The notes beneath the pieces are model-generated. The model saw only the letters and a list, made by a program, of their open reading frames with translations, did not search any database and had not been told where the DNA came from. Source: a candidate division KSB1 bacterium (GTDB lineage: Bacteria; Electryoneota; RPQS01). From it: a DNA stretch of 64,000 nt. Both the position numbers and the translations under genes were made by a program. The stretch lies in contig JACRMR010000017.1 of the NCBI GenBank assembly GCA_016214895.1, positions 124,001 to 188,000 on the forward strand, read 5' to 3'. Within the stretch, counting starts at the first letter, position 1, and every line of letters begins with the position of its first letter. This document shows, one piece after another, positions 1 through 64,000 of this stretch.

Positions 1-2372
1 AAAAAATCCTGCCCGACGGCACGATCGCCTGGCCCGAAGATCCGGCCCTGTTTTCACTCCCCGATGGCAGCCTGCCGGTGATCGCCCCTATTCTAAACGG
101 CCTGGCCGTCGGCTTCACCGATCGCACCGCCGACATCGACGGCGACGCGCGTCTGATGCTCATCGATCTCGATCGCACCCCCCTGCCCGGCTGGACCGCA
201 GAGGGCTTACCTGTGGAAAGTGGCGCCCGGACACAGGCCGTCGTCAAGTTGCTGGAGACGAGTCCCGGCGGCGATATCGCCGTCGCCACCGCCAGCTTCG
301 ATTATGACGCCAACAGCTCGCTGGCCACCGTCCGTCGCTATACCCGCGACGGCGGCGTGGTCCATGCCCCGGTGATCCTCGGTCCCGCGAACCTGAACAA
401 CTCCCCCTTCGTGATGATCCGCCAATCCACCGCAGGCCCAATGATCCTGGCTTGGGCCGAGCGTAGCGAGGATATTCACTATCGCGTCCGTACCCAAGCG
501 CTCTCCGCAACCGGCCAATTGCTGTGGGGAGACCACGGCAATCTGCTCTGGGAGCGCACGAGCAAAGAGCTGCGCGTTGACCTCGCGGCGGGTGCCAACG
601 GACCGCAGATCACTATCGTCTCCGGTCGCTCCGTTACCCGTCCCGAAAGCCTGTGGGTGGCTCGGCTCAACAATCAGGGCCAGTTCGCTGCCGATCCTGA
701 CCTGTTGGCGGGTGGCATTACTTACGACTCCTACGACCCGAAACTCGTGCGGATGGCGGGCGATCAGGCACTCTATGTCTGGACCGACACTCGCGAGCAT
801 CTGAATCGCGATGTCTATGTCCAGATTCTCGACTGGAGAGGGCGTCCCCGGCTCGGCGATCAAGGACAGCGAGTGACGCACGGTGAACTCACAATTCAAC
901 TGCCGCCGGCGGCCTGCGCGGACGGCAGCGATGGCGCGTTCATCGCCTGGGCCGGAGATAGCTCTGGGGCCTACAATGTGTTGAATATTCAGCGTTTGTA
1001 CGGTGACGGCACGACCCCTTGGGCTACCCCGGCTCGGCTCGAATCCACCGGCGGTGTCATCGGTGAACTGAAGCTCCTGCCGGACGACCAGCAGGGTGTA
1101 TTCATCGCCTATACGGCTTACAACGAAGCGTTCATCACCCGCACCCGTGTCGCGCACGTGAACGCTGAGGGAGCCTTTGACTGGCCCACACCCTACCGCG
1201 ATTTCGATTGGCCGGCGATCTACGACATGACCCTCGGTGATGCCGTGGCCGACGGTCAGGGCGGCATCTTTGCCGTCGCGTCGGTCGGAAGTTGGCAGGA
1301 TCCCGATCTCCGACTCTTCCACGTTGCCCGCGACGGTTCGCCGGGTGCTAACTGGTCATGGAGCGGCCAGGGAATTGGCTACGCCGGCGCCCGCGATTAC
1401 TCCCCGAGACTCCTGCAACTCGGTGACGGCGTCGTGCTCTGTTTCCTCCGGCTGAATCCCGATTTGGCCACAGGGACCCTGCGTGCCTTGACGATCCATA
1501 CCGATGGCAGCCTGCCGTGGGGTCAGACGCCGCGTGCGCTGATCGGCGATAACGTTCGAATCCTCGAACCACAGCTTGCCCAAGACGGTACCGGCGGCTT
1601 TCTGCTCGGCTGGGAAGACTTTCAGCAAAGTGAGTTCGCGTCCGTCCGTGTCGCGCGCTTCACGGCCAACGGTGAGTCGCTGTGGCCAACTGGTGGCGTG
1701 CGGCCCTGCCTGACCGACGGCGAGCAGCGCGGCTTTGCCCTGACCACGGACTCCAGCGGCGGGGCCTGGGTCTCTTGGGAAGATGACCGCCACAGCGACG
1801 ACTATCCCGAATGGGACCTGTACGCCACGCACCTGAACGCTGACGGCCAGTTCGCTTCGATTAACGGCTTCACCTGGCCGGAGACCGGTGCACCCATGTG
1901 CGACCTGCCCACCTACCAGCAGGAAGTCACCCTGATCCCGTGGGTCCAGGGCTCCGCGCTCGCCGTCTGGCGCGACCTCCGCTCGTCCAACCCCGGCCGC
2001 TGCTGCGGCGCGGGCGCAGTCGGCGATATCTTCCAGAACATCTATACGCAAGTCTTGAGCGAGATCAGCCTGGCCGCCGAGGAACCCCGCGACGCCGGTA
2101 GCATTGCCCGGAATTTCGCGATTACGAGCGCATACCCGAATCCCTTCAATCCGACCACGACCATCCGCTTCGACCTGCCCGCCGCGACCGACATCAAGCT
2201 GGCCATCTACAACACCCTCGGCCGCGAAGTTACCGTCTTGAACGACGGCCTACGCTCTGCCGGAACTCACGAGATCGTCTGGAACGCCGCCGAACTTCCC
2301 ACCGGCCTCTACTTTGCCCGCCTCGAATCTGCGAATTCCACAAGCGTCCGCAAGCTCCTGCTGCTGAAATAA
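1..2372 (+). CDS. Large secreted protein with C-terminal PNPFNP sorting domain (5' partial)
   Basis: The frame is open from base 3 at the left edge, so the gene begins outside the window. The first in-frame GTG (78) is unlikely to be the start, because the residues before it continue the same repeat pattern. About 790 residues are visible. The body is rich in Trp, Gly and Asp, with recurring strands such as 'GGxFIAWxD', 'VSWEDDRHSDD' and 'NADGQF', as in beta-propeller-like exported proteins. The last 85 residues contain YPNPFNPTTTIRFDLP, then IYNTLGREV, LPTGLYFARLE and a terminal KLLLLK. This is the type A sorting / FlgD-Ig-like domain of type IX-secreted proteins. Export and surface location follow from the family. 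The ligand or enzymatic role is unknown. A strong hairpin inside the downstream repeat (2506-2531) may end the transcript. Confidence 0.85.
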   Translation, partial: KILPDGTIAWPEDPALFSLPDGSLPVIAPILNGLAVGFTDRTADIDGDARLMLIDLDRTPLPGWTAEGLPVESGARTQAVVKLLETSPGGDIAVATASFDYDANSSLATVRRYTRDGGVVHAPVILGPANLNNSPFVMIRQSTAGPMILAWAERSEDIHYRVRTQALSATGQLLWGDHGNLLWERTSKELRVDLAAGANGPQITIVSGRSVTRPESLWVARLNNQGQFAADPDLLAGGITYDSYDPKLVRMAGDQALYVWTDTREHLNRDVYVQILDWRGRPRLGDQGQRVTHGELTIQLPPAACADGSDGAFIAWAGDSSGAYNVLNIQRLYGDGTTPWATPARLESTGGVIGELKLLPDDQQGVFIAYTAYNEAFITRTRVAHVNAEGAFDWPTPYRDFDWPAIYDMTLGDAVADGQGGIFAVASVGSWQDPDLRLFHVARDGSPGANWSWSGQGIGYAGARDYSPRLLQLGDGVVLCFLRLNPDLATGTLRALTIHTDGSLPWGQTPRALIGDNVRILEPQLAQDGTGGFLLGWEDFQQSEFASVRVARFTANGESLWPTGGVRPCLTDGEQRGFALTTDSSGGAWVSWEDDRHSDDYPEWDLYATHLNADGQFASINGFTWPETGAPMCDLPTYQQEVTLIPWVQGSALAVWRDLRSSNPGRCCGAGAVGDIFQNIYTQVLSEISLAAEEPRDAGSIARNFAITSAYPNPFNPTTTIRFDLPAATDIKLAIYNTLGREVTVLNDGLRSAGTHEIVWNAAELPTGLYFARLESANSTSVRKLLLLK

Positions 2373-2392
2373 GTGATTGAATGTCTTGCGTC

Positions 2393-2535
2393 GCCGAGCC
2401 GTGCGTCCCCGCGCGGCCGGAATCGGCGAGTCCCTACAAGCCGCGGCACATGCCCCCCCCGGCCGTCTCTCACCGCTGTAGTCAACCCATTTCCAACCAA
2501 CGCAAGCGGGGCGACCATCTGGTCGCCCCGCTGCT
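2393..2535. repeat. 143-bp direct repeat, copy 1 (with terminator-like hairpin)
   Basis: This segment recurs at 4372-4514 in the same orientation with only three base differences by eye. It opens with a CCGAG...CCGGAATC palindrome of the window-wide family. It ends with a perfect 12-bp stem (GCGGGGCGACCA / TGGTCGCCCCGC, 2506-2531) with a 2-nt centre. The two copies bracket the two-gene cassette 2712-4225. The gap 2373-2699 otherwise holds only a promoter-like site near its end. Confidence 0.9.
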
Positions 2536-2638
2536 GCCCAGAACTCATTGCGACAAATGCGTCACACCCATGGTGGCAAAGCAGTCAAACGAACTTCCAT
2601 TACCCCAGAAGCAACCACTTCAATTATGTGAACTCCTA

Positions 2639-2668
2639 TTGACTTTCTCATAGATTCTGATTTAATAT
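2639..2668 (+). promoter_or_regulatory. Sigma-70-like promoter ahead of the membrane cassette
   Basis: TTGACT at 2639-2644 and TAATAT at 2663-2668 are separated by 18 bp (or TTAATA at 2662 with 17 bp). The region is clearly AT-richer than its surroundings. A start near 2675 would leave a leader of roughly 35 nt before the ATG at 2712. Confidence 0.55.
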
Positions 2669-2711
2669 GCCGTAGCAATTCTGCATCCGCAACTTCTACT
2701 TGGCTCAGCAT

Positions 2712-3542
2712 ATGCCGCCAGCTTCGATCCCAGCCATCCAAACAACGCCCCCTCCGCCTCCGGAACTCGCCGAAGCTGAGACATATCTCCTCGGTCTCAC
2801 GCGGGCCAACATCCGGCTGTTCACCGGATTCACGCTGATCCTGCTTGTGCTCACCGCATACGGAATTGGCCAGGGACTCGGCTACTGGGAGGGGGCCTAC
2901 ATCCGACCGTTACAGGTGCTTGATAAGCAGATCCAGTTCACCGAGAGCCTGATCGAAACGGGTCATGCCTCCAGAGCCGATAGTATCAACTACGAAGATC
3001 TGGTGCATCGTCGAGTGCGAATTCTTGAGTTCGGAGGTCCGCCACCGGCCGGATCGATTGTTGTGGCCGAAACGGAGTTCAATGTCCTCGGATTCCCTGT
3101 CCTGTGGGTACTCGCTTTAGGTATCGCCTACATCGTACTCTATGGCGCTGTGGTGCAACTGGTGCATGTCATCGACGCCTGGACGCTCCCCAGTCGGATT
3201 ACCATTGGCCCCGCTGCCAAGAACCTCTGCCACGTGAAGTTCGGATTGCTCGTGCCTGAATTCCCGGCGTGGCTCAAATTGATCATTCAGTTTGTCTTGA
3301 TCCTCAACGCGGTAATGATCGGCTGCAGCGCTGTCCCAGCGGGCGTATTTGTCTACCTTTTTAGTCAAGGCAAGGCCGTGTCATACGACGTGTTGCTGCC
3401 GCCGGCGGAATTCCATGCCGTGCTGCCGTTCCTTGTCGCGATCGCAACCACCGTCCTCGGATTCCTCCTCGTAACGAAACTGGGAATACTCACAACAGAC
3501 AAATTATCAGAGATTTACGAGAAAACACGATATCTCCAATGA
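2712..3542 (+). CDS. Predicted four-helix inner-membrane protein, unknown function
   Basis: This protein of 276 residues is not recognised. The ATG at 2712 was preferred over an in-frame TTG at 2700; neither has a clear Shine-Dalgarno sequence. The N-terminus is Pro-rich (a run of five prolines). Four hydrophobic segments follow: around residues 34-56 (LFTGFTLILLVLTAYGIGQG), about 120-145, about 195-220, and about 235-260 (AIATTVLGFLLVTKLGIL). A soluble stretch of about 65 residues lies between the first two. It is followed 68 bp later by another small membrane protein on the same strand, so the two probably form a unit. Codon and base use is less GC-rich than the neighbours, and the pair sits between two direct repeats, both consistent with acquisition. 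Confidence 0.65.
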   Translation: MPPASIPAIQTTPPPPPELAEAETYLLGLTRANIRLFTGFTLILLVLTAYGIGQGLGYWEGAYIRPLQVLDKQIQFTESLIETGHASRADSINYEDLVHRRVRILEFGGPPPAGSIVVAETEFNVLGFPVLWVLALGIAYIVLYGAVVQLVHVIDAWTLPSRITIGPAAKNLCHVKFGLLVPEFPAWLKLIIQFVLILNAVMIGCSAVPAGVFVYLFSQGKAVSYDVLLPPAEFHAVLPFLVAIATTVLGFLLVTKLGILTTDKLSEIYEKTRYLQ

Positions 3543-3610
3543 CATAACATCCGACATAACTCGTGTTGCACCAGAGCGGAGAAATCTTACCTTGATGTAC
3601 GTTCAAAACT

Positions 3611-4225
3611 ATGGACCCATCTGCCATTACAACCGAAGAACTGTACTCGCCGCGGCCCAAGGCTGAGTCAACCCGTGATCTCCTCTCCCGAAAGAGATCG
3701 ACTGATCTGCGCGGCGGCGGCATCGGACTCGAACTGTCACCGTCGAATATCGGGGGGACCAAGGCGACCGTTCAAGCTTTTCAGGAACTCATAGACCTCC
3801 ACGACACCCTCGATGCCTCGGCTAAGACAGAGGATGACTCCATGTCGGAGAGTCAAAACCTGCTTAGGCATGATGTTAGCGCTTCATCGCCTGCAATTGG
3901 TTCCCTAACGCAGGGGGTGGTGGTGCCCAACACAATCTGGAATACAGCGGAGATTCATCCGCAGATTCGTAAGCTGTATGACGTCAACGAGCAGGACATC
4001 CAGGTGCTCGGATCACTTGCGTCCCGGTATCGACTTGGAGCGGCTTGTGTCCTCGTCGTCGCCTGCGCGGGCGGATATCTGCTGAATTGGGGATTTTACG
4101 CGTTGGCTGGGGCTGCCTATCTCTTGTACTGGAAATCAGGGGTCTTGCATGCCAAACAAGCCCGGCTTCGTGGCTATATGGAGCGAAAAGCCGAGTGGTC
4201 CAGGCCGCTTGACGAAACCCGATGA
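3611..4225 (+). CDS. Predicted membrane protein with two C-terminal transmembrane helices
   Basis: This protein of 204 residues is not recognised. The first 130 residues are hydrophilic and Ser/Thr-rich, with a section ELIDLHDTLDASAKTEDD that may be a short coiled coil or linker. Two adjacent hydrophobic helices follow (around RLGAACVLVVACAGGYLL and YALAGAAYLLYW). The tail is short and basic (KQARLRGYMERKAEW). The start is the ATG at 3611; the Shine-Dalgarno sequence is weak. It lies directly downstream of the four-helix membrane protein and shares its lower GC content. A partner role in one membrane complex is an inference from position only. Confidence 0.6.
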   Translation: MDPSAITTEELYSPRPKAESTRDLLSRKRSTDLRGGGIGLELSPSNIGGTKATVQAFQELIDLHDTLDASAKTEDDSMSESQNLLRHDVSASSPAIGSLTQGVVVPNTIWNTAEIHPQIRKLYDVNEQDIQVLGSLASRYRLGAACVLVVACAGGYLLNWGFYALAGAAYLLYWKSGVLHAKQARLRGYMERKAEWSRPLDETR

Positions 4226-4327
4226 ACGCGTGGTGGTTTTCCCTGCGGCACCTGACCCGCTGGGGATGATGATCAGCACTCATTCGTAGTCCAGCTATCC
4301 GCGAATCAAAGACTCTGTACATCGCCA

Positions 4328-4356
4328 GAGGCTGCCCGGACCAACCGGACAGCCTC
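4328..4356 (+). terminator. Rho-independent-like terminator of the membrane cassette
   Basis: GAGGCTGCCCGG and CCGGACAGCCTC form a 12-bp stem with one mismatch around a 5-nt loop. TCGTGTTT follows on the plus strand. The stem lies 100 bp after the stop of the second cassette gene. Confidence 0.6.
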
Positions 4357-4371
4357 TCGTGTTTCGCCCAC

Positions 4372-4514
4372 GCCGAGCCGTGCGTCTCCGCGCGGCCGGA
4401 ATCGGCGAGTCCCTACAAGCCGCGGCACATGCCCCCCCCGGCCGTCTCTCACCTCTGTAGTTAACCCATTTCCAACCAACGCAAGCGGGGCGACCATCTG
4501 GTCGCCCCGCTGCT
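4372..4514. repeat. 143-bp direct repeat, copy 2
   Basis: Same orientation as the copy at 2393-2535. The visible differences are C to T in the first palindrome, G to T in 'CACCGCTG/CACCTCTG', and C to T in 'GTCAACCC/GTTAACCC'. Its terminal hairpin is 4485-4510. Here it lies 25 bp from the end of the convergent minus-strand gene, for which it could serve as terminator. Confidence 0.9.
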
Positions 4515-4538
4515 CTTTGCTACCTCACGCTCATCCCG

Positions 4539-7118
4539 CTACGGACCGCACCAGCTGATCTTGCAGTGTGACACAATCGCGTAGAAGTACTTCCACTCCA
4601 CGCCCGGCGTCACGCCGAAGTCAACATAGAACGTGTCCGCCGTCGTCGCCAGATAGGTCGTCGGTAGGATCGGCACGTCCGGTGTGGTCGCGCGGTAAAC
4701 CCGGTAATCCGTTACGCTGGCCACGGGCGGCCAGTGCAAATGAATATCCGGATTGGCAATCGTCGGATAGTAAATCACCACACTGTCCGGACGCTCGCAT
4801 GCCGGCGGCGAACAAATCGTGCAGCGCGCCCGCAACCAGTAGGTCGCGCACGGCGTCACAACTCCGACCGCCGGACGCACTTGCACGAAATAACGACCCG
4901 GTGGCACACACGCACCCACGCAGGCCGTACTGCACGCCAATGCCCGGTCGCAGTCCAACGTGTCCAAATCGCGGCAGGGGAAGCCCCCCGGCCCGGGAGC
5001 GTACAGCAGAATCTCCACTGCATACTCCGCCGTCACACAGAACCACATCGTGTCCGGCTCGAGCGTTTCCACGATGTACCAGTCATGGTCGCGCGCGCCC
5101 GTGCTATCCGCCCACGCCGAACCGCAAACGTCCGTGCCGCAAGCGAGCGGCCCGAACGGAGTGGCACCCGGCACCGGACCGTCGCAACCACTGTTGTAGA
5201 AGTCCGGGACATTCGGACACGGCTCGCCCTCGGGAATGGACTGCGGCGAACAGATCACCTCGCACGGCTGCGGACACTGACACGACGTACAATGAACCGT
5301 CAGAATGTACGGTCCGATCGACGGCGCCGCCGCGCCCGCGCCTTCGACCTTGATCATGTAGAAGCCGGGCGGCAGACAGGCTGAGACCAGACGACTGTCA
5401 AAGCCAATCCCGCCGTCATCATCCATCCCCAGCACCGTCACACAGTCATTCGCATACAACCAGACCCGCGGATTCAGACCCTGCCCGAACGGCCACAGCC
5501 CCGGAGTGTCATTGCCAAAGACGTCGATGAAGACCTGCCCGCACGGCGCCGTCTGCAATTGCAATAGATACCAATCCACATCTGTCTGCGCGGAAATCTC
5601 GCCGCATAGCGAGTCCCCGCAGATCACCAGCGGATCGAAGGTGCCGCACGTGTTATTTACCGGCTCGATATCGCGCGATTCCAGTGGACAACTGTCCTGC
5701 GGACATGCGCACGGCTCGCAGTAAGTGGCGAGGATGTAGGGCCCGGGAGGCGAAGCCGCCGTCGGCTTGCTGACCAGAATATGATACAGCCCGGCGGGAA
5801 GGCAGAGTTCCAGATGCGCGTCATTTCCCACACCGCTATTGTCATCGGAGCCCAGCAGGTTCGCGCAGCCAAGATCATAGACCCTGACCACAGGATCCAG
5901 CCCCTGACCAGCCGGCCACCAACCCGGAGTATCGTTGCCGAACACATCCAGTTTTACGTTCGAACAACCCCCGGTCGGGACCTGCAACAGGTAATAGTCT
6001 CCGGACGTATTCTGTTCGATGTCGCCGCACAACGTGTCGCGGCAGAAAATCTGCGGATTGCCCGTCGCACACACGTTGTTCGGCTCGAAATCACGATTCG
6101 GATAGGGACAACTGTCGGCCGGACACGGACACGTCCGACACGCCAGCGCCAGCACATACGGCCCGCCCGGCGCACTCGGCGTCGGCTGATCCACCCGCAA
6201 GTAATACAGGCCCGGCTCCAGACAGAGCGAATCCAGCTTCGCATCCGTCCCGATCCCGCTGTCGTCGTCGAACGCCAACACCGTCGCACAATCCGCGGCC
6301 ACCAAGAACACCCGCGAATTGAGACCCAGCCCGAACGGATAGTAGCCCGGCGTGCTCGTCGCGAACACATCCACGGTCAACTCAACGCAACCCGAGCCGG
6401 TCAGCGTGAGCGCGTACCAGTCCGCGTCCGTCGACGGATTGATCTCGCCGCAAACCGTGTCCGGACACGAAAGCTGCGGCACGTTCGGTCCGCACACGTT
6501 ATTCAACGGCTCCGTGTCCGCATCGGGATAGGGGCATTGCGGCGGATTGCACGGCGCCGTCGGACAGTTATTCCCCGAGACTACATTGATCAGGTAGTTT
6601 CCGGCCGTCACACCGCCGGCCCCGCCGTCCACGATCACGTAGTAGGTCACGCCCTGCTCCACGTTCAGCGCCGGACAGCAGCTCTGCTGCCCGCAAAAAT
6701 CATCGTTGCAGCAAACCAGCGTCCCGCCGGATGTCGGACAGCCCCGCCAAATGTGCAGGGCCGTATTGTAACTCGAAAAGCATAACGACACCGTGATTAC
6801 CGTACTCACCGGCGGAGTCATCACATACACCGCATCCGGGGCATTGCTGGCGGTCACGCAGGGCGGCGTATAGTCATTCGCCAGCCCCACCGTCGTGCCA
6901 CTGTCGCAAAACGGAAGCGTCGTGATCACCACCGCATCCGTACACCGATCGCCGCCCTGGTCCAGTGCGTTGCCGCCCCGACCCTCCGGCTGGAGCATCA
7001 TCATCGGCTCCGCCCCGTTCCAGCCCTCCCCCGTCACCGTGTCTGCCAACACCCCGCCCACCGCCAACCAGAGCACCACCGTCAGCCCCAAACAACATCG
7101 TATTCCAGTCCTGTTCAT
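4539..7118 (-). CDS. Cys-rich secreted protein with tandem PPC-like domains and C-terminal FnIII-like domain
   Basis: This protein has 859 residues. The ATG at 7118 is chosen over an upstream start because AGCGGAGGAA stands just before it and a clean signal peptide follows (MNRTGIRCCLGLTVVLWLAV..). After an N-terminal domain with the pattern 'CNDDFCG...GVTYYVIVDG' (bacterial pre-peptidase C-terminal, PPC-like) come three similar units of about 130 residues. Each reads CPYPxxDxEPxNNxCG...CGDI...DWYLLQ...LDVFGNDTPG...DDDSGIGxDA...GLYxIxVxxP. A shorter fourth unit and a final FnIII-like segment (DYRVYRATTPDVPILPTTYL) follow. Paired cysteines in every unit suggest disulphide-stabilised exported domains. 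There is no PNPFNP tail. The binding partner is unknown. Confidence 0.8.
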   Translation of the reverse strand: MNRTGIRCCLGLTVVLWLAVGGVLADTVTGEGWNGAEPMMMLQPEGRGGNALDQGGDRCTDAVVITTLPFCDSGTTVGLANDYTPPCVTASNAPDAVYVMTPPVSTVITVSLCFSSYNTALHIWRGCPTSGGTLVCCNDDFCGQQSCCPALNVEQGVTYYVIVDGGAGGVTAGNYLINVVSGNNCPTAPCNPPQCPYPDADTEPLNNVCGPNVPQLSCPDTVCGEINPSTDADWYALTLTGSGCVELTVDVFATSTPGYYPFGLGLNSRVFLVAADCATVLAFDDDSGIGTDAKLDSLCLEPGLYYLRVDQPTPSAPGGPYVLALACRTCPCPADSCPYPNRDFEPNNVCATGNPQIFCRDTLCGDIEQNTSGDYYLLQVPTGGCSNVKLDVFGNDTPGWWPAGQGLDPVVRVYDLGCANLLGSDDNSGVGNDAHLELCLPAGLYHILVSKPTAASPPGPYILATYCEPCACPQDSCPLESRDIEPVNNTCGTFDPLVICGDSLCGEISAQTDVDWYLLQLQTAPCGQVFIDVFGNDTPGLWPFGQGLNPRVWLYANDCVTVLGMDDDGGIGFDSRLVSACLPPGFYMIKVEGAGAAAPSIGPYILTVHCTSCQCPQPCEVICSPQSIPEGEPCPNVPDFYNSGCDGPVPGATPFGPLACGTDVCGSAWADSTGARDHDWYIVETLEPDTMWFCVTAEYAVEILLYAPGPGGFPCRDLDTLDCDRALACSTACVGACVPPGRYFVQVRPAVGVVTPCATYWLRARCTICSPPACERPDSVVIYYPTIANPDIHLHWPPVASVTDYRVYRATTPDVPILPTTYLATTADTFYVDFGVTPGVEWKYFYAIVSHCKISWCGP

Positions 7119-7360
7119 GGCCAGTTCCTCCGCTGTTAAGTGCAATCAGCAACTGCCTATTAGCGTCTTCTGCTTGCCATAGCACCTCCGTATTCATCAA
7201 TATATGCTCGACTCTATGCAAAAGCAATAGGTACTCACCTATTCTCACATCTTCGCTCATGATCAGCAACTCTGACCCCGGTTCCATCGCCTCCTCGACA
7301 ACACTCCCGCCGCCGAGCCGCGCGCCCGCGCATGGCCAGAATCAAAGCTCCCCACAAACA

Positions 7361-7392
7361 AGAGCGGGACAACCCTCCGGTCGTCCCGCTCT
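7361..7392 (-). terminator. Terminator-like hairpin after the divergent chemoreceptor
   Basis: AGAGCGGGAC pairs perfectly with GTCCCGCTCT. The inner bases extend the stem with one mismatch. It lies about 55 bp past the stop of the minus-strand chemoreceptor. The rest of the 7119-7445 gap holds a CCGAG..CCAGAATC palindrome relic (about 7313-7343) and the AT-rich leader of the secreted gene. Confidence 0.5.
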
Positions 7393-7445
7393 CCATCCGT
7401 CACCCCCCACTGCTTCACAACATGGCTACCATCCGCCGCGGTCCC

Positions 7446-9347
7446 CTATGACCGAACGCCATTCACCACCTCCGACAAGTCGCCAACGATCTCGCCCAGC
7501 GTCTGCGCCTGCACGTTCATCTCCTCCGAGATCGATGCGCTCTCTTCGGCCTCGGCCGCGCTCTGCTGAATCACCTTGCTCATCTGACTGATCGCGGTTG
7601 TGATCTGACCGATCCCCTGCGCCTGCTCCTGCGAAGCGCCCGCGATCTCCTGGATGAGCTGGCCGACCTTACTCGTCTGGCCCGAGACCTGATCCAGCGA
7701 TTCCTGCAAGCCCGCCATCACCGTTACCCCTTCGTTCACGCGACCCACCGTCCCTTCGATCAGGCTGCTGGTGCTTTTGGCTGCTTCCGCGCTGCGAATC
7801 GCCAAGTTCCGCACCTCTTCCGCGACCACCGCAAACCCCTTCCCGGCCTCGCCTGCCCGCGCCGCTTCGACCGCCGCGTTCAACGCCAACAAGTTCGTCT
7901 GAAACGCGATCTGGTCGATCGTCTTGATGATCTTCGAGGTCTGATCCGAGGCCTGCTTGATATGCTGCATCGCCTGCTGCATGCCCGCCGCACTCTCGCT
8001 CGCATGCTGGATCGCCGCCTGCGCGTCGCCCATCAGCGAACGCGCCTGCTGCGAGCCGCTCGCATTCTGCTCCGTCATCGCCGCCATCTCTTCAACACTC
8101 GCACTCGTCTCCTCGATCGACGCCGATTGTTCGCTGGCCCCATCCGCGATCGTCTGGCTGCTCCGCGCAATTTGCCCCGCTTCCGTCGTGACCTCGCCGG
8201 TCGCGGAGGCCAAACGCGCCGTCGCGACGGCCAACGGCCCCGCCGTGCGACGACCCATCCAGATCCCGCCCAGCAAAATCGCGATCAGGCAGATCCCCGC
8301 CCAAATCCACATCAGCGACACGTTCACCAGCGCGCCCACCGCCTCCTGGTCCGGAACCCGGACCAGCACGGACCAATTCATCCCCGGATAGCCCATCGCC
8401 CCGCGCAAGTGCGCGAACCCCGCGACTTGTGTGATCTGCTTCCGTGCGTGCACCGAAAAATTGTAGCCCGTCTTGCCCGACACCACCTCTTGAGCCGCCG
8501 TTACCCCCTGCTCCGCCAAATTGAACTTCAACAGCACCGACATGTCGTGAACCACTTCCTCCGACTTGCGCAACTGCGGATCGTAGTCCACGATGATCCG
8601 ACCGCTGCCATCCAGCATCGTCAACTCGGTAGATGGATTGCCCGCGGCCTTGAGATCCCCATACGAATCCGCCACTATCTGCTCCACCGTCGAAAACTTC
8701 GCCCGATTCGACCAGTAGGCGATCACCCGGCCGCCCGCGTCGTACACCGGAGCGGAAAACCCCAGCGCCAAGCCCTCATCTCCGGGGTAAGCACTCACCA
8801 CGTCCGCATCCACGTGAACATCCTCAATAAACGTCCCGCTCAGCAGGTCATTGCCCGGGGCCGTAAAGGGCATCTTGGTCGTGAACTCCCCGGCCGCGCA
8901 CGCCCGAAACCAGGCCGCCTCCCGGTAATTCTGATCATATACCGCCGCGGAGTTGATCGGCTTCCCGCCCGCGTCCTTATCATTGACCGCGATCACGCGA
9001 CCCTCCGGATCGACCAAGATCGTTAAGTAATACATCCCGTACAACGCAACATATTGGTTCATCGCCGCGATCAGCGAATTCGCTTTCGCCCCGCCCCGAT
9101 ACCAACACGAACGATCGCGCACCACCTCGTTTACGCCGAACGCCTGCACATCACCATAGCGCTCAAATAAATTGCGATCGATCTTGTCCGCGATCGAACA
9201 GGCCCAATTCTGGTACTGAACGCCAACCCGGCCTTTCAACCGGTCAATCGTCCAGAGATTGACCGCTGACAACACGACGATCGGAACCAAGCCAAAGACC
9301 AGAATCGTGATGACCAAACGCTGGGTAAGACTGAGTCTGAGTTTCAT
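7446..9347 (-). CDS. Methyl-accepting chemotaxis protein with periplasmic Cache-like sensor
   Basis: This protein has 633 residues. The ATG at 9347 follows an AAGGAGAA Shine-Dalgarno sequence, so the longer upstream frame is rejected. A first membrane helix ([21 protein letters not shown]) is followed by about 270 periplasmic residues with dCache-like features ([17 protein letters not shown], ..[11 protein letters not shown].., [16 protein letters not shown]). The second helix is [20 protein letters not shown]. No full HAMP domain is seen. The signalling hairpin tip reads [20 protein letters not shown] then [18 protein letters not shown], the CheA/CheW contact site. No C-terminal pentapeptide tether is present. 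It is divergent to the che operon and presumably feeds the same kinase. The ligand cannot be told; Cache receptors often bind small organic acids or amino acids. Confidence 0.93.
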
Positions 9348-9762
9348 AGGTTCTCCTTTGCCACGTACGGCAAAAATGGTCTGTTGCGGACCCTCCCACT
9401 CTGGAAAGTCGCCGCTCCAATTCGCTCCGCTTCCGGCCAACCGGCAGCGGCTCCAATCCGCGTTGAGCTTCCACAACCGGAATCGCGCTCCCCGGTTTCT
9501 CGCAAGAATAATACCGCGACGGTGTTCGTGGCATGTCCGGAATCCGGTGCTGCCGCCATGATGAATTGTCCCACCGGAAAGGTTGAATTCCCGCCACTCC
9601 GCACCCGACATTGCCGCCACCGGCCACCGCTCCTTATGTGCACGATTTCACAAACCGCCGCCGGTTTTTGCCGGGAGGTTGCCACTCCGCTACATGGCCG
9701 CCGCGCGCTGGTCCGACCTTTGCACTCTGCCGAGGGCCAAACCACGTGTCGAGGAGTATTGT
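9348..9762. other. Divergent intergenic region, receptor versus che operon
   Basis: This 415-bp gap between divergently transcribed chemotaxis genes must carry both promoters. I see Shine-Dalgarno sites at each end (AAGGAGAA for the receptor, GAGGAG for cheY) but no convincing promoter, palindrome or small gene. Frames reading through it are extensions of neighbouring genes. Confidence 0.5.
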
Positions 9763-10143
9763 ATGACAATCCTTTCCGTCGATGACTCGGCGACCATCCG
9801 CCGAATCGTCAAAAAAACCGTCGTCGAATTGGGCTTTGATTCCCTCGAAGCCGCGGACGGGCCATCCGCCCTCAAAGTCCTGGATGAAAACGCCCATCTC
9901 ATCAATGTTGTGATCCTCGACTGGAACATGCCCGGGATGACCGGGCTGGAGGTGCTCAAACAAATCAAGAGCAATCCCAAACTCTCCGGCGTCGTCGTCA
10001 TGATGCTGACTTCGGAAGCGGATCAAAGCTTCGTGCTCGATGCGCTGCGCAACGGCGCGCAAAACTATCTCACCAAGCCGTTTGATTCCAAGCTGCTGCA
10101 ACTCAAGATTCAGGAAAGCCTGAATCTCGCCAGCAAAGCCTGA
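9763..10143 (+). CDS. cheY: CheY-type single-domain response regulator
   Basis: This stand-alone receiver domain has 126 residues. The phosphorylation apparatus is complete: acidic pair D7/D8, acceptor D53 in VVILDWNMPG, T83 in MLTSEAD and K105 in YLTKPFD. The ATG at 9763 has GAGGAG upstream, whereas the longer frame starting at 9583 has no support. It is the first gene of the che cluster and is followed 21 bp later by a CheX-domain protein, the family that removes phosphate from CheY. It would be phosphorylated by the CheA downstream and carry the signal to a motor or other effector, which is not encoded here. Confidence 0.93.
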   Translation: MTILSVDDSATIRRIVKKTVVELGFDSLEAADGPSALKVLDENAHLINVVILDWNMPGMTGLEVLKQIKSNPKLSGVVVMMLTSEADQSFVLDALRNGAQNYLTKPFDSKLLQLKIQESLNLASKA

Positions 10144-10164
10144 ACGACCACCGGAGCCTATCTC

Positions 10165-11028
10165 GTGAATCCTAAGATCGCCCTGATTGATTTTCCCCGG
10201 CTGCAAGAACAGATCGCTGCGCGTATTCTCAACGAACAGGATATCGATACGGCCAGCGCGACGTCCAACGATCTGCAACAAGCCATCGACAAGTGCCAAC
10301 TCGCGCTCTTCTTCTGGACCGCCAATCGACCCGATGTCAAAGCGCGTTACGACCTCGTCGCCAGCGCCCGCGCCGCCCTGGAACTGCCCCTGCTGCTCGT
10401 GACCACCGAATCCGGAATCAAGAGCGCCGAAACCGTCCTGATCGGCCAGCCCACCCCCGAATTCCTCGTCACCCCGCTGCAACCGCAGCTCATGAACGCC
10501 AAGATCAAGTCGATCCTCGGCCTGCCCGAAACCGCGGCCGATGACGACATGCGTGAGTTCCAGTATGTCAAACCCTTCGTCACCGCCACCGTCCAAACCC
10601 TGAAACAAATGGCTGGACTGGATTGCGCGAAAACGAAAGTGGAATTGCGCGCCGATGCGCGCTCCCAGGGTGATGCCTCCGCCATCATGGCCCTCGCCGG
10701 CAAAGTCGAAGGCTTTCTCGCCGTCTCCTGCTCCCAACAGCTCGCGAAAGCCATCGCCCGCAACATGCTCGAACTGCAGGAAGGCCAGGAAACGGAAGAA
10801 GACATCATCGACAGCCTGGGCGAGATCATCAACATTATCGCCGGTTCGGCCAAACCCGACCTGATGAATACCGAACACGCGTTTCAGCTCAACATTCCCA
10901 ACGTCGTCATCGGCGGTCCGCACCGACTCGGTCAGCCGCGTAGCGGCGTCCCGATCGTTGTTCTGGCCTTCATGGTCGGCGGCATGCCGTTCGAAGTCGT
11001 CGTCTGCATCCGACCCAACCGCAACTGA
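10165..11028 (+). CDS. Pseudo-receiver fused to CheX-type CheY-P phosphatase domain
   Basis: This protein has 287 residues and a GTG start at 10165. Residues 1-120 have the size and strand pattern of a receiver domain. At the expected phospho-acceptor strand the sequence is QLALFFWTANRPD, without the Asp, so it looks unable to be phosphorylated. Residues 130-287 are a CheX/CheC-like domain: FVTATVQTLKQMAG opens it and DSLGEIINIIAGSAK carries the E220-x-x-N223 phosphatase signature. CheX hydrolyses CheY-P, resetting the chemotaxis signal. The pseudo-receiver may bind CheY or CheA as a docking module (inference). It follows cheY closely, and a second, unfused CheX-like gene lies at 19139. Confidence 0.82.
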   Translation: MNPKIALIDFPRLQEQIAARILNEQDIDTASATSNDLQQAIDKCQLALFFWTANRPDVKARYDLVASARAALELPLLLVTTESGIKSAETVLIGQPTPEFLVTPLQPQLMNAKIKSILGLPETAADDDMREFQYVKPFVTATVQTLKQMAGLDCAKTKVELRADARSQGDASAIMALAGKVEGFLAVSCSQQLAKAIARNMLELQEGQETEEDIIDSLGEIINIIAGSAKPDLMNTEHAFQLNIPNVVIGGPHRLGQPRSGVPIVVLAFMVGGMPFEVVVCIRPNRN

Positions 11029-11185
11029 ACGCGACGCCGCCGAGCGGGGATTCCGGACCCCCTCCGCCGAGCGGGGTGCCCTCCCCCCGCCGGAATCTCG
11101 CTCAACCGAGTTCCCGCCGCGGCGAGGTCTTCAGACACCGCCGGAAGCGGACGCTTGCATTCCAACCTGAATCGAAACGGTACTT
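11029..11185. repeat. Two to three intergenic palindromes between cheX and cheA
   Basis: The sequence holds CCGCCGAGCGGGGATTCCGG, then CCGCCGAGCGGGGTGCC..CCCCGCCGGAATC, then a third degenerate unit (CCGCCGCGGCGAGG..CCGGAAGC). All belong to the CCGCCGAG...CCGGAATC hairpin family described at 16102-16420. No gene or promoter is apparent. Confidence 0.75.
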
Positions 11186-13762
11186 GTGCTCGGTCACGAA
11201 ACTTACCGTCGCATGAAACAGAAAGCTAATTCTTCGACGATTGCCCCCGACCGCCCCTCCATCGATCAAATCGCGATGGAGTCGATCAACCTCAGTAGCG
11301 GCTGTGTGGAAGGCTGTCAACAGGTGCGGGCGATGATTGAACGGTACGCCGCCGCCGCGGACCAGCCCGCCGCCCTGCGCGAACTGGCCCAGCAGGCCGG
11401 AGCCCTGCTCGATGACAGCGCGTGGACCGCCGATCAAAGTGAAGCCTCCCTGAAAAAACTCGGCGACTTGCTCGATGCCATGCGCGCCGCCGAATCGAAT
11501 GCACCGCCGGCCGCGCAAGAGGTCGTCGATGACGCGCTGGTCATGGAATTCCTCAATGACCAGGACTCGGTGCTCCAGGACTTCGAAGAAAAATGCCTCG
11601 CCCTCGAAAACGGCGACCGCGACGTGCTGCCCGCCATCAAGCGGCAATTGCACACGTGGAAGGGCGATGCCGGTCTGCTCGGATTCATCGACCTCTCCCG
11701 GCTCATGCATCAGGTCGAAGACCTGATCCCCCAGACCCAGGGACTGCCCCCCAGCCTGATCGCCGACGCGCTGCTCAAAATCAAAGATCAACTCGCCGCT
11801 TACTTCACCGCCAAGAAATCCGGGCAGACCGCGACCTTGCAATGCGAGCTGCCGCTCGGTTTGTTGAGCCTGAACGCCACGCAACCCGAACAACCCCCGC
11901 TGCCGCCCCCGACCCCGGTGGTTGCGTCCGTGCCGACCCCACCGCCGGCAACGGCCAGCGTCGCCCCACCCGACTCCTATGCCCTGCCCGCCGAAATCGA
12001 CATGGACGTCTTCCACGACTTCCTCGCCGAGTCCGTCGAGCATTTCCAAAATGCCGAAGTTGCCCTGATGAGCCTCGAAGGCGCCCCCGATAACCTCGAA
12101 GCCGTCAACACCGTCTTCCGCGCCTTTCATACCATTAAAGGCGTGTCGAGCTTCATCGGCATCTCCGTCGTCACCGAACTCGCGCACAAAGCGGAAACCT
12201 ATCTCGACCGCGTCCGCAAGGGCCAACTCGTGCTCGAAGGCGGCTTGATCGATCTCGCCTTCGAAGCCTGCGATACCCTTAAGGCGCTGGTCAATCAGCT
12301 CCATGAAGCCCTCGCCAACGGCGCGATTACCGTCCCCCCGAACTACCACGAACTGCTGCGCAAACTCGAAAACCCCGAGCGTGTCGCCGCGACCGCGCGA
12401 ACCGAACCGCGACTCGGAGAGATCATGATGGCGCAAGGTGCTGTCGCACCCGAAGCCGTCGCTGACGCCCTCAAACAACAGGACTCCGGCGACCACCGCC
12501 CGTTGGGCGAAATCCTCGTCGATCAGCAGGCCGCCAAACCCGCCGATGTCAATATCGCCCTCCGAACGCAAGCCGCCGCTCCCGCCAAGAGCGCCGAGAC
12601 CGACGGCAGCGTCAAAGTCAATACCTCGCGCCTCGACAATCTCATCAATATGGTCGGCGAACTCGTGATTGCCCAGGCCATGGTCAATCAGGATGTCTTC
12701 GCCCAGAACGCCGCCGATCAACGACTCGTGCGTAATGTCTCCCAGCTCGGAAAGATCACCCGCAGCTTGCAGGAACTCGCCCTCACCATGCGCATGGTCT
12801 CGGTCAAACCGCTGTTTCAGAAAATGGCCCGGCTTGTCCGCGATGTCTCCCGAAAAGCCAACAAGGAAGTCGCGTTCGAGACCTTCGGCGATGAAACCGA
12901 ACTGGACCGAAATGTCGTCGAAGCCATCGCCGATCCGCTCGTCCACATGGTTCGCAACGCCGTCGATCACGGCATCGAAAAACCCGACGACCGACCCGCG
13001 CTCGGCAAAACCCGCGCCGGTCGGGTCACTCTGAGCGCCGCCCACGAAGGCGGCAGCGTCGTGATTACCCTCACCGATGACGGCCGCGGCCTCAATGCCG
13101 AGAAAATTCTCAAAAAGGCCGTCGATCTCGGCCTCGTCGAACCCGGCGCGCAGCTCAGCCAGGCCGAGATGCTTAAGCTGATCTTCATGCCCGGCTTCTC
13201 CACCGCCGAAAAGGTCTCCGATGTCTCCGGGCGCGGCGTCGGCATGGATGTCGTCCGCACCAACATCGAAGCCCTCCGCGGCAGCGTGGAACTCGCCTCC
13301 ACCCCCGGACAGGGCTGCCGCTTCCGCATCCGACTACCGCTCACCCTGGCCATCATCGATGGCATGGTCGTCCGAGCCGGCAGTGAGCGCTTCATTATCC
13401 CGACCGTCGGCATTACGGAGTCCCTGCGCCCCCAGCCCAAAGATATCAGCACCGTCCAAGGGCGCGCCGAACTCATCAACCTGCGCGGCGACCTGCTGCC
13501 CGTCTGCCGCTTGCACCGCCTGTTCAACATTCCTGACGCCATCCAGGATCTCCGCGAGGGGATTCTGGTCGTCATTGAAAGCAAAAGCAAGCGTTGCGCC
13601 CTGCTGGTCGATGAACTCGTCGATCAGCAACAGGTCGTCGTCAAAGGCCTCGGCAACCTGTTCGCGGACGTCCGCTGTATCAGCGGCGGAGCCATCCTCG
13701 GCGATGGCCGCATCAGTCTGATCGTCGATGTGGACGGACTAATCCACGCCTTCGCGGACTGA
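11186..13762 (+). CDS. cheA: Chemotaxis histidine kinase CheA with two Hpt domains
   Basis: This protein has 858 residues. The GTG at 11186 is taken; ATG codons at 11213 and 11276 are alternatives, none with a strong Shine-Dalgarno sequence. Hpt domain 1 has QLHTWKGDAG (H156) and Hpt domain 2 has RAFHTIKGVSSFIG (H315). Between residues 408 and 462 two short repeats (LGEIMMAQGAV..., LGEILVDQQAA...) resemble the GspE/MshE N-terminal motif found in some CheA linkers. A dimerisation helix pair follows (SRLDNLINMVGELVIAQ). The ATPase domain has HMVRNAVDHGIE, DDGRGL and GRGVGMDVV. The C-terminal CheW-like regulatory domain starts at LAIIDGMVVRAGSERFIIP. It autophosphorylates and passes phosphate to the CheY proteins and CheB. 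The proline-rich linker near residues 235-265 separates the Hpt domains. Confidence 0.95.
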   Translation: MLGHETYRRMKQKANSSTIAPDRPSIDQIAMESINLSSGCVEGCQQVRAMIERYAAAADQPAALRELAQQAGALLDDSAWTADQSEASLKKLGDLLDAMRAAESNAPPAAQEVVDDALVMEFLNDQDSVLQDFEEKCLALENGDRDVLPAIKRQLHTWKGDAGLLGFIDLSRLMHQVEDLIPQTQGLPPSLIADALLKIKDQLAAYFTAKKSGQTATLQCELPLGLLSLNATQPEQPPLPPPTPVVASVPTPPPATASVAPPDSYALPAEIDMDVFHDFLAESVEHFQNAEVALMSLEGAPDNLEAVNTVFRAFHTIKGVSSFIGISVVTELAHKAETYLDRVRKGQLVLEGGLIDLAFEACDTLKALVNQLHEALANGAITVPPNYHELLRKLENPERVAATARTEPRLGEIMMAQGAVAPEAVADALKQQDSGDHRPLGEILVDQQAAKPADVNIALRTQAAAPAKSAETDGSVKVNTSRLDNLINMVGELVIAQAMVNQDVFAQNAADQRLVRNVSQLGKITRSLQELALTMRMVSVKPLFQKMARLVRDVSRKANKEVAFETFGDETELDRNVVEAIADPLVHMVRNAVDHGIEKPDDRPALGKTRAGRVTLSAAHEGGSVVITLTDDGRGLNAEKILKKAVDLGLVEPGAQLSQAEMLKLIFMPGFSTAEKVSDVSGRGVGMDVVRTNIEALRGSVELASTPGQGCRFRIRLPLTLAIIDGMVVRAGSERFIIPTVGITESLRPQPKDISTVQGRAELINLRGDLLPVCRLHRLFNIPDAIQDLREGILVVIESKSKRCALLVDELVDQQQVVVKGLGNLFADVRCISGGAILGDGRISLIVDVDGLIHAFAD

Positions 13763-13880
13763 CCCCGAATCCGCCTCCGCCGCGCGCGGTGACCCCGCCC
13801 CGGCCGAACCGGATTCCGCACGTGAATTCAATCGTTTAACCGCCCTGCCCCGCCGGGCGGAAACCTGAGGCAAATGCCCT

Positions 13881-14378
13881 ATGAGCAACGATCGGAACAA
13901 CCCCTCCGCCGCCCCCGATGCCCGCGGCGGAAAATACCTGACCTTCGTACTCGCGACCGAAGAGTACGGGTTCGAGATCCTGAAAGTCCGCGAGATCATC
14001 GGCCTGATGGATATTACCCGCGTCCCCAGCATGCCCGCCTATGTCGTCGGCGTCATCAACCTGCGCGGGAAAGTGATCCCCGTCGTCGATCTGCGCCTGA
14101 AGTTCGGCATGGATTCCACCGACCATACCCCCGAGACCTGCATCATCGTCGTCGCCGTGCAGGGACAACTGATGGGAGTGGTCGTGGACAAAGTCTCCGA
14201 AGTCCTCGATATCCGAGCCGCCGACATCGAGGATGCGCCCGGCGTCGGAGCCGCCGTCGAGATCCGCTTCATTCTCGGCATGGCGAAGGCCAAAGGCAGC
14301 GTCAAAATCCTGCTCGACGTCGATCGCGTGCTCTCCGAAACCGAGCAGGCCGAACTGCTTGCCGGAACGCTGGCCTGA
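13881..14378 (+). CDS. cheW: CheW coupling protein
   Basis: This single CheW/SH3-like domain has 165 residues. Typical features are KYLTFVLATEEYGFEILKVR, GVINLRGKVIPVVDLRLKFG and VVVDKVSEVLDI. It bridges the chemoreceptors to CheA. It lies 118 bp after cheA, across a palindrome relic (13775-13830), and 63 bp before a receptor gene, so the order cheA-cheW-mcp is consistent with one transcription unit. A short low-complexity N-terminus (NNPSAAPDARG) precedes the domain. Confidence 0.95.
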   Translation: MSNDRNNPSAAPDARGGKYLTFVLATEEYGFEILKVREIIGLMDITRVPSMPAYVVGVINLRGKVIPVVDLRLKFGMDSTDHTPETCIIVVAVQGQLMGVVVDKVSEVLDIRAADIEDAPGVGAAVEIRFILGMAKAKGSVKILLDVDRVLSETEQAELLAGTLA

Positions 14379-14441
14379 GGCAAACCACACCAATTCAATC
14401 GGACCAAGACCCGTACGCGGGATCTGTTCAGGAGCTATATT

Positions 14442-16091
14442 ATGTTCACGAATCTCTCGCTGAAAGCCAAGCTCACCGGCGCCTTCTGCATCGTCTCCAT
14501 CATCCTCTGCGCCATCGCGTTCATCGGCTACCGCGGACTGACCGCCTCCACGACGCAAATCGATGACGTCGCCAATGTGCGCGTCCCCAGCATCGACGGC
14601 CTCGCCGACATGGAAGCCGCCATGTACCGCATCCGCATGACCAACAACATGGTCGCCAACGCCTCCGTCCTCCCGGCCAAACGCCAGCAGTACCCCGCCC
14701 TGCTCAAAGAAGCCTGGACGCAGTACGACCAGGGTCGCCAGGAATACGAACCGCTGCCGCAGACTCCCGAGGAAGCCGTGATGTGGAAAGAATACGTCGT
14801 GCTCCACGAACAATGGAAGACGCTCGCCCAGGAGTTCGAACAACTGGCCCTGCAATCCCTCAAGAACGAAAACCAGAAGCAACTCGGTCAACGCTCCACC
14901 GCAATGGCCGAGCTGGTCACCGGCGAATTGGCGAGTAAGGCCGTCGAAACCTATCAACTGCTCCGCAAGATCCGCGATCTGAATCTGCAAGTTGCCCGGG
15001 AGAACACCTTGGAATTGGAGCACAATAACGCGCGCGCGCAGTTTCTGATGATTGCCTTCGGCATCGGCGGTGTGCTCGCCGCGCTCGCCTTCGGCTTGTT
15101 CCTCAGCATCAGCATCTCCCGCAGTCTGAACCGGCTCGCCGTCTCGGCCAAGGAAGGCGCTACGCAGATCTCCGTGGCCGCGCAACAGGTTGCTTCCTCC
15201 GCCCAAAGCGTGGCCCAGGGGTCGCAGGAACAGGCTGCCGCGATCGAGGAGACAAGTTCCAGTCTCGAAGAGATGGCCGCCATGACCCAGCAGAACACCG
15301 ACAACGCCAAACAGGCGTCGGCGCTCGCCTCTGAAACCAAAAGCTTGATGAGCCGCTCGGCCAACGAAGCCAGTTCGATGGACCAGGCGATGCGCGAAAT
15401 CAAGACCGCATCCGATCAGACGTCCAAGATCGTCAAAACCATCGACGAAATCGCCTTCCAAACCAACCTGCTCGCCTTGAATGCCGCCGTCGAGGCCGCC
15501 CGCGCCGGCGAGGCCGGCAAAGGCTTTGCCGTCGTCGCCGAGGAAGTGCGAAATCTCGCGATGCGGGCCGCCGAAGCCGCCAAGAATACCGGCACGCTGA
15601 TCGAAGAAAACGTCGCCCGCGTCAATGGTGGCGTGCAAATCATTGAAAACCTCAAAACCACGCTGCATCAAACCGTCGCCGCCGCCGACAAGGTCACGAA
15701 TCTGACCAATGAGGTCGCATCCGCCTCCGAAGAACAGGCCCGCGGCGTCGAACAGATCAATCAGGCCGTCACCCAGATGAATACCGTGACGCAGAAGAAC
15801 GCCGCCGATGCCGAGGAATCGGCCTCCGCGTCCGAAGAATCGGCCGGCCAGGCCGAACAGCTGCGCTCGACCCTCGAAGAAATCGTGGTGGTGGTGAATG
15901 GGCAAAACGGCCACGACTCCGCCGAACCACTCCGCCGTCCTGTCCTGACGACTCGGACGACCATGCCAAGCTCCGCGATGCGACCCGCAAAACACACATA
16001 CCACAAGTCGGCCGCGGCCGCCACGTCCCTTGACAGCGCCGCGAATCCGGAGAGCGTCATCCCCCTCGATGACAGCATCGACGGCTTCTGA
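14442..16091 (+). CDS. Methyl-accepting chemotaxis protein with four-helix-bundle sensor
   Basis: This protein has 549 residues. CAGGAG lies upstream of the ATG. Membrane helix 1 is about residues 12-33 ([20 protein letters not shown]). A periplasmic helical section of about 165 residues has the 4HB_MCP pattern ([20 protein letters not shown]...). Membrane helix 2 is around residues 202-224. The cytoplasmic part runs straight into the methylation helices with little room for HAMP. The tip sequence [20 protein letters not shown] is nearly identical to that of the divergent receptor. The C-terminal tail is Ser/Thr/Arg-rich and lacks a CheR-binding pentapeptide. It lies within the che operon, so it is presumably dedicated to this CheA. 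Confidence 0.93.
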
Positions 16092-16101
16092 GTAACACGT
16101 T

Positions 16102-16420
16102 CCGCCGAGCGGGGTGCCCTCACCCCGCCGGAATCTTGCTGGCTCCGCCGAGGCATGTGTCTCCACATGCCCGGAATCGGAGAGTCACCGCCGAGCAGGG
16201 ATTCCTTCCCTGCCGGAATCTTGCTGGCTTCCGCCGCGCAGGGTGCTCTCACCCCGCCGGAATCTTGCTGGCTCCGCCGCGGCATGTGTCTCCACATGCC
16301 CGGAATCGGAGAGTCACCGCCGAGCAGGGATTCCTTCCCTGCCGGAATCTTGCTGGCTTTCGCCGAGCGGGGTGCCCTCACCCCGCCGGAATCTTACTCA
16401 ACCGAGTTCCGCCGAGCGGG
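16102..16420. repeat. Tandem 129-bp repeat made of stem-variable palindromes
   Basis: Three kinds of hairpin follow one another and the whole set is repeated with a period of 129 bp: GCGGGGTG-CCCT-CACCCCGC, GGCATGTG-TCTC-CACATGCC and GCAGGGA-TTCCT-TCCCTGC. Each is flanked on the left by CCGCCGAG or CCGCCGCG and on the right by CCGGAATC, usually followed by TTGCTGGCT. Two full periods and a partial third are visible. A further copy (GCAGGGTCT/AGACCCTGC) lies at about 16501-16527, just before cheR. The stretch 16092-16543 contains no credible gene. Confidence 0.9.
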
Positions 16421-16543
16421 TTAGCGCACCGCGAGTACAAACTCGTCGAAATCTGATAGGCGCGTAACCCGCCCGCAATCGGACAGCATTTTTCGTCACC
16501 CCGAGCAGGGTCTCCAGACCCTGCCGGAAGCAGCCTTCGATTT

Positions 16544-17413
16544 ATGCATCTCTTCGGTCGAACTTCCGGCGGCGACACCGCCGCCAACCTGCCGCTGCGC
16601 GACAGTGACTTCAAAGCCATCTGCCGCCTCGCCTACGACACCGCCGGCATCCACCTCACGGATGCCAAACGCGAACTCGTACAGGCGCGGCTGGGTAAAC
16701 GACTCCGCCAACTCGGTCTCGACAGTTTCGACCAGTACCTCCGCAGGCTCCGCGAGGACAAGACCTCCGCCGAGCTGATCTCCATGCTCGATGCGCTCTC
16801 CACCAACCTGACTTCCTTCTGGCGCGAGTCACAACACTTCGATTACCTGCGCGAACATGTCTTGCCCCCGGCCTTCGAGCGCATCAAGGCCGGCGCCGAT
16901 ATCCGACTCCGCGCCTGGAGCGCCGGCTGCTCCACCGGTGAAGAACCCTACGGCCTGACCATGGTCATCCTCGATGCGCTGCCGCCGAACCTGCGCGCCG
17001 ACATCGGGATTCTGGCCACGGACCTCTCCACGCGCGTCCTCGGCATCGCCAAACAGGGCGGCTATCCCGAAACCCGAGTCAAAGACGTGCCGTCGGCCAT
17101 GCGCAGCCGCTTCTTTCATCTGTCCCGCGATCGCCGCGACGTCATCTATCAGGTGACGGACGAAGTCCGCTCGCGGGTCAAGTTCGCCCGCCTGAACCTC
17201 ATGCAAAACTGGCCCATGCACGGACCGTTCGATGTGATCCTCTGCCGCAATGTCATGATCTACTTCGACAAGCCGACCCAGGCCAAACTCGTCGGCCGCT
17301 ACTTCGACCTGCTGCGGCCCGGCGGCTATCTGTTCATCGGACATTCCGAAAGCCTGACCGGCATCGACCACAAATACCGTTACGCCGAACCGACCATCTA
17401 CCAAAAACCGTGA
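16544..17413 (+). CDS. cheR: CheR chemoreceptor glutamate methyltransferase
   Basis: This protein has 289 residues, usual for the family. The N-terminal helical domain (LSDxDFKAICRLAYDTAGIH..., TKRELVQARLGKRLRQLG-like) precedes the SAM-binding fold. The SAM motif is RAWSAGCSTGEEPYGL, followed by ILATDLSTRVLGIAKQGGYP and FDVILCRNVMIYFDKPTQ. It transfers methyl groups from S-adenosylmethionine to receptor glutamates for adaptation, opposing CheB. It overlaps cheD by 4 bp (GTGA), showing translational coupling. Confidence 0.95.
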   Translation: MHLFGRTSGGDTAANLPLRDSDFKAICRLAYDTAGIHLTDAKRELVQARLGKRLRQLGLDSFDQYLRRLREDKTSAELISMLDALSTNLTSFWRESQHFDYLREHVLPPAFERIKAGADIRLRAWSAGCSTGEEPYGLTMVILDALPPNLRADIGILATDLSTRVLGIAKQGGYPETRVKDVPSAMRSRFFHLSRDRRDVIYQVTDEVRSRVKFARLNLMQNWPMHGPFDVILCRNVMIYFDKPTQAKLVGRYFDLLRPGGYLFIGHSESLTGIDHKYRYAEPTIYQKP

Positions 17414-17910
17414 GCCTCATAACTCCAGTCGCTCCCAAGCACATGGTCGGAGTCGGGGACATGAAACTGGCTCGCGTCCCCGGCGAAATCGTGGTCACGC
17501 ACGCGCTCGGCTCCTGCATCGGCATCGCTGCCCACGACCCCGTCGCCAAGGTCGGCGGCATGCTCCACTATATGCTGCCCGATGCCGCCGTCAGTCCGGA
17601 TAAGGCCACCAAAAACCCCTGGATGTTCGCGTCAACCGGAATTCCGCTCTTCTTCGAGAAACTCCTTCAAAGCGGCGCCAGCAAATCCCGCCTCATCGTC
17701 AAAGTCGCCGGCGGCTCCCAAATGCTCGATGCCAAGGGAATCTTCGCCATCGGCCAACGCAATCATACCGCCATGCGCAAACTGATGTGGCAACAGGGAA
17801 TCCTCGTCAAGTCCGAGCACGTCGGCGGGACCATCTCGCGCACGCTCTACCTCGAAATCGGCAATGGCCGCATCTGGCTCACCTCCAGCGGCAAAGAGGT
17901 CGAACTATGA
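17410..17910 (+). CDS. cheD: CheD chemoreceptor glutamine deamidase
   Basis: This protein has 166 residues and a GTG start overlapping the cheR stop. The catalytic set fits the CheD family exactly in spacing: T30 and C36 in VVTHALGSCIGIAAHD and H53 in GGMLHYMLPD. It converts receptor glutamines to glutamates and, in some bacteria, forms a complex with CheC/CheX to raise phosphatase activity. Two CheX-like proteins are encoded in the same cluster. The next gene overlaps it by ATGA. Confidence 0.95.
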   Translation: MSLITPVAPKHMVGVGDMKLARVPGEIVVTHALGSCIGIAAHDPVAKVGGMLHYMLPDAAVSPDKATKNPWMFASTGIPLFFEKLLQSGASKSRLIVKVAGGSQMLDAKGIFAIGQRNHTAMRKLMWQQGILVKSEHVGGTISRTLYLEIGNGRIWLTSSGKEVEL

Positions 17911-18758
17911 TCACTCTCGCCACCGTGGCCGCCGATCTGGATCAGCTTCAGCCGTTCCCCGCCGCCGGTCACAAACTCGTCCAAGCCGTCGTCAACCCGC
18001 GCAGCAGTCTCGACGAAATCGTGCGCGCCATCGAGTATGATCCCGTCCTGACCACCGCCGTGCTCAAACTGGCGAATTCCGCCTACTATGCGCCGCCGGC
18101 CCCCATCGAAACCGTGCAGGATGCCGTCATGCGGCTCGGCGGAGGACGAATCCTGCAATTCGTCGTCGGCCAGTTTACCCACGGCAGCCTCGACGTGCCC
18201 TGCGCCGGATATGATCTCGCCGAACACGAACTCTGGCGTCACTCCGTCGCCGCCGCCGCCGCCGTCGATTATCTGCCCCGGCTCACCACGATCCAGATTC
18301 CGCCCGCCAGCTTCACTGGTGCGCTGCTCCACGACATCGGCAAACTCGTGCTCTCCCGCTACCTCACCACCGAGATCAAAACGCAAATCCTCGATGTCGC
18401 CGACACCGAACAGCTCACCTACATCGAGGCCGAACGCAAAACCCTCGGCTTCGATCACGCGCAAATCGGCGGCGTGATGGCCAAACGCTGGGGCTTCCCC
18501 GACATCCTCGTCGAATGCATCCAGCGACATCATGACCCGCGCGCCGACCGCGAGCACAGCGTCGCCCTCGATGCCGTGCATATCGGAAACGCCGTCGCCA
18601 AAACCCTCGGCGTCGGCCTCGGCAGTGAAGGTCTCAATATGAAAGCCGTCGCGGCCTCCGCCGAAGCGCTCAAACTTACCCCCGTCAAGTTCGAAGCGCT
18701 CTGCGCCGCCGCCGCCGATCAGCTCGAATCGATTGTCTCGCTCTACGAGGAGGTCTGA
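17907..18758 (+). CDS. HDOD-domain signalling protein
   Basis: This protein has 283 residues. The ATG at 17907 overlaps the cheD stop, and the longer upstream frame is a shadow of cheD. The HDOD core is evident: LDEIVRAIEYDPVLTTAVLKLANSA-like helices, VQDAVMRLGGGRILQFVVG, and an HD-type site ALLHDIGKLVLSRY. HDOD proteins are regulatory output or scaffold modules often found beside chemotaxis and two-component genes; most lack proven hydrolase activity. It is followed one base after its stop by a CheY gene, with which it may work as a split 'CheY-HDOD' output unit (inference). Confidence 0.85.
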   Translation: MITLATVAADLDQLQPFPAAGHKLVQAVVNPRSSLDEIVRAIEYDPVLTTAVLKLANSAYYAPPAPIETVQDAVMRLGGGRILQFVVGQFTHGSLDVPCAGYDLAEHELWRHSVAAAAAVDYLPRLTTIQIPPASFTGALLHDIGKLVLSRYLTTEIKTQILDVADTEQLTYIEAERKTLGFDHAQIGGVMAKRWGFPDILVECIQRHHDPRADREHSVALDAVHIGNAVAKTLGVGLGSEGLNMKAVAASAEALKLTPVKFEALCAAAADQLESIVSLYEEV

Positions 18759-18759
18759 C

Positions 18760-19137
18760 GTGGCCTACAATGTGCTCATCGTTGACGATTCCGCCGTTAC
18801 CCGCGAAATTATGGCCCGCAGCTGCAAACTCAGCGGCGTCGAACTCGGCGAAATCTACAAAGCCGCCAACGGACAAGACGCGCTCGAGCTGCTGAAGACT
18901 CATTGGACCGACATTATCTTCGCCGATATCAACATGCCCGTCATGGACGGCGTGCAACTCGTCGAAAACCTCAAACAAAGCGATGAATTCGGCCAAATCC
19001 CCGTCGTCATCGTCTCCACCGAAGGCAGTTGCACCCGCCTCGACGAATTGTACAAACTGGGCGTTTGCGGATACATCCGGAAACCCTTCACGCCCGAACA
19101 GGTGGCCGAACTGCTGCGCAAAGTCCTCGGAGAATAA
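18760..19137 (+). CDS. cheY: Second CheY-type response regulator
   Basis: This protein has 125 residues. The GTG at 18760 is preceded by GAGGAGG, which decides the start against the longer frame at 18733. Receiver residues are complete: D9/D10 (LIVDDS), D56 in DIIFADINMP, T87 in VIVSTEGS and K108 in GYIRKPF. It has one base of spacing from the HDOD gene and one from the following CheX-like gene, so production is coupled to both. It is probably phosphorylated by the same CheA, possibly as a phosphate sink or a second output. Confidence 0.92.
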   Translation: MAYNVLIVDDSAVTREIMARSCKLSGVELGEIYKAANGQDALELLKTHWTDIIFADINMPVMDGVQLVENLKQSDEFGQIPVVIVSTEGSCTRLDELYKLGVCGYIRKPFTPEQVAELLRKVLGE

Positions 19138-19138
19138 C

Positions 19139-20625
<1,487 letters not shown>

Positions 20626-20675
20626 GGCCCGCCGAGCCGTCCGGCCCCGGGCGGCCGGAATCTGATGAACGTAGA

Positions 20676-20701
20676 ACGGACCTCCATTGCCGGAGGTCCG
20701 T
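20676..20701. terminator. Bidirectional terminator between cheB and the ECF sigma pair
   Basis: ACGGACCTCC / GGAGGTCCGT forms a 10-bp stem around a 6-nt loop and is followed by TGCTGTTATT. It lies between converging genes. A CCGAGCCG..CGGCCGGAATC palindrome relic precedes it at 20630-20662. Confidence 0.7.
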
Positions 20702-20706
20702 TGCTG

Positions 20707-21060
20707 TTATTGCGGCTCGTCGCCCCTGTCCCCTGGTTTCGGTTCGCCACCGCCCCAGTGACAGTGCGAACGCCACTTCGCTTTCCACTGTTCGCGTTCC
20801 TCGTCCGTCATCCGGTTCCACTTATAGCGCAGGAAGGGCGGACCGTCCCCGCTCGACGGACCGCAATGATGCTTCCGCCAGTGGGTCCCGCCGAACAGGA
20901 GTTTCGACAACACCAGCAGGCCCACCGCCTGCCAGAAGCTGAGCTGGCCGACCCCCACCAGCGGCGGCAAAATCGCGTTCCACAACAGCATGACCGCCCC
21001 GCCGAACACCAGCAGCGCCGCGATCACGATGAGCGGGATGAAGAAAAATGGTTTACACAT
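20707..21060 (-). CDS. Small two-helix membrane protein partnered with ECF sigma factor
   Basis: This protein has 117 residues. The ATG at 21060 is preferred over an in-frame TTG at 21075 because GGAAGGG precedes the ATG. Helix 1 is FIPLIVIAALLVFGGAVMLLW and helix 2 lies around FWQAVGLLVLSKLLFG. The C-terminal half is cytoplasmic or periplasmic, rich in His, Trp, Arg and Glu (THWRKHHCG, DEEREQWKAKW). I recall similar 'MLLWN..LP' proteins next to ECF sigma genes in Bacteroidota-type genomes, but no function is established to my knowledge. It starts 40 bp after the sigma gene, so the two are probably cotranscribed. It may act as an anti-sigma-like membrane partner (inference). Confidence 0.75.
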   Translation of the reverse strand: MCKPFFFIPLIVIAALLVFGGAVMLLWNAILPPLVGVGQLSFWQAVGLLVLSKLLFGGTHWRKHHCGPSSGDGPPFLRYKWNRMTDEEREQWKAKWRSHCHWGGGEPKPGDRGDEPQ

Positions 21061-21099
21061 GATCGACCCTTCCAACCGTTGTAGGTTCCGCCGCGTCGC

Positions 21100-21669
21100 T
21101 CAGCGCGACAACAGCTCTCCGCGAAACTGTTCCAGCCGTCCGCGCAGCTTGCGCACCGCATAGCGCTTGCGCGAAATCACCGTCTTGAGATTCTCGCCCG
21201 TGCGGTCGGCAATCGCCTGCAGCGTCTCGCCGTCGAGTTCGTTCCACACAAACACCGCGCGCTGCTCCTCCGGCAAGCCGTCCAAGCCCTTCAGCAGTTC
21301 TGCCCAGAACAGCTCGCGCACGAACTCCGTTTCCGGGGTGCGGCTGTCCACGAACAGAAATTCCATCAGCGGATCGTCGTCGTCGCCGTTACTCAGATCA
21401 CTCGCGGCCAGCGGCTTCTTCTTGCGGCGATTGTCGATAATCTTGTTCCGCGCCACGCGGTAGAGCCACTGTCCGACCTGTTCGATCTGCGTCAGGTCGG
21501 CCACGCGGCTGAGCTGATACCAGACCTCCTGAACGATATCCTCGGCGTCTTCGTCCGTGCGCACACGCTGCCGCACGAACCCAAACAGCTTGCGGCCATA
21601 GGCTTGGACCGTGCGCATCACGCGTTGTTCACGAACCGCGGGCATCGTTAGTGCGAGTGACTCCTCCAT
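21100..21669 (-). CDS. ECF-type RNA polymerase sigma factor
   Basis: This protein has 189 residues. Region 2 is visible as DAEDIVQEVWYQLSRV and GQWLYRVARNKIIDNRRKKK. Region 4 is GLPEEQRAVFVWNELDGETL followed by the helix-turn-helix IADRTGENLKTVISRKRYAVRKLR. A long acidic linker (DLSNGDDDDPLMEF) separates them. There is no C-terminal extension. It would redirect RNA polymerase to a stress or envelope regulon; the only linked candidate target or regulator is the small membrane protein downstream. The start at 21669 is the first ATG; a second at 21645 is possible. Confidence 0.9.
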   Translation of the reverse strand: MEESLALTMPAVREQRVMRTVQAYGRKLFGFVRQRVRTDEDAEDIVQEVWYQLSRVADLTQIEQVGQWLYRVARNKIIDNRRKKKPLAASDLSNGDDDDPLMEFLFVDSRTPETEFVRELFWAELLKGLDGLPEEQRAVFVWNELDGETLQAIADRTGENLKTVISRKRYAVRKLRGRLEQFRGELLSR

Positions 21670-21754
21670 GTACCCGCAGACGAGCGGGGGCGGGAATTAC
21701 TTCAGAAAACTTGAAACTTCAAACTTGAAACTTGATCGGACTCCCCTCCGCTCT

Positions 21755-22000
21755 GCCCTTGGCGGCACTTGTCTGCAAGTGCCCCTTCGGGAGAGTCCCG
21801 GCTTGATCGTAACTTGAGCAAGGCGTGGAGGTTTCTCCGATGAGGCACATGGAGACATGCGCCGCCAAACGCGAACACGAACATGGCCCTTGGCGGCACT
21901 TGTCTGCAAGTGCCCCTTCGGGAGAAATCTGGGCTTGGTCTGCGCTGTTTGGCGACAGTCTACAGTCCTTCCGATGGGGCACTTGCAGACAAGTGCCGCC
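21755..22000. repeat. Cluster of four GGCACTTG / GGCACATG hairpins
   Basis: Perfect 8-bp stems with 4-nt loops lie at 21764-21783 and 21895-21914 (GGCACTTG-TCTG-CAAGTGCC) and 21978-21997 (inverse orientation, loop CAGA). A CATG-type relative lies at 21844-21863. Forward copies are flanked by CTTGGC and CCTTCGGGAGA; inverse copies carry the complement. The same element dominates 43171-44042. No gene is credible here. Confidence 0.9.
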
Positions 22001-22162
22001 AAGCCGGAAAGAAGAAATTCGGCTATGCCCTAATGTACAAAATATGTTGACAAAAAGCAAGTGTTAATTTGATCATGCCAAACAATTGAAGTGCAAAGCT
22101 GGCAGGAACTTATGATATTGACGGGTTCGGATGGGGAGGCGGGCAAAGCTCCGCCCCTTGGT

Positions 22163-22299
22163 CCCCCCACAGGATGTGGGGGGAGAGCCGAACCGAGAAC
22201 ACGCCGTGAGGCGCAACGAGAGTTGCCGAGCGGGGCGGCTGCAGACAGCCACCGCCGCGAAGACGCTCTCTCTTTGATCCCCCCACAGGATGTGGGGGG
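22163..22299. repeat. Two copies of a perfect CCCCCCACA/TGTGGGGGG hairpin
   Basis: Identical 21-base hairpins at 22163-22183 and 22279-22299 (9-bp stem, loop GGA) are each followed by AGAGCCGA. The remaining part of the 21670-22359 gap shows a weak AAGGCG..CGCCCTTTTT stem at about 22314-22338 that may end the minus-strand hydrolase transcript. Confidence 0.8.
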
Positions 22300-22359
22300 A
22301 GAGCCGAGCAGAAAAGGCGACCATGATGGCCGCCCTTTTTGATGCTCGTGAATGCGACG

Positions 22360-24507
22360 CTATGGATTCAGCGATGCCACCACCCGATAAAACTTCCTGC
22401 CGTCCACCGGCAGCGGTTCGCTCCAGAGCGTGTCGGCTACCGTCACCGGAGCATTCGGCCAGACTTCCGGATCGAGGGTCGTGAACACCTGATAGCTGCG
22501 CGCGGCGGGAACCTTGGACCAATGCAGATCGAGCGTCGCGCCCGCCGAAAAGGCGGTCACCGCCGGCGGCGGCAGCGAATCCACTAACTCGTTGATGATC
22601 CAATAGAGATTGTTCGCGTTCACCTCGACGTGATCTTCGTTCACCGCCGGGAAATAGAGCGAATCAAACGGCGTCAGCGCATACAGATTCCCCGCGCCGG
22701 CGATATCGAAAAACGGATCGGTCGTATTGAGCGCCAGCGCGCTGATCGTGGGAATGAAACAGTGATGCGGATAGAGCGCGATCAAATCGCCGTACGGCAC
22801 GACGACAGAATCCATGTCGGCCATCGTATTGCGCCAGCCGCCGGGCGCATTGTCCCACGGCAACGTCGCGGCAATATTGACATCCTGCGACGGAACCACC
22901 GGCACGAAGAAGAACGTCATCACGCCCTGAAAGACGCGCTGCGTCGCGGCATTATTCAGCGCCCAGACATTGCCGCGAATATTCCAGGGGAAGGTGGAAA
23001 ACTCGTATCGGACAATTTGCGCGCCGGGATTGAACCCCTGACTGATCATCGAGCCGCTGCCGTTGGCCAACGCCACGATGCGCGGCTGCGTCGGAAAGTT
23101 CCCGAGGGCCGCGATGTCCGACAAAAACGCGGCGTGCAACGGGTTGGCGCCCGGGGTTGTCCCCGACGTGGCCGCGTGATGAAAGACCAGCATCTGCTCG
23201 GCCGAAGGCGAATTGAGCGCGTCCAGCAGGGCCTGTGCTTCCGCGGACTGACCCGCAAAGAAGTTCACCCAGTGCTGCAACCCGAGCGGTATGTTCGCGC
23301 CGGTGTGCGGCGAATCAAAACTGAACCAGGTCCGCACATGAAACGGATCACCGAGAAACTCGCGGTGCACCAGCGCGTAGCGCGTGGTCAAGCCGCCCAT
23401 GCTCGGACCGACGATGCAATATTGCTGCGTCGGAGCGATGATCTGCTCCAGCGTGTCGAGCAGCGTTTCGGTCACGTAGGCGTTGGCCTGCAAATAGGTC
23501 TGCGCGTTGGTATAGTTCAACACGATCAGATCGTAGCCCAGCGCGTGAATCGTCTCCGCGAGTTGCTGCTGATTCAGCAAATCGTAGATTTCATTCCAGA
23601 ACATCGTATTGTCGATGTCGAAACCGTCCGTGACGATCGCCGGACGCGTGACGTCGGTATGACCGTCCGCCAGATAGACATACGCGTCGCCGGTCGCGAA
23701 TTCGCCGTTAAACGCCTCGTGCGCGGTCAGCGACCAGGTCGCGGTCGGCGGCGGAGCGTCGAGCGTGCGCACGTCAAACCGCGACCGCGAGATGCGCGGG
23801 GAGCCATCTTCACCGATCACCCGCACGCGAAGCGTTTTCGGTCCGGTTGAGCGGTAATTTGCCACCAGCTCACGCGCTCCGTTCACGCGTTGCCAGCCCG
23901 CGCCGTCACCGAGATCGACATCGGCGAAATCCGGCCGCGGCGCGCGATTGCTGAAGTAAAGCGCACGCAGATCGACTTGAAATCGAACGCTCGAACCGCG
24001 AAAGGTCCGGTCGTACAGCGGGGCGGCAACAAATACCGCGGCCTCGATTACCGCGGCCGGATCGACCGACGGGACGCCCGCCGGATCCAACGTCAGCGCG
24101 CGCGCTTTGTCGAGGCCCGCGCGAATTCGATTCACGCGGTAATCGATGATCGCCAGCGGATAGACCTCATCGCGCGCGGCCAGGCGGCCGAGTTCGCGCA
24201 GTTCCGCCTGACCGGGATGCGGCCAGGCGACCAGTGCCGCGCGCTCGAGTTCAAACGCGACCTGCCGGAAGCGCGGCAAATCCACTTCATCAGCGGTCGC
24301 CGCGCCATGCAAGCGCTCGATCCCGGAGAGCGGCAGCACCAGATCGTAAAACACTCCCGTCGAAAGCGGACTGGCCGCCAGCGAGCCATAACGCGCCGTC
24401 AGCGCGTCACGCCAGGCGGCCGGGAGGTCGGCGCGCGTGTCGAGCGCGGCGAAGCCCGCGCCCGCGAGTCCGATCCCTAAGAGAACAAATACCAGCACTC
24501 TATTCAT
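22360..24507 (-). CDS. Secreted alpha/beta-hydrolase-like protein with C-terminal FnIII-like domain
   Basis: This protein has 715 residues. The ATG at 24507 follows GGGAGA and begins a signal peptide (MNRVLVFVLLGIGLAGAGFA), so the longer frame is rejected. The middle reads like a PGAP1/lipase-type hydrolase: IVTDGFDIDNTMFWNEIYDL, LIVLNYTNAQTY, and the nucleophile elbow YCIVGPSMGGLTTRYAL with Ser369. FSFDSPHTGANIPLGLQ follows, a pattern common after such elbows. A His in the region SVVVPYGDLIALYPHHCF or EDHVEVN could complete the triad. The last 85 residues resemble FnIII (LDLHWSKVPAARSYQVF... FYRVVASLNP). It is likely an exported esterase or lipase; the substrate is unknown. Confidence 0.78.
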   Translation of the reverse strand: MNRVLVFVLLGIGLAGAGFAALDTRADLPAAWRDALTARYGSLAASPLSTGVFYDLVLPLSGIERLHGAATADEVDLPRFRQVAFELERAALVAWPHPGQAELRELGRLAARDEVYPLAIIDYRVNRIRAGLDKARALTLDPAGVPSVDPAAVIEAAVFVAAPLYDRTFRGSSVRFQVDLRALYFSNRAPRPDFADVDLGDGAGWQRVNGARELVANYRSTGPKTLRVRVIGEDGSPRISRSRFDVRTLDAPPPTATWSLTAHEAFNGEFATGDAYVYLADGHTDVTRPAIVTDGFDIDNTMFWNEIYDLLNQQQLAETIHALGYDLIVLNYTNAQTYLQANAYVTETLLDTLEQIIAPTQQYCIVGPSMGGLTTRYALVHREFLGDPFHVRTWFSFDSPHTGANIPLGLQHWVNFFAGQSAEAQALLDALNSPSAEQMLVFHHAATSGTTPGANPLHAAFLSDIAALGNFPTQPRIVALANGSGSMISQGFNPGAQIVRYEFSTFPWNIRGNVWALNNAATQRVFQGVMTFFFVPVVPSQDVNIAATLPWDNAPGGWRNTMADMDSVVVPYGDLIALYPHHCFIPTISALALNTTDPFFDIAGAGNLYALTPFDSLYFPAVNEDHVEVNANNLYWIINELVDSLPPPAVTAFSAGATLDLHWSKVPAARSYQVFTTLDPEVWPNAPVTVADTLWSEPLPVDGRKFYRVVASLNP

Positions 24508-24640
24508 CTGTGAGTCTCCCCGGCGCGTTTCAACATCGTTTCGATTCTGACCCTCCACTCATCCCAATTTGCTACACGGGACAAGATAACGGCCGAAACC
24601 GTTGTGCGCAAGCGCTGCCAATGCGTGAAATGGCAATCCG

Positions 24641-25162
24641 CTACTTTTTTCGCCAGGTGCCACCGACGATGTAGGGTTGCAACTGCTCAACCAGAAAATG
24701 ATGCCAGACCTGCGCGATGATCTGCTCGAAGTTCTCTTCAATCTGGCCCGTGAGGTTGCCCGTGAATTTCAGTTTCGTTCCCTGGGGAGTCGGTTCGTAC
24801 TCCCAAGTCCAGACACAGACCACCGCCTTGCCCGATAGTCCAAGCGGCCCCTCCATGCGCAGCAGTTTGCCCCGCTCGGCAGAGATGACCGTCGCATGCT
24901 TGACACCGTTTCCACTGTCGTCAAAGTCCTCATAGAACCCACCGCCCGGCCTGGGTTCGATGAAGAACCGGACCGGCCGGTCGGAGAAATGGTGATCCCA
25001 CCACGGGCTGATCTCCCCGGTCATCAGGTCGAACAGCGTGTCCGGAGTGGTGGAATATTCGACCTCCTGTGTGATTGTAAAGCCTTTGCAGACAAAGGGA
25101 TTCACCTCGGCAAGGGCGAATCCGGCTGCCCACAGCATTCCCAGCAGCGCCCGGCAGAACAT
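24641..25162 (-). CDS. Exported SRPBCC (START/AHSA1-like) domain protein
   Basis: This protein has 173 residues with a short signal peptide (MFCRALLGMLWAAGFALA). The rest fits the helix-grip fold: ITQEVEYSTTPDTLFDLMTG, an aromatic-rich loop WWDHHFSDRPVRF, FIEPRPGGGFYEDF, then VCVWTWEYEPTPQGTKLKFT and a C-terminal helix IEENFEQIIAQVWHHF. AHSA1-like domains are usually cytosolic and bind small hydrophobic ligands, so a periplasmic version is unusual. There is no functional partner beside it, 133 bp from the hydrolase gene on the same strand. Confidence 0.75.
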   Translation of the reverse strand: MFCRALLGMLWAAGFALAEVNPFVCKGFTITQEVEYSTTPDTLFDLMTGEISPWWDHHFSDRPVRFFIEPRPGGGFYEDFDDSGNGVKHATVISAERGKLLRMEGPLGLSGKAVVCVWTWEYEPTPQGTKLKFTGNLTGQIEENFEQIIAQVWHHFLVEQLQPYIVGGTWRKK

Positions 25163-25702
25163 AATTGGGGGACCTCATGGTATGAATGATCGCATGTTTT
25201 CATGCTAATCGATGACGAATGAGATGCAATCGCGAGGAAGGCCATCGAGCCAGCCGCGAGAGACAATTTCTACGACTGCTGCAACAAAACCGAAATGCCT
25301 GCGTCAAGGTCGGGCCAAAACGGAGGCATGCCTCCGGCCATTCTGGTGGTGACCCTCCTGCAAACGGCGAGTCATAATAAGCTCAAAACCAAGAGCGCAA
25401 CTAAAATCATGTTTATATTTGAATAAGGGTCATGGAAATGAGTGCTGACCTGCATGCTGTGCGTGCACGAAAAGTTGCGTGCATGCATAGCGAGCTATTG
25501 CCTTTTCGATATTCCTAATATACTTTTCATAGCAACCATATTGAAGGGGAACAGACCCATTTCCCCGACCGTGTTTCGTGCGCCCGTTGGTGCCCGACGA
25601 CCCCGGAAAGGGGAGGACAACGGACCCGATTGTTGAAGTTCAAACGATTTTTGAATAGCTTGCGCAACTGGATTCCTAACCAATTCAGCGGAGGTAGATG
25701 AG
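25163..25702. other. 540-bp intergenic region with palindrome and promoter-like site
   Basis: It contains a perfect 16-bp palindrome CGGAGGCATGCCTCCG at 25321-25336. A possible promoter for the next gene lies at 25633-25661 (TTGAAG, 17 bp, TAGCTT). AT content rises from about 25370 to 25530. The short frame 25442-25636 has no Shine-Dalgarno sequence or recognisable content and is not called. Confidence 0.5.
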
Positions 25703-27532
25703 ATGAAGAAAGCGATTAGTTTGTTTGCGGTGCTGGCCCTGATGTGTGCGTCCTGGGCTCTGGCAGATGAAGTGGCGGTCCGTGTGCCGCTCGGAACGGT
25801 CAGCCATGCCGGCCTGTCGAACCCGACCAGCCGCGCCGGTTCCTGTACGGTGGGCTTGCTGGACCTGAACAATCCGGACCCCACGTTTGAGATCAACCGC
25901 TTTGGCGCCGACATCGGCGAAGTGTACAAGATCTATCTGGATCCCGCCACGGATCAGCTCGGCACCAACGTCTGTACGCCGCCGTACTATCCGTATCACA
26001 TCTCTTCCGTAGATGTGTTCTTCGTGATCAACGGCGTGGATTCGACCCAGAATATCGGCCGGACGTTTACGTTCACGGTCGATGTCGAGTGCCCGGCTGA
26101 TGGCCCGAGCCCGAACGTCACCCGCTCCTGCAAGGGACCCGGCGCGGCCGTGGCCAGTGCCGTCGGTTCGTACACGATTACGTCCGCCGATTGGAACGGC
26201 AGCCAGATTATTGCCGTCAATGTGCCGATCGACGCGTGCGTGAGCGATGCCTTCTTTGTGGGCGTGACGCTCGACTCGTGGGACGGCGAAGCCCTGAGCT
26301 ATCCGGGCGTCCTGTTCCAGGTTAACCCGCTGTTCCCGAACCAGTATTGCCGTGTGTGGGCCAAGTGGGACCTCGGTCGCGGCCCGTGTTTCTTTGTCGG
26401 CAATGTTGACGTCGGTTGCGGCGCCGGTTGCAACATCGGACCGTGGGGCATCTATGCCAACGGCGAGTCCGAAGCGGCTTGCACCCCGGCTGTCTGCATC
26501 CCCTGCCCGAACAACCTCGTCGGCGAAGCCGCGGATGACCCGATCCATGTGAACGGCACGCCGTGGACGGCTGACATCAATCTCTGCAACTACTGCAGCG
26601 ATTATGACTTCTCGCTCGACAACGAACTGTTCGGCGTCTGGGCCGCTTCGTTCACTGGCCCCGGCGGCGACGTTGTCCTCCAGATCGACCCGATTCCGGG
26701 GATCCCGGCTAACCTGACGATTACGATCGTCCCGATGTGCTCGCCGACCATGACGCAGTTCCGTCTCCGGTGGTGGTTGAAGGATGTCTATGGCACGTAC
26801 GCCAGTGCGGGTATCGCTCCGTTTGGGTTCCCCGGCTATGGCGCGTCGGTTACGATCTCGTCGGCGCAGGTTGGCCTGTTTGATGCCGCCAACGGCCCGA
26901 TCCAGCTCTTCATCGACACCCGTAACTGCTGCTGCCCGATTCGCGTGACCGTCACGGGCGATCAGATCCTCCCGGTCGAGATCACCTCCTTTAACGCCAC
27001 CGCCGGCAACGGCGAAGTGACGCTCAACTGGAGCACCGCTTCCGAGACCCACATTGATCGCTATGATGTCGTGCGCAATGACGGCGAAGTCGTCGGCTCC
27101 GTCGAGAGCCTCGGCGACAATGCCGCCGGCCACACCTACTCGTTCGTGGATCGCGGCCTTGAGAATGGTCGGACCTACAACTACCAGCTCCAGGCTTACA
27201 ACCTCGACGGCGCCGTTGTGACGCAGACCGAAGTCGTGAATGCCACCCCGCATTCCGGCCTGGTCGCCAACGAGTATGCGCTGGCGCAGAACTTCCCGAA
27301 CCCCTTCAACCCGTCCACCCAGATCAGCTACTCCTTGAAGGAGACCGGTCTCGTGACGCTGAAGGTCTTCGCCATCGACGGTCGTGAAGTGGCGACCCTC
27401 GTGAACCGCTCGCAGGAGAGCGGCGTCTATACCGTGGACTTCGACGGCAACAGCCTGGCCAGCGGCGTCTATATGTACACGCTGGATGTCAACGGCTTCA
27501 GCGCCAGCCACAAAATGGTGCTGATGAAGTAA
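25703..27532 (+). CDS. Cys-rich secreted protein with FnIII-like and PNPFNP sorting domains
   Basis: This protein has 609 residues. AGCGGAGG precedes the ATG by 8 bases. The signal peptide is MKKAISLFAVLALMCASWALA. The N-terminal 400 residues contain about 20 cysteines in short clusters (CNIGPWG, CTPAVCIPCPNN, CNYCSDYDF, CCCPIRV), pointing to disulphide-rich exported domains of unknown role. Residues from about 425 form the LPVEITSFNATAGNGEVTLN FnIII-like domain common in this group. The last 85 are a sorting domain (NFPNPFNPSTQISYSLKETG ... GVYMYTLDVNGFSASHKMVL). The protein should be exported through a type IX-like route. A hairpin at 27661 ends the transcript. Confidence 0.87.
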   Translation: MKKAISLFAVLALMCASWALADEVAVRVPLGTVSHAGLSNPTSRAGSCTVGLLDLNNPDPTFEINRFGADIGEVYKIYLDPATDQLGTNVCTPPYYPYHISSVDVFFVINGVDSTQNIGRTFTFTVDVECPADGPSPNVTRSCKGPGAAVASAVGSYTITSADWNGSQIIAVNVPIDACVSDAFFVGVTLDSWDGEALSYPGVLFQVNPLFPNQYCRVWAKWDLGRGPCFFVGNVDVGCGAGCNIGPWGIYANGESEAACTPAVCIPCPNNLVGEAADDPIHVNGTPWTADINLCNYCSDYDFSLDNELFGVWAASFTGPGGDVVLQIDPIPGIPANLTITIVPMCSPTMTQFRLRWWLKDVYGTYASAGIAPFGFPGYGASVTISSAQVGLFDAANGPIQLFIDTRNCCCPIRVTVTGDQILPVEITSFNATAGNGEVTLNWSTASETHIDRYDVVRNDGEVVGSVESLGDNAAGHTYSFVDRGLENGRTYNYQLQAYNLDGAVVTQTEVVNATPHSGLVANEYALAQNFPNPFNPSTQISYSLKETGLVTLKVFAIDGREVATLVNRSQESGVYTVDFDGNSLASGVYMYTLDVNGFSASHKMVLMK

Positions 27533-27660
27533 ATGAAGTGCCCCGCGCAGGAATTCGAGTCGAGAGTTTTTTGGATGAACGGCTGTTGTCAAAATAGCCC
27601 GCGAGTTCCGGCTCTGATACCGATGCTCTGACAAGGGGCAGGCAGATTCTTGGAATGATG

Positions 27661-27689
27661 GCGGGCACGAGTCAAACGCTCGTGCCCGC
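27661..27689 (+). terminator. Terminator after the Cys-rich sorting-domain protein
   Basis: GCGGGCACGAG / CTCGTGCCCGC is a perfect 11-bp stem with a 7-nt loop, followed by TCTCTTCCCCTCTCTTT on the plus strand. Confidence 0.65.
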
Positions 27690-27743
27690 TCTCTTCCCCT
27701 CTCTTTCACCACCGATTCTCTCTCAAGAATAGCGGAGATGCAA

Positions 27744-30368
27744 ATGAAAAAAAATGTCGTGTTTTGGACCCTGCTCGCCCTGGCGATCGCCGCGATTGCG
27801 AGCGTGCCCTTCGTGCAACAGGCGACGCTGGCTCCGGCTGCGGTGAACAAAACCGCGCAGCTCGATCAATCCGTACTCCCGGATGAAATCGTCATCCCGG
27901 TCGAGTTCATGAATTCCGAATTGGCGCCGGTCACGCGCAACGGACGCAATCCGTTCGACGTCACCGACAGCATGCTGTTCATCGACAGCATGGAAGGCAC
28001 CTACGCCGCCTGGACCAGCCAGGATCTGGCGGCCGGCACCTTCTGGCATATTGATTCCGTCGAAACCGGGTTTGCCGGACAGCCGGGGCTGCCCCATTGG
28101 TGGTGCGGCTCGCGCGCGTTCCCCCCGACGGGCGATCGCGGCGGCTACAATAACCACTGGCTGCAATACCTGATTCTGGATACGCTCGACTTCTCCGCCG
28201 TCGCCACGCCGCAGCTCGCCTTCAAGGCCGCGTGGGCGGTTGAGACCCCCGGCGGCGAACCGGCGGGCTACAACATGTGGGACGGCTGGAATGTGTGGGG
28301 TTCGAGCGACAACGGTGCTACGTGGTCCGTGCTGGAACCCAGTGCTCCCGATGCCAGCCCCGCCATCCCCGCCACCAACTACACCAACACCAGCTCGTTT
28401 GCCTTTGGTGATGAGTGGGGAATGGGTGTGGGCATCCCGGCTTACGGCGGCTACCACAATACGTGGGATGTCGTGACCGTTCCGCTGGCTGCCTATGTCG
28501 GCCAGAGCAGCGTGCTCTTGCGCATCGCCTTCTGCTCCGACCCCGGCTTCTGCACGCTCGATGCCGACTCGCTGTTCGGCTTGCTGGTGGACAGTGTGCG
28601 TGTCACCGACGGCGCGACCACGCTGCTTTCCAATGATGGCATCGTCGATGACTTCGCAATCGCCGTAGGCGCGCAGTCCGCCGATACGTGGGAATACTCG
28701 GCGGCGGATGCCTCGTCCCCGACACATTCCTATCACGCCGCCGAAGACACGATGCTGCAGCGCGGATTGTATTCCTATCCGATCACCAAGCCGGCCGGCT
28801 ACCAGCGGCTCAAGCTGACCTACTGGGTACATTGCGACCTGCCTGACCAGGACGGCGACGGCCAAAACACGCTGGAAGACTACTACGCGATCTACTCCAG
28901 CACGGATGATGGCGCGACGTGGACGCAGGTTTCCTATGACTACGGCTACGCCAACGGCGAAGCGGCCCCCGGCGGCAATTCGCTGACCGGCTGGGTGAAG
29001 CGCACGCGCGGCCTCGCCTCGGGCGGAGTGCAGCAAACCGAAATCTCGCTCGTCTCCGACTCCGGCACCACCGCGACGACGATTCGCATCGCATTCGAGA
29101 TCAAGACCGATAACAATCAGGACGGCGGTACCGGTACCGGTCTCTGGATCGATGACGTCGAGATCATTGCGCAGCGCGCGTCCACCGTGGACCTCGCGAC
29201 GCAGAACATCGTGGTACCGTACCCGATCACTGTGGGTCTGGCACGGGCGTGGACCTTTGATTTCAAGAACGAAGGTCTGAACTCGCTGTCGCCGGTTCGC
29301 GGCAAGTTGCAGTACACGGCCCCGGACGGCACGACGCGGCCGGCAGCGGGTGACTCAACGGTCGTCAGCTCCGGTGCGTTGAACTACGGCGAGACGCGTA
29401 CCGTGCCGCGCATCTGGGCGAATCCCGATGCGGCGGGCGCGTGGCGCATTCGTACGATCGCCAACGCCACCGGCGAGTTGGATCGCAGCAACGATACCAC
29501 CTACACGCCGATCAATCAGACGCAGAACGACGACTCAACGCTGGCCGTCTATGTTCGCCCGACGGGCACGTACGAGCTGGGTTACGGTCGTCGCGCGGTG
29601 GGTAACGCCTATCTCAATCCGCGGTACATTCACTTCCAGCCGGTGGGTGACGGCGTGCCGGCGGCTGATGCCGACACGATGGACATTTACCAGCTGCGTG
29701 TGATGTGGCGCTATGATGCCGAACTCGCCGATTCCGGCGGTCGCGTCCGGATCGATTTCTACTCCGAAGGCGTGGACTCGTTCCACACCGGTCCGGTGAT
29801 CAACAGCATCATCACGCGAGTGGACACCCTCGAGACCATCGGTCTCGGTGGCTTCATCAAGTGGTGGGAGTTCGATCTGTCCGTCATTCCGGGCTTCAGC
29901 ACCTACGTCGGCCCCGGCGGCAACTTCTGGCTCTCGATTACGCAGCTTGATAGCTTCATCATCGACGGCGAGTTGACCCCCGCACCGCTGCCGCTGGGGA
30001 TCAGCCCGTCCACCGCTACTCCCGATGCTCGAACGTACTTCCTGAATACGACGACCGGGGTGCTTACTCAGTCGGGCGGACGTCTGCTGCTCAACGTGCT
30101 GACGCGGCCGGCGATTGCCGGTGTGGCCAGCCCGGTTGTCAGCCTCACCGCGCGCCGCGAGTCCGGTCCGGGTGGAGGTCTGGTGCTGAACTGGCTGGCG
30201 CCTGCTAATGCGCATGGTTACAAGGTGTACCGGATGCTGCTGCCGACCGACAACTATCTGTCGGGAACGCTGTTGACTCCGCTGCCGATCACCGGCACCA
30301 CATACACCGATGCCGGCGCGATTGGCGCATCGACCAAGTACTTCTATCAGGTGGTTTCGGTGAACTAA
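27744..30368 (+). CDS. Large secreted protein with MAM/immune-inhibitor-like domains and FnIII-like C-terminus
   Basis: This protein has 874 residues. The ATG at 27744 sits 6 bases after AGCGGAG, whereas the ATG at 27738 abuts it. The signal peptide is MKKNVVFWTLLALAIAAIAS. Around residues 75-220 and 250-410 are two jelly-roll-like segments with patterns seen in the non-catalytic parts of M6 peptidases and MAM-type domains (GTFWHIDSVETGFAGQP, GWNVWGSSDNGATWSVL, DDGATWTQVSYDYG, GLWIDDVEI). A CARDB-like stretch follows (VDLATQNIVVPYPI...). The final domain is FnIII-like (LNWLAPANAHGYKVYRM... YQVVSVN). No catalytic motif or PNPFNP tail is seen. It is likely a surface or secreted adhesive protein. 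Confidence 0.8.
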   Translation: MKKNVVFWTLLALAIAAIASVPFVQQATLAPAAVNKTAQLDQSVLPDEIVIPVEFMNSELAPVTRNGRNPFDVTDSMLFIDSMEGTYAAWTSQDLAAGTFWHIDSVETGFAGQPGLPHWWCGSRAFPPTGDRGGYNNHWLQYLILDTLDFSAVATPQLAFKAAWAVETPGGEPAGYNMWDGWNVWGSSDNGATWSVLEPSAPDASPAIPATNYTNTSSFAFGDEWGMGVGIPAYGGYHNTWDVVTVPLAAYVGQSSVLLRIAFCSDPGFCTLDADSLFGLLVDSVRVTDGATTLLSNDGIVDDFAIAVGAQSADTWEYSAADASSPTHSYHAAEDTMLQRGLYSYPITKPAGYQRLKLTYWVHCDLPDQDGDGQNTLEDYYAIYSSTDDGATWTQVSYDYGYANGEAAPGGNSLTGWVKRTRGLASGGVQQTEISLVSDSGTTATTIRIAFEIKTDNNQDGGTGTGLWIDDVEIIAQRASTVDLATQNIVVPYPITVGLARAWTFDFKNEGLNSLSPVRGKLQYTAPDGTTRPAAGDSTVVSSGALNYGETRTVPRIWANPDAAGAWRIRTIANATGELDRSNDTTYTPINQTQNDDSTLAVYVRPTGTYELGYGRRAVGNAYLNPRYIHFQPVGDGVPAADADTMDIYQLRVMWRYDAELADSGGRVRIDFYSEGVDSFHTGPVINSIITRVDTLETIGLGGFIKWWEFDLSVIPGFSTYVGPGGNFWLSITQLDSFIIDGELTPAPLPLGISPSTATPDARTYFLNTTTGVLTQSGGRLLLNVLTRPAIAGVASPVVSLTARRESGPGGGLVLNWLAPANAHGYKVYRMLLPTDNYLSGTLLTPLPITGTTYTDAGAIGASTKYFYQVVSVN

Positions 30369-30390
30369 TTCGGTTCCCGGACTGAATCAG

Positions 30391-30429
30391 AACCGGCCCG
30401 CAGGTGATCCTGCGGGCCGGTTTGTTTTT
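30391..30429 (+). terminator. Strong rho-independent terminator
   Basis: AACCGGCCCGCAGG / CCTGCGGGCCGGTT is a perfect 14-bp stem with loop TGAT, followed by TGTTTTT. It ends the secreted-protein gene and lies between convergent genes. Confidence 0.9.
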
Positions 30430-30457
30430 GCCCGAAGGCCCGGCTCCGGGCGGGGCA

Positions 30458-32398
30458 TCAGGTGGGTTGGGCGCGCGGCCTGGCATACTGAGCCAACACC
30501 TTTTTGAGCTCGGGCTGCCGCAAGGGCTTGCTGAGATAGTCGTTCATCCCACAGTCCAGACAGCGCTCGCGCTCCCCGGGAAGCACATGAGCCGTCATCG
30601 CGACAATCGGCGTATCCGAATGCCGCCCGGATTGCCGGATGGTACGCGTGGCCGTGTAGCCGTCCATGACCGGCATCGAACAATCCATCAGGATCAGGTC
30701 ATATCGCCGCGCCTGTGCGGCCGCCACAGCCTGCTGACCATCGACGACCACGGTGACCGAGCAATGCAGCGCCTCCAGCATCTTTCGCGCTACCAGCAGA
30801 TTCACGGGATGATCATCCGCCACCAGCACGACGGGTTGAGCGGCCGGACCGGGATCCGTGGCCGAAACCGGGTCCGGGGGAGTTCGTGGCGGCGGACCGG
30901 ACTCGACCGAGTCCCCGGCGTTTGCCACCATCCCGCGAAGTGCTCGGCTCAGCGCCGGCGGCAACACCGGTTTGTGGATCACCGATTCCGCCAGCGCCGC
31001 CAGACTCGGATGCTGTCGCTCCCAGCCGCGGGGAGCGAGAATCAGCACCCGCAGGTCAAGACCATTGCGGTAGGCGGACAGCCGGTGTGACAGTATTTGA
31101 CCGACGGGACCGGCCAGCACGTCGCAGTCAATCAGCGCCACGCGCTCACTCTGATTCGCGCCGCTCTCAGGGGACAGGAGGCCGATCGCCTCAGCCGGCG
31201 AACAAGTGATCACCTCGCCCACCCCCAACCCCGACAGCGCTTCCTCGATCGCTAAGTCCAGGGTTCGCTGCTCGCAAATCACAATCGCCCGGATCGCGCC
31301 CAAATCATCCCGCAGAGCAGGCTCCGCGGCTTGCGCTCCCAGCGGAAAGCGCAATTGCACGCGAAACGTCGAGCCGCCGCCGAGCGTGCTGCGTACCGTG
31401 ATCGTTCCACCCATCAGCTCGACCAGCTGCTTGCTGATCGCCAAACCAAGTCCGGCTCCGCCATACTCCCGAGTCGTGCTGGAATCCGCCTGGACGAACC
31501 GCGCGAACAGCTGTGGAATCGACGCCTCGCTGATCCCGATGCCGGTGTCGTGAACCGAGAACTCAAGCCCCACATCCGTGGCCGTGAGTTCGGCGACCTC
31601 AACCGCCAGCATCACCGATCCGCGCTCCGTGAACTTGAGCGCGTTGTTCACGAGATTCATCAAGATCTGCCGGACCCGGACGGGATCGCCGATCAACTGA
31701 CTTGGACAGCGCGGATCATAGCGGACTCCGACTTCCAGCCGCTCGGCCGCGGCCGACGCAAACATCAGGTCGCCGACGTCCTGAATCAACTCCACCAAAT
31801 CAAAGGACACCGGCTGCAACTCCAGCTTGCCGGATTCGATGCGCGAGATATCCAATACGTCGTTCAAGATCACCAACAGCGACTCCGCCGAACTCTTGAC
31901 CACGCGCGCGCACTCGCGTTGCTCGGGATCCAGCGGACTGTCCATCAGCAGGGAAATCATGCCCATGATGCCGTTCATCGGCGTACGAATTTCGTGGCTG
32001 ATATTCGCCAGAAATTCAGTCTTCGCCCGGTTCGCCGCTGCCGCGGCATCGGCCGACGACTTCAACGTCTCGACCTGAGCAACCCGGTTGTTCAGGTCGT
32101 CCGCGAACGTGGCCGCGATGTGCTCCAGCGCCGTGGCCACCGGATCGCCGCTGCGACCCGGACGATTCAGGTCTGCCGCGCGAAGCCGAAGCGAGCCGGC
32201 CCAATACAACCGGCCCCCGATTATCAGAAGACCCGCGACACCGATCAGGGTCACCATCGTGGGATGTGCCCCGTTAAAGACGGCCACGAGCATGGCGAAT
32301 ATGACCAGTGCAGGCCCGGCCGTGAAGGCGAGAATGCTCCGCCACAAACGGCGTCGACTGCCTGATGGGTGAATAAGTGGTGTCTTCCGTCCTGACAC
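30458..32398 (-). CDS. Hybrid sensor histidine kinase with two C-terminal receiver domains
   Basis: This protein has 646 residues and a GTG start. Two membrane helices (ILAFTAGPALVIFAMLVAVF and VTLIGVAGLLIIGGRLYWAG) are separated by only a few residues, so there is essentially no periplasmic sensor. A short coiled coil leads to the HisKA domain (FLANISHEIRTPMNGIMGM) and the HATPase domain (NLVNNALKFTERG, HDTGIGIS, EYGGAGLGLAISKQLVELMG). The first receiver is degenerate (VALIDCDVLAG). The second is complete (VADDHPVN, LILMDCSMPVMDGYTA, VAMTAH, LSKP). No Hpt domain or partner regulator is adjacent, so phosphate may pass to a distant Hpt protein. The architecture resembles BarA/LuxQ-type hybrid kinases. 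Confidence 0.92.
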   Translation of the reverse strand: MSGRKTPLIHPSGSRRRLWRSILAFTAGPALVIFAMLVAVFNGAHPTMVTLIGVAGLLIIGGRLYWAGSLRLRAADLNRPGRSGDPVATALEHIAATFADDLNNRVAQVETLKSSADAAAAANRAKTEFLANISHEIRTPMNGIMGMISLLMDSPLDPEQRECARVVKSSAESLLVILNDVLDISRIESGKLELQPVSFDLVELIQDVGDLMFASAAAERLEVGVRYDPRCPSQLIGDPVRVRQILMNLVNNALKFTERGSVMLAVEVAELTATDVGLEFSVHDTGIGISEASIPQLFARFVQADSSTTREYGGAGLGLAISKQLVELMGGTITVRSTLGGGSTFRVQLRFPLGAQAAEPALRDDLGAIRAIVICEQRTLDLAIEEALSGLGVGEVITCSPAEAIGLLSPESGANQSERVALIDCDVLAGPVGQILSHRLSAYRNGLDLRVLILAPRGWERQHPSLAALAESVIHKPVLPPALSRALRGMVANAGDSVESGPPPRTPPDPVSATDPGPAAQPVVLVADDHPVNLLVARKMLEALHCSVTVVVDGQQAVAAAQARRYDLILMDCSMPVMDGYTATRTIRQSGRHSDTPIVAMTAHVLPGERERCLDCGMNDYLSKPLRQPELKKVLAQYARPRAQPT

Positions 32399-32925
32399 GA
32401 AGCAGTGTTCCCGTTCCGAGGTTCTGGTTGACTGCTACTCAAGCAAGATGCAGACCGATACCTATGAGGTTTGCTATCGCTCCGCCGTCGCTATTCCCAT
32501 GTGCGACAATAAAGTCGCACGCGTGCGAAAACGAATTCGCAGCCGCGTCGCGTCGCTTTCGGCCGTTCCGACAACTCTGTCCGACTCTTTCATATCTCGC
32601 ACCCGATTCAGATGACCGTCGTGGATGTTCTACATGATTTCCGGTCTGAATGGCACATGCATTGCAACTTGTGACAGAAACGTATTGATCGCGACTGATT
32701 GCTTCGGCCGATACGCCCCCAATAGGTCTGTGGGACAACGTCTCTCCGGCAAAACGGGTGCTCACCAACAGGCAAGATCGTCCCGCCGACGTGCGGCGCT
32801 GCTGCCAAGGTGAAATGTAGGCCGTCCGTGAAACGTAGGTCGGCGCTCAGCAACGGAATTGTGAAACCCCCGAAGGCCCCGTCAAAGAACCACGGGACCG
32901 AAAACACTCGAAGGAGACCCCATCC
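32399..32925. other. 527-bp leader region ahead of the Cys-rich Hsp20 gene
   Basis: A perfect 7-bp hairpin GTGCGAC-AATAAA-GTCGCAC lies at 32501-32520. I do not see a CIRCE or other known heat-shock operator. The Hsp20 gene has a strong AAGGAGA at about 32909-32915. The kinase on the other side would need its promoter here too. No gene is supported. Confidence 0.45.
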
Positions 32926-33522
32926 ATGGCCTCAAGCACCCTCACGCGCAAGAAAACAACGAAGAGTTCCAGCAGCAAGAGCATGTCGAACAAGAGTTTG
33001 AAGAGCTATTCCAACGGGCATACCGCCCCGTCCAGCCCGAATCCATGGACCTACAATCCGTGGACGATGACCAACGGAACGCCGTTCAACGGCACGATGA
33101 ATCCGACGCCGATGAACAGCATGAGCAACCCGTACCTCGTCGACTCCGTAAACCGCGTGTTCGAGGAACTCACGCGCTCGTGGGATGCTGACGGCCGTCC
33201 GTGGACTCCGCGCTGCGATTTCTGGGAAACCGCGACCGGCTATACCATTCGCTGCTGTGTGCCGGGCTGCACCAAGAGCGATTGCAAGATCGCCTGCACC
33301 GCGACCTCCGTCACGATCAGCGGCTGTTGCAACATGTCAACCTGCCCCACCAACTGCAACTGCTACTCGTGCGAGTGCCAGAGCGGGAACTTCGCGCGCT
33401 GCTTCACGCTGCCGAACGCGATCAACACCAGTTCGGTCAAAGCCAGTTGCAAGAATGGCGTATTGACCGTCACCTGCCGCAAGTCCAGCCAGCACAAACC
33501 GACGACCGTGAAGATCGGTTAA
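32926..33522 (+). CDS. Cysteine-rich Hsp20 (alpha-crystallin domain) protein
   Basis: This protein has 198 residues. AAGGAGA precedes the ATG. Residues 1-70 are a low-complexity Ser/Thr/Asn/Pro/Met region without a signal peptide. Residues 71-92 match the Hsp20 N-terminal helix (LVDSVNRVFEELTRSW). Residues 94-198 follow the alpha-crystallin domain strand by strand: WTPRCDFWETATGYTI, then VPG-x-TKSD-x-KI, VTISG, FTLPNAINTSSVKAS, KNGVLTVT, and a final VKI like the C-terminal IxI motif. Where ordinary members have charged or hydrophobic residues, this one has 16 cysteines (97, 110, 111, 115, 120, 124, 134, 135, 140, 144, 146, 149, 151, 159, 175, 184). Small heat-shock proteins hold unfolding proteins. 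The cysteines could bind metal or form redox-controlled crosslinks; both are inferences. Confidence 0.85.
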   Translation: MASSTLTRKKTTKSSSSKSMSNKSLKSYSNGHTAPSSPNPWTYNPWTMTNGTPFNGTMNPTPMNSMSNPYLVDSVNRVFEELTRSWDADGRPWTPRCDFWETATGYTIRCCVPGCTKSDCKIACTATSVTISGCCNMSTCPTNCNCYSCECQSGNFARCFTLPNAINTSSVKASCKNGVLTVTCRKSSQHKPTTVKIG

Positions 33523-33528
33523 GCTCCC

Positions 33529-33557
33529 CCGAGCAGGGTCTGCAAATCCTGCCGGAT
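33529..33557. repeat. Palindrome of the CCGAG...CCGGATC family
   Basis: CCGAGCAGGGTCTGCAAATC followed by CTGCCGGATCC, directly after the Hsp20 stop, is a decayed copy (GCAGG/CCTGC stem) of the intergenic family. Confidence 0.6.
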
Positions 33558-33573
33558 CCGTTCCAATATCAAA

Positions 33574-33610
33574 AGACAGGGACAACCAGCGCGGTTGTCC
33601 CTGTCTCTTT
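33574..33610. terminator. Terminator between Hsp20 and the convergent reductase
   Basis: AGACAGGGACAACC / GGTTGTCCCTGTCT is a perfect 14-bp stem with loop AGCGC, followed by CTTT on plus and preceded by AAA, so it could serve both strands. Confidence 0.85.
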
Positions 33611-33630
33611 GCTCGAGGCCTGACGCGAAA

Positions 33631-34314
33631 CTACTGCGCGATCTTGAACGTGAACAGCGGGGTCTGCCTGGCCATGAAGAGCTGAACCCAGAGCGGGACC
33701 AGCATTTCGGTCGCGCGCGCCGTCGAGATGCCGCCCAGATCGATGATGTTTTTCCAACCGAACTGACCGCGCAGAAACGCGGTAACGAGGACCTTCGCCT
33801 CCGCGTCGTCGCCGCACACGAAGACATGATGATCGCCGTTCGCAACGAGCGCCGGATTGACCATCACGCTGGCGCTCATCGTGTTCAGCGTCTTCACCAC
33901 TTTCACCCGCGGAAACGCGCGCTGAAGCTGCTCGCCCAGCGAGTCCGTGTTGCAGACAAAGAGCGAGGGCGGCATGCCGTTCGAGAAGTCGAGCGGATTC
34001 GCAAGATCAAGCAGAATCTTGCCCGCGATGTTCGCGGCGCCCGCGGCCTCGAGCGCGGGAATCGAGCCTTGACCGCTCGTCGCGTTGACGAGGAGCTCGC
34101 CGTGCTGCGCGGCGTCGGCATACGTCGCGAGCTTGACCGTCGTGTGCTGCTTCGCCCAGGCAGAGTACGGCGGATTGCCCATGCTATCCGGCGCGCTCTT
34201 CGCCTGCGTCTCCGCCACATTGCGCGTACCGATGATCACGTCATGCCCCAGCTCCGCGAGCTTGCCCGCCAGCGCCTGCCCCACCATGCCCGTTCCGAAA
34301 ATTCCGATCTTCAT
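33631..34314 (-). CDS. NADP-dependent F420-reductase-like oxidoreductase
   Basis: This protein has 227 residues. AGGAAG precedes the ATG. The N-terminal Rossmann motif is MKIGIFGTGMVGQALAGKLA, followed by HDVIIGTRN, where the TRN following strand 2 favours NADP. KILLDLANPLDF and KTLNTMSASVMVNP are typical of the 'NADPH-dependent F420 reductase / NAD(P)-binding' family (F420_oxidored). Many members act without F420, so the substrate is open. A MarR-family gene lies upstream on the same strand, 290 bp away across tandem repeats, suggesting regulation in response to a small molecule or oxidant. Confidence 0.85.
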   Translation of the reverse strand: MKIGIFGTGMVGQALAGKLAELGHDVIIGTRNVAETQAKSAPDSMGNPPYSAWAKQHTTVKLATYADAAQHGELLVNATSGQGSIPALEAAGAANIAGKILLDLANPLDFSNGMPPSLFVCNTDSLGEQLQRAFPRVKVVKTLNTMSASVMVNPALVANGDHHVFVCGDDAEAKVLVTAFLRGQFGWKNIIDLGGISTARATEMLVPLWVQLFMARQTPLFTFKIAQ

Positions 34315-34342
34315 GATGCTTCCTCTCTTGATTTCTATTCTC

Positions 34343-34597
34343 CGAGCGCACGCCCGCGCGCCGCTACACTGTTCTTCTCTTCCCCCCCCAACTCGCTTGG
34401 GGGGGCAGGGGGGGGGTCTGCGCTGAGACCCGTCCGCGGATGCCCGGAATCTAAGTTCTTCGAGCGCACGCCGCGCGCCGCTACACTGTTCTTCTCTCCC
34501 CCCCCAACCCGCTTGGAGGGGGAAGGGGGGGGGTCTGCGCTGAGACCCGTCCGCGGATGCCCGGAATCTCAGTTTTTCGAGCGTACGCCGCGCGGCA
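34343..34597. repeat. Tandem 117-118-bp repeat with C and G homopolymer tracts
   Basis: Two full units (34344-34461 and 34462-34578) and a partial third are present. Each starts GAGCGCACG, has a C8 run and a G7-G9 run around AACCCGCTTGG-like sequence, and ends with GCTGAGACCCGTCCGCGGAT then GCCCGGAATCT. The last unit touches the 3' end of the marR gene. The long G runs could fold as quadruplexes. Only this repeat and short leader sequence fill the gap between marR and the reductase. Confidence 0.85.
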
Positions 34598-34604
34598 CGA
34601 CGGA

Positions 34605-35036
34605 TCAGTCATCCAATTTTCTGGCCGTTTGATACACCTGCGCCGTTAACTCCCGTCCCGCTTCCCGGCCGATTACCGCCGAATACCGCTCAAACAGCGC
34701 ACGCCAACACGAGCGAATCTGCTCGTCCAGGGCAAGGCTGCTGTCCGTCGGATAGACCCGCGTCGCGCGACCCTCAGGCTCGCGCCGCAGATAGCCGCGA
34801 TGCTCCATCTGCTCCACAAGCCGCGTTACCGTCGAAGCCGCGAGCTGCATGTGCCGCGCGATCTCCATCGGCTGAATGCCCGGCTTGCGGTTCACGGTCA
34901 TCAGCAGGAACGCGTAGGACGGGGCCAGCCCGGTAGGCGCGAATTCTTCTTCGGCGAGCTTGGTCAGCACGCGCGCCAGTGCGTTGGCCGAGTAGTACAG
35001 GCAGTTACAGTACTTGGAATCGCCTTTGTCGTTCAT
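34605..35036 (-). CDS. MarR-family transcriptional regulator with N-terminal Cys pair
   Basis: This protein has 143 residues. The ATG at 35036 is chosen; a TTG at 35051 would add five residues. The winged helix-turn-helix is clear: PMEIARHMQLAASTVTRLVE, QMEHRGYLRREPEGRATRVY. Near the N-terminus is KYCNCLYYSANALARVLTKL; a CxC near helix 1 suggests possible redox or metal sensing, as in some OhrR-type members (inference). A 12-bp palindrome overlaps its start region, suggesting autoregulation. The neighbouring reductase is the likely target. Confidence 0.85.
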   Translation of the reverse strand: MNDKGDSKYCNCLYYSANALARVLTKLAEEEFAPTGLAPSYAFLLMTVNRKPGIQPMEIARHMQLAASTVTRLVEQMEHRGYLRREPEGRATRVYPTDSSLALDEQIRSCWRALFERYSAVIGREAGRELTAQVYQTARKLDD

Positions 35037-35375
35037 GCCTTCAATATACAAATATTTGTTTGTACATGCAAATTAATGGACACCACCTCGCTTCGACGTG
35101 AGTGGTCAATAGCAATGCAGAAGAGAAGTGGTCCCTCCCGCAGAGACATGCGGGCTGCGGAACGCGAGCGGAGGGTAGCGCGGTGAAGGCTAACTTGCGG
35201 TCGATTGCCCTGAATCCACTGGAGTTGCAGACACCATAGCCGGGCGTTGCAAAAATATTATAAACCAAGTCCAATTAACACGATAACGATAGAAATGCTT
35301 GATTCTTGGATCTACTTGCGTTATCTTAAACGGTGCGAGATGACCCGAGAATTTTCACCATTACGGACCCCGATA
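35037..35375. other. Divergent leader between marR and the M6 peptidase
   Basis: Besides the operator-like palindrome at 35048, a hairpin relative (CCCGCAGAGACATGCGGG, about 35137-35154) is present, with the same ATGTCTC centre as other intergenic elements. A long AT-rich section (35230-35330) precedes the peptidase. No gene is seen. Confidence 0.5.
35048..35059. promoter_or_regulatory. Candidate MarR operator
   Basis: ACAAATATTTGT is a perfect 12-bp palindrome in an AT-rich context (TATACAAATATTTGTTTGTA), 12 bp upstream of the chosen marR ATG and inside the optional TTG extension. MarR proteins typically bind such inverted repeats next to their own gene. Confidence 0.45.
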
Positions 35376-36977
35376 ATGAATACGCCTTTGCGGACGATTT
35401 TCCTACTCTCATTACTTCTGCCACTCTGCTCGATTCCACTCTCGGCCATGCCGCCGCACCCCGACCTGCTCGCGCGAATCCAGAGTGGCGAACAGCCCAT
35501 GCCGCATTACCTGCAAAACGAAGCCGCGCTACGGGCGCGCGGAATCGAAAACCCAGACCGCGTGCGAACGCTCAGCGATCTGATGGGTCCTGAGCGCGAT
35601 ACGAACCTGCCAATTCTGGCGGTGTTGGTGGACTTCAGCGATAATGAAGCCAGTGTCGCGCCATCATTCTTCGACAACCTGCTGTTCGGCGCGACAGGTT
35701 CACTGCAGGACTACTATCAGGAAGTCACCTACGGCAATCTAACGCTCATGACGTATGATTCGCCCAGTACGGTGCTTTGGGTGCGCGCACCGCAGACCTA
35801 CGCCTACTACGTGGACGGGCAACAGGGCGAAGGAACGTACCCGCACAACGTCCAGAGACTCGTCGAAGACGTGGTGGCGATCATCGATCCCGTCGTGGAC
35901 TTCTCGGTGTACGACCCGAACGGCGACGGGGACGTCGATGGATTTTTCCTCATCCATGCCGGACCCGGCGCGGAAGTGACCGGCTCCAATGACGACATCT
36001 GGTCCTTCGCCTGGACCACCGAAAACGTGCCCCTTGTGGACGGCGTTTGGGTGTACAAGTTTTCCACCGAACCCGAGTATATGCAAACTCCCGGGGACGA
36101 GACCTTCGGAGTTTACGCTCACGAAGCCGGACACGCGGTGTTCGGCCTGCCGGACTTCTATGATACGGACTACACTTCTGAAGGCCTCGGCCTCTGGACG
36201 CTGATGGCGGGGGGAAGCTGGGGCGGCAACAGCGGTGATTCGCCGGCCCATCTTGACGCCTGGAGTAAGATTCACATCGGCGTCGTTACGCCGACTAACG
36301 TCACGACGCCTGTGATCGGCGCGGCGATCCCGGCCGCTGAATCGTCTCCCACCGTGTATCGGCTGTGGACCGGCGGCGCAACCGGTGATGAGTACTTCCT
36401 GCTTGAGAACCGGCAGCAGATCGGATACGATCAATCCCTGACGGCCACGGGACTGCTCATCTATCACGTGGACGACGCCCAGACCAGCAATGACAACGAG
36501 TGGTTCCCCGGTCACACTTCGACCGGCAACTACTGGGTCGCCCTTGAGCAGGCCGACGGCTACTGGGACTTGGAAACCAACTACAACGACGGCGACGAAG
36601 GTGATCCCTACCCGGGGACTGCCAACAACCGCGACTTCAGCGACGCCTCGCTGCCGGAAAGCGGAGGCTATGACGCACAACCCTCCGGTGTCGTGGTGAC
36701 CAACATCTCCGCCTCGGGCGCGATCATGTATGCCGATCTCTCGGTCAGCGGCGCGGGTGCGCTCGCGAATCTGGTCGTGGACCGCGTCGGCGCGAACACG
36801 CGATTGTCCTGGCGCGCGCGGCTTGGCGCGGCGGAATATCGCGTGTACCGCAGCAGCACTCCCGACGTCGCGATCACGCCGGGGAACTATATCGCCACCA
36901 CCACCACCACGGAGTATCTCGATCCGCTCGGCGCGACGGTCAGTGCGTTCTATGCCGTCACCGCTGTGACTCCGTAA
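35376..36977 (+). CDS. Secreted M6-family metallopeptidase (immune inhibitor A-like)
   Basis: This protein has 533 residues from the ATG at 35376, which gives a compact signal peptide (MNTPLRTIFLLSLLLPLCSI). ATGs at 35340 or upstream are possible. The zinc site is H249-E250-x-x-H253 within VYAHEAGHAVFGLPDFYD, and D260 matches the HExxHxxGxxD-type third ligand of the M6 family. Typical upstream features are LAVLVDFSDNEASV, LQDYYQEVTYGNLTL and DGFFLIHAGPGAE. Downstream lie EYFLLENRQQIGYDQSL and GLLIYHVDD. The last 80 residues are FnIII-like (EYRVYRSSTPDVAITPGNYI ... YAVTAVTP). It is an exported protease acting outside the cell. There is no PNPFNP tail. Confidence 0.92.
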   Translation: MNTPLRTIFLLSLLLPLCSIPLSAMPPHPDLLARIQSGEQPMPHYLQNEAALRARGIENPDRVRTLSDLMGPERDTNLPILAVLVDFSDNEASVAPSFFDNLLFGATGSLQDYYQEVTYGNLTLMTYDSPSTVLWVRAPQTYAYYVDGQQGEGTYPHNVQRLVEDVVAIIDPVVDFSVYDPNGDGDVDGFFLIHAGPGAEVTGSNDDIWSFAWTTENVPLVDGVWVYKFSTEPEYMQTPGDETFGVYAHEAGHAVFGLPDFYDTDYTSEGLGLWTLMAGGSWGGNSGDSPAHLDAWSKIHIGVVTPTNVTTPVIGAAIPAAESSPTVYRLWTGGATGDEYFLLENRQQIGYDQSLTATGLLIYHVDDAQTSNDNEWFPGHTSTGNYWVALEQADGYWDLETNYNDGDEGDPYPGTANNRDFSDASLPESGGYDAQPSGVVVTNISASGAIMYADLSVSGAGALANLVVDRVGANTRLSWRARLGAAEYRVYRSSTPDVAITPGNYIATTTTTEYLDPLGATVSAFYAVTAVTP

Positions 36978-37004
36978 GTAATCGCGCGATTGCCGAAATC
37001 GATT

Positions 37005-37036
37005 AAGGGCGGGTTCGCATCGGCGACCCGCCCTTT
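37005..37036. terminator. Terminator between convergent peptidase and beta-helix genes
   Basis: AAGGGCGGGT / ACCCGCCCTT is a 10-bp perfect stem with an 11-nt loop, followed by TCTGTGTATTT. Confidence 0.75.
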
Positions 37037-37137
37037 CTGTGTATTTGCCATCCTTGCCTGCTTTCGCCCCTGCTGTGGCGCGGATAGGCCCGCCGCCGCG
37101 AGAGCAGGAGCGGACACGACCTGTGCTCAGTTTGGAA

Positions 37138-38958
37138 TCACGGCGCGGAAGCAGTCACCGCATAGTACTGGCGCCCCGCGGCGGTCACGAAGACCGCGGC
37201 GTCGGTGAACGTCGTCGTCAGGCTCGTTCCAATCTGATGGGCAAGGTCCACACTCACTTCCGGCACGACATCGCGATAGACCCGATAGCTCGTCGCTCCC
37301 GCCGCCGCCGTCCAGCGCAAGACTGCGTCAAGGCCCGCCACCCGGATCACCAGTCCGGTCGGCATACCCGGGGCCGCCGCGAGGTGATATTCGTAAACGC
37401 CCATGTCCACGAGCGGAGCCGTGCCGCCGCCGGTGTCCGGCGTGTTCGGATCATCGTACTTGCGCGCGAAACCGTCGGGATCGGTCAGCAAGAAGGCCGG
37501 CAAGATGCCGTTGTCGCCCGCGTCAATGCAGGGCGAAGTCGCCAGCAAATGCACATCGTCATCCGGCGTGCCGAAAACATTGTCGGCGCCGTTGGCATCG
37601 ACGAACTGCGGATTCGTGTCCACGCTGCCGGGCACATCCTCCGGAGCGGGCGGATCATCGTCCGGCGGCGCCAGAAACAGATTCTGGACACAGCTATACT
37701 CCGGCTTGACACCGCCGTACTGAGCCTTCCCGTACGCGCCGTTCACGTCGGAGTTGCCCCAGAGAATACAATTGCTGATCAGACCGAACTGATTGTTATA
37801 GGTCTCGTAGCCCAGATAGACGCCACCCGTATTGTGTGCGGTGTTATTCTGAAACACACAGTTCACAACCTTGCTGGTGTCCGCGAAGAACGCGCCGACG
37901 CACAGGCCGCCGCCCATCCCGCCCGCCCCCGGATAACCCGGACGCGCCCATTCGGTCACACCGTTCGCACTGAATACGGAATTGTAAACTTCGAGCCGGC
38001 CGAAACTGAACACACCGCCGCCATTGTGCGAGTGATTCCCGAGAAAGCGCGAATCGGTGATGCGGACCGGCGACGCAAAGCTGAAGACCGCGCCGCCCAG
38101 CGCGGGATAGATGCCGCTGCTGTACGGACTGTTGGTGGCGCGATTGCCCTGAAACAGACAGTCATTGATCGAAAGCAGACAGTCCATCTCGTTGTAGATC
38201 GCGCCGCCCACGCCCTCCGTAAACATGCCTTCCGCCCAGTTATTCGTGAACTCGCAGCGCTCGAAGTGCGCCACGCAAGTCCCGTAGTCCGCGAAGCCGC
38301 CGCCGCGACCCGAACTCCACGCGTAGTTGCCGACAAACTCGCACTCGTCCAGCAGCAGTGTGGCGTTGTTGCCGAACATTCCGCCGCCGTAACCGCTCAG
38401 ATTGTACTCAAAGCGGCAACGCTGCACGGTCGGATTCCCGCCGTCCACGAACAACCCGCCGCCTACGCCCTGCCAGAAATTCCCGCCGTAATAGCCGTCG
38501 CGCACGACGAAGCCCTCCAGGATCGCGGTGGAATCATTGCCGATCGCCGACACGACATGATAGGAGTTATCGCTGTGGTAATACCAGTTGCTGCTGTCAT
38601 CGCGGCTGATGTCGCCGCTCAATACTGTCGGATAGAGCTGCCAGTCGCGAGCGTCGGGATTGACTCCGGTACCCTGATAACCTCCGCGCAGCGCGACGCC
38701 GTTTTTCAAGGCAAACGTGGAGTCCCGCGCCCCGCCCGGGGGAGATGAGAAATAGCTGCCCTGCGCCACCCGAACTTCATCTCCCGCCACCGCTGCGGCC
38801 AAGGCGATCCGCAAATCAGTGAGGGCATTCGTCCAGCTCGTACCGTCGTCCGCGCCCACGGCGGAGTCGTCCACATATAGAATTGCCGCCGACCCATTCC
38901 GGGCCACCGCCGACAGCAACAAGAAAATGAAAACCGCGTTAAGTCTCAATGACTTCAT
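37138..38958 (-). CDS. Secreted right-handed beta-helix protein with FnIII-like C-terminus
   Basis: This protein has 606 residues. AGGAG precedes the ATG. The signal peptide is MKSLRLNAVFIFLLLSAVA. The opening ILYVDDSAVGADDGTSWTNA, then RVAQGSYF, is the classic start of bacterial 'choice-of-anchor / parallel beta-helix' proteins. About ten rungs follow, each with 'CxFxxNxAxxxGGGxx' (e.g. CRFEYNLSGYGGGMFGNNA, CLFQGNRATN). A calcium-like or linker segment rich in Asp/Pro follows (DTNPQFVDANGAD, SPCIDAGDNG). The last 85 residues are FnIII-like (VLRWTAAAGATSYRVYRD ... YYAVTASAP). Probably a surface carbohydrate-binding or adhesive protein; no catalytic residues could be assigned. Confidence 0.88.
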   Translation of the reverse strand: MKSLRLNAVFIFLLLSAVARNGSAAILYVDDSAVGADDGTSWTNALTDLRIALAAAVAGDEVRVAQGSYFSSPPGGARDSTFALKNGVALRGGYQGTGVNPDARDWQLYPTVLSGDISRDDSSNWYYHSDNSYHVVSAIGNDSTAILEGFVVRDGYYGGNFWQGVGGGLFVDGGNPTVQRCRFEYNLSGYGGGMFGNNATLLLDECEFVGNYAWSSGRGGGFADYGTCVAHFERCEFTNNWAEGMFTEGVGGAIYNEMDCLLSINDCLFQGNRATNSPYSSGIYPALGGAVFSFASPVRITDSRFLGNHSHNGGGVFSFGRLEVYNSVFSANGVTEWARPGYPGAGGMGGGLCVGAFFADTSKVVNCVFQNNTAHNTGGVYLGYETYNNQFGLISNCILWGNSDVNGAYGKAQYGGVKPEYSCVQNLFLAPPDDDPPAPEDVPGSVDTNPQFVDANGADNVFGTPDDDVHLLATSPCIDAGDNGILPAFLLTDPDGFARKYDDPNTPDTGGGTAPLVDMGVYEYHLAAAPGMPTGLVIRVAGLDAVLRWTAAAGATSYRVYRDVVPEVSVDLAHQIGTSLTTTFTDAAVFVTAAGRQYYAVTASAP

Positions 38959-39411
38959 CTGGTGTCTGCTCCTCCCAATTTCAAGCCCTTGTTTTTCACA
39001 CGATCACGCATAACATAATCTATCGCCCGGCAAGCCAGTTTGTCAATCCTGTGGCTCAGACGAAATGACATTCTTCGCACGTCAGCCGAGGCCGGTCTAA
39101 TGTGATAACTCTCGTCCAGTTTACAGTTATTCCTAAGCTTACATCGCACGCTGACAAAACTGTCAGGCACTTCATCGAGAGGCATCCCCCCTCTGAACCA
39201 CAACAGTAACTCGTTCAATTTTATACACTTGTTAAATATTTCACAAGGCGCACGTCGCACCCGCCGAACGGGGTGCCCGCACCCCGCCGGATTCGGAAGT
39301 CAGTAGGCGTCCCCCCCAAAAAACAAATAGCGGCACCGGTAATGGCGCCGCCCTGCTGCTCTGCTCTGAGCTCGGATTTAGAGTTTGGGATTTGGAACTT
39401 TCGAGCGTCTC
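38959..39411. other. 453-bp intergenic region with one palindrome
   Basis: At 39261-39296 stands CCGCCGAACGGGGTGCCCGC ACCCCGCCGGATTCGG, a palindrome CGGGGTGC-CC-GCACCCCG with the family flanks. The part near 39010-39240 is AT-richer and should hold the promoter of the beta-helix gene. Nothing else is seen. Confidence 0.6.
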
Positions 39412-41727
39412 CTACTCCCGCGCCACGTCAAATTCATACACCAGCTCCATCCGATACGTGCGCGGCGGCATCCGGTAGCGCTCCATCTCCTCGTAGAATT
39501 CGTTCGTCGCATTTTCGAGGATGAAGCCCAGCCGGGTGCTCTGGCGGAAACGGAACGCCAGCCGCGCATCCAACAGGGTCACATGGGACGGTGCATCGTT
39601 CTGGTAAAAGATCACCGTGTCCGTCGAGGTGACGTGGCGCATGGTCACGTTCAGCTCCAACTGCTTCCAGGCATAGTCAACCGCATAGTGCCAGCGGAAC
39701 TTCGGAACATACGTCAGCGAAGCCTGGCCGTTGATATCGGTGTCCAGATAGGTCACCGCCGCCGTGTGCCTGATCCCGTCCGGCCAGACCGTGCGCAGCG
39801 ACAACTCGCGGCCCTGAATCACCGCGCGGGCCAGGTTCTGCGTGCGGTAATGCCCCGCCGCAATCGTCTGCCAGCGAATAATGTCGCGATAGTCATAGTA
39901 GAACGCCGCGCCGTCCAGCACCGCATATTCACCGAGCTTGAGGTTGAATCCGACTTCGCCGAAATCGACGGTCTCCGGGTCGAGCTGCGGATTCGGATCG
40001 AATTCATAATCCTGACCGCCGACCTTCTTCAGGAACATCTCGGCAATCGATGGATTGCGGAACGCATGTCCCACCGAGCCGCGCAACACCAGGTTCTGAC
40101 GCACATCATAGGCGAGGCCGAACTTCGGCGACACTTGCTGCGTCGTGCGCTGACCGACCACGTGGCGATAATCATAGCGCGCACCCACCGTGGCGCGCCA
40201 CTTGCCCGGAGCCCACTCATTCTGGAAGAAACCGGCACCGGACCACGCCTGCTGCAAGCCGTACAGGTAATCCAACGGCTGGCCGTCCACCTGATCCCAA
40301 ACCGTCTCGAATCCAAACACCAGCGTGTTGTTCCAGCGCCAGAGGCGCGTGGATTGCTCCAACACGCCGAATTTCTGCGAGATCGAACGCGTCTCGAATC
40401 CTACCGGCACTTCGCCCGCGCGCGGATCGGACGTGGGGTTCAGCAGTGAACGAGTCAGATCGCGATTGTAGAACAGCCGCAGCGTATAGCTGGAATGATG
40501 ATTCTCCAGCCGCCGATAGACCAGATCATTCGCGAACGTGCGCTTGCGCTGAATATCGTTCGTGTAAATCTCCCGCACGTGCAACGGCTCCAGCGTCGTC
40601 ACCCACGGATGCGGATACTCATTTTCGCCGGCCAGAAACAGCGATGAAAACGTCAGCCCGCGCTGCGGCGAATAGTCATATTTCAGCTTGGTGAACAACA
40701 CGGTATTCTCGTAGCCGGAACTTTCACGGTACCCGTCGGAACTCCGCCGCGTCGCGCTCGCGAAATAGCCTAAGCGGCCCACCGTATTCGAGTGACTGAA
40801 CGAGAGCGAGCCAAGATTCGTCAGGCGGTCCGTGTACCGCATCCACGCCGGCGGACGCTCGTAGAAACCGCTGGTCGCGCGAATCCGGGTGAACTCGCGG
40901 AAGCCCGGCGTGCGCGTGATCAGATTCACCACACCGCCCATCGCATTGGAGCCGTAGAGCGCACTGTACGCGCCCTTGACCACTTCCACGCGATCGATAA
41001 TCTCCTCGGGATAGAGCCACCAGCTCGCGCCGTCCGTGTCGGAAATGATCGCCGGCTTGCCGTCCACCAAGAGCAGCGTGCGATTGCCCACGCCGCCACC
41101 CAGCATGTCCGACGAGCCGCGAATCGACACATTCGACACCACCGCGCCGCCCGTGCGATGCACTTCGAGACCGGGCACGGCATCGAGCACCTTGTCCAGC
41201 GAACCCGGCGAGCGCTGTGTAATCTGCTGCTGCGAGACCACTTCGACTTTCGTCGTCGAGAGCCGCGCCGTCGTCTCCCGCGCTTCCGCCGTCACCAGCA
41301 CTTCATCCGCCTGCAACAGATCCGGTTCCAGCGTCAGCTGCAGTTCGAGGGAGTCACCGCTCGCCACGGTGAGTTCGCGTTCCAGCGGCTTGTAACCAAT
41401 ACTCGAGGCGCGCAGCACCCACCGGCCGGGGCTGGGCAAATGAATGTGGAAACGTCCATGCACATCCGTCGCCGCGCCGCGCAGCGACCCTTTGATCTGC
41501 ACGCTTACTCCCAGCAGCCTGTCATGCGTTTGCGCGTCGGTGACGAGACCATAAACATGCTCCGCGGCAAACACCCGGCTCGGCACGGCACCACAGACCG
41601 CGCAGAGCAAGACCACCACCAGCAATCCGTAGCGCCGCACCGATGTGAGCTCGGTGCACGAATAGGGGGCATGCGGAGAGACATGCCTCCGCGAGCTGAA
41701 TGGGTTCATCCGACTTTTCATTCGCAT
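39412..41727 (-). CDS. TonB-dependent outer-membrane receptor
   Basis: This protein has 771 residues from the first ATG. The order is: signal region (YGLLVVVLLCAVCGAVPSRV), CarboxypepD_reg-like domain (VYGLVTDAQTHDRLLGVSVQ), plug (RSPGSLDKVLDAVPGLEVHR, VSIRGSSDMLGGG, EVVKGAYSALYGSNAMGGVV) and a 22-strand-type barrel ending in an aromatic-containing strand (YRMELVYEFDVA). A TonB box is not certain; DEVLVTAEA lies at the expected place. It imports a ligand such as a siderophore, cobalamin or oligosaccharide, which cannot be told. The 5' end is ambiguous: residues 12-22 are encoded by an intergenic-type palindrome (41666-41693), and a GTG at 41640 would give a shorter signal peptide without it. 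The lipoprotein upstream on the same strand is a likely partner. Confidence 0.88.
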   Translation of the reverse strand: MRMKSRMNPFSSRRHVSPHAPYSCTELTSVRRYGLLVVVLLCAVCGAVPSRVFAAEHVYGLVTDAQTHDRLLGVSVQIKGSLRGAATDVHGRFHIHLPSPGRWVLRASSIGYKPLERELTVASGDSLELQLTLEPDLLQADEVLVTAEARETTARLSTTKVEVVSQQQITQRSPGSLDKVLDAVPGLEVHRTGGAVVSNVSIRGSSDMLGGGVGNRTLLLVDGKPAIISDTDGASWWLYPEEIIDRVEVVKGAYSALYGSNAMGGVVNLITRTPGFREFTRIRATSGFYERPPAWMRYTDRLTNLGSLSFSHSNTVGRLGYFASATRRSSDGYRESSGYENTVLFTKLKYDYSPQRGLTFSSLFLAGENEYPHPWVTTLEPLHVREIYTNDIQRKRTFANDLVYRRLENHHSSYTLRLFYNRDLTRSLLNPTSDPRAGEVPVGFETRSISQKFGVLEQSTRLWRWNNTLVFGFETVWDQVDGQPLDYLYGLQQAWSGAGFFQNEWAPGKWRATVGARYDYRHVVGQRTTQQVSPKFGLAYDVRQNLVLRGSVGHAFRNPSIAEMFLKKVGGQDYEFDPNPQLDPETVDFGEVGFNLKLGEYAVLDGAAFYYDYRDIIRWQTIAAGHYRTQNLARAVIQGRELSLRTVWPDGIRHTAAVTYLDTDINGQASLTYVPKFRWHYAVDYAWKQLELNVTMRHVTSTDTVIFYQNDAPSHVTLLDARLAFRFRQSTRLGFILENATNEFYEEMERYRMPPRTYRMELVYEFDVARE
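41666..41693. repeat. Palindrome embedded in the 5' end of the TonB receptor frame
   Basis: Read on the minus strand, GGAGGCATG-TCTCTCC-GCATGCCCC resembles the GGCATGTG-TCTC-CACATGCC elements at 16150 and 16280. In the long reading of the receptor gene it encodes part of the N-terminus. Confidence 0.6.
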
Positions 41728-41752
41728 AAGGGCGCACGACGAGTGCGCCCTT
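41728..41752 (-). terminator. Hairpin between lipoprotein and TonB receptor genes
   Basis: AAGGGCGCAC / GTGCGCCCTT is a 10-bp perfect stem with loop GACGA. There is no T-run after it on the minus strand, so it may attenuate rather than stop transcription, or stabilise the upstream message. Confidence 0.5.
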
Positions 41753-41778
41753 TGTTGGTCATTCCGGTTAGCAATCGT

Positions 41779-42984
41779 TTACGGTTGACCGCTGATGTCA
41801 ATCCCATTCAAACCATACACGACATCGCTGATCGTCACCGGATCGGGATCCTGATCGCCGCCGTCGGGATCAAAATACGCGCCGTACAGGACATACTCGG
41901 TCGAAGAATTCTTCCAGAGCGAAACATAGTGAGCGCCCGCCGGGACGTCCGGGATGGCATACAGAGTTTCATTCGCGTCCGTGATGCGGAACACCTTCGT
42001 CGGCGGACCCTGCGGGGGAAAGGTCGGATTCAGCATGACCATGATGCCCTCGGCCGGACGCTCGCCGGTGAACGTGATCGTCCCGCTGATCCAATGCGGC
42101 GGCGGCATTACCGCGCTGAGTTCACCGATGCTGACCACCGGAGCCGAAGCTGACAACGCGACCTGATCAGGATGCGCGTCCGTCGCGCTCACTCCGTAAC
42201 AGCCGAGGTATTGGTGGTTCGGAGGCTGAACGTTGGTCCAGAGCGAGATGTAATAGCTGCCGTAGATCAGCGGAATGCTGAAGAAGGTCTCGTCAGAGGT
42301 TTCCAGCGCGTAGCGGCCGCGATATCCCGCGATGCCTTCCGGTTGCCACGCGGAGTAGGGCTGGCTCGTGATGATCATGGCCACGCCCGGCGCCGGCCAG
42401 TCGCCCGAAAGATTTACCGTGCCTTCGACGCGACCGGTATCGCTGCAACCGGCAACCGGCAAGCGGAGATTGAACCAGGTGTGCAGCTCAATCGTGTGCG
42501 TCAGATGATCCGTGTTGAACGTCACGGCGTCGGGAATCGTATCGCTGCTTCCCGGATTCGCGCCGTACATCCCGATGACCGGTTCATCGCACTCCACATT
42601 CGCGCCGCCCCCGGGTCTCCGCCAGCCCGTCACTACGGTCTCATACGTCCCCAACGTAATCCCCGTCAGACTGAAGGCGATCGTATCCGCATCGGAGGTG
42701 TTCGTCGGATCAGGATCCTGGAAATACGCGGCATCGGTACTGTAGTCCGGCGGACCGCCCGCCGATGTCGCGCACCAGTAGCAGTTGGTTCCTTCGTTAT
42801 TCCAATTGTCAAATATCGAAAGCTGGACCGCTCCCGAATCCGGCCACTCGCCATGGAAGATGACGCTGCCGGTCAGCGTACCCGTCGCCGGGGGGTTGTT
42901 GTTATTGTCGTCGTCGCTGGAGCACCCGGCAAATACAAGCAGGCCGAGCAGCAGAGCAGGTAGTAGCCGAAACAGATTTCGCAT
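41779..42984 (-). CDS. Lipoprotein with tandem beta-sandwich (carboxypeptidase-regulatory-like) repeats
   Basis: This protein has 401 residues. The signal peptide with lipobox is LLLGLLVFAGC, followed by an acidic/Asn linker SSDDDNNNNPP. Three repeats of about 115 residues follow. Each begins with 'G-x-V/I-x-F-x-G-x-W/R-P' (GTLTGSVIFHGEWPDSG, GRVEGTVNLSGDWPAPG, HWISGTITFTGERPAEG) and contains 'YYISLW / HYVSLWKN' and 'YGAYFDPDG..DPDPVTIS'. They resemble surface carbohydrate-binding beta sandwiches. Position just upstream of a TonB-dependent receptor suggests a SusD-like or other surface partner in uptake (inference; it is not a SusD homologue by sequence). Confidence 0.8.
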   Translation of the reverse strand: MRNLFRLLPALLLGLLVFAGCSSDDDNNNNPPATGTLTGSVIFHGEWPDSGAVQLSIFDNWNNEGTNCYWCATSAGGPPDYSTDAAYFQDPDPTNTSDADTIAFSLTGITLGTYETVVTGWRRPGGGANVECDEPVIGMYGANPGSSDTIPDAVTFNTDHLTHTIELHTWFNLRLPVAGCSDTGRVEGTVNLSGDWPAPGVAMIITSQPYSAWQPEGIAGYRGRYALETSDETFFSIPLIYGSYYISLWTNVQPPNHQYLGCYGVSATDAHPDQVALSASAPVVSIGELSAVMPPPHWISGTITFTGERPAEGIMVMLNPTFPPQGPPTKVFRITDANETLYAIPDVPAGAHYVSLWKNSSTEYVLYGAYFDPDGGDQDPDPVTISDVVYGLNGIDISGQP

Positions 42985-43160
42985 GTGAACTCCTCACTGA
43001 TTGATTCACGGACAAATTGAATAAAACCTTTATTAATAATTAATTAAGACGGAACAGCCGAGCGCAATCCGTCGTCTCTATTCTGCCGGGTCGTTATTGA
43101 TCGCACCCAATATAACAAAATCCGCACAATCGATTGTCACGGAAATGTAAGGGGGGCACT
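42985..43160. other. AT-rich leader of the lipoprotein gene
   Basis: ATTAATAATTAATTAAGAC at about 43032-43052 and flanking A/T runs mark the probable promoter area for the minus-strand lipoprotein/receptor pair. No defined operator is seen. Confidence 0.4.
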
Positions 43161-43600
43161 TGCTCTTGGCGGCACTTGTCTTCAAGTGCCCCATCGGGTG
43201 GTGCTTCTTGGCGGCACTTGTCTCCAAGTGCCCCCTCGGGAGAGCTGTTTCGAGTCACCGTGTTGTTCAGCAGGCCACACCTACGCTGCGAGGGGTCGGG
43301 GTAAGGGCGGCTGCGCCGCCCGTCTTCCGCTCTTCTCTGCTTGGCGGCACTTGTCTCCAAGTGCCCCAATCGGGTGGTGCTTCTTGGCGGCACTTGTCTT
43401 CAAGTGCCCCATCGGGTGGTGCTTCTTGGCGGCACTTGTCTCCAAGTGCCCCCTCGGGAGAGCTGCTTCGAGTCACCGTACTGTTCAGCCGGCCACACCT
43501 ACGCCGCGAGGGGTCGGGGTAAGGGCCGGCTGCGCCGCCCGTCTTCCGCTCTTCTCCTCTTGGCGGCACTTGTCTCCAAGTGCCCCCTCGGGGGGCTGCT
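43161..43600. repeat. Composite array of six GGCACTTG hairpins with two alternating spacers
   Basis: Perfect GGCACTTG-TCTY-CAAGTGCC hairpins start at 43171, 43213, 43346, 43389, 43431 and 43565. The start-to-start distances are 42, 133, 43, 42 and 134 bp. The short spacer is CCCCATCGGGTGGTGCTTCT plus TGGC. The long spacer, present twice and nearly identical, contains GAGTCACCGT..TTCAGC..GGCCACACCTACG and a GCGGCTGCGCCGCC stem. The frames that read through it are repeat-derived and not genes. Confidence 0.93.
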
Positions 43601-43701
43601 TCGAGTCACTGTGTCGTCACCCGCGCCCATCCCGGTCCGGGTCTTCTGTGTTCTGCAACTGCCCTATTGTTCATCACATGCGCCATTTATCAAAATTGTA
43701 C

Positions 43702-43730
43702 TTGACTTTTTGATCTGTATTTCGTATATT
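43702..43730 (+). promoter_or_regulatory. Sigma-70-like promoter upstream of rpoD
   Basis: TTGACT at 43702 and TATATT at 43725 are spaced by 17 bp in an AT-rich stretch. The next plus-strand gene is the primary sigma factor 445 bp downstream, so this may be its promoter with a long leader, or the promoter of an unseen non-coding RNA. Confidence 0.5.
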
Positions 43731-43941
43731 GTGTCCAGACCAGCCTGTCCCCTCACAACACCTCGCTTCCTTCACGCTTTCAAAGCGCTCGCCCGTGCAG
43801 CGTCACCAGAACCCGATCCGCCCCCGTTTCTGCCAACCCACAACAGGGCAAATACGCCCCTAATCCCATGCCCAGACTGCGATAACACGAGTTCGTTTGG
43901 TCAAAAATTGTTTTTGATCCTGCTCTTCTTCTTTTCTTGGT

Positions 43942-44042
43942 GGCACATGTCTCCATGTGCCCCATCGGATAGACCATTACTGCGCCCCAAGCTGAGTGAT
44001 CGAACAGGCTCTTTTCCGAAGGGGCACTTGAAGACAAGTGCC
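43942..44042. repeat. Two further hairpins, GGCACATG type and inverted GGCACTTG type
   Basis: GGCACATG-TCTC-CATGTGCC lies at 43942-43961 with the TTGGT..CCCATCGG flanks. An inverted GGCACTTG-AAGA-CAAGTGCC lies at 44023-44042. They lie between the promoter-like site and rpoD. Confidence 0.85.
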
Positions 44043-44175
44043 GCCAAGCTGGCCCGCTCAGGCTTCAAGTTTCAAATTTTAGGTTTTCGGCGACCGGGAA
44101 CCGCCAATTGACAGCCGCGTACTACTGAGTAATGGGTTATTATGTCCCTTCCACGCTACCGCACGATTCCCGCCC

Positions 44176-45033
44176 TTGACCAAAATTACCAAAAAGGCCA
44201 ACATCCGGGCCAACCAGAGTCTCGAAAAGTACCTGCAGGAGATCGGCGAAGTCCCGCTGCTGACGCCGGACGAAGAGATCAAGCTCGCCCGCCGCATCCG
44301 CCGCAATGATCAGCTCGCGCTCGAACAGCTGACCAAGGCCAATCTGCGCTTCGTCGTCAGCGTCGCCAAGCAATACCAGAATCAGGGGCTGTCGCTCGGC
44401 GACCTGATCAACGAAGGCAATCTCGGCCTGATCAAAGCCGCGAAACGTTTCGACGAAGCCCGCGGCTTCAAATTTATTTCCTATGCGGTCTGGTGGATCC
44501 GCCAGAGCATCCTGCAGGCCCTCGCTGAACAGTCACGCGTCGTGCGGCTGCCGCTCAACCGCGTCGGCGCGCTCAACAAGATCGGCAAGATGTACTCCGC
44601 GCTCGAACAGGAATTCGAACGCGAACCCACGCCCGAAGAGATCGCCGAACAGCTCGAGATTTCGCCCGTCGAAGTCACGGATACGCTGCGCATGTCGGGC
44701 CGGCATCTGTCCATGGACGCGCCGTTCTCCCAGGGCGAAGACAACCGCCTGCTGGACATCGTGCACAACGACAATCAGCCGCCGCCGGATTCCAAACTCA
44801 TGCAGGAATCACTGCGGCAGGAGATCGAGCGCGCGCTCTCCACGCTGAGCGAACGCGAAGCCGAAGTCGTGCGGCTGTATTTCGGTCTGGGCCGCGAACA
44901 TCCGCTCACCCTCGAGGAGATCGGCGAACTGTTCAAACTCACTCGCGAACGCGTCCGCCAGATCAAAGAGAAAGCGTTGCGTCGCCTGCGTCACGCATCG
45001 CGCAGCAAAGCCCTGCGCACCTATCTCGGCTAA
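44176..45033 (+). CDS. rpoD: Primary RNA polymerase sigma factor (short RpoD/SigA)
   Basis: This protein has 285 residues. All core regions are present: 1.2 ([20 protein letters not shown]), 2 ([60 protein letters not shown]), 3 ([20 protein letters not shown]) and 4 ([36 protein letters not shown]). Region 1.1 is absent, which is normal for Bacteroidota-type primary sigma factors of about 287 residues. The start is a TTG at 44176 with no clear Shine-Dalgarno sequence. It directs housekeeping transcription. A perfect terminator follows. Confidence 0.93.
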
Positions 45034-45055
45034 ACACCATGAGATTCGGGTCAAG

Positions 45056-45083
45056 AAAAAAGCGCGATTGCTCGCGCTTTTTT
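45056..45083 (+). terminator. Terminator of rpoD
   Basis: AAAAAAGCGCGA / TCGCGCTTTTTT is a perfect stem with loop TTGC and its own T-run, a textbook rho-independent terminator. Confidence 0.93.
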
Positions 45084-45184
45084 CTTACCCGCGTTTCCCT
45101 TGACCCGCACTGCTGACCCTCTGGACGCCGAGTGACTCTGGCATTTGAACCCGTGACATTCTTTGAGAAAGAGACAGAACAGTC

Positions 45185-45212
45185 TTGAAGTTGACCATAA
45201 TTGTCCTATATT
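45185..45212 (+). promoter_or_regulatory. Promoter-like site ahead of the 1245-residue secreted protein
   Basis: TTGAAG (45185) and TATATT (45207) are spaced by 16 bp, 118 bp before the start codon. It is plausible but unproven. Confidence 0.4.
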
Positions 45213-45329
45213 GTCGAGCGTGACACAGATCGATATGTTCTGTTCTCCGGTACCGTCGGAGACTGAATGTGAGTTGGCCCCTCAGGCTGGTACCCCGCGC
45301 CGGGAGCTGAAAAATGAAGGGAGATGACG

Positions 45330-48300
45330 ATGACACCGAGCCGAATGGACGTCCGCAGATTGGTCTTGGCGACCGCAATTTGCCTGCTGAACGGGCTGAC
45401 GCCGAATGCGCAAGCTGAGCTGAAATCGTGGAACAATCCAAGCGGAGGGTCATGGCACAATGCTCTGAATTGGACCCCCGCCGGAGTGCCGACCGTGACG
45501 GACGACGCCGAAATCGTATTGGCTGGAACCTATTCGGTGACAGTCGACTCCAGTGCGGCCATCCAACAGTTGATCCTCGGCGCCGTCAGCGGCGGGCAGA
45601 CGCTCGAACTGTTCGATGGCGTTGGACAGCCGGTTACCCTGGAAGTGGATGCCCCCGGTGAAATCAGGACGAATGGCCGAATGCGCGTGTTTGCAGGAAA
45701 CCAGTTCCGCGTGGTAGCCGCAGGCGGACCCTTCGTAAACCACGGCGTTATCACGTTCGATTCCTCCACGACGCTGCACCTCGGCCCGCTCTGCTCGCTC
45801 GACAACGCCGCGGACGGAACCATCTTCTTCAACGGCGACGTGCTCGTCGAGTCCGGGCTATTCCCGGCCACGAACAGCGATCTGATCAACAACGGTGTGA
45901 TCGTCAAGTCGGGTTCGGGTTTGCTGGATATTCAGACCTGGTGCCATCATCACTGGCTCGCGCAGTTCACATTGGCGGAAGGCTCCATGCAGGCGTGCTA
46001 TTTCTTCTCGGGCGGCCAACTCCTTCTGCAATCGGGAACCGTGTATACCGTGAGCGTGCAGGATACCAACAGTGTGCTATGGATTGACTCTTCAGTCGTG
46101 GTTGAGTTGCAAGGGACCGCCGAGATTCTCTCCACCGATCAGGTCCTGTCCAACATTCATAACAATGGTGTCGTTCGCCACACGGGTCCAGGTACGGGGA
46201 TCATCGACTGCGAGCACGAGCACGAAGTCTATGGTCTGACTTTTCCGGGGCAAGTGATCGTGGAAGAAGGAACTCTGCATTTTCGCGGACCGCATAATTT
46301 CTCATTCTTTGATCGCGTCGAGATCGGTCCGGAGGCGGAGCTCATCTTTGACAACAACGCGGAATTCAGCGCACCCGCGGAAGTGGCGTCCACGGTTCCC
46401 GATTCCGGGACGTTGACGTTTCGTAACGCTTTCGTGCATCAGGTCTGGTTCTGCACCTTCACGTTCTCCGGGATCCTGCAGCTCCATGGTCCAGGCCTGG
46501 TACAAGTGTTTCCCACGAACACCCTGGACACCTTGCAGGTTCTGCGCGCAGACTCCGGGGTGGTCTGCGAAGCCAATCAGCCCATCTACACGCGCGACTT
46601 CGAGCTGAACGGCGGGACAATCAACACGGATGTCATTGTGATCGAAGAGCAGACGTGGACCGCGGGCGGTCTGGGCGATGGGACCGGCGACAGCGTCACG
46701 ATTGAGCCGGGCGCCACGCTGGTTATCTCGGGTCCTGATCAGAAACAACTTGACGGCAGCACGCTCACGATCGAAGGAACTGCCCATGTCAGCGGGTCCG
46801 GCGAGCTTACCGCTACCAACGGCGCAAACATCATCGTCGCCACTGAGGGCTTAGTCGCGATCGGAGATTCGGTCACGATCACGAGTCCGGCGGACAGTCT
46901 GATCAATCACGGGCAGATGACGATCAGCTCGCCACTCGATACTAGTCGGTTCGACATCTTCATCTTCAATGATCCCGTCGCCACCCGGACGCCGGGCACC
47001 ATCGACGTTCTCTCGGGACGAGTGGTGTTCGGCAGTGGTGTCGAAAGCCGTGGAACTATCAATGTCGGAAGCGGTGCGGAACTCATCATCGGGGGCGCGC
47101 TGAACAACGGCGGCAGTGTGAATCTGGTATCCGGCGGCGAGCTGACCGTCACCGGAACCCTGTCCAATTCGCCATCCGGGACCTTGAACATGTCCGGCGA
47201 TACGGAAATCGGCGGTGGCGGCGCATTGCAGAACGACGGACAGATCAACTCGTTTGGCGGTGTGTTCAGCAACCTCACGAATCGCGCGGTCACGCCCCGT
47301 CTGGTTAATCTTGCGGCCGGATTCGTGGACAGCTTCTCAGATACGCTGACGCTGTTCGGCGGCGGCGAGAATCACGGCGACATCGAAATTCATGCCGGGA
47401 CCGTGCTCAAAATACTCGGCGAATTCGAAAACGCCAGCGAGGGACTCATCCACGGGCAGGGAGTGCTGGATGTGAGCGAGGCCGTCTTCGTCAACAACGG
47501 AACCATCAATCCCGGATCGTCGCCGGGAACCCTGGTTATCAATGGAGATCTCACGACGAACGGAACGATTGTCATAGAACTTGCCGAAACGAATTCAGGA
47601 ACCGAATTCGATCTACTGGTCATCACGGGAGCGCTGCAGTTCGGTGGTACACTGGAACTGTCGAGATTGAACGGATTCCTGCCTGTCGTCGGTGATGTGT
47701 TCGATTGCATGCATTACGGAGGTATGACCGGTGAGTTCGCCGACGTCCGCGGCACCGCGCTCGGCGACGGCCACTACGTGGAGATTGAGTACGGCCCGAA
47801 CAGTCTCACGCAGCGAGTATGCGATGGCGTGTCGGGCGTTTCGCTGAGCCGCTCGTCCGTCGCCGCGATTGTCGATGCAGGAGAGTCGCGTGATATTCCA
47901 ATCGAAATCTGTAATGTGGGACACTGTCCGCTGGAGTGGAACGCGACATTCGAACAGGTGAACCCCAGCAGTCCGCCGGCGGTGCCGTGGTTGACCATCA
48001 TGCCAGGCACAGCGGGACTGTTGAAACGCGGGAATTGCGAGGTTCTGCAGTTGCACGTTGACTTAGACGGACTGCCGACCGGCATTTACACGGGGAGCAT
48101 CACCGTTGCGCATAATGATCCCAGCCAGGGGCCACTGCATGTTCCCGTAAGGATCGCGACTCCTGATGCGCTGGACTTCTGTAACGATGAGCCGTTGGTG
48201 ACCTATCAGGCAAGATCCATCATGCCGCCGACGATTGTGACTCACACCCGGAACGGGGTGCTGAGTTTGCACTGGATGACGGTTCCGGGAGTGGATTTCT

Positions 48301-49067
48301 ATCAGATATACTACGGCACGAGTCCTGATGCGATGGAGCCGGTCTCGATTTCCTTCGAGCCTGCATGGGTTGACACGGCTGCCATGGTACCGGCGGGCGC
48401 ACGGATCGGTTTCTACCAGGTCTCGGCCCTCCGCACCCAGCCCATCGTATTTTCGCAGGACGATGCACTCGCCTACTGGAGGTTCGAAGAAGGCTCCGGC
48501 AACACCAGCGCCGACGAATCCGGTCATGGTCACGACGCGACGCTGCACAACGCTGACTGGTATGAGTATGGTGTGGACAGCCAGATGTGCTGGGGCCTCG
48601 GCTTCGCGAATAGCAAGTGGGCGGATGTGGTCAACGACAACATGTTCTACATGGCGCCGTTGCAGATCGACGCGCACCTGAAGATCGATCAACTCCCGGC
48701 GGCTTCGCCGTCGTACATCCTCGGCAACGTGCGTTACGCTCCGCTCAACGGCGGATTCGCGTGGAGAATCGAACCCAGCGGCCTGTTGACCGCGCTGGCG
48801 TGGAACGGGAACGGCTGGAACGAACTGCATTCTGTGGTGCCGGTGATGCTCAACGAGTGGTTCACGGCCACGCTGATCATCAACGGCGACGAGTCGATGA
48901 TGCTCGTGAACGGGACCGTGGTGGCGGCGGGGCGGCTCCTGCTGAACTCGGCGAACAACGAAATGCCCCTGACGATCGGCGCGTCGGCGCTGCCCAGCGG
49001 CGCGCATCAGTACTTCCTGCGCGGGCAGATCGGCTGGATGAAGCTAAGGGAACTGACGCTGCCGTAG
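45330..49067 (+). CDS. Giant secreted beta-solenoid protein with FnIII- and LamG-like C-terminus
   Basis: This protein has 1245 residues from the ATG at 45330, which is 6 bases after AAGGGAG (an ATG at 45324 abuts it). After the signal peptide (VLATAICLLNGLTPNAQA) comes WNNPSGGSWHNALNWTPAGV, the start of PEP-CTERM/autotransporter-like 'GSWHNALNW' solenoids. Hundreds of residues of 'NNGTINVGSGAELIIGG'-type strands follow (around 560-760 especially). A CARDB/ASH-like section is next (IEICNVGHCPLEWNATFEQV). Then comes an FnIII-like domain (LSLHWMTVPGVDFYQIYYG). The final ~200 residues are LamG/concanavalin-like (WRFEEGSGNTSADESGHGHD ... IGWMKLRELTLP). That last module is nearly identical to the one ending the next gene. 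Probably a surface adhesin or structural protein. Confidence 0.85.
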   Translation: MTPSRMDVRRLVLATAICLLNGLTPNAQAELKSWNNPSGGSWHNALNWTPAGVPTVTDDAEIVLAGTYSVTVDSSAAIQQLILGAVSGGQTLELFDGVGQPVTLEVDAPGEIRTNGRMRVFAGNQFRVVAAGGPFVNHGVITFDSSTTLHLGPLCSLDNAADGTIFFNGDVLVESGLFPATNSDLINNGVIVKSGSGLLDIQTWCHHHWLAQFTLAEGSMQACYFFSGGQLLLQSGTVYTVSVQDTNSVLWIDSSVVVELQGTAEILSTDQVLSNIHNNGVVRHTGPGTGIIDCEHEHEVYGLTFPGQVIVEEGTLHFRGPHNFSFFDRVEIGPEAELIFDNNAEFSAPAEVASTVPDSGTLTFRNAFVHQVWFCTFTFSGILQLHGPGLVQVFPTNTLDTLQVLRADSGVVCEANQPIYTRDFELNGGTINTDVIVIEEQTWTAGGLGDGTGDSVTIEPGATLVISGPDQKQLDGSTLTIEGTAHVSGSGELTATNGANIIVATEGLVAIGDSVTITSPADSLINHGQMTISSPLDTSRFDIFIFNDPVATRTPGTIDVLSGRVVFGSGVESRGTINVGSGAELIIGGALNNGGSVNLVSGGELTVTGTLSNSPSGTLNMSGDTEIGGGGALQNDGQINSFGGVFSNLTNRAVTPRLVNLAAGFVDSFSDTLTLFGGGENHGDIEIHAGTVLKILGEFENASEGLIHGQGVLDVSEAVFVNNGTINPGSSPGTLVINGDLTTNGTIVIELAETNSGTEFDLLVITGALQFGGTLELSRLNGFLPVVGDVFDCMHYGGMTGEFADVRGTALGDGHYVEIEYGPNSLTQRVCDGVSGVSLSRSSVAAIVDAGESRDIPIEICNVGHCPLEWNATFEQVNPSSPPAVPWLTIMPGTAGLLKRGNCEVLQLHVDLDGLPTGIYTGSITVAHNDPSQGPLHVPVRIATPDALDFCNDEPLVTYQARSIMPPTIVTHTRNGVLSLHWMTVPGVDFYQIYYGTSPDAMEPVSISFEPAWVDTAAMVPAGARIGFYQVSALRTQPIVFSQDDALAYWRFEEGSGNTSADESGHGHDATLHNADWYEYGVDSQMCWGLGFANSKWADVVNDNMFYMAPLQIDAHLKIDQLPAASPSYILGNVRYAPLNGGFAWRIEPSGLLTALAWNGNGWNELHSVVPVMLNEWFTATLIINGDESMMLVNGTVVAAGRLLLNSANNEMPLTIGASALPSGAHQYFLRGQIGWMKLRELTLP

Positions 49068-49140
49068 TGCCGCAGGCGACGAGAAACAGAGGCTACGCGG
49101 ACGCATCCCGGCCAAATCAGACGTATAACATCCGCTTTAG

Positions 49141-49167
49141 GAAGGCGCGAGGCATCGCGCCTTCTTT
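49141..49167 (+). terminator. Terminator after the beta-solenoid gene
   Basis: GAAGGCGCGA / TCGCGCCTTC is a perfect 10-bp stem with loop GGCA, followed by TTTC. Confidence 0.75.
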
Positions 49168-49282
49168 CATTGTGACATTTTGGTCGCACATAATCGGACT
49201 TTATCAGGACGGAATCTTGATTTCACTTCATATCGGCGATTCCGCCGCTCCGCATGCGAAATAATCTCATCTCCAACGAACC

Positions 49283-49311
49283 TTGACATTGCGCATCGAC
49301 GACCCTAACTT
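49283..49311 (+). promoter_or_regulatory. Sigma-70-like promoter of the VWA/peptidase protein
   Basis: TTGACA at 49283 and TAACTT at 49306 have a 17-bp spacer, about 50 bp before the ATG at 49359. The downstream Shine-Dalgarno sequence is AGAGGAGG. Confidence 0.55.
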
Positions 49312-49358
49312 GTAAAGAAAGGCACTTTCCACAGCAGATGTCATAAGAGGAGGTTGTG

Positions 49359-52300
49359 ATGAAGCGATTGCTGAGCGCTCTGATTATTGTGACGGCTTTG
49401 GCCAGCGGCGGGGTCTTTGCCCAGACCGACGAACCGCAATTGCCCAAGGGAACCTTAGCTCCGGCGCCCGGGTGCGTAGCCCTGCTTGATAATGCACGGA
49501 CGACGCTGCTGCAGTACGATTTCGAAGCCGAGATTCCCGGCCTGCAGATCACGGCGGGCTGGCAGGTGAACGCGGCTCGCGAAGGGGGAGGGCACTTCGC
49601 CTTCGCCGGCACGGACGTCGGATACGCGAACGACTCCTTCGAACGGCTTGTGCTGCCGTTGCTCTCGATTCCGGCACTGGGGCCGGAGATCAGCGGGATT
49701 CGGCTGACGTTTCAGGAGTGGTTTGAGTTAGAGAGCGAGTACGACTACGGTGCGGTGTCCGTGTCCGCGGATGACGGCGCAAGTTGGATTGAGCTGGATC
49801 GCCGTAGCGGGCAGTCAGACTGGCGGGAGAACACGATCGATCTGACGCGCTTCGCGGGGCAGAGCATCCTGGTCGCGTTTGACCTGGTCACGGATTCGAG
49901 TATCACGTTCACCGGTTGGCAGCTGGATGACATTGGACTGGCGACGGCCTCGCGGACGGCGCTGGACGTGAACATCGTCAGTCTGAGTTCGCAGAACTTC
50001 CCGTTTGTGTATTTGAATGTCAATGTCAGCCGCGACGGGCAGCCAGTGCTGGGTCTGATCGCCGACAATTTCTTCGTGACCGAAAACGGAACGCAGCAGA
50101 CGGATAATTTCAACGTGACGCCTCCGTCCGAAGGTGGTCAAGTGCGATTAGTGGACATCGTATTCTGCATGGACAATAGCGGTAGTCTCGCCGGGGAGCA
50201 GAATGCGGTTCGGAATAACGTAATCAACTTTGTGAATGCGCTCACCGCGCAGGGGGCTGCCGCGGCCTTTGGGCTGGTTCGCTTCGGCCAAACCGCGGGG
50301 AGCGGGCAGCCGATTGTCGAGGAGGGGGGCATCCTCACGGAGGATGCCACATACTTCCGTGATGTCGTATGGTCCCGCAACGTAGCGAGCGGGGGAACGG
50401 AGCCAGGGTTGGACGCGATGTGGGCGGCATCGACAGCGTTCAGCTATCGTCCCGGAGCGCAACGGATCGTGATCCTGATCACGGACGAGGACAATGATCC
50501 GAGTAACCATAATCAGGCGCAAGTCATCAGTCAATTCCAAGCGACCACAACGACGGCCTTCTGCTTGATCGATCACGCCTTTGGCAACGCACATAACGAT
50601 TATTGCCCGGTCAGCAGCGCGACGAACGGCGCGTGTCTGAACGTGACCGATCCGTTCGGGCCGATTCTGGATTACATTGGGAACGCGGTGACCGCGACTT
50701 ATGTGGTCAGCTATCGTTCGAGCCAGCCCAATCCGGACGGAGTCGAGCGCCACGTCGTGACGCAAGTGACCGATGCGGAAGGTTCCGGCAGCGATGACGC
50801 TTATTACATGCCCGGTTCTGCGCCGCAGATTCAGCGGACTGCGGAGACTGTCGCGCTCCATGATCAGGCTTGGGCGGAAGGCACCACGTTCAACATCGAG
50901 GCCAATATCACCGACGCCTCCGCTCCGTTTGTCACGAGCGCGCGAGTCTACTATCGGACGACGGGCGGAGCGACCTACAGCTCGGTCGTGATGAGTAGCA
51001 TCGGAGGCAATATTTGGCGCGGAGTCGTTCCCGCGAGCGCGGTGCATACACCTGGCCTGAGCTACTACATCACCGCGACGGATGGTCAGCAAACAGCTTC
51101 GGATCCCTCCGTTGACCCTGCCCTGTTTCCCTATACAATAGGCATCCTACCCAACGCAGCACCGATACTGACGCATGTTCCGATCAGCGAGTTCGTGTGC
51201 GGTCAGGTTATTCAGGTGACATGCTTCGCCTCGGACGTGACCAACAACTTGCAATCGGTGGCTCTTCGCTATCGGAGAGTCGGGGAACTGATCTATCAGA
51301 GCACCATCGACAATTCCAATGTCAATGGTCAACGAACACTCACCATTCCGGCGAGCTACGCATCAGGCCAAGGCATCCAGTACTATCTGGTGGCCACAGA
51401 TAACTTCGGTGTCTCCACGACAAGGGGTACCCAGAGTGTTCCATATCAGATGAACGCTTCGGCCCCGGCCTTCTCAAACGCGACAGAGGATGAATACTGG
51501 TATGGACACGATTTCGAGGTTAGAATCACGACCCCTGAACCTGCCACCATTCAAGAAGCGACGGTGAAATACTTCAGGTTCCTTTGGATTTGGGATGAGG
51601 TCGAGTTGTCCCTTCAGGGATCCGAATTCGTCGGCACAATCCCCGGCAATCACACGGATACTGAAGAACTGCGATACTACTTCGAGGTAACGGATCAATG
51701 CGATGCCGTACACAGTATCGGAAGCGAATCGGATCCTATCAGACCACGGCCTGTTTGGAAGCTGGAAAACTCAGTGCGGTTGTTTGACCGCGGGCTCGAC
51801 GCCTGGAGTTTCTGCAATTGTGGTTGGGCAGTGTGGCCACGTAATATGTGGCAAAACGGCGACCCTGTTGACGAACAAGCCTGCTGTGAAGGAGGCACAG
51901 CATGTACCCCCAACTTCCGCCTTGCATTTCCAAGTTGGGCCATGTTTGAAGAGGCATTCACGCGTGACGAAGTCTTGTACCAGGACCGACGTTCAGGCCA
52001 ATGGCTCCGCCGCGAACGAGCAATCCGTAGGTGGAACGACATGAAGGGTTGCTGGGGGGGCTCATGTCTCGGCTTCTCGCTCTCCTCTATGCTGTTCTTC
52101 GGTGGGTATGAGTCTGTGCCTTCCCGATTCGGTGATAATCAGACCGTTCGATCTATTGGATTCTCGGACGATGACTTCGATGCTGCGGTAAACCTGAATC
52201 ACGTCTACCAATTGTACCAGTATGGTGACCCTCTCCAATCCGATTGTCAGGATCCACATAGTGGGTGGTTTAGAGACTCGCCGAATGAGACCCTTGCGAA

Positions 52301-54275
52301 ACTTAAGCGGCAGCTCGCGAGCGATACGCAGGACGAAGGCTTCATAGTATTCTGGGGGACTCTGCCAGACGGTAATGACGCGGACACCGACAGAGACGAC
52401 CTAGCGCATGCCGTGGTCCCGCTGCGACTCCACAAAGTGAGTGATAGTGAGTACCGCGTATATGTCTACAACAACTGGAATCCGGACGATGAACCCTATT
52501 TTACGTTCTCAACCAATGGAATCGGCTCGTGGACGTACAGCGATACCAATGTACAGCCACCCAGCGGCACGCAAAACGGCAGCATTATCGTGACAGACGG
52601 TGTCTCTGAGTATTCCGGTCATCCGGATCTCGTACGCCCACTCAGAGGCGTCCAGCCAATCGAGGATGAAATAACAGCGGATGTGTTCTATTCTCAGCCG
52701 GCGCAAATTGAGTTCGAGGACGAGAACAACAATGTATTCGGATTCAATGGGGAACGTGTGTACGGTGATCTCGATGCTGCCGTGCCGTTTCTGCCAATCA
52801 CGGGCATGCCTTCCAAACCGATTGGCTTCACGGTTATGCTGATGTCGCACCGGATTGAGTACTCGCCTCAAGCCGGATCCATGGGGGCGGTCAATATGTG
52901 GTTGAATTCCAACGAGTTCATCCGGTACCTCCGTTCGGACTACGTGCCTGGTGAATCAGAAGATCTTCTAATTGATCCGGCGGAGCGAACGATGGACTTG
53001 CTCAACGAACAACCGTCCACGAAAATCGTCTCTGCCGACCTTGTAGGAACGCCAGATGAAACCAGGGAATTCCTGATCCAGCTCAGAAACCTCCGGCTTG
53101 ATCCCAATTCTGTCGTCAGACTGGCACTCATTGGCGACGGTGCTGATGTGGTTGCTGAAGATGGCTCACTGTCCACAGACGCCGAAATCCTCACTATTAG
53201 GGATTCGATTTCTATGGGCAAGTTTGCTCTGACGGGAATGAACCTTCCGCCCACCACACGTGTGCGGATGTTACCCAACTGGGATTCGCTGGCTACGCCA
53301 ATGCCCATCCTCATTGACCTTGGCAACGACGGCATCATCGACGACACGATGTACGTGCGCAATGAGTTGGGACGCGATATCTGCAACGAAGATCCCGAAG
53401 TCAGCTACACCGCCTCCGCGCTGCTGCAACCGCAGTTGGTCGCGAAAGTGCACGGTGGTCAGTTGCGGCTGTTCTGGAATGCGATCCCAGCGGCTTCGTA
53501 CTACCAGATCTATCGTGGCGATCAGTTTGACAGTCTGAGCCCGATCGCCATGACGTATGACACGACGTGGACGGACACGACGATCGCGGCGGCCGATGCG
53601 TCGCGCAAGGCGTTCTATCAGATCGTCGCACAGCGCACGGAGTCGTTCCAGGTCAACAACAACGACGAAGAGCTGCTGGCCTCATGGTTGTTCGAGGAGG
53701 GTGCGGGCGAGGTTAGCGTGGATGAAACCGGTCATGGTCACGACGCGACCCTGCACAATGCCGACTGGTATGAGTACGGCGTGGACAGCCAGATGTGCTG
53801 GGGCCTCGGCTTCGCGAATAATGAGTGGGCCGACGTTGCCAACGACAACATGTTCTATATGGCGCCGTTGCAGATCGACGCTCACCTGAAGGTCGATCAA
53901 CTCCCCGCCGGTTCGCCCTCCTACATCCTCGGCAACACGCGCTATGCTCCGCTCAACGGCGGCTTCGCGTGGAGAATCGAACCCAGCGGCCTGTTGACCG
54001 CGCTGGCGTGGAACGGGAACGGCTGGAACGAACTGCATTCTGTGGTGCCGGTGATGCTCAACGAGTGGTTCACGGCCACGCTGATCATGAACGGCGATGA
54101 GTCGATGATGCTCGTGAACGGGACCGTGGTGGCGGCGGGTCGACTCCTGCTGAACTCGGCGAACAACGAAATGCCCCTGACCATCGGCGCCTCTGCATTG
54201 CCCAGCGGGAATCATCAGTACTTCCTGCGCGGTCAGATCGGCTGGATGAAGATGAGGGAACTGACGCTGCCGTAG
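49359..54275 (+). CDS. Giant secreted multidomain protein: VWA, papain-like peptidase, LamG
   Basis: This protein has 1638 residues. The ATG at 49359 has AGAGGAGG five bases upstream; the GTG just before it is rejected. The order is: signal peptide (MKRLLSALIIVTALASGGVF); a jelly-roll domain, about 45-185 (SVSADDGASWIELDRRSGQ, GWQLDDIGL); a von Willebrand A domain, about 265-450, with MIDAS D272-N-S-G-S; Ig-like strands, about 490-830; a papain-fold cysteine peptidase, about 840-1200, with C903 in GCWGGSCLGFSLSS, H1017 in DLAHAVVPLRL and N1038/N1039 in YVYNNWNPDD; a link region; an FnIII-like domain (LRLFWNAIPAASYYQIYRG); and a LamG-like module, about 1438-1638. The peptidase triad fits the family spacing. 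Role inferred: surface or secreted proteolysis linked to ligand binding. The C-terminal module is shared with the preceding gene. Confidence 0.85.
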   Translation: MKRLLSALIIVTALASGGVFAQTDEPQLPKGTLAPAPGCVALLDNARTTLLQYDFEAEIPGLQITAGWQVNAAREGGGHFAFAGTDVGYANDSFERLVLPLLSIPALGPEISGIRLTFQEWFELESEYDYGAVSVSADDGASWIELDRRSGQSDWRENTIDLTRFAGQSILVAFDLVTDSSITFTGWQLDDIGLATASRTALDVNIVSLSSQNFPFVYLNVNVSRDGQPVLGLIADNFFVTENGTQQTDNFNVTPPSEGGQVRLVDIVFCMDNSGSLAGEQNAVRNNVINFVNALTAQGAAAAFGLVRFGQTAGSGQPIVEEGGILTEDATYFRDVVWSRNVASGGTEPGLDAMWAASTAFSYRPGAQRIVILITDEDNDPSNHNQAQVISQFQATTTTAFCLIDHAFGNAHNDYCPVSSATNGACLNVTDPFGPILDYIGNAVTATYVVSYRSSQPNPDGVERHVVTQVTDAEGSGSDDAYYMPGSAPQIQRTAETVALHDQAWAEGTTFNIEANITDASAPFVTSARVYYRTTGGATYSSVVMSSIGGNIWRGVVPASAVHTPGLSYYITATDGQQTASDPSVDPALFPYTIGILPNAAPILTHVPISEFVCGQVIQVTCFASDVTNNLQSVALRYRRVGELIYQSTIDNSNVNGQRTLTIPASYASGQGIQYYLVATDNFGVSTTRGTQSVPYQMNASAPAFSNATEDEYWYGHDFEVRITTPEPATIQEATVKYFRFLWIWDEVELSLQGSEFVGTIPGNHTDTEELRYYFEVTDQCDAVHSIGSESDPIRPRPVWKLENSVRLFDRGLDAWSFCNCGWAVWPRNMWQNGDPVDEQACCEGGTACTPNFRLAFPSWAMFEEAFTRDEVLYQDRRSGQWLRRERAIRRWNDMKGCWGGSCLGFSLSSMLFFGGYESVPSRFGDNQTVRSIGFSDDDFDAAVNLNHVYQLYQYGDPLQSDCQDPHSGWFRDSPNETLAKLKRQLASDTQDEGFIVFWGTLPDGNDADTDRDDLAHAVVPLRLHKVSDSEYRVYVYNNWNPDDEPYFTFSTNGIGSWTYSDTNVQPPSGTQNGSIIVTDGVSEYSGHPDLVRPLRGVQPIEDEITADVFYSQPAQIEFEDENNNVFGFNGERVYGDLDAAVPFLPITGMPSKPIGFTVMLMSHRIEYSPQAGSMGAVNMWLNSNEFIRYLRSDYVPGESEDLLIDPAERTMDLLNEQPSTKIVSADLVGTPDETREFLIQLRNLRLDPNSVVRLALIGDGADVVAEDGSLSTDAEILTIRDSISMGKFALTGMNLPPTTRVRMLPNWDSLATPMPILIDLGNDGIIDDTMYVRNELGRDICNEDPEVSYTASALLQPQLVAKVHGGQLRLFWNAIPAASYYQIYRGDQFDSLSPIAMTYDTTWTDTTIAAADASRKAFYQIVAQRTESFQVNNNDEELLASWLFEEGAGEVSVDETGHGHDATLHNADWYEYGVDSQMCWGLGFANNEWADVANDNMFYMAPLQIDAHLKVDQLPAGSPSYILGNTRYAPLNGGFAWRIEPSGLLTALAWNGNGWNELHSVVPVMLNEWFTATLIMNGDESMMLVNGTVVAAGRLLLNSANNEMPLTIGASALPSGNHQYFLRGQIGWMKMRELTLP

Positions 54276-54300
54276 CACCGCACAGATCTCCTAACAACAG

Positions 54301-54331
54301 GCGGGCGAACCATGATGGTTCGCCCGCTTTG
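54301..54331. terminator. Bidirectional terminator between the giant protein and the TlpA-like gene
   Basis: GCGGGCGAACCA / TGGTTCGCCCGC is a perfect 12-bp stem with loop TGA, followed by TTTGTT, between convergent genes. Confidence 0.85.
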
Positions 54332-54352
54332 TTGAGATGATACCGGAGCCCG

Positions 54353-54910
54353 CTATTCATCGAGATAGGCGTTGACGACGCCGCACCAATAGTCGTAAGA
54401 GTGAGTGCCGACGATGGTGTTCACGACGTCACCGTAACGATCCACCACGAGGGTGGTGGGAATGGCCGCCGGCCGGTGGTAAAGCTCGGCCACGTCCGAG
54501 TTGAAGATGCCGCAGGTGTAAGCAATGTCGTAGTCATCGGCGAAATCCCGCACGTCGTAGAACCCGTCGCGTGCCAACGCTATGCCGATGACCTCGAAAC
54601 CGGCGTGCCGGTAATCGAGATAGAGTTCGTTGAAATCGCCAATCTCGGAGCGGCACGGACCGCACCAGGTATCCCAGAAGTTGATCAGCACGACCTTGCC
54701 GAGATGCTGCGACATGTCGCAGACACAGCCGTCCACGGTGTAGAGATCGAAGTCGAGCGCGGTGCGATCATCCACCGGGCAGTAGATCTCGCTTTCAAGT
54801 TCACAGCCGCCAATGAACAACCCGGCCAGCGTAAGCCCGAGCAGCCAGAGATATGTCCGCGGGGATTCCGGCAAGGACGCAGTCCCTGCTCGGCGGAAAC
54901 GATTGTTCAT
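54353..54910 (-). CDS. TlpA/ResA-like thioredoxin-fold lipoprotein
   Basis: This protein has 185 residues. The hydrophobic section LWLLGLTLAGLFIGGC ends in a lipobox Cys36. The thioredoxin-like domain has LINFWDTWCGPCRSEIGDFN with the C83/C86 redox pair, FEVIGIALARDGF and the cis-Pro region RPAAIPTTLVVDRYGDVV. Extra cysteines (C44, C62, C64, C115, C178) are unusual. It should act as a membrane-tethered disulphide reductase or oxidase on exported proteins, many of which are Cys-rich here. The first ~18 residues (..FRRAGTASLPESP..) are encoded by an intergenic-type palindrome, and no alternative start exists after it. Confidence 0.88.
   Translation of the reverse strand: MNNRFRRAGTASLPESPRTYLWLLGLTLAGLFIGGCELESEIYCPVDDRTALDFDLYTVDGCVCDMSQHLGKVVLINFWDTWCGPCRSEIGDFNELYLDYRHAGFEVIGIALARDGFYDVRDFADDYDIAYTCGIFNSDVAELYHRPAAIPTTLVVDRYGDVVNTIVGTHSYDYWCGVVNAYLDE
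54860..54896. repeat. Palindrome embedded in the coding start of the TlpA-like gene
   Basis: On the minus strand it reads CCGCCGAG, then GCAGGGAC-TGC-GTCCTTGC (one mismatch), then CGGAATCC: a full member of the CCGCCGAG...CCGGAATC family. It encodes about 12 residues between the start codon and the signal-peptide core. Confidence 0.75.
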
Positions 54911-54926
54911 GGGTGCGCTTCACGGT

Positions 54927-55598
54927 TTAGCGGCGTCCCCGGCGATTACGGTCATGTCCGCGATCATCATCATCCCAACCGCGTCCACCGCGATGATCCC
55001 AGCCCGGTCCGCGATGATCGTGGCGGCAGTGGTTGTCGCAGCGATGATGCGGATGGCGCGGCGGCCCACCCCAATACCAGCCGACGTGAAGGCGCGGCGG
55101 CGGCGGAACATAATAGTAGCCGCGTTCAGACCAGCGCGGGCCATCGCCGCAATAGTGGCGGTCCGCCCACTCAAAGCTCGGATGCCAGCCGTAGCCGTAA
55201 TCACCGCGATCGGCCCAGCGCGGATAACCGTCGCTGTCCCACAGCTCGAAATAGAAACCCGGCCCGTCGATCGATCCCGCGAACAAGAATCCGCCGTCAT
55301 CATCGTAGAGTTCGCCCCAACCGCTGACGGTCACGTCCACGCCGCTGCGGAGCGAGTAGCCGCGCTGATCCCAATAACGACGCGGACCCAGATTCACGGT
55401 CACCTGCGCCCCGCGTTCCGTACGCAACGTGGCGCGTTGACCATCAATGGAGGTGATTGTACCACTGACACTCACCCGGTCGAGATCCCGGCCGGTGTCC
55501 GTCGAATAGCGCTCGACATAGCGCGGGGCGGCCCACAGTTGCGTGCCGAGTCCGAGCAGGAGCATGGCAATCAGAGAGAGGTGCGGATGGCGTTGCAT
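54927..55598 (-). CDS. Exported protein with OB-like domain and His/Asp/Arg/Gly-rich tail
   Basis: This protein has 223 residues. GAAGGAG precedes the ATG. The signal peptide is MQRHPHLSLIAMLLLGLGTQ. Residues 30-110 read like a small beta-barrel (VSVSGTITSIDGQRATLRTE, SGVDVTVSGWGELYDDDGG) similar to DUF5666-type OB folds. The rest is aromatic- and Gly-rich, ending in a tail of His, Asp, Arg and Gly (CDNHCRHDHRGPGWDHRGG...). Such tails can bind metals or nucleic acid or be disordered; no function is assigned. It lies 16 bp upstream of the TlpA-like gene on the same strand, so the two are likely cotranscribed. Confidence 0.7.
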   Translation of the reverse strand: MQRHPHLSLIAMLLLGLGTQLWAAPRYVERYSTDTGRDLDRVSVSGTITSIDGQRATLRTERGAQVTVNLGPRRYWDQRGYSLRSGVDVTVSGWGELYDDDGGFLFAGSIDGPGFYFELWDSDGYPRWADRGDYGYGWHPSFEWADRHYCGDGPRWSERGYYYVPPPPRLHVGWYWGGPPRHPHHRCDNHCRHDHRGPGWDHRGGRGWDDDDRGHDRNRRGRR

Positions 55599-55686
55599 AA
55601 GTTAACTCCTTCGTGTTCGTGAATGCTCACGGACGGGACTCCTTCGGCCCGCCGGCGTCATTCCCCCGTTCTGATCGTTTGACCGT

Positions 55687-57597
55687 TCAACGGGCCGGAG
55701 GTTTAACGGACGTATCGGCTAACGCGGCATCCATGTTTTTCACCAGACTCGCCCAGAGTGTATCAGCGGGATTGCACTCGCTGGCAATTTGTAACAGTTG
55801 TCGCCCGAGCCGCCCGTTCCCGCGCTTGCCGACCTCCACGCCAATATAGGCGACCAGCCCGGCATACTGCGGAGCCCGGCGAGCGGCGGCCTCGGCGTAT
55901 TTCGCCGCGGGTTCGTAACTTCCCCGCCGTAAGAGCGCATCGGCGACCTTGTAATGGTAACGCGGGTTCGGCTCGACTTGCAGCGCTTCGAGATAGGCGC
56001 GATGCATTTGATTCGCATCACCCCGCCGCTCGAAATGTGTGCCCAACTTCTCCCACCCGTATGCGCTGCGGCCGCGATCGAGCCGTAACAAGTTCTCGTA
56101 GCGATGAATCAGCCGTGGCTCATTCGTGTTCAGATAAAGGTAAGGCAGGCCGACGAGCAGCACGCAGGCGACGATCGCCGCGTTGACTTCCGCGCACTGC
56201 TCGGGCGGTGTCGAGGATGCCGCGAGCCAGGCTCCGCCGATGATCAGGGGCAGCAGTCCCACCGCGAGCAAATCCCAATCGACCGCCATGCCGAGATTCG
56301 GATTGAACGTGGCGACATACACCAGTCCGGAGCAAGCGGCCAACAACAAGAAGGCGCTGACGCCGTCGCTCGCTAAACCGCGTCGAACGGCGAAGAGCAG
56401 CAGCGCAGGCAGCCCCAGCAGCGCCAGCAAGTTCAGCAGATCAACGGCATGATTGAGCGTGAGCAGCGCGTAGCCGTCGGAACTCCGCGCCGCCGTCAGG
56501 GGCAAAATCGTGAACCAGCCGTTCCAGCCTTGCACATAGACATAAGCCGCGAGTCCCGCGAGTGCGAGCAGTACGCCGGTGGTCGCGAAGAGTTTGCGCA
56601 CAGGACGGGGTTGGGTCGCCCGGCGAAGTGCAAGCAATGTGGCCAACAGCACCGCCGGAAACAGGACCAGCATGGAGTAGTGAAAGCCCACCGCCAGCGC
56701 GAAGCAGAGCCAGGTCCGCCACGGGAAACGCTGGCCCGCGCCCAATTCGACAATGCCCGCGAACAGGCAGGCGACGAGGGCCAGCGAAGCCCACGCGTAG
56801 TTCTCGACGTAGCCGAAGTAGAGCAGCATCGCCGAACTGCCGAACACGATCCAATAGAACAGAGCGCGGCCCGGTGGCGCGAGTGCGCGGCGCACAAAAA
56901 GGATCGTAAGCAATACGACAAGCGCACCGGCCAGCGCGGAGAGCAGGCGATAGGTCTGCTGCGCGGCGTCCTTGCGCTTATTCTCTTCGCGCGATTGACG
57001 CTGTAACGCGTCGAACGCGTTCTTGGGGTAAGGTCCGGACTCGGTTTGCGGATAGGAGGGGCGAACCCACTGAAAGACCGCGTCGTGCAGCAGGATCTCG
57101 AGCGGCTCCTTGCGCAGATTGCGCTCCATATTTTCGGGAAACTTGCGGTCCGTATCGTGCTGCTCCTGATAGCGCGCGATGGTTGCCAATTCGTTCAACC
57201 AGAGTTGGCCGTCACCGAGCAGCGGCGCGGGGACCGCGCGAAAATAGAAGAGCGCAAAAGCGCCGCCGGCGAAGAGCAGGGCCGGAAGGCGCGGGACGCG
57301 GGCAGACCACGCGTGGAGTTTCCGCAGCGGCGCGGCAGACCACGGCGAGAGCAGGAAGCTCGCGACCAGCACCAGCGGGATGCCAAACGCGAGCGGGATG
57401 TAGTTCAGCGCGTGCACGCCCCACATGCGCGATTGCGGCCACAGATAGGCGGCAATCATCGCCGCCACCAACAGCGCGCCGCCGACGCGCAAGGCGAGGA
57501 TTAGATGTGAACCGTTGGGCAGCGGTGCGCCGGCGCGCTCGTCGCGGGAACGGGGATTCGGTTTGCCGTGGGTTGGTCTCGCCGCAGTCTTAGACAC
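55687..57597 (-). CDS. Polytopic membrane protein with C-terminal TPR-like repeats
   Basis: This protein has 636 residues from a GTG at 57597; a longer frame would overlap the upstream gene by 64 bp. About ten to eleven hydrophobic helices are seen (e.g. VGGALLVAAMIAAYLW, IPLVLVASFLLSPW, LLALAGLAAYVYVQGW, LLNLLALLGLPALLLFAV). The first large loop holds LLGDGQLWLNELATIARYQE and a charged section. The last 130 residues form TPR-like helices (KLGTHFERRGDANQMHRAYL EALQVEPNPRYHYKVADALL). The layout, with a large first extracytoplasmic loop carrying acidic residues, resembles GT-C glycosyltransferases or O-antigen-ligase-like enzymes, but no family could be fixed. It is one of the few non-secreted genes in this region. 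Confidence 0.75.
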   Translation of the reverse strand: MSKTAARPTHGKPNPRSRDERAGAPLPNGSHLILALRVGGALLVAAMIAAYLWPQSRMWGVHALNYIPLAFGIPLVLVASFLLSPWSAAPLRKLHAWSARVPRLPALLFAGGAFALFYFRAVPAPLLGDGQLWLNELATIARYQEQHDTDRKFPENMERNLRKEPLEILLHDAVFQWVRPSYPQTESGPYPKNAFDALQRQSREENKRKDAAQQTYRLLSALAGALVVLLTILFVRRALAPPGRALFYWIVFGSSAMLLYFGYVENYAWASLALVACLFAGIVELGAGQRFPWRTWLCFALAVGFHYSMLVLFPAVLLATLLALRRATQPRPVRKLFATTGVLLALAGLAAYVYVQGWNGWFTILPLTAARSSDGYALLTLNHAVDLLNLLALLGLPALLLFAVRRGLASDGVSAFLLLAACSGLVYVATFNPNLGMAVDWDLLAVGLLPLIIGGAWLAASSTPPEQCAEVNAAIVACVLLVGLPYLYLNTNEPRLIHRYENLLRLDRGRSAYGWEKLGTHFERRGDANQMHRAYLEALQVEPNPRYHYKVADALLRRGSYEPAAKYAEAAARRAPQYAGLVAYIGVEVGKRGNGRLGRQLLQIASECNPADTLWASLVKNMDAALADTSVKPPAR

Positions 57598-57608
57598 AGT
57601 GAGTTTGA

Positions 57609-58826
57609 TTACGGACAGTAATGGACGACTACGTAGTTGCGATAGCGCTCGGTGTAATCCGGTTCGATCCAACTATGCGCGCCCGGCGAGGATACCTGCT
57701 GATCACGCAAGCTCCATTGGAGATCGAGGCCGCCATCGGGGTTGCCGTCGTTGTTCGCGATGGTCGTGCTGTAGATGCGGTCGTAGCCGTTGGAAGGCGC
57801 GAACCAGTGCAACGTCACTTGCGGTCCCACGCCGGCCTGGATCGTCAGCAAGGAGCAGGGCCGGCAGGGGCAGGGACTCGCGCAGGTTTCGAGCGGCGTG
57901 AATTCGCCGCCATAAAGCGACGTGCACTCGGCTTCGGTGAGTCCGTCCGAACAGCTCGAACCGCCGAAGTAACAACAGCGCCCGAGCAGGGGCGGCAAGG
58001 ATACGTCGATGACGTAATCACCGCAGCCGGTGGCGTACCCGTGAACAATGAAAAAATAGGTCTCACCGGCGGTGGCTGTGAAGTCGATCGAACTCGCGAC
58101 TCCGCCGCAAGCAGGACCGTTATCGTCGTTGCAGGCAATCTGTGTGGTGCCGGGACAACTGCCGCCCGTTTTGACCTGTAGCCCGGTGTCGTATGCCGAA
58201 CCGCAGAGCGAGACGCGGATACTCGTGGTCAGCGTGGCCGTGTAGGTATAGACGGTATCCGCGGACGTCGCCCCGACGCAATTGGAGAAGTCGTTCGCGT
58301 CGTTGCATGTATTGCCCGCATCGGTGAACGGGAGCGCCGCAATGATTTGCCCCGGACAATCGTTGACCGACGCCGGGAGCGTCAGGTTCAGCGTGTAATT
58401 GCCGTTGGCCGTGCCGTAACCATCCACCACGATCCAGTAGGTCACGCCGGCCGTGGCCGTAAATTGCAGCGAACTGCTGGTGCCGGTACAGGACGGCCCG
58501 TTGTCGTCATTGCAGGCCACCTCCGTCGTGCCCGGACAGGATCCGCCCGTGCGAACCGTCAGCCCGGTATCAAAACCGCTGCCGCACAACGAGACGATCA
58601 CCGCGGCATCGTTCGTCGGGGTCAGCGTATAGATCGCGTCCGGTCCGCCGGCGTTATAACAGGCGCCGGCGGCATTGTCCGTCAGGCCAGCTGTCGTGCC
58701 CGTGTCGGAATAGGGCAGGGCGGCAATCACGGTCCCGGGGCAGGTATCGCTGCCCTGATCCAGTGGATCGCGGGCCGCAGCAACGAGGGTCAAAGTCAGT
58801 AGCAGAAATCCGATCAGCAGTTTCAT
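57609..58826 (-). CDS. Cys-rich secreted protein with two PPC-like domains
   Basis: This protein has 405 residues from the ATG at 58826; a TTG at 58859 is rejected. The signal peptide is MKLLIGFLLLTLTLVAAA. Two tandem ~120-residue PPC-like domains each contain 'VIVSLCGSGFDTGLTVRTGG', 'CNDDNGPxC', and 'GVTYWIVVDGYG' or 'GETYFFIVHGYA'. A Cys-rich stretch follows (GRCCYFGGSSCSDGLTEAEC). A final FnIII-like but atypical segment ends in YRNYVVVHYCP. The first domain of the 859-residue protein at 4539-7118 is a clear relative. It is exported; the binding role is unknown. The 3' end sits 11 bp from the membrane-protein start, which suggests cotranscription. Confidence 0.8.
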   Translation of the reverse strand: MKLLIGFLLLTLTLVAAARDPLDQGSDTCPGTVIAALPYSDTGTTAGLTDNAAGACYNAGGPDAIYTLTPTNDAAVIVSLCGSGFDTGLTVRTGGSCPGTTEVACNDDNGPSCTGTSSSLQFTATAGVTYWIVVDGYGTANGNYTLNLTLPASVNDCPGQIIAALPFTDAGNTCNDANDFSNCVGATSADTVYTYTATLTTSIRVSLCGSAYDTGLQVKTGGSCPGTTQIACNDDNGPACGGVASSIDFTATAGETYFFIVHGYATGCGDYVIDVSLPPLLGRCCYFGGSSCSDGLTEAECTSLYGGEFTPLETCASPCPCRPCSLLTIQAGVGPQVTLHWFAPSNGYDRIYSTTIANNDGNPDGGLDLQWSLRDQQVSSPGAHSWIEPDYTERYRNYVVVHYCP

Positions 58827-58925
58827 AGTCACATCTTGCGTTAAGTTACAGGCGGTCAAACAAGATAAGCAATCAAAGGCGGGATTTCAAGGCTTTTGAA
58901 CCTATCCCAAAATAGCAGCAGGGGG

Positions 58926-58984
58926 GCAACGGGGCTTCAGCCCGTTGTCTGCGTTACTTGGCAAGGGGCTAAAGCCACCTTGCC
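58926..58984. repeat. Pair of adjacent hairpins
   Basis: CAACGGGGCTTCAGCCCGTTG and GGCAAGG-GGCTAAAGCC-ACCTTGCC stand side by side in the 58860-59116 gap. Both enclose a GGCT(T/A)..AGCC core, typical of dispersed intergenic elements. Confidence 0.65.
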
Positions 58985-59042
58985 TTGCTGAAGTTGTTAC
59001 TCCGATCCTGTTTCAAAATAGGCTCCTGGCGGCCTCAAAATA

Positions 59043-59100
59043 GAAGGCGGGGCCGCTTGCGCAACCCCGCCTTCATGATCCGGGGAGTCAGACTCCCCGG
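59043..59100 (-). terminator. Double hairpin terminator of the 590-residue sorting-domain protein
   Basis: GAAGGCGGGG / CCCCGCCTTC (59043-59074, 12-nt loop) and CCGGGGAGTC-A-GACTCCCCGG (59080-59100) lie within 75 bp of the minus-strand stop. Confidence 0.65.
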
Positions 59101-59116
59101 AGATCGGTCGCCGATG

Positions 59117-60889
59117 TTACTTCATCAGGACCATCTTGCGATTGGCGGTGAAGCCGTTCGCTTCGAGACGGTACAGATAGACTCCCGAGGGCAGGCTGGC
59201 GCCGTTGAAGTTGGCGATGTGGCGCCCCGCGCCCAGCTCATCGTTCATGAGCGTGGCGACGTTGTGGCCCAGCACGTCGTAAACCTTCAGCGTAACATGA
59301 CCCGCTTCCGCGAGGTCAAAGGCGATGCTCGTCTCCGGGTTAAACGGATTCGGGAAGTTCTGAAGCAGGGCAAACTCGCCCGCGGTCGGCGCGGCGAAGC
59401 GCGGAATCGCATCCGTCGTCGCCTCGTCACGGCGGTTCCCGGCGAAATCAACAGATACCAGGGTATAGTGATAGAGGGTGCCATTCTGCAAACCGTGGTC
59501 CGTCCAGGTATAGTCATGCCGCACCGTTGACGAACCGGCGCCATTGATCCGAGCGGCCAGCGCGCCATCACGCATGACTTCAAAGTGGTCGTTGTCGGTT
59601 TCCGACTGCGTCGCCCAATTCAACGTGACACTGGCATCGCCGGCGATTGCACTGAAGGAGCTGACTTCGACACTCAGGATATCGCACGGCGGAACGTGCA
59701 GACAGAAGTCGTACACATAGGTCGGGCAGGTCGGGGACGTGACCGTCACCGTGAAGCAAATGTCGCCACCGGACGTATTGTAGGACAGTGCCGCGCTGAA
59801 GTTGACGGCCGAGTTGTTGCCCGGGGTGATGGTGCCCGCGCTCTGGCTGGCCGGAGTCACCGAGGCCGTGCCACCAGAGCCGGATCCATCGCTCAGCGCG
59901 ACGGTCACGTCGTTGCAGGTCGTGCCACCGTTGTTCGCCACGCTGATCAGGATATTGGCAGGATTGGGCGTGATCGCGTAATTCTCGCAGCGCAGCGGCG
60001 GAACCGAGACGCTGATCTGCAGGTCGCCGGGCGAGGTCAGAATTTCGCCCACACCGTAATAGGTCCCCACCATGCGGTCGGCACCGGGAGCAACCGGAAC
60101 TTCGTTCCACTGGTAAAGCACCGCGGAATCGCCGTAGGGCGTGTTGGTGCACACGCGGTTCCAGCAGGTTCCCCAGAACGGACCCCACTGACCGAAAGCG
60201 AGCGCATCCGGCGTCACGATATTGGGATCACCAAAACGAGTAAAAGTTCCGCGACCGACGATCGCGTTCGACGTGGGAATGGCATCCCAGTAGTCCGCCG
60301 CGAACGCGGCAGTGTAGCAAGTCTCATCCAACAGGTGAGTCGCGCCAAGATACAATTCGGCGGCGTCATCACCGTCAACAGTGGTATCATACTCGTACAG
60401 GACACCGATGTTGTGTGAGACGTTGTCAAGATTCGTGACGATGGTCTGGGTCAGAATCGCACCCGTGGTTGCGCTGAATAGCACCGGAGTGTGACGAACC
60501 TCAACCTGGATCGCGCCGATCACAAAATAGTCGTGGATGCTCACATCGACGACTTCGGTAACATACGTCGCTTGTCCGTCACAAGCACTGCCCTGCTGAC
60601 CGTCGATGTTGTAAACAAGGCCGTCGATCGAAACGCGGATGTCGGACGTGGCGGGGCCGGACGGATAGAAATACAGCAAGCTTTGTCCGGCAGCCGTACC
60701 GATGTTGAAATCGCCGTCGCCGTCAGTTTGCACACACACGAGGGCGTTGCAGAGCGAGGCACTGCGGCTGGCATCGCCAAGCGCCGCTTTGTCGATGGGG
60801 TCATCAAGAGTCGAGGTCGGGCGGTGGCCAGCCCAGACAGCCAGCGTCAAAGTGAGCAGTCCCGTCAAAATCATGGCAAACGTCTTCAT
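59117..60889 (-). CDS. Secreted protein with FnIII-like and PNPFNP sorting domains
   Basis: This protein has 590 residues. AAGGAGA precedes the ATG. The signal peptide is MKTFAMILTGLLTLTLAVWA. The N-terminal 290 residues form an unrecognised domain (FNIGTAAGQSLLYFYPSGPA, SIHDYFVIGAIQVEVRHTPV, VLYEYDTTVDGDDAAELYLG). A CARDB-like section follows (SVANNGGTTCNDVTVALSDG). Next is the SVEVSSFSAIAGDASVTLNW FnIII-like domain. The last part is the sorting domain (NFPNPFNPETSIAFDLAEAG ... YRLEANGFTANRKMVLMK). It is expected to be exported by a type IX-like system. The C-terminal 180 residues closely resemble those of the protein at 25703-27532. Confidence 0.88.
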   Translation of the reverse strand: MKTFAMILTGLLTLTLAVWAGHRPTSTLDDPIDKAALGDASRSASLCNALVCVQTDGDGDFNIGTAAGQSLLYFYPSGPATSDIRVSIDGLVYNIDGQQGSACDGQATYVTEVVDVSIHDYFVIGAIQVEVRHTPVLFSATTGAILTQTIVTNLDNVSHNIGVLYEYDTTVDGDDAAELYLGATHLLDETCYTAAFAADYWDAIPTSNAIVGRGTFTRFGDPNIVTPDALAFGQWGPFWGTCWNRVCTNTPYGDSAVLYQWNEVPVAPGADRMVGTYYGVGEILTSPGDLQISVSVPPLRCENYAITPNPANILISVANNGGTTCNDVTVALSDGSGSGGTASVTPASQSAGTITPGNNSAVNFSAALSYNTSGGDICFTVTVTSPTCPTYVYDFCLHVPPCDILSVEVSSFSAIAGDASVTLNWATQSETDNDHFEVMRDGALAARINGAGSSTVRHDYTWTDHGLQNGTLYHYTLVSVDFAGNRRDEATTDAIPRFAAPTAGEFALLQNFPNPFNPETSIAFDLAEAGHVTLKVYDVLGHNVATLMNDELGAGRHIANFNGASLPSGVYLYRLEANGFTANRKMVLMK

Positions 60890-60954
60890 GGGGTCTCCTT
60901 CTGTGAACGCAACGATGCGATTGTCGATTGAGTGACAGATTTAGTGTGAGTAGT

Positions 60955-60983
60955 ATGGTAAGGATATTAAGAGACGATGTCAA
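60955..60983 (-). promoter_or_regulatory. Sigma-70-like promoter of the 590-residue secreted protein
   Basis: On the minus strand TTGACA (60983-60978) and TACCAT (60960-60955) are separated by 17 bp, about 65 bp before the start codon at 60889. Confidence 0.5.
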
Positions 60984-61220
60984 CAAATGTCCTTTCTCTA
61001 TCTGAGAAAACCATGATTGCTAACCAAATCACCCAATTATTCTAACTCATTTAATTATGACAACTTTTGTCCTATTATGGTGTATTCGCCATGATTTCGA
61101 CACCTGAGAAGGAGAGGCATAGCCGTTGGATGACAGGGGTCAGCAGGTATCGACGCGAGGAGGGGGGGACGACGCCCGGGCGGGCGCCGTTGAGCTCCAG
61201 ACCGGAATCCGGAAAACAAA

Positions 61221-61248
61221 AGTGCCGCAGTCTGGTGACTGCGGCACT
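61221..61248 (-). terminator. Perfect hairpin with T-run on the minus strand
   Basis: AGTGCCGCAGTC-TGGT-GACTGCGGCACT is a perfect 12-bp stem. On the minus strand it is followed by TTTTGTTTTCC, so it would stop a transcript coming from the right. Confidence 0.75.
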
Positions 61249-61297
61249 GAAGCCGACGAAGTAAACCCCTTGAGGAGGTGGGGTGTTGTTCTCGAGC

Positions 61298-61477
61298 CTA
61301 CGACACGCGCCTGGCGAAGCCCGGGATCCGTAGCAGGCCCATGAGTGAATAAACCATCACCATGAACACCCCCTGCAGAAGGGTACTGGCCACGAACCGT
61401 CCGATATGAAGAAAATGCGATTGCACGATCAGTTCATCCTTGTTTCGCTGGACGTCCGAGACGCCCCAATGCGCCAT
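61298..61477 (-). CDS. Possible small membrane protein (59 residues)
   Basis: This is a weak candidate. The ATG at 61477 opens 59 codons with one hydrophobic stretch FVASTLLQGVFMVMVYSLMG, ending in a basic tail. There is no Shine-Dalgarno sequence and no homology that I recognise. The support is positional: a strong minus-strand terminator lies 50 bp after its stop, and no other minus-strand gene could use it. A non-coding RNA is an equally good explanation. Confidence 0.3.
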   Translation of the reverse strand: MAHWGVSDVQRNKDELIVQSHFLHIGRFVASTLLQGVFMVMVYSLMGLLRIPGFARRVS

Positions 61478-61900
61478 CAATTAGCTCATACTTATGATAA
61501 ATATATTTAAACGGGTTGTCAAGTCGCTGTGACACTCATGATAGGATTAGTACAGATAACTCGGATTCGATGCGTGGAATTAAGCTATTCTGATTGCGGC
61601 AATTGCGAATATGCCAAAGTTTGTCTAATTTAGAAAACGAGGAGTCAGAGCAGCGCGGTGCCTCTTCATTCGTCCGAACCGGCCCCGCCGGTCACCTTGC
61701 TTCGAAAGACCCGACCCGTTATCTTGCGGAGGGTCCCCAGAATTGGTTAGCATTAGTACCGTGACGATGGCCCTGAAACCGCCGGCCCCCTCACTCGTAT
61801 AACCCCTGTCGAGAGCCGTCTTCCGCGACGACGGCCGGAACTCCGCCGCCAGACGAATTCGCCTACTGTCAATAATTCAACCTCCCAGGAGACCAATCCC
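61478..61900. other. Leader region of the superoxide dismutase gene
   Basis: This is a 423-bp gap, AT-rich between 61480 and 61640. TTGTCA..TGATAG with a 17-bp spacer at about 61516-61544 is a possible plus-strand promoter far upstream. AGGAGA at about 61886-61891 is the Shine-Dalgarno sequence of the dismutase. No Fur- or OxyR-type site was recognised. Confidence 0.4.
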
Positions 61901-62491
61901 ATGGCTTTCACCGCCAAAGACTTCGGCCCGAATATTTTGAACCTCGATGGCATTTCGAAAAAGGCCGTCGAAGAGCATCTTAAGCTCTACAACGGCTATG
62001 TCAACAAGTCCAATGAAGTGATGGAGAAGCTCAAGACCGTCGATCTCTCGACCGCCAATCAGATCTTCAGCGACGTGCGCGCGCTCAAAGTCGATCTGAG
62101 CTTCGCCATCGGCGGCATGCAGAATCATGAAATTTATTTCGCGCATCTCAAAAGCGGCGGCCAGATGCCCGCGGGCGACGTGAAGGCGCAGATCGAAAAA
62201 GATTTCGGCGGTTGGGATGGCTACGTGAAGGACTTGAAAGCAACCGGCATCTGCTCGCGCGGTTGGGCGTGGACGGTGTGGTTCCCCGAAGCGGGCCGGC
62301 TGCTGAACTGGGCCGGCGACGCGCAAAACAGCTACCTGTCGTGGAATCTGCGGCCGATTCTGGCGATGGATGTTTATGAGCACGCCTACTTCATGGACTT
62401 TGGCGTCAATCGCGGCGGCTATATCGATACGTTCCTCAAGAACCTCGACTGGGACGTGATCGGCGCGAACTGGGAGAAGGCGCGGAAGTAG
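61901..62491 (+). CDS. Divergent Fe/Mn-family superoxide dismutase
   Basis: This protein has 196 residues. The four metal ligands fall at canonical spacing: H26 (VEEHLKLYNGYV), H76 (GGMQNHEIYFAHL), D157 and H161 (AMDVYEHAYFMDFG). GGWDGYVKDLKA and GWAWTVWFPEAGRLLNW are the usual C-terminal domain signatures. The N-terminal HHxxHH box of typical members is reduced to a single His, and the usual 'GSGW' reads CSRGW, so this belongs to a divergent branch whose metal choice I cannot infer. It converts superoxide to oxygen and peroxide. There is no signal peptide, so it is cytosolic. Confidence 0.85.
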   Translation: MAFTAKDFGPNILNLDGISKKAVEEHLKLYNGYVNKSNEVMEKLKTVDLSTANQIFSDVRALKVDLSFAIGGMQNHEIYFAHLKSGGQMPAGDVKAQIEKDFGGWDGYVKDLKATGICSRGWAWTVWFPEAGRLLNWAGDAQNSYLSWNLRPILAMDVYEHAYFMDFGVNRGGYIDTFLKNLDWDVIGANWEKARK

Positions 62492-62518
62492 AAGGGGGTG
62501 GGTAGTGAGTGGAGTTGC

Positions 62519-62550
62519 AAAGGGCAGCCGGCGATGGCTGCCCTTTTTGA
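62519..62550. terminator. Terminator of the dismutase gene
   Basis: AAAGGGCAGCC / GGCTGCCCTTT is a perfect 11-bp stem with a 6-nt loop, followed by TTGA, between convergent genes. Confidence 0.85.
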
Positions 62551-62643
62551 ATTGCGATTCACTGATGATTCGCTTATCTTCGGGTAAGCACAGTGGCGGC
62601 TGGCGGCGACCACGATGCCGCACCACGCCAGCGCCGTGAGCCG

Positions 62644-64000
62644 CTACCGAATCAAGATCATCTTCTTCGCATCGACGAAGCTGCGGGCTTCCAGGCGATA
62701 GATGTAAAGCCCGGAGGGCATTTCGCTCGCATCCCATGTGACGGTGTGTTGTCCCGCCTCTCGTGGACCGTTGAGCAGCGTCGCAACCAACTGCCCCAGC
62801 GTATTGTAAATCCGTAGCTTCACCCGCGCATTCTCCGGCAAATCAAATTGAATCTCCGTCGTCGGATTGAACGGATTTGGATAGTTCTGATACAACCGGT
62901 ACTCCGTCGGCAACGGTGGCTCGCCACTGCCACGAAAGCCTTGGCCGCTCAATATCTGCTCCATCGCAAACAGCGTCCACAGTTGGTGATCGCCCTGTAC
63001 TTCCGCGCGCGCCTCTTCCGGCAATTGATCCAAAGTATTATTTCCATCCCGTCGTGACAGCCCAATCGAATCCCATGGTGCAGTTTTTAATTCCGTCAAC
63101 AACGAATCCAACGCCACTTTCTGATACTGATACTGCGTCGCAGCTTGATTCATCAGAGTGGCAAATTCGGCGAAAGCTCCCGTGAAGTCATTCAATTCGA
63201 CCAAGCACCATGCCGCTGCTGAGCGCAGCGAGTATTTCAAATCCGCCTCCGAGGCCGTATCCGCAACAGTCAGCAAGTACGTGCGCAACGTCGCCCAATC
63301 CTTATTCAATTGCCCTTCGCAGAAGGCAATTCGCGCCGGACTCCACAACGCTTCCTTGCTCGTCGGATAGTTTACGATCACATACTTGTAGCTGACAATC
63401 GCTTCGGTATATTGCAGCGCGTTCTCCTGATTCCAACCCTGCCCAAAATAGTAAGCCGCGTCCGATACTTCGCATGTTCCCAAACTCAGTAAGTTGCACC
63501 GCGCATCGCTCGAATTCGCATCGGTCGGATTATAGCTGTACGTAGCCGGAATTCGACCGACCGGACTAGGCGCTTCGCCCCAATAATTACCTTGCGCTTC
63601 CCGCGCTAAGGGCCAGCAATCTTCAATCAAATTCCCCGTCGTCGCCGCAATCTTGTTCCGCCCGTTGCACAGATCGGCAATCGTCTGACAAAAATATAGC
63701 TGCGTCCGTCCACCGTTGTAGCCGTTATTGTTCTGCACGAGATTCCGCCCGTTATCCGCGATCCGCCACGCCATATCCGTCTGTCCGCCCCACGCCGAAA
63801 TCCCCGGCCCGTTGTTCGACGAGCTATTCACACAATTCAGCTTCAGATTGCTGTATGTATTCCGCAGCCCGCCATGATTCAAGTTGCGGTTATTGATCAG
63901 CGGCGGCCCATTCCCCGTCAGCGTCACATTATCCAAATCCGTCCGCGCAATACTCGCCGACCACAACCCAACCCGCGCGCTGTTCGTAATACTCCCGCCG
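62644..64000 (-). CDS. Secreted beta-helix protein with PNPFNP sorting domain (5' partial)
   Basis: The frame is open to the right edge, so the start lies outside the window; residues before the apparent TTG at 63966 (GGSITNSARVG) continue the same solenoid. The visible 452 residues comprise beta-helix rungs rich in Asn and Gly (NNRNLNHGGLRNTYSNLKLN, GPGISAWGG). A linker with GNYWGEAPSPVGRIP is a known end-of-helix motif in this group. A helical TPR-like section follows (YTEAIVSYKYVIVNYPTSKE, ALWSPARIAFCEGQL, AAAWCLVELNDFTGAFAEFA). Last is the sorting domain (YQNYPNPFNPTTEIQFDLPE ... IYRLEARSFVDAKKMILIR). It is expected on the cell surface after type IX-like export. Confidence 0.87.
   Translation of the reverse strand, partial: GGSITNSARVGLWSASIARTDLDNVTLTGNGPPLINNRNLNHGGLRNTYSNLKLNCVNSSSNNGPGISAWGGQTDMAWRIADNGRNLVQNNNGYNGGRTQLYFCQTIADLCNGRNKIAATTGNLIEDCWPLAREAQGNYWGEAPSPVGRIPATYSYNPTDANSSDARCNLLSLGTCEVSDAAYYFGQGWNQENALQYTEAIVSYKYVIVNYPTSKEALWSPARIAFCEGQLNKDWATLRTYLLTVADTASEADLKYSLRSAAAWCLVELNDFTGAFAEFATLMNQAATQYQYQKVALDSLLTELKTAPWDSIGLSRRDGNNTLDQLPEEARAEVQGDHQLWTLFAMEQILSGQGFRGSGEPPLPTEYRLYQNYPNPFNPTTEIQFDLPENARVKLRIYNTLGQLVATLLNGPREAGQHTVTWDASEMPSGLYIYRLEARSFVDAKKMILIR

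Follow-up and report, generated by a model that had tools for sequence, protein, structure and literature searches.

A cysteine-rich, remodelled Hsp20 from a candidate division KSB1 bacterium and the possible role of its thiols

Introduction

Few chaperone folds have been studied as much as the Hsp20 domain, which is normally almost free of cysteine. In a 64,000-nucleotide stretch of a candidate division KSB1 genome (hereafter the window), one gene encodes an Hsp20 protein in which about one in seven domain residues is a cysteine, with the predicted fold retained. The locus raises the question of whether these cysteines are an accident of drift or a selected property and, in the latter case, what they might do. 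If the thiols act, a small heat-shock protein of the non-metazoan type would have a redox or metal switch of its own at the strand-swapped interface, a counterpart to C137 of HSP27 that was built in a different place.

The gene and its predicted fold

The sequence-only reading that preceded this analysis had located the gene exactly, in coordinates as well as strand (Table 1). The frame is intact, its GC3 of 0.80 is like that of neighbouring genes, and the cysteine pattern is common to two orthologues from independent assemblies, which rules out an artefact or a frame error. By reading, the first 40 residues (17% Lys/Arg, more than 50% Ser/Thr/Asn/Gln, no hydrophobic stretch) contain no signal peptide, in agreement with what had been proposed, and none is supplied by the 29 in-frame codons upstream of the ATG. 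The N-terminal arm starts as a basic Ser/Thr/Lys-rich segment, which passes into a Trp/Tyr/Pro-rich stretch. The C-terminal motif reads VKI in one orthologue (L005) and IKT in the other (L006).

Table 1. Positions of the cysteine-rich Hsp20 gene and its features in the window
Feature	Position	Strand	Remarks
Shine-Dalgarno AAGGAG	32911..32916	+	9 nt 5' of ATG; read directly
Cys-rich Hsp20 gene	32926..33522	+	198 aa; start ATG 32926, stop TAA 33520-33522
N-terminal arm, residues 1-61	32926..33108	+	Cys-free, predicted disordered; similar arm in both orthologues
Pre-ACD helix (..VNRVFEEL..), residues 69-89	33130..33192	+	AlphaFold2 model
Alpha-crystallin domain (ACD), residues 93-190, beta2-beta9	33202..33495	+	PF00011, AlphaFold2 pLDDT, Foldseek 1gme/3w1z/5ds2
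Cys97 codon, beta2, ordinary Val	33214..33216	+	Cys in all three orthologues; would face partner's beta6
Cys110-Cys111, beta3	33253..33258	+	private to this genome; Ala-Tyr in orthologues
Cys115...Cys120 (PGCTKSDC), loop after beta3 to beta4 start	33268..33285	+	both conserved
Cys124, beta4	33295..33297	+	private; Leu in orthologues
Cys134-Cys135, end of beta5	33325..33330	+	private; Thr-Thr in orthologues
Dimerisation loop with beta6, residues 136-153	33331..33384	+	Cys140, 144, 146, 149, 151; no insertion vs ordinary Hsp20
Cys159, beta7	33400..33402	+	private; Tyr in orthologues
Cys175 codon, beta8, ordinary Tyr/Phe	33448..33450	+	conserved; strand lines beta4-beta8 groove
Cys184, beta9	33475..33477	+	private; Leu in orthologues
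VKI, C-terminal I/V-x-I/V motif (V195-K196-I197)	33508..33516	+	read directly

Membership of the Hsp20 family was borne out by profile comparison, in which PF00011 matches residues 99-196 at E 3e-14 (53.4 bits against a curated cut-off of 20.8). An AlphaFold2 model, built on a 42-sequence alignment, has seven strands and, outside the loop, pLDDT values of 90-96 for most positions between 91 and 190; confidence is lower in this loop, at about 136-150, and in the N-terminal arm. When the predicted ACD was submitted to Foldseek, it retrieved wheat Hsp16.9, S. pombe Hsp16 and pea Hsp18.1 (1gme_D at E 3.4e-8; 5ds2 at TMt 0.84), and the nearest solved structures by sequence are likewise plant and bacterial small heat-shock proteins. 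The sequence-only reading had made its proposal depend on an alpha-crystallin fold; this fold is predicted with high confidence and matches wheat Hsp16.9. None of the invariant positions of the 42-sequence set has changed (P95, G114, G133, E150, G154, R158, A173, G178, L180 and K186), including Glu150 and, in beta7, Arg158, and the dimerisation loop has its ordinary length.

The protein shares its domain, fold, dimerisation-loop length and pre-ACD helix with ordinary non-metazoan Hsp20s (PF00011; wheat Hsp16.9, Salmonella AgsA, M. jannaschii Hsp16.5), as well as the conserved Arg158, the G-x-L motif and the C-terminal VKI. It differs from them in its 16 cysteines (8 in its orthologues), in being basic rather than acidic, in its few charged residues and in an N-terminal region of 92-114 residues instead of about 44.

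Number and placement of the cysteines

The 16 cysteines (residues 97, 110, 111, 115, 120, 124, 134, 135, 140, 144, 146, 149, 151, 159, 175 and 184) all belong to the ACD, lying within the Hsp20 match or just before it, and none is found in the 92-residue N-terminal region. Against a background of 1.5% Cys, which was taken from the other large frames of the window and is raised by a 62-Cys exported protein, the binomial tail for 16 Cys in 106 residues is 6e-12. Ordinary Hsp20s of related genomes (n=39, in the alignment) have 0-2 cysteines per whole protein, and even the widest set of ordinary loci has only 0-3 in the domain, so that the enrichment proposed from the sequence stands.

The replaced residues are of several kinds. 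Six cysteines occupy hydrophobic strand or loop positions (97, 115, 120, 124, 175 and 184), where the ordinary strand residues are Val97, Val/Ile120, Leu124, Tyr/Phe175 and Leu184. Cys110 replaces Ala, residues 146 and 149 replace aromatic or aliphatic loop positions, and charged or polar positions have been replaced at 111, 134, 135, 140, 144, 151 and 159, those at 111, 134, 135 and 151 being charged. The cysteine-rich loop, CPTNCNCYSCEC, had been described as an extra element; this did not hold, as it aligns without insertion to the ordinary beta5-beta7 loop. An added module is thus ruled out by the alignment, and what is seen is the normal dimerisation loop rewritten in place.

Orthologues, conservation and descent

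Orthologue scans covered 193 related genomes, then 386, plus 39 genomes of the phylum, and recovered the protein in only two other genomes (G011 and G012), both from one sister family of the same order; an independent contig scan led to the same two contigs. The family of the window itself yielded no cysteine-rich Hsp20 from any of its ten remaining genomes, and none came from genomes further out. Genome-wide and viral scans, with either the protein or the three-row alignment as query, returned no member outside the order, and the best places in a plasmid search held only ordinary hsp20 at 32-34% identity.

Each orthologue has 8 cysteines. Seven columns are common to all three proteins (97, 115, 120, 140, 146, 151 and 175), and the eighth orthologue cysteine sits in column 148, next to Cys149 of the window protein; in the dimerisation loop, three columns are accordingly conserved and a fourth is shifted by one. 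About eight cysteines are private to the window protein, at positions occupied in the orthologues by Ala, Tyr, Leu, Thr, Thr, Ser/Ala, Tyr and Leu, and several of these need two base changes from the orthologues' codons. Conservation of the cysteines, on which the sequence-only reading had made its proposal depend, thus holds in part: 7 of the 16 columns are kept, in only two orthologues, with an eighth displaced by one residue, whereas about half are not conserved, and the test is a weak one because only three sequences exist.

In a tree that was built after removal of every Cys column, the three cysteine-rich proteins form one clade (support 99/100) on a long stem of 0.88 changes per column. 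The ordinary Hsp20s that these genomes also encode fall outside this clade, and beside them the cysteine-rich protein is an additional paralogue. The rpoB tree places the window's genome at the unresolved base of its family. Distances between the cysteine-rich proteins (about 0.73 across families, 0.30 within the sister family) run parallel to those of rpoB (about 0.59 and 0.27), and vertical descent with losses is therefore a fair reading of the sequences, with transfer as a possible alternative.

About half of the cysteines recur in distant relatives within the order, and the thiols hence look selected rather than accidental. Drift is furthermore hard to reconcile with cysteines that replace both hydrophobic strand positions and charged ones, in several cases through two base changes. 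Such selection would probably have been for redox- or metal-dependent clamping.

Remodelling of the whole domain

The changes extend to the composition of the entire domain. In all three proteins, Asp and Glu make up 4-7% of the ACD (18.5 +- 1.7% in ordinary Hsp20), the pI of the ACD is 8.5-9.3 (ordinary 5.5 +- 0.6), Ser/Thr/Asn/Gln account for 29-34% (ordinary 18.5 +- 3.1%) and Ile/Leu/Val/Met/Phe for 16-20% (ordinary 26.6 +- 2.2%). The N-terminal region, of 92-114 residues in all three against an ordinary mean of 44, is strongly basic in its first 40 residues. Within a chaperone family that is well known, the protein represents a genuine subfamily, conserved and strongly remodelled.

As the whole composition is shifted and not Cys alone, the cysteines could be a mere symptom of a shift to small uncharged residues in a fast-evolving, little-constrained paralogue without special chemistry, and both the long stem branch and the private half of this genome's cysteines would suit such a history. 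We regard this as the least probable of the explanations considered here, since seven Cys columns have remained fixed in all three although the domain has otherwise changed by half (the window protein and L005 have only 51% identity in the domain), the family-invariant G114, G133, E150, G154, R158, G178 and L180 are all kept, and the gene itself is intact and similar to its neighbours in GC3.

The remodelling of pI, acidic residues and Ser/Thr/Asn/Gln, together with the long basic N-terminal arm of all three proteins, is also consistent with a structural role, to which the cysteine-rich exported proteins of the same window lend some weight. The protein would then form a disulphide-cross-linked scaffold or coat, in which the basic aromatic arm binds a polyanion or the envelope and the cysteines weld the lattice, perhaps in a dormant form. 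Such a role is a serious but rather improbable rival, given that the protein has neither a signal peptide nor a C-terminal sorting domain, that the bacterial cytoplasm is normally reducing, and that the cytosolic disulphide oxidoreductase PDO (TIGR02187) is above its cut-off in G012 only and not in this genome or in G011. A general intracellular disulphide habit was discarded on the same distribution. The spore-coat relatives of Hsp20 (CotM), considered as a structural analogue, yielded nothing that bears on the cysteine-rich protein.

A possible thiol- or metal-dependent switch

Our tentative preference, over three rivals, is for a thiol- or metal-switched small heat-shock protein, a duplicated and specialised cytoplasmic family member whose assembly or holdase activity may be gated by thiols. 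The reasons for this preference are the conserved cysteines at the presumed swapped interface and on the groove strands, and the precedent of C137 in HSP27. In dimers of non-metazoan small heat-shock proteins, beta6 and the beta5-beta7 loop are exchanged between subunits (PMC5427286; PMC3638399). In AgsA, Gly98, the loop residue that matches the conserved Glu, forms hydrogen bonds with Tyr44 and Asp45 of the second subunit's beta2 (PMC4823740). This conserved Glu pairs with the Arg of beta7; in the window protein the two are Glu150 and Arg158. Since the spacing from Asp45 to Gly98 in AgsA (53) resembles that from Asp98 to Glu150 (52), Cys97 is likely to be the counterpart of Tyr44.

If the protein dimerises as other non-metazoan Hsp20s do, with its beta6 loop swapped onto the partner's beta2, the published topology would bring the conserved Cys97 (beta2) up against the partner's Cys149 and Cys151 (Cys148 and Cys151 in the orthologues) and close to its Cys146, conserved cysteines of beta6. 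Each half of the two-fold interface would then hold four conserved thiols, an arrangement suited to a Cys4 metal site or inter-subunit disulphides. In the reduced cell, the interface cysteines would be present as free thiols or form a Cys4 site of the zinc type. Inter-subunit disulphides would arise on oxidation or metal exchange and alter the stability of the oligomer. The groove that receives the IXI motif and clients is lined by beta4, with the conserved Cys120, and beta8, with the conserved Cys175, and disulphide formation would expose or close this beta4-beta8 groove. The eight extra cysteines of this genome may be an extension of the same thiol system.

A related mode of regulation is known from HSP27, whose dimers are redox-sensitive and are strengthened by an inter-subunit disulphide of C137 (PMC6403371). 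HSP27/HSPB1 is thus similar in being an Hsp20 with a dimer-interface thiol that can form an inter-subunit disulphide, but its interface is of the metazoan type (beta6+7) and not a swapped loop, and it has one interface Cys as compared to the eight to sixteen domain cysteines found here. A functional likeness may also exist to the zinc- and thiol-switched holdases Hsp33 and Ruc (Rv0991c), although the switch would here reside in the ACD itself. In Hsp33 and Ruc, the reduced cysteines bind zinc, and oxidation results in a gain of chaperone activity. The protein is no member of the Hsp33 family, as PF01430 is not among its Pfam matches and occurs nowhere in the genome.

A dense C-x-C and C-x-x-C spacing, which recalls metallothioneins, is found in the loop of all three proteins (CNCYSC / CFCNEC). 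The protein could accordingly be a metal buffer on a chaperone scaffold, with thiolate clusters for zinc, copper or soft toxic metals carried by the ACD, metal bound by the loop C-x-C-x2-C-x-C as metallothioneins do, and chaperoning secondary or lost; two or four Cys4 sites would agree with the count of 8 or 16 cysteines in each chain. We regard this as a serious but less probable rival, because most cysteines lie in strands and several in core positions, unlike in the unstructured metallothioneins, and no metal-related neighbour was recognised at the three loci. Metallothioneins are short, consist mostly of Cys clusters and have no stable metal-free fold, whereas this protein has 198 residues, 8% Cys overall and a predicted folded beta-sandwich with its cysteines mostly in strands, and no metallothionein model is among its Pfam matches. 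Of similar, rather low probability is a reading in which the ACD itself has become a multi-site thiolate or metal cluster protein, with metal held across the swapped interface and one fold serving as both holdase and metal store; the load would in that case differ twofold (8 vs 16 Cys) within one order. Buffering of metal has been proposed for another small heat-shock protein, HSPB5 (alphaB-crystallin), as a zinc reservoir, yet HSPB5 is Cys-free and would act through His in its disordered N-terminal region. All observations agree with the original suggestion that the protein may be metal-loaded or disulphide-locked; the proposed merger with a metallothionein-like function is one reading among several.

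The Cys chemistry of the remodelled subfamily is directly testable. Orthologues with 8 and with 16 Cys, together with the ordinary paralogue that these organisms also encode, provide a ready-made comparison set. A literature search, which covered open-access publications, found no paper on a cysteine-rich small heat-shock protein.

Genomic context

Several observations count against a thiol switch. The Arg that is usual at loop position 151 is lost, no conserved neighbourhood was found among the window and the orthologous loci, and the window contains no site for the CIRCE heat-shock element. No element clearly common to the three genes was recognised in the sequences upstream of them. In the window, the neighbours of the gene encode a hybrid histidine kinase, an F420-type NADP oxidoreductase, a MarR regulator and an M6 peptidase of the immune inhibitor A type, the last of these downstream (35247-36977, +). 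Hsp33 (PF01430) was not found in any of the order's 13 genomes, against 8 positives among 14 control genomes. This would speak for the thiol switch; however, Hsp33 is also absent from members of the order that lack the cysteine-rich Hsp20, and its absence is thus background and not complementation.

Some further loci were noted in passing. In G012, the TIGR02187 (PDO_seleno_TRX) match L075 (G012:C166:346-966) has one TGA inside and is possibly a selenoprotein, present in one genome of the order. In the window, an 868-residue frame (4542-7145, -) with 62 Cys (7.1%) encodes a cysteine-rich exported repeat protein with an apparent N-terminal signal sequence, whose modules are of the type CP..SCP.P.RD.EP.NN.C...D..CG.I...TD.DWY.L.L and give a weak PPC match (0.004, below cut-off). 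Another exported protein (25703-27532, +; 609 residues, 20 Cys) combines an fn3-like region with Por_Secre_tail. Por_Secre_tail domains are carried by exported proteins of the organism, and a protein with this domain is also encoded on a contig that is probably G012:C134.
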